This document shows positions 1-12,550 of a stretch of 12,550 nt of DNA, piece after piece. Source of the DNA: Acidobacteriaceae bacterium. Lineage in GTDB: Bacteria > Acidobacteriota > Terriglobia > Terriglobales > SbA1. The notes beneath the pieces were generated by a model that was not told where the DNA came from, ran no database searches, and worked only from the letters and a program-made list of their open reading frames with translations. Location of the stretch: contig PMHI01000547.1 of the NCBI GenBank assembly GCA_003156615.1, positions 2,307 through 14,856 on the forward strand, in the 5' to 3' direction. The number at the start of each line of letters is the position of its first letter. Within the stretch, counting starts at the first letter, position 1. The position numbers and the translations under genes were made by a program.

Positions 1-3000
1 ACTGCCATCGCGGTGCTCTCGACGCGGCCAGCATGTCCCCAGCCGTAGAACGGAGTGTTGTGTTCAAGGACCCAGTACGTGCCAGCTCGTTCTGGAGTTG
101 CCATTTTGATAAGCTTCAGAATCGAGTCGGAAGCGCGTCGCCGATCGCCGAAATTAGAGGTCGCGATGGCGAACTCTGCGAGCGCGTAAGGTTCACTCAG
201 ATCACGGTGAGGATCGGACAGATAAGCGAGAGCGCGTGAAACCGACTGGTGAAGAATCTTCTTCAGTGGGTCGTTCGTGCTATTTTCGGATGCCGCCAGA
301 ATGACGGTGATGTAAGCGGTAAGCCCGCTGTCATCGTATCCATACTTCGGTTGCCAGTGGCCATCTTTCGCCTGTTGCTCAATGAGCCATTTCTCGGCAT
401 CAGGGATGATCGCGGGATCCACATCGGTGAAAGCGGAGGCGCCTGAGAGGAAGCGCAAGGCGTAAGCAGTGAGCGCCGCATCCGGCGAACCGTGGCCCCA
501 ATAACTGAACCCTCCGCCGGACTCGCGATAGTTAAGCAAACGGTGATAGCCGAGGCTGACATAGCGACTCGCCCGTCCCTGGATCGGGGCACTCGTCACG
601 CCCAAAGCTTTGTAGTATGTCAATAACAGGACACTGGGATATGTCGAAGATAAAGTTTGCTCGCCACAACCGTAAGGACGCTCAAGTCCGGCCTCGATGC
701 TCTCGGTGACCTGCGCCAACAGGTTGGGATAAATCTTCAGCCGCGCACGCACACTGCCCGGAATTAAATTGGCCGGTAGGCTCAGCGAAAGCGTAGAGTC
801 GCCGCGGAGAATGCCCGCCGCGGTCGACGTTTGGTCCCGGCCGTTGGGGTGAACAGTAACTGTCTTCTCGACAGCATCGCCAGTGGTACGGTTGGCGCCG
901 TAGACCTGCTGTTTGCCGGCCTTCACCATCGCAGTTGCACGAAACGGGAATGTGGCAGTCATCGATTCGCCAGCTCCGACCGAAATCTCCTGTTTGCCGG
1001 GACGCTCCAGCTCGAACCAAGTCGCGAGCTTCATTTCAACGCTGAGTTCTTGTGCCTCTGGAAGGTAGTTGCGCACCACAACCGGAAGCTCGATCTCATC
1101 GCCGATGGTGAGAATCTTCGGCGGGTCATGCTCGAGGAAGAATGGCTGGAAGGCCTGGATCTCGCGGTCTGCGACACCGATCTCTCCAGTTTTGTTGGAC
1201 GCCAGCACAGTCATCTTCCAGGTTGTGATGTTGTCCGCAAGTTTGAATTTGACCAGAGCGCGACCGTTGGCATCGGTGGTGACCGAAGGGGACCACAGGA
1301 GAGTTTCGGGAAAGTAATCACGCAGCCGCGGTGTAAATGTCTCTTCGTGAACCTGAACTCTTGTTCCTTCTGCGACCTTGTTAACCACCATGGATGAGCT
1401 CTGTGTCTGGACGCTGAGAGCATTTGCCGTAACCTCGACCGTTTCCGAAACCGACCCAACCTGCAAAGCAAGGTTTACAGCCGTAACGCTGGTGGAATGG
1501 ACTGGCACCGTGCGGATTTGTGTGGCTCGAAATCCGGGAGCAGAAATGGTGATGTCATAGGTGCCAGGGGGAATGTTACGAATGATGTAGGCGCCGTCCG
1601 CTCCCGTGGTCACAGTGAATTGCTGACCGGTCTGGCGGAGAGTTGCAATCACAGTGACGTTCGAAATGACAGCGCCACTCGGATCGGTCACGATGCCGTT
1701 GATCGCACCAGTGTTTCCGCTGAGCGGCTCAGAATGAACGGACTGTGGAATGATGTCTTTCCCGCTTCGCTCGTCAATATCACGAGAGAAGCTGGCGACG
1801 GAAAAGTCATCCGGCGTTTTCGCTTTGCCGTCCGAGCCAGGACTCATGATGCGAATCCACGCGAGTTTTCGAGTTACGGGGGTGGCGGTCTGGACCCTGG
1901 CGTCTGGTTGGTAGGTAATGCGTGTGGCATCGCCATACTCCGACTCGACGCTGTAGGTGACGTAATAAGCATGCCCCCAAGGATCAACCAACTGGCGGAA
2001 GTTGACGCCACTGTCCGACATGGCTTTGTCGAATGCTTCGTTGTCTTGAGGAAATATCCCTGTGGAGCGAGAGAGTTTGTAAATCGCGGAATCGATCTTT
2101 CCGCGAGCCTGCTCAAAATAGTCGATTGCGCTGGTCCATATGGCGAACGGCCCGTAAGAATATGGGGCGACATTGTGGCCGGTGCTTTGGACGATGACCT
2201 GATAGAGCGAGCCGCTGGGCTGGAAACTGAATGCGTAAGGATTACCCCAGGGATCGCGAATCGCTTTAAGATCAAGTCCGCGTGAACGCACAGCAGCGCG
2301 AAGCGCATCAAAGTCGCGGATGTACGCACCAGAGGAAGCGTAAGTCTCCTTCACGACCCGGTCGATGATCTTTCCCACCGGTTGGAAGTAAGGCCAGCTA
2401 ACGGTAAGAACCTCGATATCATCGGCCGTACCCAACTGCTTGTCGGGGCCGGCAGATAGGATGTTCAGGGTTCGATTGCGGTAGTCGATGCCAAAACTGT
2501 AATGATACGGCGCGCCCCAAGGATCGACGATGCTGGCAGGGTCAAGCCCGGCCCTCCGGAGCACGGCCGACAGCTCATCGTTGTTGGTCGCAAACTTCCA
2601 CGCCGTCGAGTCTTCGTTGAGAAGGGCTTTGCGGACGGGTTCAAGTTCATTCCGCATCTTGTCCGAGAATAGCGACCGGGTTTCGTATCCGTAGTTGTTG
2701 CCTTCGATCTCCGGCAAACCGGCCCGGGAGTAACTATTTTCCTCGAGAAGCATCTCGGCGACGAGATCCATGCCGTCAGCCAACGGTTTCGAAAGATCAA
2801 GTTCATCGAGGTCCCTGAATGAGATTCCACCAACGGACTCTGGTGGATACCACCAGCCCCAGTCCCAGAAACCGTAGTGCCCTTCCCCAAATTCCTGGTC
2901 GGTGCGAATGCGTTCGTCTACCGCTTTGTCGACCACGACGACTCCCAACGCGCTGGCGGAAGTGGAGCCAGATGGCGGGCTGACATTGAGGACGGCGGAC

Positions 3001-5096
3001 ACCTCGTCCCCTGGCTTGTAAGTGGCGCGGTCCGTCTTGACTTTCACGGTCAGGGTTGACGGAGTCGGAAACAGAATGGCTCGGGCACCGGACGGGATTT
3101 CGTAGCGTTCTTCACTATCTGCTTCGAGCGAATACGCTGCAAGTGTCAGCTCGCCCTTGAACTCGGGAGCATAGGGGATGACGGTGAATCCTCGATGATT
3201 GTGCAGACCAATCCGGCCAGTCCACAGGACCGCTCCGTCGTGCGAGAGATCAACGATTACGTTTCCCGGCGGTGCGTTGGGAGCGCGAACAGAGACGGTA
3301 ATCTGATCTTTTGCCCGATAGAGCGACTTGTCGGTTGTGACTTGGATCAGCTTGTCGGAGTCGCTCCAAAAAACCTCGTCATAAGAAGCGGCAGCTCCGG
3401 TTTTGTCGTGAACGTCGAAAACAAGCTGATAGCCATGGTTGCGGCTGGAATCGTCGTCGCGTTCAGTCAATAGTTGCAAGCCGGACACTTTGGCCACGCC
3501 GAACCGGTTGGGCTTGATAGCGCGAAGAAAATCCCTGATGCCGGATGACTCGAGCTCGTAGTAGTTTCTGTAGTGGTTCCGGTCTTCGCTGACATTGACG
3601 TGGCACTCCGCCGGCGTGCCGTCGGGATAATAGGTGGAAACATAAAAGGATGCCCGGTCTCCACTGAGGTTCATGCCCGAAACATAGACGTGAATCGGCT
3701 GCTGACTGAGGCGAACCTGGAAGCGGCGTTGCTCGGTCTTCCCCGTGCTGGGATCGGTGACATACGCCGCGTAATGAAGGTCCATGAGGCGCCTGAACGT
3801 CTGCTCTGCCAGTTCGCTGTGCAGCTTCGTGAAATCAAGCGTAAACGTCGCGCGGCCAGAATGGTCGAGTTCTGCCGACTGACCATCAGCTTCGTCCACT
3901 ACCCATTTGTGTTGTGCGGAGTCCCAGTGACCCTGCTCTTCGCGAACCATTTTCACGGCGCCCTGAGTGAGCTCTTTGCCAGACAGGTACTTGGCAGATA
4001 TGGCGACCGATGCGTTCTGCCCAGGCAAATAGTAGGAGCGATCCGGCTGGGCTGCGACGGTAAAATTAGGGAGATCGTAACGGCTGACGCGAACGTTCGT
4101 CATCGCCTGAGCGCTACCATAACGGTCACCTGAGAGCGAGACTTGCAGCGCATAGGATCCGAGTTCCGCAGAGTCGGGTAGCTCCCAGTCGATGTTGGCA
4201 ATTCCGAAGTCGTTCGTTTTTGCGGCACTGCTGAATAGCGTATTCGACTCTGGATCGACAAGCTTGAACTCAGTGTCTTGGTTTGTGACAGCGTGCTTGT
4301 CCGCACTGAGCACAAGCGCGCGGGCATGTAGTGATTGGCCCGGCTGATAGAGAAGCTTGTCGGTATTGATAATGATGCGAGCCCGCGGATCGAGGTCGAA
4401 GTCGAAATCTTGCTTCCGCGTTTGATCGCGTTTCCGAGCTTCAATGTTGACTGAGCCACCGTCAGTGACCGCCGCTGGAATCTGGAAGAGAAGAACAGCA
4501 TCGCCAGATGCGTTTGTGGTATGCGTTATGACCGCCTGGTTCTGGTTCGCATCGAATTCCAGTTCGCCGCGAACCTCCACGCCATTCACTGGCTTCCGCG
4601 TAACCGGGTTGGCCGCGTGTACACGCACTTGATAAGGCTGGCCGGGTAAGGCTTTATCAGCGTGCCCAACGCGGAGTTCGAACATGTCAGGGGCGATCGC
4701 TCCCAGGGCAACCACGCCACTAGTGGCTAGCTCTTCACCCATCAGAAGCCGGTACTTCACGCGATACCAGAGCGCCGGGTCATTGGCGGACGCCGTGGGG
4801 ACTGCCGGTCGTGGCAAGGACAACTTGATTAAATTGCGTCCGGGTTTGAGGTCTTCAGTGGTTTTGGATGACGCTACGACCGCGTCTTTGGGATCGAGCA
4901 GATCAACGTAAAGAGTCCCGGAGACAGCTGTTTCGGACTCGTTCGAAACGGATGCGCTCAAGGCGACTTCCTTTTCGGAAATGACTGCACCCATCTCTGA
5001 TTCGTTGATCCGAAGAGGTGCGGAACTCGCGAGCAGACGCGTCGAGATGGCGGCGAGGAAAATGGCCAGCAAACGAATGCGTTGCGCAGGTCGCAT
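1..5096 (-). CDS. Secreted thioester alpha-2-macroglobulin family protein (partial, C-terminus outside window)
   Basis: Bacterial alpha-2-macroglobulins are exported protease traps: a protease cuts the bait, the protein closes, and the thioester captures the attacker. The frame is open for 1698 codons from ATG 5096 to the window edge. An in-frame TGA two codons upstream fixes this as the earliest start; I see no strong Shine-Dalgarno. Residues 1-25 are a Sec signal (Arg-rich, then hydrophobic) with no lipobox Cys, so it is probably soluble rather than a lipoprotein. Macroglobulin beta domains fill about 30-710. The bait-region domain signature VVVVDKAVDER lies around 719-729. Three DPWG modules follow (820-1103), then a carboxypeptidase-regulatory-like domain (about 1128-1225), then the A2M domain signature RDYFPETLLW (1259-1268) and the thioester PYGCGEQ (Cys1477, Gln1480). 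The thioester domain continues off the window; the rest of that domain and the C-terminal receptor-like domain should lie beyond base 1. Family assignment is firm; the protease target is unknown. Confidence 0.95.
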   Translation of the reverse strand, partial: MRPAQRIRLLAIFLAAISTRLLASSAPLRINESEMGAVISEKEVALSASVSNESETAVSGTLYVDLLDPKDAVVASSKTTEDLKPGRNLIKLSLPRPAVPTASANDPALWYRVKYRLLMGEELATSGVVALGAIAPDMFELRVGHADKALPGQPYQVRVHAANPVTRKPVNGVEVRGELEFDANQNQAVITHTTNASGDAVLLFQIPAAVTDGGSVNIEARKRDQTRKQDFDFDLDPRARIIINTDKLLYQPGQSLHARALVLSADKHAVTNQDTEFKLVDPESNTLFSSAAKTNDFGIANIDWELPDSAELGSYALQVSLSGDRYGSAQAMTNVRVSRYDLPNFTVAAQPDRSYYLPGQNASVAISAKYLSGKELTQGAVKMVREEQGHWDSAQHKWVVDEADGQSAELDHSGRATFTLDFTKLHSELAEQTFRRLMDLHYAAYVTDPSTGKTEQRRFQVRLSQQPIHVYVSGMNLSGDRASFYVSTYYPDGTPAECHVNVSEDRNHYRNYYELESSGIRDFLRAIKPNRFGVAKVSGLQLLTERDDDSSRNHGYQLVFDVHDKTGAAASYDEVFWSDSDKLIQVTTDKSLYRAKDQITVSVRAPNAPPGNVIVDLSHDGAVLWTGRIGLHNHRGFTVIPYAPEFKGELTLAAYSLEADSEERYEIPSGARAILFPTPSTLTVKVKTDRATYKPGDEVSAVLNVSPPSGSTSASALGVVVVDKAVDERIRTDQEFGEGHYGFWDWGWWYPPESVGGISFRDLDELDLSKPLADGMDLVAEMLLEENSYSRAGLPEIEGNNYGYETRSLFSDKMRNELEPVRKALLNEDSTAWKFATNNDELSAVLRRAGLDPASIVDPWGAPYHYSFGIDYRNRTLNILSAGPDKQLGTADDIEVLTVSWPYFQPVGKIIDRVVKETYASSGAYIRDFDALRAAVRSRGLDLKAIRDPWGNPYAFSFQPSGSLYQVIVQSTGHNVAPYSYGPFAIWTSAIDYFEQARGKIDSAIYKLSRSTGIFPQDNEAFDKAMSDSGVNFRQLVDPWGHAYYVTYSVESEYGDATRITYQPDARVQTATPVTRKLAWIRIMSPGSDGKAKTPDDFSVASFSRDIDERSGKDIIPQSVHSEPLSGNTGAINGIVTDPSGAVISNVTVIATLRQTGQQFTVTTGADGAYIIRNIPPGTYDITISAPGFRATQIRTVPVHSTSVTAVNLALQVGSVSETVEVTANALSVQTQSSSMVVNKVAEGTRVQVHEETFTPRLRDYFPETLLWSPSVTTDANGRALVKFKLADNITTWKMTVLASNKTGEIGVADREIQAFQPFFLEHDPPKILTIGDEIELPVVVRNYLPEAQELSVEMKLATWFELERPGKQEISVGAGESMTATFPFRATAMVKAGKQQVYGANRTTGDAVEKTVTVHPNGRDQTSTAAGILRGDSTLSLSLPANLIPGSVRARLKIYPNLLAQVTESIEAGLERPYGCGEQTLSSTYPSVLLLTYYKALGVTSAPIQGRASRYVSLGYHRLLNYRESGGGFSYWGHGSPDAALTAYALRFLSGASAFTDVDPAIIPDAEKWLIEQQAKDGHWQPKYGYDDSGLTAYITVILAASENSTNDPLKKILHQSVSRALAYLSDPHRDLSEPYALAEFAIATSNFGDRRRASDSILKLIKMATPERAGTYWVLEHNTPFYGWGHAGRVESTAMA
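657..671 (-). other. Codons of the GCGEQ thioester motif of the macroglobulin
   Basis: These five codons give Gly-Cys-Gly-Glu-Gln, preceded by Pro-Tyr. In the alpha-2-macroglobulin/complement C3 family the Cys and Gln side chains form the internal thioester that bonds covalently to the captured protease. The motif is complete, so this protein should be the covalent-trapping type rather than the thioester-less YfaS-like type. Confidence 0.93.
1788..2639 (-). repeat. Three tandem ~90-residue DPWG modules inside the macroglobulin, pseudopilin-G-like
   Basis: The Asp codons of three DPWG motifs fall at residues 858, 948 and 1038, exactly 90 residues apart. Each is preceded by a similar helix-like stretch (AVLRRAGLDPASIVDPWG, AAVRSRGLDLKAIRDPWG, KAMSDSGVNFRQLVDPWG) and followed by aromatic beta-strand-like sequence (PYHYSF, PYAFSF, AYYVTY). 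Modules 1 and 3 end in an acidic loop (SAGPDKQLGTADDIEV; SPGSDGKAKTPDDFSV) like the calcium-binding loop of the type II secretion major pseudopilin GspG, whose C-terminal half also starts with DPWGNPY. Module 2 lacks that loop. The resemblance is by motif only; no alignment was computed. Confidence 0.75.
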
Positions 5097-5431
5097 ATGT
5101 CAACCGTCGAGCACAAGATTTACGCGAATGGTAGCACGGGAAAGGCATCAATTTCGGTGCGCTGAGTTCGAACCAGCAATGAAGCGTGGCTATTTCGATG
5201 TTTAGACGCAGGGCGTCATACTCGCTGTCGCAAGGCAGGCGATCCATCGTAACTACTTTCTATAGTCACCTTTGGATATCCACGAACCACCCTATCGAGG
5301 CGTGCGCATTTGCATCCGGCAAGAGCATCATTTCTTCGTCGACGAAATCGATGCATCCGTGGTGATTACACTGGTCTACACAGGGCGAATTCCCAGCGGA
5401 CCTCGCTTTCAACGCAAACGGAGGTCCTACG
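5097..5431. other. Intergenic region upstream of the macroglobulin gene; no gene recognised
   Basis: Short open frames occur on both strands (for example plus 5272-5508 from a TTG, and minus 5266-5541), but none resembles a known family and they overlap one another. The stretch must carry the promoter of the macroglobulin gene. I could not pick a convincing -35/-10 pair, and there is no clear Shine-Dalgarno just upstream of ATG 5096. Confidence 0.5.
5420..5425 (+). promoter_or_regulatory. Shine-Dalgarno GGAGGT ahead of a TTG start
   Basis: GGAGGT is an almost full anti-16S match, placed six bases before the TTG at 5432. This is the main reason to take the following small ORF seriously. Confidence 0.45.
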
Positions 5432-5629
5432 TTGTCAGACCGGAAGCCCAGTGTCGTCACAAGGCAAAGAGAAGACGACGAACAGACTACGGCAGGCACC
5501 GCAACTAACAGTAAGCTAAAGTCTGCGGAGCCGGTTGACATTACAGATATGTCGTTTGAACCGCTGGTCTATTATGTGCTCTTTGGAGATGGCCGAATTA
5601 TCGATAAACTGGGCGCCCCGGCAAGGTAG
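5432..5629 (+). CDS. Possible small hypothetical protein, 65 aa, TTG start
   Basis: I do not recognise this product. The N-terminal half is polar and charged (many Arg, Asp, Glu, Thr) and looks disordered. The C-terminal half contains a short hydrophobic patch, EPLVYYVLFGDGRIIDKLG. There is no signal peptide or membrane helix. The start is chosen because GGAGGT sits at ideal spacing before TTG 5432. After the TAG the same frame reads on through two more stops with protein-like stretches (PAVKFNFEIDEAG, then AEIEMLPVGGGLSGDW), so this may be the 5' part of a decayed longer gene. It could equally be a chance ORF. Confidence 0.35.
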   Translation: MSDRKPSVVTRQREDDEQTTAGTATNSKLKSAEPVDITDMSFEPLVYYVLFGDGRIIDKLGAPAR

Positions 5630-5759
5630 GCGCCATCGCACAAGTAGGGATTGCCCGCCGTCAAGTTCAACTTCGAAATCGACGAGGCAGGTTAAGCAGA
5701 GATTGAGATGCTACCCGTGGGTGGCGGACTCTCTGGAGATTGGTGCCATCAACCGATGT

Positions 5760-6908
5760 TCAGCGCTCCGGAACCGAGTGTTGTTCCTCAAAGCAGGACT
5801 CCATACTCTTGAGGTCTACAGCAACACGGGCTTGTGAGCCCTCTGGCGCAGCTCTAAGATATTGAACAGGCCAAGAAATTGGCTGCCCAAGTTCGCGGGC
5901 CGCTCGCAATGGCCAATAGGGATCTCGCAGAAGCTCGCGGGCAATGATGACGGAGTCCGCCTGTCCGGAGCCGATAATGTGCTCCGCCTGAACGGGAGAG
6001 GTGATCATGCCAACCGCGCCGGTCAAAATGTTAGCTGCCCGCCGAATCTGCTCCGCAAACTGCGTTTGATAGCCTGGACCAACGGGAATCTTCGCACCTG
6101 GCAAGTTGCCGCCAGAAGAGCAATCAATAAGATCTACCCCAAGTTTCTTCAGTTCACGGGAGAGTTCGATCGACTGCTTGATATCCCAACCGCCTTCGAC
6201 CCAATCGGTCGCCGAAATACGAACAAAAAGCGGTGCTCCCTCTGGCCATGAACCACGAATGGCGGCAACCGTCTCACGCAGTATGCGCGTTCGATTGTCA
6301 AATGAGCCTCCGTATCTGTCCGTTCTTCGATTGCTCAGAGGCGACAGAAACTCATGAATCAGGTATCCATGAGCAGCGTGAACCTCAATAATGCTAAATT
6401 CCGCTTCGCAAGCACAACGCGCCGCGGCGCCAAACGCAGAGGTGATGTTCTTAATTCCCTCGATAGAGAGCTCATGCGGCATAGGATAGTGATCGGCGAA
6501 GCGCAATGCGCTTGGAGCACCGACATTCTCCCACCCCCCTTTGCTTTCTGGGACCTGTCCGTAGCCTGCACCAGGCGGGTAAGTGCTCGCTTTCCGACCA
6601 GCGTGCGCTAGCTGGATACCAGCAACGCTTCCTTGTTGGTGAATAAATCGGACAATTCGAGCCAGTGGCTCGATGTGTTCATCCTTCCATATCCCCAAGT
6701 CCTGTGGACTGATCCTGCCTTCGGGAAGAACTGCGGTTGCCTCGGTGAGCACCAGTCCAGCCCCGCCGACCGCCCGGCTACCCAGATGCACGAAATGCCA
6801 ATCGTTCGCATATCCGTCAGTACTGGAATACTCGCACATAGGCGAAACGAATACGCGATTCGCCAGCGTTATGTCCCGAATCGTGAGCGGATCAAACAGA
6901 TGAGCCAT
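5760..6908 (-). CDS. Old Yellow Enzyme family NAD(P)H:flavin oxidoreductase, YqjM/NamA class
   Basis: This is an FMN-dependent ene-reductase that reduces activated C=C bonds (enals, enones, some nitro compounds and xenobiotics) with NAD(P)H; it should be cytoplasmic. The 382-residue protein begins LFDPLTIRDITLANR, typical of the class. Cys25 and Tyr27 in SPMCEYSS match the redox-tuning Cys and substrate-binding Tyr of YqjM. His177 and His180 in HAAHGYL are the substrate anion-binding pair, with Tyr182 behind them. RTDRYGGSFDNR and the phosphate-binding end ARELLRDPYWP (about 323-333) complete the TIM barrel. Upstream of ATG 6908 is a G-run (GGGGGAT), a modest ribosome binding site. Relatives usually end shortly after WPVQYLRAAP; here about 28 further residues follow with no recognisable motif. 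It is downstream of, and in the same direction as, the broken dps gene. Confidence 0.95.
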   Translation of the reverse strand: MAHLFDPLTIRDITLANRVFVSPMCEYSSTDGYANDWHFVHLGSRAVGGAGLVLTEATAVLPEGRISPQDLGIWKDEHIEPLARIVRFIHQQGSVAGIQLAHAGRKASTYPPGAGYGQVPESKGGWENVGAPSALRFADHYPMPHELSIEGIKNITSAFGAAARCACEAEFSIIEVHAAHGYLIHEFLSPLSNRRTDRYGGSFDNRTRILRETVAAIRGSWPEGAPLFVRISATDWVEGGWDIKQSIELSRELKKLGVDLIDCSSGGNLPGAKIPVGPGYQTQFAEQIRRAANILTGAVGMITSPVQAEHIIGSGQADSVIIARELLRDPYWPLRAARELGQPISWPVQYLRAAPEGSQARVAVDLKSMESCFEEQHSVPER

Positions 6909-6955
6909 GGGATCCCCCAGCTACTTCTTAATTTAGTGTCAGGTTGGTGCTGCTT

Positions 6956-7396
6956 AGGCCGTGATGTTTCAAATAGGAACCAGATGTAGCGCCGGGTCTG
7001 ATCGAGCCAATTTTCGATGACGCCGGCCGTAGCCGCATCGCCCTAATCATGGCACAGGACATGTGCCTGAAGCATTTTCACTGCGAGTCCCTTTTCATCT
7101 TCGCAAACTTCACCCCGTATGTCCTCAAAATCGACAAATGGCTCATTGTCAGCTATTCGCTGCAGTTGGATCGTCGTTCGACCAATCTTGCGCACACGCT
7201 CAGCGATGTCGTCCGTCATAGCGAGGATCTGGTCCGCGCGTTCGTCCAACAGCAGATGGTAGTCGAAGAAACGCGGCCCACTCATTTGCCAGTGGAAGCT
7301 CTTGGTCTCGAGATAAGAGCAAACGACAAGGCTGCCCTAGTGGCCAGTGCCCTACGCAGCATCGTTCCGACGGCTGAAAGTCCTATGTTTCGCCAT
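6956..7396 (-). pseudogene. dps: Dps mini-ferritin pseudogene (DNA protection during starvation)
   Basis: Intact Dps proteins form a 12-mer that oxidises and stores iron using peroxide and shields DNA. From ATG 7396 one frame reads through TAG codons at 7352-7354, 7337-7339 and 7043-7045 and still gives Dps-like sequence. YLETKSFHWQMSGPRFFDYH and then LLLDERADQILAMTDDIAER hold the ferroxidase-type His, His, Asp and Asp/Glu residues. After the third TAG comes GVIENWLDQTRRYIWFLFE, the family's final helix. About eight residues of the usual GGTTLRSIGHIxRLQR segment are missing after GRTT. The N-terminal helix seems to switch frame around 7310-7340 (ALATRAALSFAL lies in the neighbouring frame). 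Multiple lesions make sequencing error unlikely. The exact 3' limit is uncertain: the next in-frame stop is at 6869-6871, inside the flavin enzyme gene. Confidence 0.88.
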
Positions 7397-7443
7397 TTCT
7401 TTTCTGTTTTCTGCCGGTACTCGTGGTCGCAAGCAGAGGGTCG

Positions 7444-8824
7444 CTACGGCAGGCTTGCCGGCGCGAGACCCAGCATGAAGCTCGTCCGCTGTAGTGCTGC
7501 GCTGGATGCACCGTAATCCTCGACGAGCCCCGTGCCAGCGAAGCGCCGGTAGTTGCTTGTCTCGCCCGCAAGCTGCTACCTGCACGAACTCCACCGACTG
7601 TGGCGCACCGGGAATACGTGCGCCGAACCAATGCGGGTCGTCCCGCTGTGCCCAAGTGACGAGCGCCAGCACCGCACCCGGCGGAGCGGGTTGGCGTGCC
7701 AGCGCGGCTCGCATAGCTGCGTCGTTGCCGTAGAGTGTTGCCATCGTGCGTGTCTTAGGATCGACGTACATCGTGATGGCGCCCCAACCTAGCGGCTGAT
7801 ATGGCAGGTTCGCGGGAAGCGCAGCGGCGTTATTCACAACTTCCTCGCGATCGACCTTGGCAGGTGAGATTGGCGGCGTGTAGACGTAGTCATTGCCGTG
7901 CAGCGGCCGGTGGCAGCCCGTGCACTCATTCACGAAGTCCGCGTTCTTGCCGTAGGGCATCAGGTTCATGCCGCGCCAGCGTCCCCAGCCCCAGCCCTCA
8001 GTGTCTTTGAAACGTTGCGCGTCTTTCAGCATCAGCTCTACCTGCACGAACTTGCCAGGGTACACCAGGCCATCAGGGCCGGACTGCTGCTGCCAGGCAA
8101 TCTTTGCAAACCGCGCGCCGTCGGGCCAAGGCGAGGTGTTGCCTGTTTGCGCCGCCGTTACGGCCACGTCATTTCCAAGGATGAACCGGAAGGTATTGTT
8201 GTCGCCGCGATCCGTGGTGCTGATCGGCTTCCAGCTTTCGAAGGTGGGGTCGAATGGGAATCCGTTGAATTCCGGACTCACCGCCTCCAGAGAGACACGC
8301 GCTGGAATCTCCGGGGAAACGATAGACGGCCCCTCTTCAGTCTTTCCGTTGTTAGGTTGCTGCCCGTTGCCGATCGGGCTCAGCGCAGGCGTCCACGGAG
8401 CCAGATACTGCTTCAATGTTGATAGCTCTTCGGGTGTCACCTTCGCCTCCGGATGCAGCTTGAGGAAGCTCGGCAGCGGCATCGCGCCGAGCTGGATCAT
8501 GTTCACACCCTCGTACAGCATCGCCTTCTGTACGGCGGGGGGCTTGGAGCCCAGTGTCGAGAAGTTGAGGTGCTCGCGCGCGATTAGGATGTCGTGCCGC
8601 ACGAGCCAGTATGCGGGTACGATCTGGTCGAACCAGGCGAGCCGGCGTTGGTCCGAGTGGCAGCTAGAGCAGTCTTTTTCCAGGATGTCCTTGACGTCAG
8701 GTGGTGTCTGCAGCTCGGCCGTCGCCGGCTTAACCGGAATGATGGGTCGCACCACCTGCAGCACCGCGAAGACAAACACTCCCGCTACGATCAGTTTGCC
8801 AATCGTCCTCATTGAACTCTTCAT
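7444..8824 (-). pseudogene. Dihaem haem-binding / cytochrome P460 domain protein with a C-terminal frameshift
   Basis: This is a predicted exported c-type cytochrome. Residues 1-28 form an N-terminal membrane anchor or signal. A haem-binding domain follows (about 40-145) with CSSCH at 52-56 and the family pattern WLVRHDI...REHLNFS. The cytochrome P460-like domain (about 185-415) carries CTGCH at 301-305, after GWGWGRWRGMNLMPYG. P460 haems oxidise hydroxylamine or nitric oxide in nitrifiers; the acidobacterial role is unknown. The original frame diverges at residue 418, near base 7571. Dropping one T there restores YRRFAGTGLVEDYG and RTSFMLGLAPASLP, ending at TAG 7444-7446; this is the C-terminus I expect for the family. 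The unshifted frame instead runs on to 7352 with unrelated residues that enter the dps start. ATG 8812 may be the true start, since GAAGAG precedes it. This could be a real mutation or a base-call error. Confidence 0.88.
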
Positions 8825-8938
8825 CTACCCGTTCATGAGAGGCCTGATCCCCGCCACCGAATGGAAGCAGACATTCACATGCCGGATTTAGATTTCACGG
8901 CTAAGAATCGAGCTGGTCCATCACCAATACCATGATGA

Positions 8939-9214
8939 TTAGAGTAGTCTGCTGCAGAGCCGATGCAGTGAAAGACCCTCGGCGATCTTGAACCCCAGCC
9001 ATTCCTCAACGCGGTGTTGTGGCCCAATCACTTCCGAGACTGCCGCATCCAACCACGGCATTCCGGTGGGTGATCGGAGCGCCAGCGTGTCACCGGGACG
9101 GTCACCCTCGAGTTTCATCACCTCCTCGGCCCGAAAGACAAAGCAGGGGCGCTGAAGCTGCACGTGACCGTGGCCGGCGCTAAGCCAGTGCCTGATCAGA
9201 GAATCCGAAGTCAC
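8939..9214 (-). CDS. Unrecognised small protein, 91 aa, GTG start
   Basis: I do not recognise the family. The product is soluble-looking with no signal peptide, and reads like ordinary globular protein (RPCFVFRAEEVMKLEGDRPG, then ALRSPTGMPWLDAAVSEVIG). The GTG start at 9214 overlaps the TGA of the preceding reading frame as GTGA, a common arrangement for translational coupling; the AAGGA sequence lies almost against the GTG, too close to be an ideal ribosome binding site. Because the upstream partner has no start codon, this may itself be a remnant. It ends at TAA 8939, 115 bases before the P460 gene start in the same direction. Confidence 0.5.
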   Translation of the reverse strand: MTSDSLIRHWLSAGHGHVQLQRPCFVFRAEEVMKLEGDRPGDTLALRSPTGMPWLDAAVSEVIGPQHRVEEWLGFKIAEGLSLHRLCSRLL

Positions 9215-9444
9215 TCCTTTATGCCGCGCAGAAGCCCGCTAAACCGGGGAAAATCCTGAGTCGGTTCACGATCAAACAGATCTTTTGGCACAACGCCCGG
9301 TTCCAAGATGACCCTGCGGCGACCGTAGTCGGGACAATTACCGATGCTGAAGCGGACCTGATCGTAGGTTTGGAGGGTTCGTCCCTCGAAGTCGGGTTTT
9401 GTCCTAAGGCAGCGAGGGCCGCCACCCCAAGGCGATACATGCGG
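9211..9444 (-). pseudogene. 3' remnant of an unrecognised gene
   Basis: The minus frame is open from just after TAG 9445-9447 to TGA 9211-9213, about 77 codons, and reads like a genuine protein C-terminus (DQVRFSIGNCPDYGRRRVI, then PKDLFDREPTQDFPRFSGLL, ending RGIKE). No ATG, GTG or TTG occurs in its first half, so it cannot be a complete gene as it stands. An adjacent frame upstream has a GTG with AGGA ahead of it, so a frameshift or 5' deletion is likely. Its stop overlaps the next ORF's GTG by three bases. Family unknown. Confidence 0.42.
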
Positions 9445-9572
9445 CTATGTTCACCCGTTCCTGATCTCCCAAATCAAGCCGAAAGACGCGAAGGATACTC
9501 TACTCAGATAACTCAAAGGTAACCCGCAGGCTGGCTGCTGTAAACAGATTTCACTTTCGAGAAATTGGCCCA

Positions 9573-9620
9573 CGTAGTTTCGCTCATTGACTGAGCCCAT
9601 ATTCCTCTCGAGAAACTACG
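9573..9620. other. Nested inverted repeat (possible hairpin)
   Basis: CGTAGTTTC at 9573-9581 is the reverse complement of GAAACTACG at 9612-9620. Inside it GCTCA (9582-9586) pairs with TGAGC (9592-9596) around TTGAC. The right arm lies in the first copy of the direct repeat. No T-run follows on either strand, so an intrinsic terminator is not supported. Confidence 0.4.
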
Positions 9621-9703
9621 CATAGCACGCATGAGCGCTTGAGCTGTTGCCAACTCCGCCCGCAGCCACAAAAAGGAATTCTTGCCCTCACCTGTCGTCT
9701 TTT
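9600..9703. repeat. Imperfect direct repeat, copy 1
   Basis: This copy shares with copy 2, at a constant offset of 383 bp, an 11-base block CGAGAAACTAC (9609-9619) and a 27-base identical block (9677-9703). Sequence between the blocks is clearly related, with compensating small indels. On the minus strand one frame reads GEGKNSFLWLRAELA and later SFSRG, similar to copy 2 apart from one extra codon. Confidence 0.7.
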
Positions 9704-9982
9704 AACCGTAATAGCATCAATTAACGCGCGACTCCGCCCATTTTCTTCACGTCTGGAGCCTGCTCGAAAGATTGGAAAAATTGGCCAACAAGTGCACCAG
9801 CAACATAATACTGGCGAATTACATCGAGCGCAGAGGCTCGGCCGCAAAACACGAGATAATCTGTCAAGAACGCGGGGAGACGGCGCTGCGTGCGTCCGGT
9901 TCCTCGACCGTTTGGCCTCGCGTGAGCGGGCCCCTGCTTCCAAAGCGTCATGCAAGTCCTTTTCGCTGACAGACTTACGCTA

Positions 9983-10086
9983 TCTTCCTGCCGAGAAACT
10001 ACCCCATAGGCCGCACAGCTGCTTCCACTGATTTGCCAGCTCCGCCGGCAGTACAAAGAAATTCTTGCCCTCACCTGTCGTCTTTT
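9983..10086. repeat. Imperfect direct repeat, copy 2
   Basis: Partner of copy 1: CGAGAAACTAC at 9992-10002 and the 27-base identical block at 10060-10086. In the minus strand the matching frame reads GEGKNFFVLPAELANQWKQL and later GSFSAGR, inside a 61-codon ORF (minus 9980-10165) that starts at ATG 10165. Whether either copy is translated is unknown. Confidence 0.7.
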
Positions 10087-10175
10087 GCCTGCCATTTCCG
10101 ATTCCCTTAGTAGAGACAGGAACTCTCGCTCGCCACTGGATTCCTTGGGGCTCTCGAAAAATCAAATCCGAAATC

Positions 10176-10180
10176 GGAGG
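10176..10180 (+). promoter_or_regulatory. Ribosome binding site of the fibre gene
   Basis: GGAGG lies five bases before ATG 10186. It decides the start over the out-of-frame ATG at 10181, which would directly abut it. Confidence 0.8.
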
Positions 10181-10185
10181 ATGTC

Positions 10186-12408
10186 ATGACCACCGCCGCT
10201 CGACGTTCTTTCATGCTCTGCCTGATAGCCGGTTTGTTGGGCTCACTGGCAGCTGCTCAATCCACCAGCTCTTCCCAATCGTCCGCCGTTGTACCGCGAT
10301 TGGTGAACTTCTCGGGCAAGGCCGTTGCTGAGGGAAAAGTGATCACCGGCGTGGCAGGCGCCACCTTCGCTATCTATAGCGAAGAGTCCGGCGGGTCTCC
10401 GCTGTGGCTGGAAACCCAGAACATTCAGGCCGACACCAAGGGCAATTACACGGTTCAACTGGGAACGACGAAGCCCGATGGTTTGCCGCTCGATCTGTTT
10501 ACTTCCGGCGAAGCTCGCTGGCTCGCCGTGACGATCAATGGTGGGCAAGAACAACCGCGCGTGCTCCTACTCAGCGTGCCTTACGCGCTCAAGGCAGCCG
10601 ATGCAGAAACTATCGGCGGACTTCCGGCGTCGGCATTCGTACTGGCTGCTCCGCCAACTGCCAACGCTCCAAGCGCGATGAGTGGGAATAAAACAGATTC
10701 GGTCACCTCAGCGACATCCTCCGACGTAACCACTACGGGGGGCACAGCGAACACCTTTCCTTTGTTTACCACTGCCACCAATGTTCAGAACTCGATTCTG
10801 ACGCAGGCGAGCACCACCGCGATCAATGTGCTGGGGAAGCTCAATCTGCCCGCGTTAGGCACGGCTACGGCCAGTAAGGGTTTCAACTCGCAGCCTCAGG
10901 ATTTCGTAGCCTCCGCCTACAACAGCACTAGCAAAGCTGCCGTAGCACAAACCTTCCAATGGCAGGCCGAATCGGCCAGCAACGATACGGCCACGCCCTC
11001 GGGCACGCTGAATCTGCTCTATGGGTCGGGCACAACCACGCCGGCCGAGACCGGCCTGAAGATCAGCAGTAAAGGCCTGATCACGTTCGCCACCGGACAA
11101 ACCCTTCCAACCGTAAGCGGGAATGAGACGGTGAGCGGAAACCTGAGCGCGACCGGTGTGGTGACAGGAAGCAGCTTTGAGATCGGCAGCAACCTGTTCG
11201 CCTTCGGCTCCGATGCGGACGGGAACGCATTTCTGGGCTTCGGTGGGAATACGACGATGACAGGCGGAAGCAACACCGCCACCGGCGTGACGGCACTCCA
11301 CTCCAACACCACGGGCTCGAGCGACACCGCCAGCGGGGTGAACGCGCTCCTCAGCAACACCACGGGCTCCGACAACACGGCCACTGGGGCATACGTGCTC
11401 TCCTACAACACCACGGGCTCCTACAATACGGCCAGCGGAGCGGTCGTTCTCAACAGCAACACCACAGGCTCCGACAACACGGGAAACGGGGCGTTCGTGC
11501 TCCGCGACAACACCACGGGCTCCGACAACACGGCCAGTGGGGCGTACGCGCTCTACTCCAACGCCTCGGGCTCAAGCAACGTGGCCAGCGGGGCGTACGC
11601 GCTCTACTCCAGCACGAGCACCAGTAACATGGCCAGTGGGACGTACGCGCTCTATTCCAATACCACGGGCGCCAGCAACACGGCCGTCGGGTCAGACGCG
11701 CTCTACAATAACAAGACTGGCAGCTACAACACCGCCGTAGGCGCTATAGCGGGACCGGACCCAAGCACCCCCGGCCTCACGAATTCCACGGCCATCGGGG
11801 CATTTGCCGACGTGACGGAAAGCAACGCGCTGGTGTTGGGTTCGACGGCTGCCCAGAACGGTATCGCCAACGTTCTTGTGGGGATTGATGTGCCCAGCCC
11901 CACGAACATTCTGACCGTGCTGCAAGGCGGGGGCAACGCCATCGCCGATGGCTGGTCCACCTACAGCTCCCGCCGTTGGAAGACCAATATTCATCCGCTC
12001 GAGAACGCATTAAGCAAGGTCGAGCAATTGCGGGGCGTCTCCTACGACCTGAAGGACTCCGGCAAGCACGAGATCGGCGTGATTGCCGAGGAAGTGGGAC
12101 AGGTAGTGCCGGAAGTGGTCAGCTATGAAAAGAATGGCAAAGATGCGAGGGGAGTAGATTACAGCAAATTGACGGCATTATTGATAGAGGCGGTGAAACA
12201 GCAACAGAAGCAGATTACGCAACAGCAAAACCTGATTCGCAAGCAACAGCGGCTGACGAAGGCACAACAACTGGAAATCAGCAAGCAGCAGAACTTGATA
12301 ACCACCCAGCAATCCGAGATTGCGGATTTGAGCGGTAAAGTTGGCGTGCTCGAGTCTAGCCTGCGCACCGGTCAGCCGGATAAGCCGGCCGTGCTGGCGC
12401 TCAAGTAA
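10186..12408 (+). CDS. Secreted tail-fibre-like protein with 17-residue repeats and C-terminal S74 intramolecular chaperone
   Basis: Residues 1-25 are a Sec signal ending LAAAQ. A beta-rich N-terminal domain (about 36-150) follows, then a Thr/Ser/Asn-rich stalk (160-355). Ten repeats of the form TGSxNTAxGxxALxxNT occupy 359-523, resembling the stacked head repeats of YadA-like trimeric adhesins and phage fibres. The S74 (endosialidase chaperone) domain begins about residue 592 with SSRRWKTNIHPL. Ser594 and Lys599 have the same five-residue spacing as the autocleaving Ser/Lys pair of phage endosialidase, so the tail probably cuts itself off after helping trimerisation. The last ~75 residues form a Gln-rich coiled coil (KQQQKQITQQQ...). 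Length is 740 residues. No phage genes adjoin, so I infer a cell-surface or secreted fibre, not a prophage tail. A strong terminator follows 16 bases after the stop, so it is probably monocistronic. The ligand is unknown. Confidence 0.92.
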   Translation: MTTAARRSFMLCLIAGLLGSLAAAQSTSSSQSSAVVPRLVNFSGKAVAEGKVITGVAGATFAIYSEESGGSPLWLETQNIQADTKGNYTVQLGTTKPDGLPLDLFTSGEARWLAVTINGGQEQPRVLLLSVPYALKAADAETIGGLPASAFVLAAPPTANAPSAMSGNKTDSVTSATSSDVTTTGGTANTFPLFTTATNVQNSILTQASTTAINVLGKLNLPALGTATASKGFNSQPQDFVASAYNSTSKAAVAQTFQWQAESASNDTATPSGTLNLLYGSGTTTPAETGLKISSKGLITFATGQTLPTVSGNETVSGNLSATGVVTGSSFEIGSNLFAFGSDADGNAFLGFGGNTTMTGGSNTATGVTALHSNTTGSSDTASGVNALLSNTTGSDNTATGAYVLSYNTTGSYNTASGAVVLNSNTTGSDNTGNGAFVLRDNTTGSDNTASGAYALYSNASGSSNVASGAYALYSSTSTSNMASGTYALYSNTTGASNTAVGSDALYNNKTGSYNTAVGAIAGPDPSTPGLTNSTAIGAFADVTESNALVLGSTAAQNGIANVLVGIDVPSPTNILTVLQGGGNAIADGWSTYSSRRWKTNIHPLENALSKVEQLRGVSYDLKDSGKHEIGVIAEEVGQVVPEVVSYEKNGKDARGVDYSKLTALLIEAVKQQQKQITQQQNLIRKQQRLTKAQQLEISKQQNLITTQQSEIADLSGKVGVLESSLRTGQPDKPAVLALK
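11260..11742 (+). repeat. Coding tandem repeat, period 51 bp (17 residues), ten units
   Basis: Units start at residues 359, 376, 393, 410, 427, 444, 461, 478, 494 and 511. All are 17 residues except the eighth (16), and the last is truncated. Consensus TGSDNTASGAYALYSNT. The DNA is also conserved: AACACCACGGGCTCC recurs in several units, and GGGGCGTACGCGCTCTACTC occurs twice, 51 bases apart. Units 6-8 are closest to each other, suggesting recent duplication. Copy number could vary by slippage or recombination. Confidence 0.9.
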
Positions 12409-12424
12409 ACATCGGATTCAAACG

Positions 12425-12458
12425 AGCCGAGGAAGCGGAGAATTTTCCTCGGCTTTTT
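12425..12458 (+). terminator. Intrinsic terminator of the fibre gene
   Basis: AGCCGAGGAA (12425-12434) pairs perfectly with TTCCTCGGCT (12445-12454) around a ten-base loop, and a T-run (12454-12458) follows directly. It lies 16 bases after the stop codon. Confidence 0.93.
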
Positions 12459-12517
12459 CTGTTTTCGAGGCACTCGAAATAAGGTCCTATTCAAGCCCGA
12501 TCTCCTGTGACTCTTCT

Positions 12518-12543
12518 GCCCGGATTGTTCAATGAAACCGGGC
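12518..12543. other. Short GC inverted repeat at the right edge
   Basis: GCCCGG (12518-12523) pairs with CCGGGC (12538-12543) around 14 bases. No T-run flanks it within the window. It may belong to a convergent gene or another element beyond the edge. Confidence 0.3.
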
Positions 12544-12550
12544 ATCCCGA

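Follow-up and report, generated by a model that had tools for sequence, protein, structure and literature searches.

Tandem pseudopilin-like domains in a thioester-type alpha-2-macroglobulin of Acidobacteriota

Which proteases can fire the trap of a macroglobulin depends on its bait site, a site that in complement became the source of a signalling fragment. In a number of bacteria the gene for alpha-2-macroglobulin (A2M) adjoins that of PBP1c, and MagD of Pseudomonas aeruginosa, a type II A2M, is described as lacking the thioester, both according to an excerpt of PMC5764988. A second family that bears on the protein described here is that of the major pseudopilins of type II secretion. GspG from EHEC (3G20) coordinates calcium through the main chain at P114 and V119 and through the side chains of D117, T122 and D125 of PGPDGVPNTEDD (excerpt of PMC3396595), and calcium-free PulG misfolds close to its calcium site (excerpt of PMC6692295). 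We found no description of pilin-like domains in macroglobulins in the openly licensed PMC literature.

The window, as we call the whole analysed stretch of 12,550 nucleotides from an Acidobacteriaceae bacterium (contig PMHI01000547.1), carries on its minus strand an open reading frame (5096..3) for a bacterial protein akin to human A2M and to complement C3, a thioester-type (GCGEQ) A2M of the Acidobacteriota type, of which 1698 residues are encoded before the window end truncates the C-terminus; a complete version, P0001, has 1977 residues. All features of this protein given below lie on the minus strand. Pfam recognised MG2 (residues 242-330, 4107..4373; PF01835, 83.4 bits), A2M_BRD (584-726, 2919..3347; PF07703, 34.5 bits), which runs up to the first half of the MG domain bearing the bait, a CarboxypepD_reg domain (1132-1212, 1461..1703; PF13620, 71.2 bits), the A2M domain (1265-1355, 1032..1304; PF00207, 79.1 bits) and the TED domain (1461-1678; 111.5 bits), inside which the thioester motif GCGEQ stands (1476-1480, 657..671). 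A2M_recep (PF07677) is present in P0001 at a position past the window end. MG2, BRD, A2M and receptor domains are all present along with a CXEQ thioester, the domain content and motif that mark type I bacterial A2Ms. For comparison we used 95 full-length relatives (length above 1900) taken from the best 120 of 235 proteins found, and GC.EQ occurs in 93 of them. The N-terminus resembles a Sec signal as judged by eye, and since a lipobox-like motif is present within the first 40 residues in just one of the 95, the A2M is apparently not a lipoprotein.

Residues 802-1102 form three tandem domains of about 90-110 residues each. Module 1 (802-903, 2388..2693), assigned by its T2SSG match, AlphaFold2 and the GspG structures, has its DPWG motif at 2514-2525 and a calcium-type loop (residues 883-893) at 2418-2450; module 2 (904-993, 2118..2387) has DPWG at 2244-2255 and has lost the calcium ligands; module 3 (994-1102, 1791..2117) has DPWG at 1974-1985 and a calcium-type loop (residues 1087-1097) at 1806-1838. 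Ahead of them lies a segment (727-801, 2694..2918) that we name link by a presumed analogy with C3, the end of which (~785-804) is of low pLDDT and weakly conserved. A first-pass annotation of this DNA had placed the repeat at 1788..2639, corresponding to residues 820-1103, and its observation of three DPWG motifs exactly 90 residues apart (858, 948 and 1038) is confirmed. The motif has an expected count of 0.006 in this protein and never occurred more than once in 5000 shuffles, and modules 1-2, 1-3 and 2-3 align with z of 12.6, 10.4 and 10.2 (1000 shuffles each). The helix before and the strands after each motif, also noted at that stage, correspond in the AlphaFold prediction to two helices before and three strands after DPWG in every module, the module region being folded with confidence (pLDDT 90.8), and the acidic loops seen in modules 1 and 3 are GPDKQLGTADD and GSDGKAKTPDD, with none in module 2. 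The modules do lie between A2M_BRD and the A2M domain as the annotation had stated, but it missed that the CarboxypepD_reg domain and a disordered stretch at 1215-1253 separate them from the latter.

These residues are homologous to the globular part of GspG, and the resemblance suggested earlier is borne out alike by sequence profiles, by Pfam and by the predicted fold. Checked against Pfam, T2SSG matches residues 856-893 with 28.4 bits (cut-off 21), hhalign of the module profile against GspG gives 98%, and GspG were the only PDB sequences under E 0.001 for the 36-row module profile. This profile (alignment A3) holds 36 of the 46 computed module references, those omitted being the three modules each of L022, L028 and L035 plus L074; alignment A4 holds 8 of 9 GspG and alignment A5 6 of 7. 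Our own module profile detected nine of the 12 GspG loci L099-L110 in a large ORF set and ten in a smaller one, with domain scores of 12.8-24.7 bits. With the three modules as sole query, phmmer returned no match among PDB sequences at E<=10, the NCBIfam gspG model scored 18.1 bits on the whole protein, far under its cut-off of 88.85, and Foldseek on the modules gave no match at E<=0.001 and no GspG among the best 50 of 387. The best Foldseek match, DnaK (E 2.3e-3), was set aside as implausible, and on structure comparison GspG structures were recovered solely in a second pass by VIA-align. With GspG (PulG, EpsG, XcpT; Pfam T2SSG) the modules share the globular fold, DPWG and, in modules 1 and 3, a GPD..DD loop with three side-chain calcium ligands. 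They differ from it in having polar helices without the hydrophobic N-terminal half helix and without a prepilin leader, and in being internal tandem copies in a 1977-residue protein, whereas GspG is a small separate protein.

By alignment the equivalents of the EHEC side-chain ligands are D885, T890 and D893 in module 1 and D1089, T1094 and D1097 in module 3. Across the 95 proteins they are kept in 94, 90 and 93 cases in module 1 and in 90, 83 and 90 in module 3; because they are near invariant, calcium sensitivity of the modules is plausible, and the modules probably bind calcium. In module 2 the ligands are lost in the window protein, and among the 95 relatives a relaxed loop is found in 51 and a strict one in a single protein.

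That the folded modules might themselves be presented as bait, as proposed in the first pass, does not fit their conservation. They are conserved and steady in length, in contrast to the hypervariable, disordered stretch 1214-1254, which shows an identity of 0.23 and a length of 39-62 residues across the full-length relatives. Residues 1215-1253 (1338..1454) have pLDDT values of 26-33 in blocks of ten, contain the longest run with pLDDT under 50 and correspond approximately to the lowest-identity 40-residue window of the whole protein. From its predicted disorder and its variability this linker is the likeliest bait, and the modules are unlikely to be the bait because they are folded and conserved. 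The second least conserved 40-residue window, residues 785-824, lies just before and into module 1 and is a second bait candidate. It would suit an alternative in which the modules themselves, or else the variable residues ahead of and into module 1, would be the bait, resistant with calcium bound and unfolded and cleavable without it, so that the trap would fire only at low calcium. We consider this rather unlikely: the near-invariant ligands in modules 1 and 3, a strict loop in 221 of the 223 listed one-module relatives described below and the misfolding of calcium-free PulG (excerpt of PMC6692295) are what it would predict, whereas the triple family has a separate disordered hypervariable linker downstream, module and FPET motif are far apart in the listed one-module relatives too (a median of 76 residues between them, 222 of 223 measured), and module 2 has been kept though it has no calcium loop.

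Our preferred reading, to which we assign a probability of roughly 0.55, is that the gene product would be a secreted thioester trap for proteases, belonging to the C3/A2M family, in which the modules and the CarboxypepD_reg domain form a rigid, calcium-stabilised arm that is not the bait but positions linker 1215-1253 as the bait. On the predicted structure the cassette lies where C3 has its anaphylatoxin domain, within a loop of the MG domain that bears the bait, and it consists of three domains derived from the globular portion of the major pseudopilin of type II secretion, followed by CarboxypepD_reg and a TonB-receptor-type linker. A mechanical arm would be the most economical function for such a cassette, since a protease-resistant arm stabilised by calcium could hold a short bait off the body and restrict the sites of cutting. 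If the linker were cut, the segment that precedes the MG domain's second half would come loose, as it does in E. coli A2M, which would free the thioester domain so that the protease would be trapped.

Oar-like TonB receptors have at their N-terminus a CarboxypepD_reg domain of the type seen here at 1132-1212. When 297 Acidobacteriota genomes were searched with a profile, all matches listed from E 5e-29 on lay at model positions ~1099-1270, that is in CarboxypepD_reg and the following linker, and most such listed matches fell in ORFs of 1000-1300 residues. Four of these places were fetched and all matched a profile of the CarboxypepD_reg-linker region with E 1.3e-33 or better; the two of them scanned by Pfam both carry the outer-membrane barrel OMP_b-brl_4, which is used in TonB receptors. 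In several relatives the linker reads like a receptor start, for example LPINGRNLSNMDYLKPGA in P0070 and LPLNGRDATNIAALRPGA in P0058, to be compared with LPLSGRDTLQFAALTPG in L111. The linker of the window protein likewise resembles the start of an Oar-type receptor, as do those of P0042, P0053, P0058 and P0070. A fragment of a TonB receptor seems to have been turned into bait here and, given the receptor-like CarboxypepD_reg and linker, the cassette seems to combine pieces of two envelope systems. CarboxypepD_reg and linker are common to this protein and to Oar-like receptors (CarboxypepD_reg plus OMP_b-brl_4), some relatives with an LPxNGR-type motif, whereas here there is no barrel, A2M and TED come after CarboxypepD_reg and the linker is a putative bait.

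Several bacterial lineages share the arrangement, with the module present in one to four copies. Scanning genome contigs yielded 77 loci, of which L001-L068 are labelled as Acidobacteriota lineages, except for L007 and L039 with other phylum labels, and L069-L077 as other lineages (Chthonomonas, Armatimonadetes, TA06, a deltaproteobacterium, Zipacnadia and others). The latter nine have one module each at the equivalent site, in frames of 1390-1642 residues (1142 in L073), with Pfam T2SSG above cut-off in three of the six scanned. Protein searches with the module-and-linker region gave 301 and 756 matches, with names including Armatimonadota, KSB3, Hydrogenedentes, WOR-3, Cloacimonas, Poribacteria and others; the best 120 of each comprise 223 distinct proteins, every one with a single module, which is partly so by construction because the module region served as query. 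The idea that the one-module relatives are thioester-less type II A2Ms was rejected, as GC.EQ is present in 9 of 9 loci L069-L077 and in 214 of the 223 listed proteins; GC.EQ was used here since GC[GA]EQ or close variants proved too narrow a pattern for them. One-module A2Ms exist in Acidobacteriota too (L083-L085 and L087-L090, some weakly scored, some with CarboxypepD_reg), L086 has by eye a degenerate single module, and L091 is module-free, its MG6 start and FPET motif being 113 residues apart versus ~543 for the same landmarks in the window protein. Among the full-length relatives three modules are present in 93 of 95 and four in the other two.

A survey of acidobacterial macroglobulins for this insertion, as had been suggested, found the triple module in 15 of 297 genomes (E<=1e-8). 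The genome search with T2SSG was incomplete at first look, the A2M of G001 being missed in one run and found in another. A match of 296 of the 297 genomes to a full-length A2M profile is no measure of module prevalence and was discarded, because alignment A2 had full-length rows and whole A2Ms were modelled. Of the four-module proteins, P0048 and P0085 have no GC.EQ and L025 has it. At L097 (G010:C23:2000-13000) two module-bearing A2M frames adjoin, the second with four modules in 1397 residues, and P0255, P0265, P0300, P0322 and P0342 are one-module relatives of ~1830-1850 residues with an extra PF13709, one of them named DUF4159 protein.

In a phylogenetic tree modules 1, 2 and 3 each lie on one side of a branch (support 89/92, 74/82 and 98/89) and are orthologous by position, which suggests that the triplication took place before the spread of the family. 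The rows of this tree were hand-picked (15 of the 95 proteins, six one-module acidobacterial, seven of the nine one-module ones from other lineages and six of the 12 GspG loci) and its deep forks are weak because of its 109 columns. The one-module rows are not a single group, and L074, on a long branch, falls within module 2. To judge from the sequences, Acidobacteriota have tripled a module that the A2Ms of other lineages carry singly at the equivalent site. A copy number of one to four would also be expected if the modules were inert spacers, accreted without a function of their own, which we hold to be improbable: their mean pairwise identity of 0.38-0.44 in the 95 relatives is close to the 0.45 of MG2-5, module lengths are steady except in the two four-module proteins, and both the near-invariant calcium ligands in modules 1 and 3 and the grouping by position speak against it.

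The homology to GspG also raises the question of a partner, as the modules could bind a component of type II secretion or of the type IV pilus and so recruit or localise the trap. A pilin-like match to the gspG model is found in all 15 carrier genomes, solely below the cut-off in 11; GspG above the NCBIfam cut-off is found in four of these 15 triple-module Acidobacteriota genomes and GspD in two, with a third just under. These counts show no need for a dedicated partner from type II secretion, and binding to a secretion system, proposed in the first pass, is unsupported by co-occurrence. Moreover, the modules lack the hydrophobic N-terminal helix through which pilins assemble and no widely recurring neighbour family exists across the 77 loci, making a binding role quite doubtful. 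The largest neighbour cluster (19 loci) is TonB receptor-like by eye and includes pieces of the A2M itself; others contain an S9 peptidase (7 of 77 loci) and a lytic transglycosylase (6 of 77), as seen from the scanned member of each. Directly upstream of the A2M gene, and in line with it, several Acidobacteriota have an S9/DPP4-like peptidase gene (L029, scanned, 4978-7248; L041, 5438-7237; L043, 5248-7509). No PBP was found among the three window neighbours scanned. Beside the A2M gene the window encodes an NADH:flavin oxidoreductase (5760-6908, minus strand) and a haem-binding and cytochrome P460 protein (7352-8824, minus strand), and at 10186-12408 (plus strand) a phage tail-fibre-like protein of 740 residues with a Peptidase_S74 chaperone domain and repeated TGSDNTA-type motifs.

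A bolder extension of the arm reading, speculative and on balance unlikely, would be that bacteria, independently of animals, placed a folded switch domain at the complement-like anaphylatoxin site, namely a pseudopilin that was captured and whose fold, being dependent on calcium, gives the trap its licence to fire. With calcium bound the cassette would keep the trap shut while presenting the bait, and either cleavage or the loss of calcium would release it; the proteins would then form a widespread, unrecognised class of macroglobulins, with one module in several phyla and with three or four among the Acidobacteriota, the name GspG being wrong for some of them. Three A2M relatives of 1000-1605 residues (P0231, P0272 and P0315) are named type II secretion system protein GspG, so that annotation pipelines do encounter the domain, and a captured pilin domain would explain these names as well as offer testable calcium sites.

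In comparison with known macroglobulins, the window protein resembles the type I bacterial A2Ms of E. coli (ECAM/YfhM) and Salmonella (SaA2M) in its MG2, BRD, A2M, TED and receptor domains, its CXEQ thioester and a predicted disordered stretch, the putative bait, within the bait-bearing MG domain, but has four additional folded domains in the loop of the bait site and, with a lipobox-like motif in one of 95 relatives, its family is apparently not lipoproteins. With MagD from P. aeruginosa it shares the A2M fold with a bait, whereas the thioester absent in MagD according to the excerpt of PMC5764988 is present here as GCGEQ. Complement C3, C4 and C5 are similar in carrying a folded insert at what the model indicates is the corresponding place in MG6, before the alpha' N-terminus, and in the predicted structure the alignment of the segment after the insert begins at the alpha' N-terminus. 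The insert itself is different, being pilin-like plus CarboxypepD_reg, and is assigned to a non-anaphylatoxin fold by its high-confidence helix-strand modules and its profile matching GspG. The anaphylatoxin fold is helical. A large environmental class with a captured pilin domain at the bait site would show that folded inserts arose there in bacteria too.
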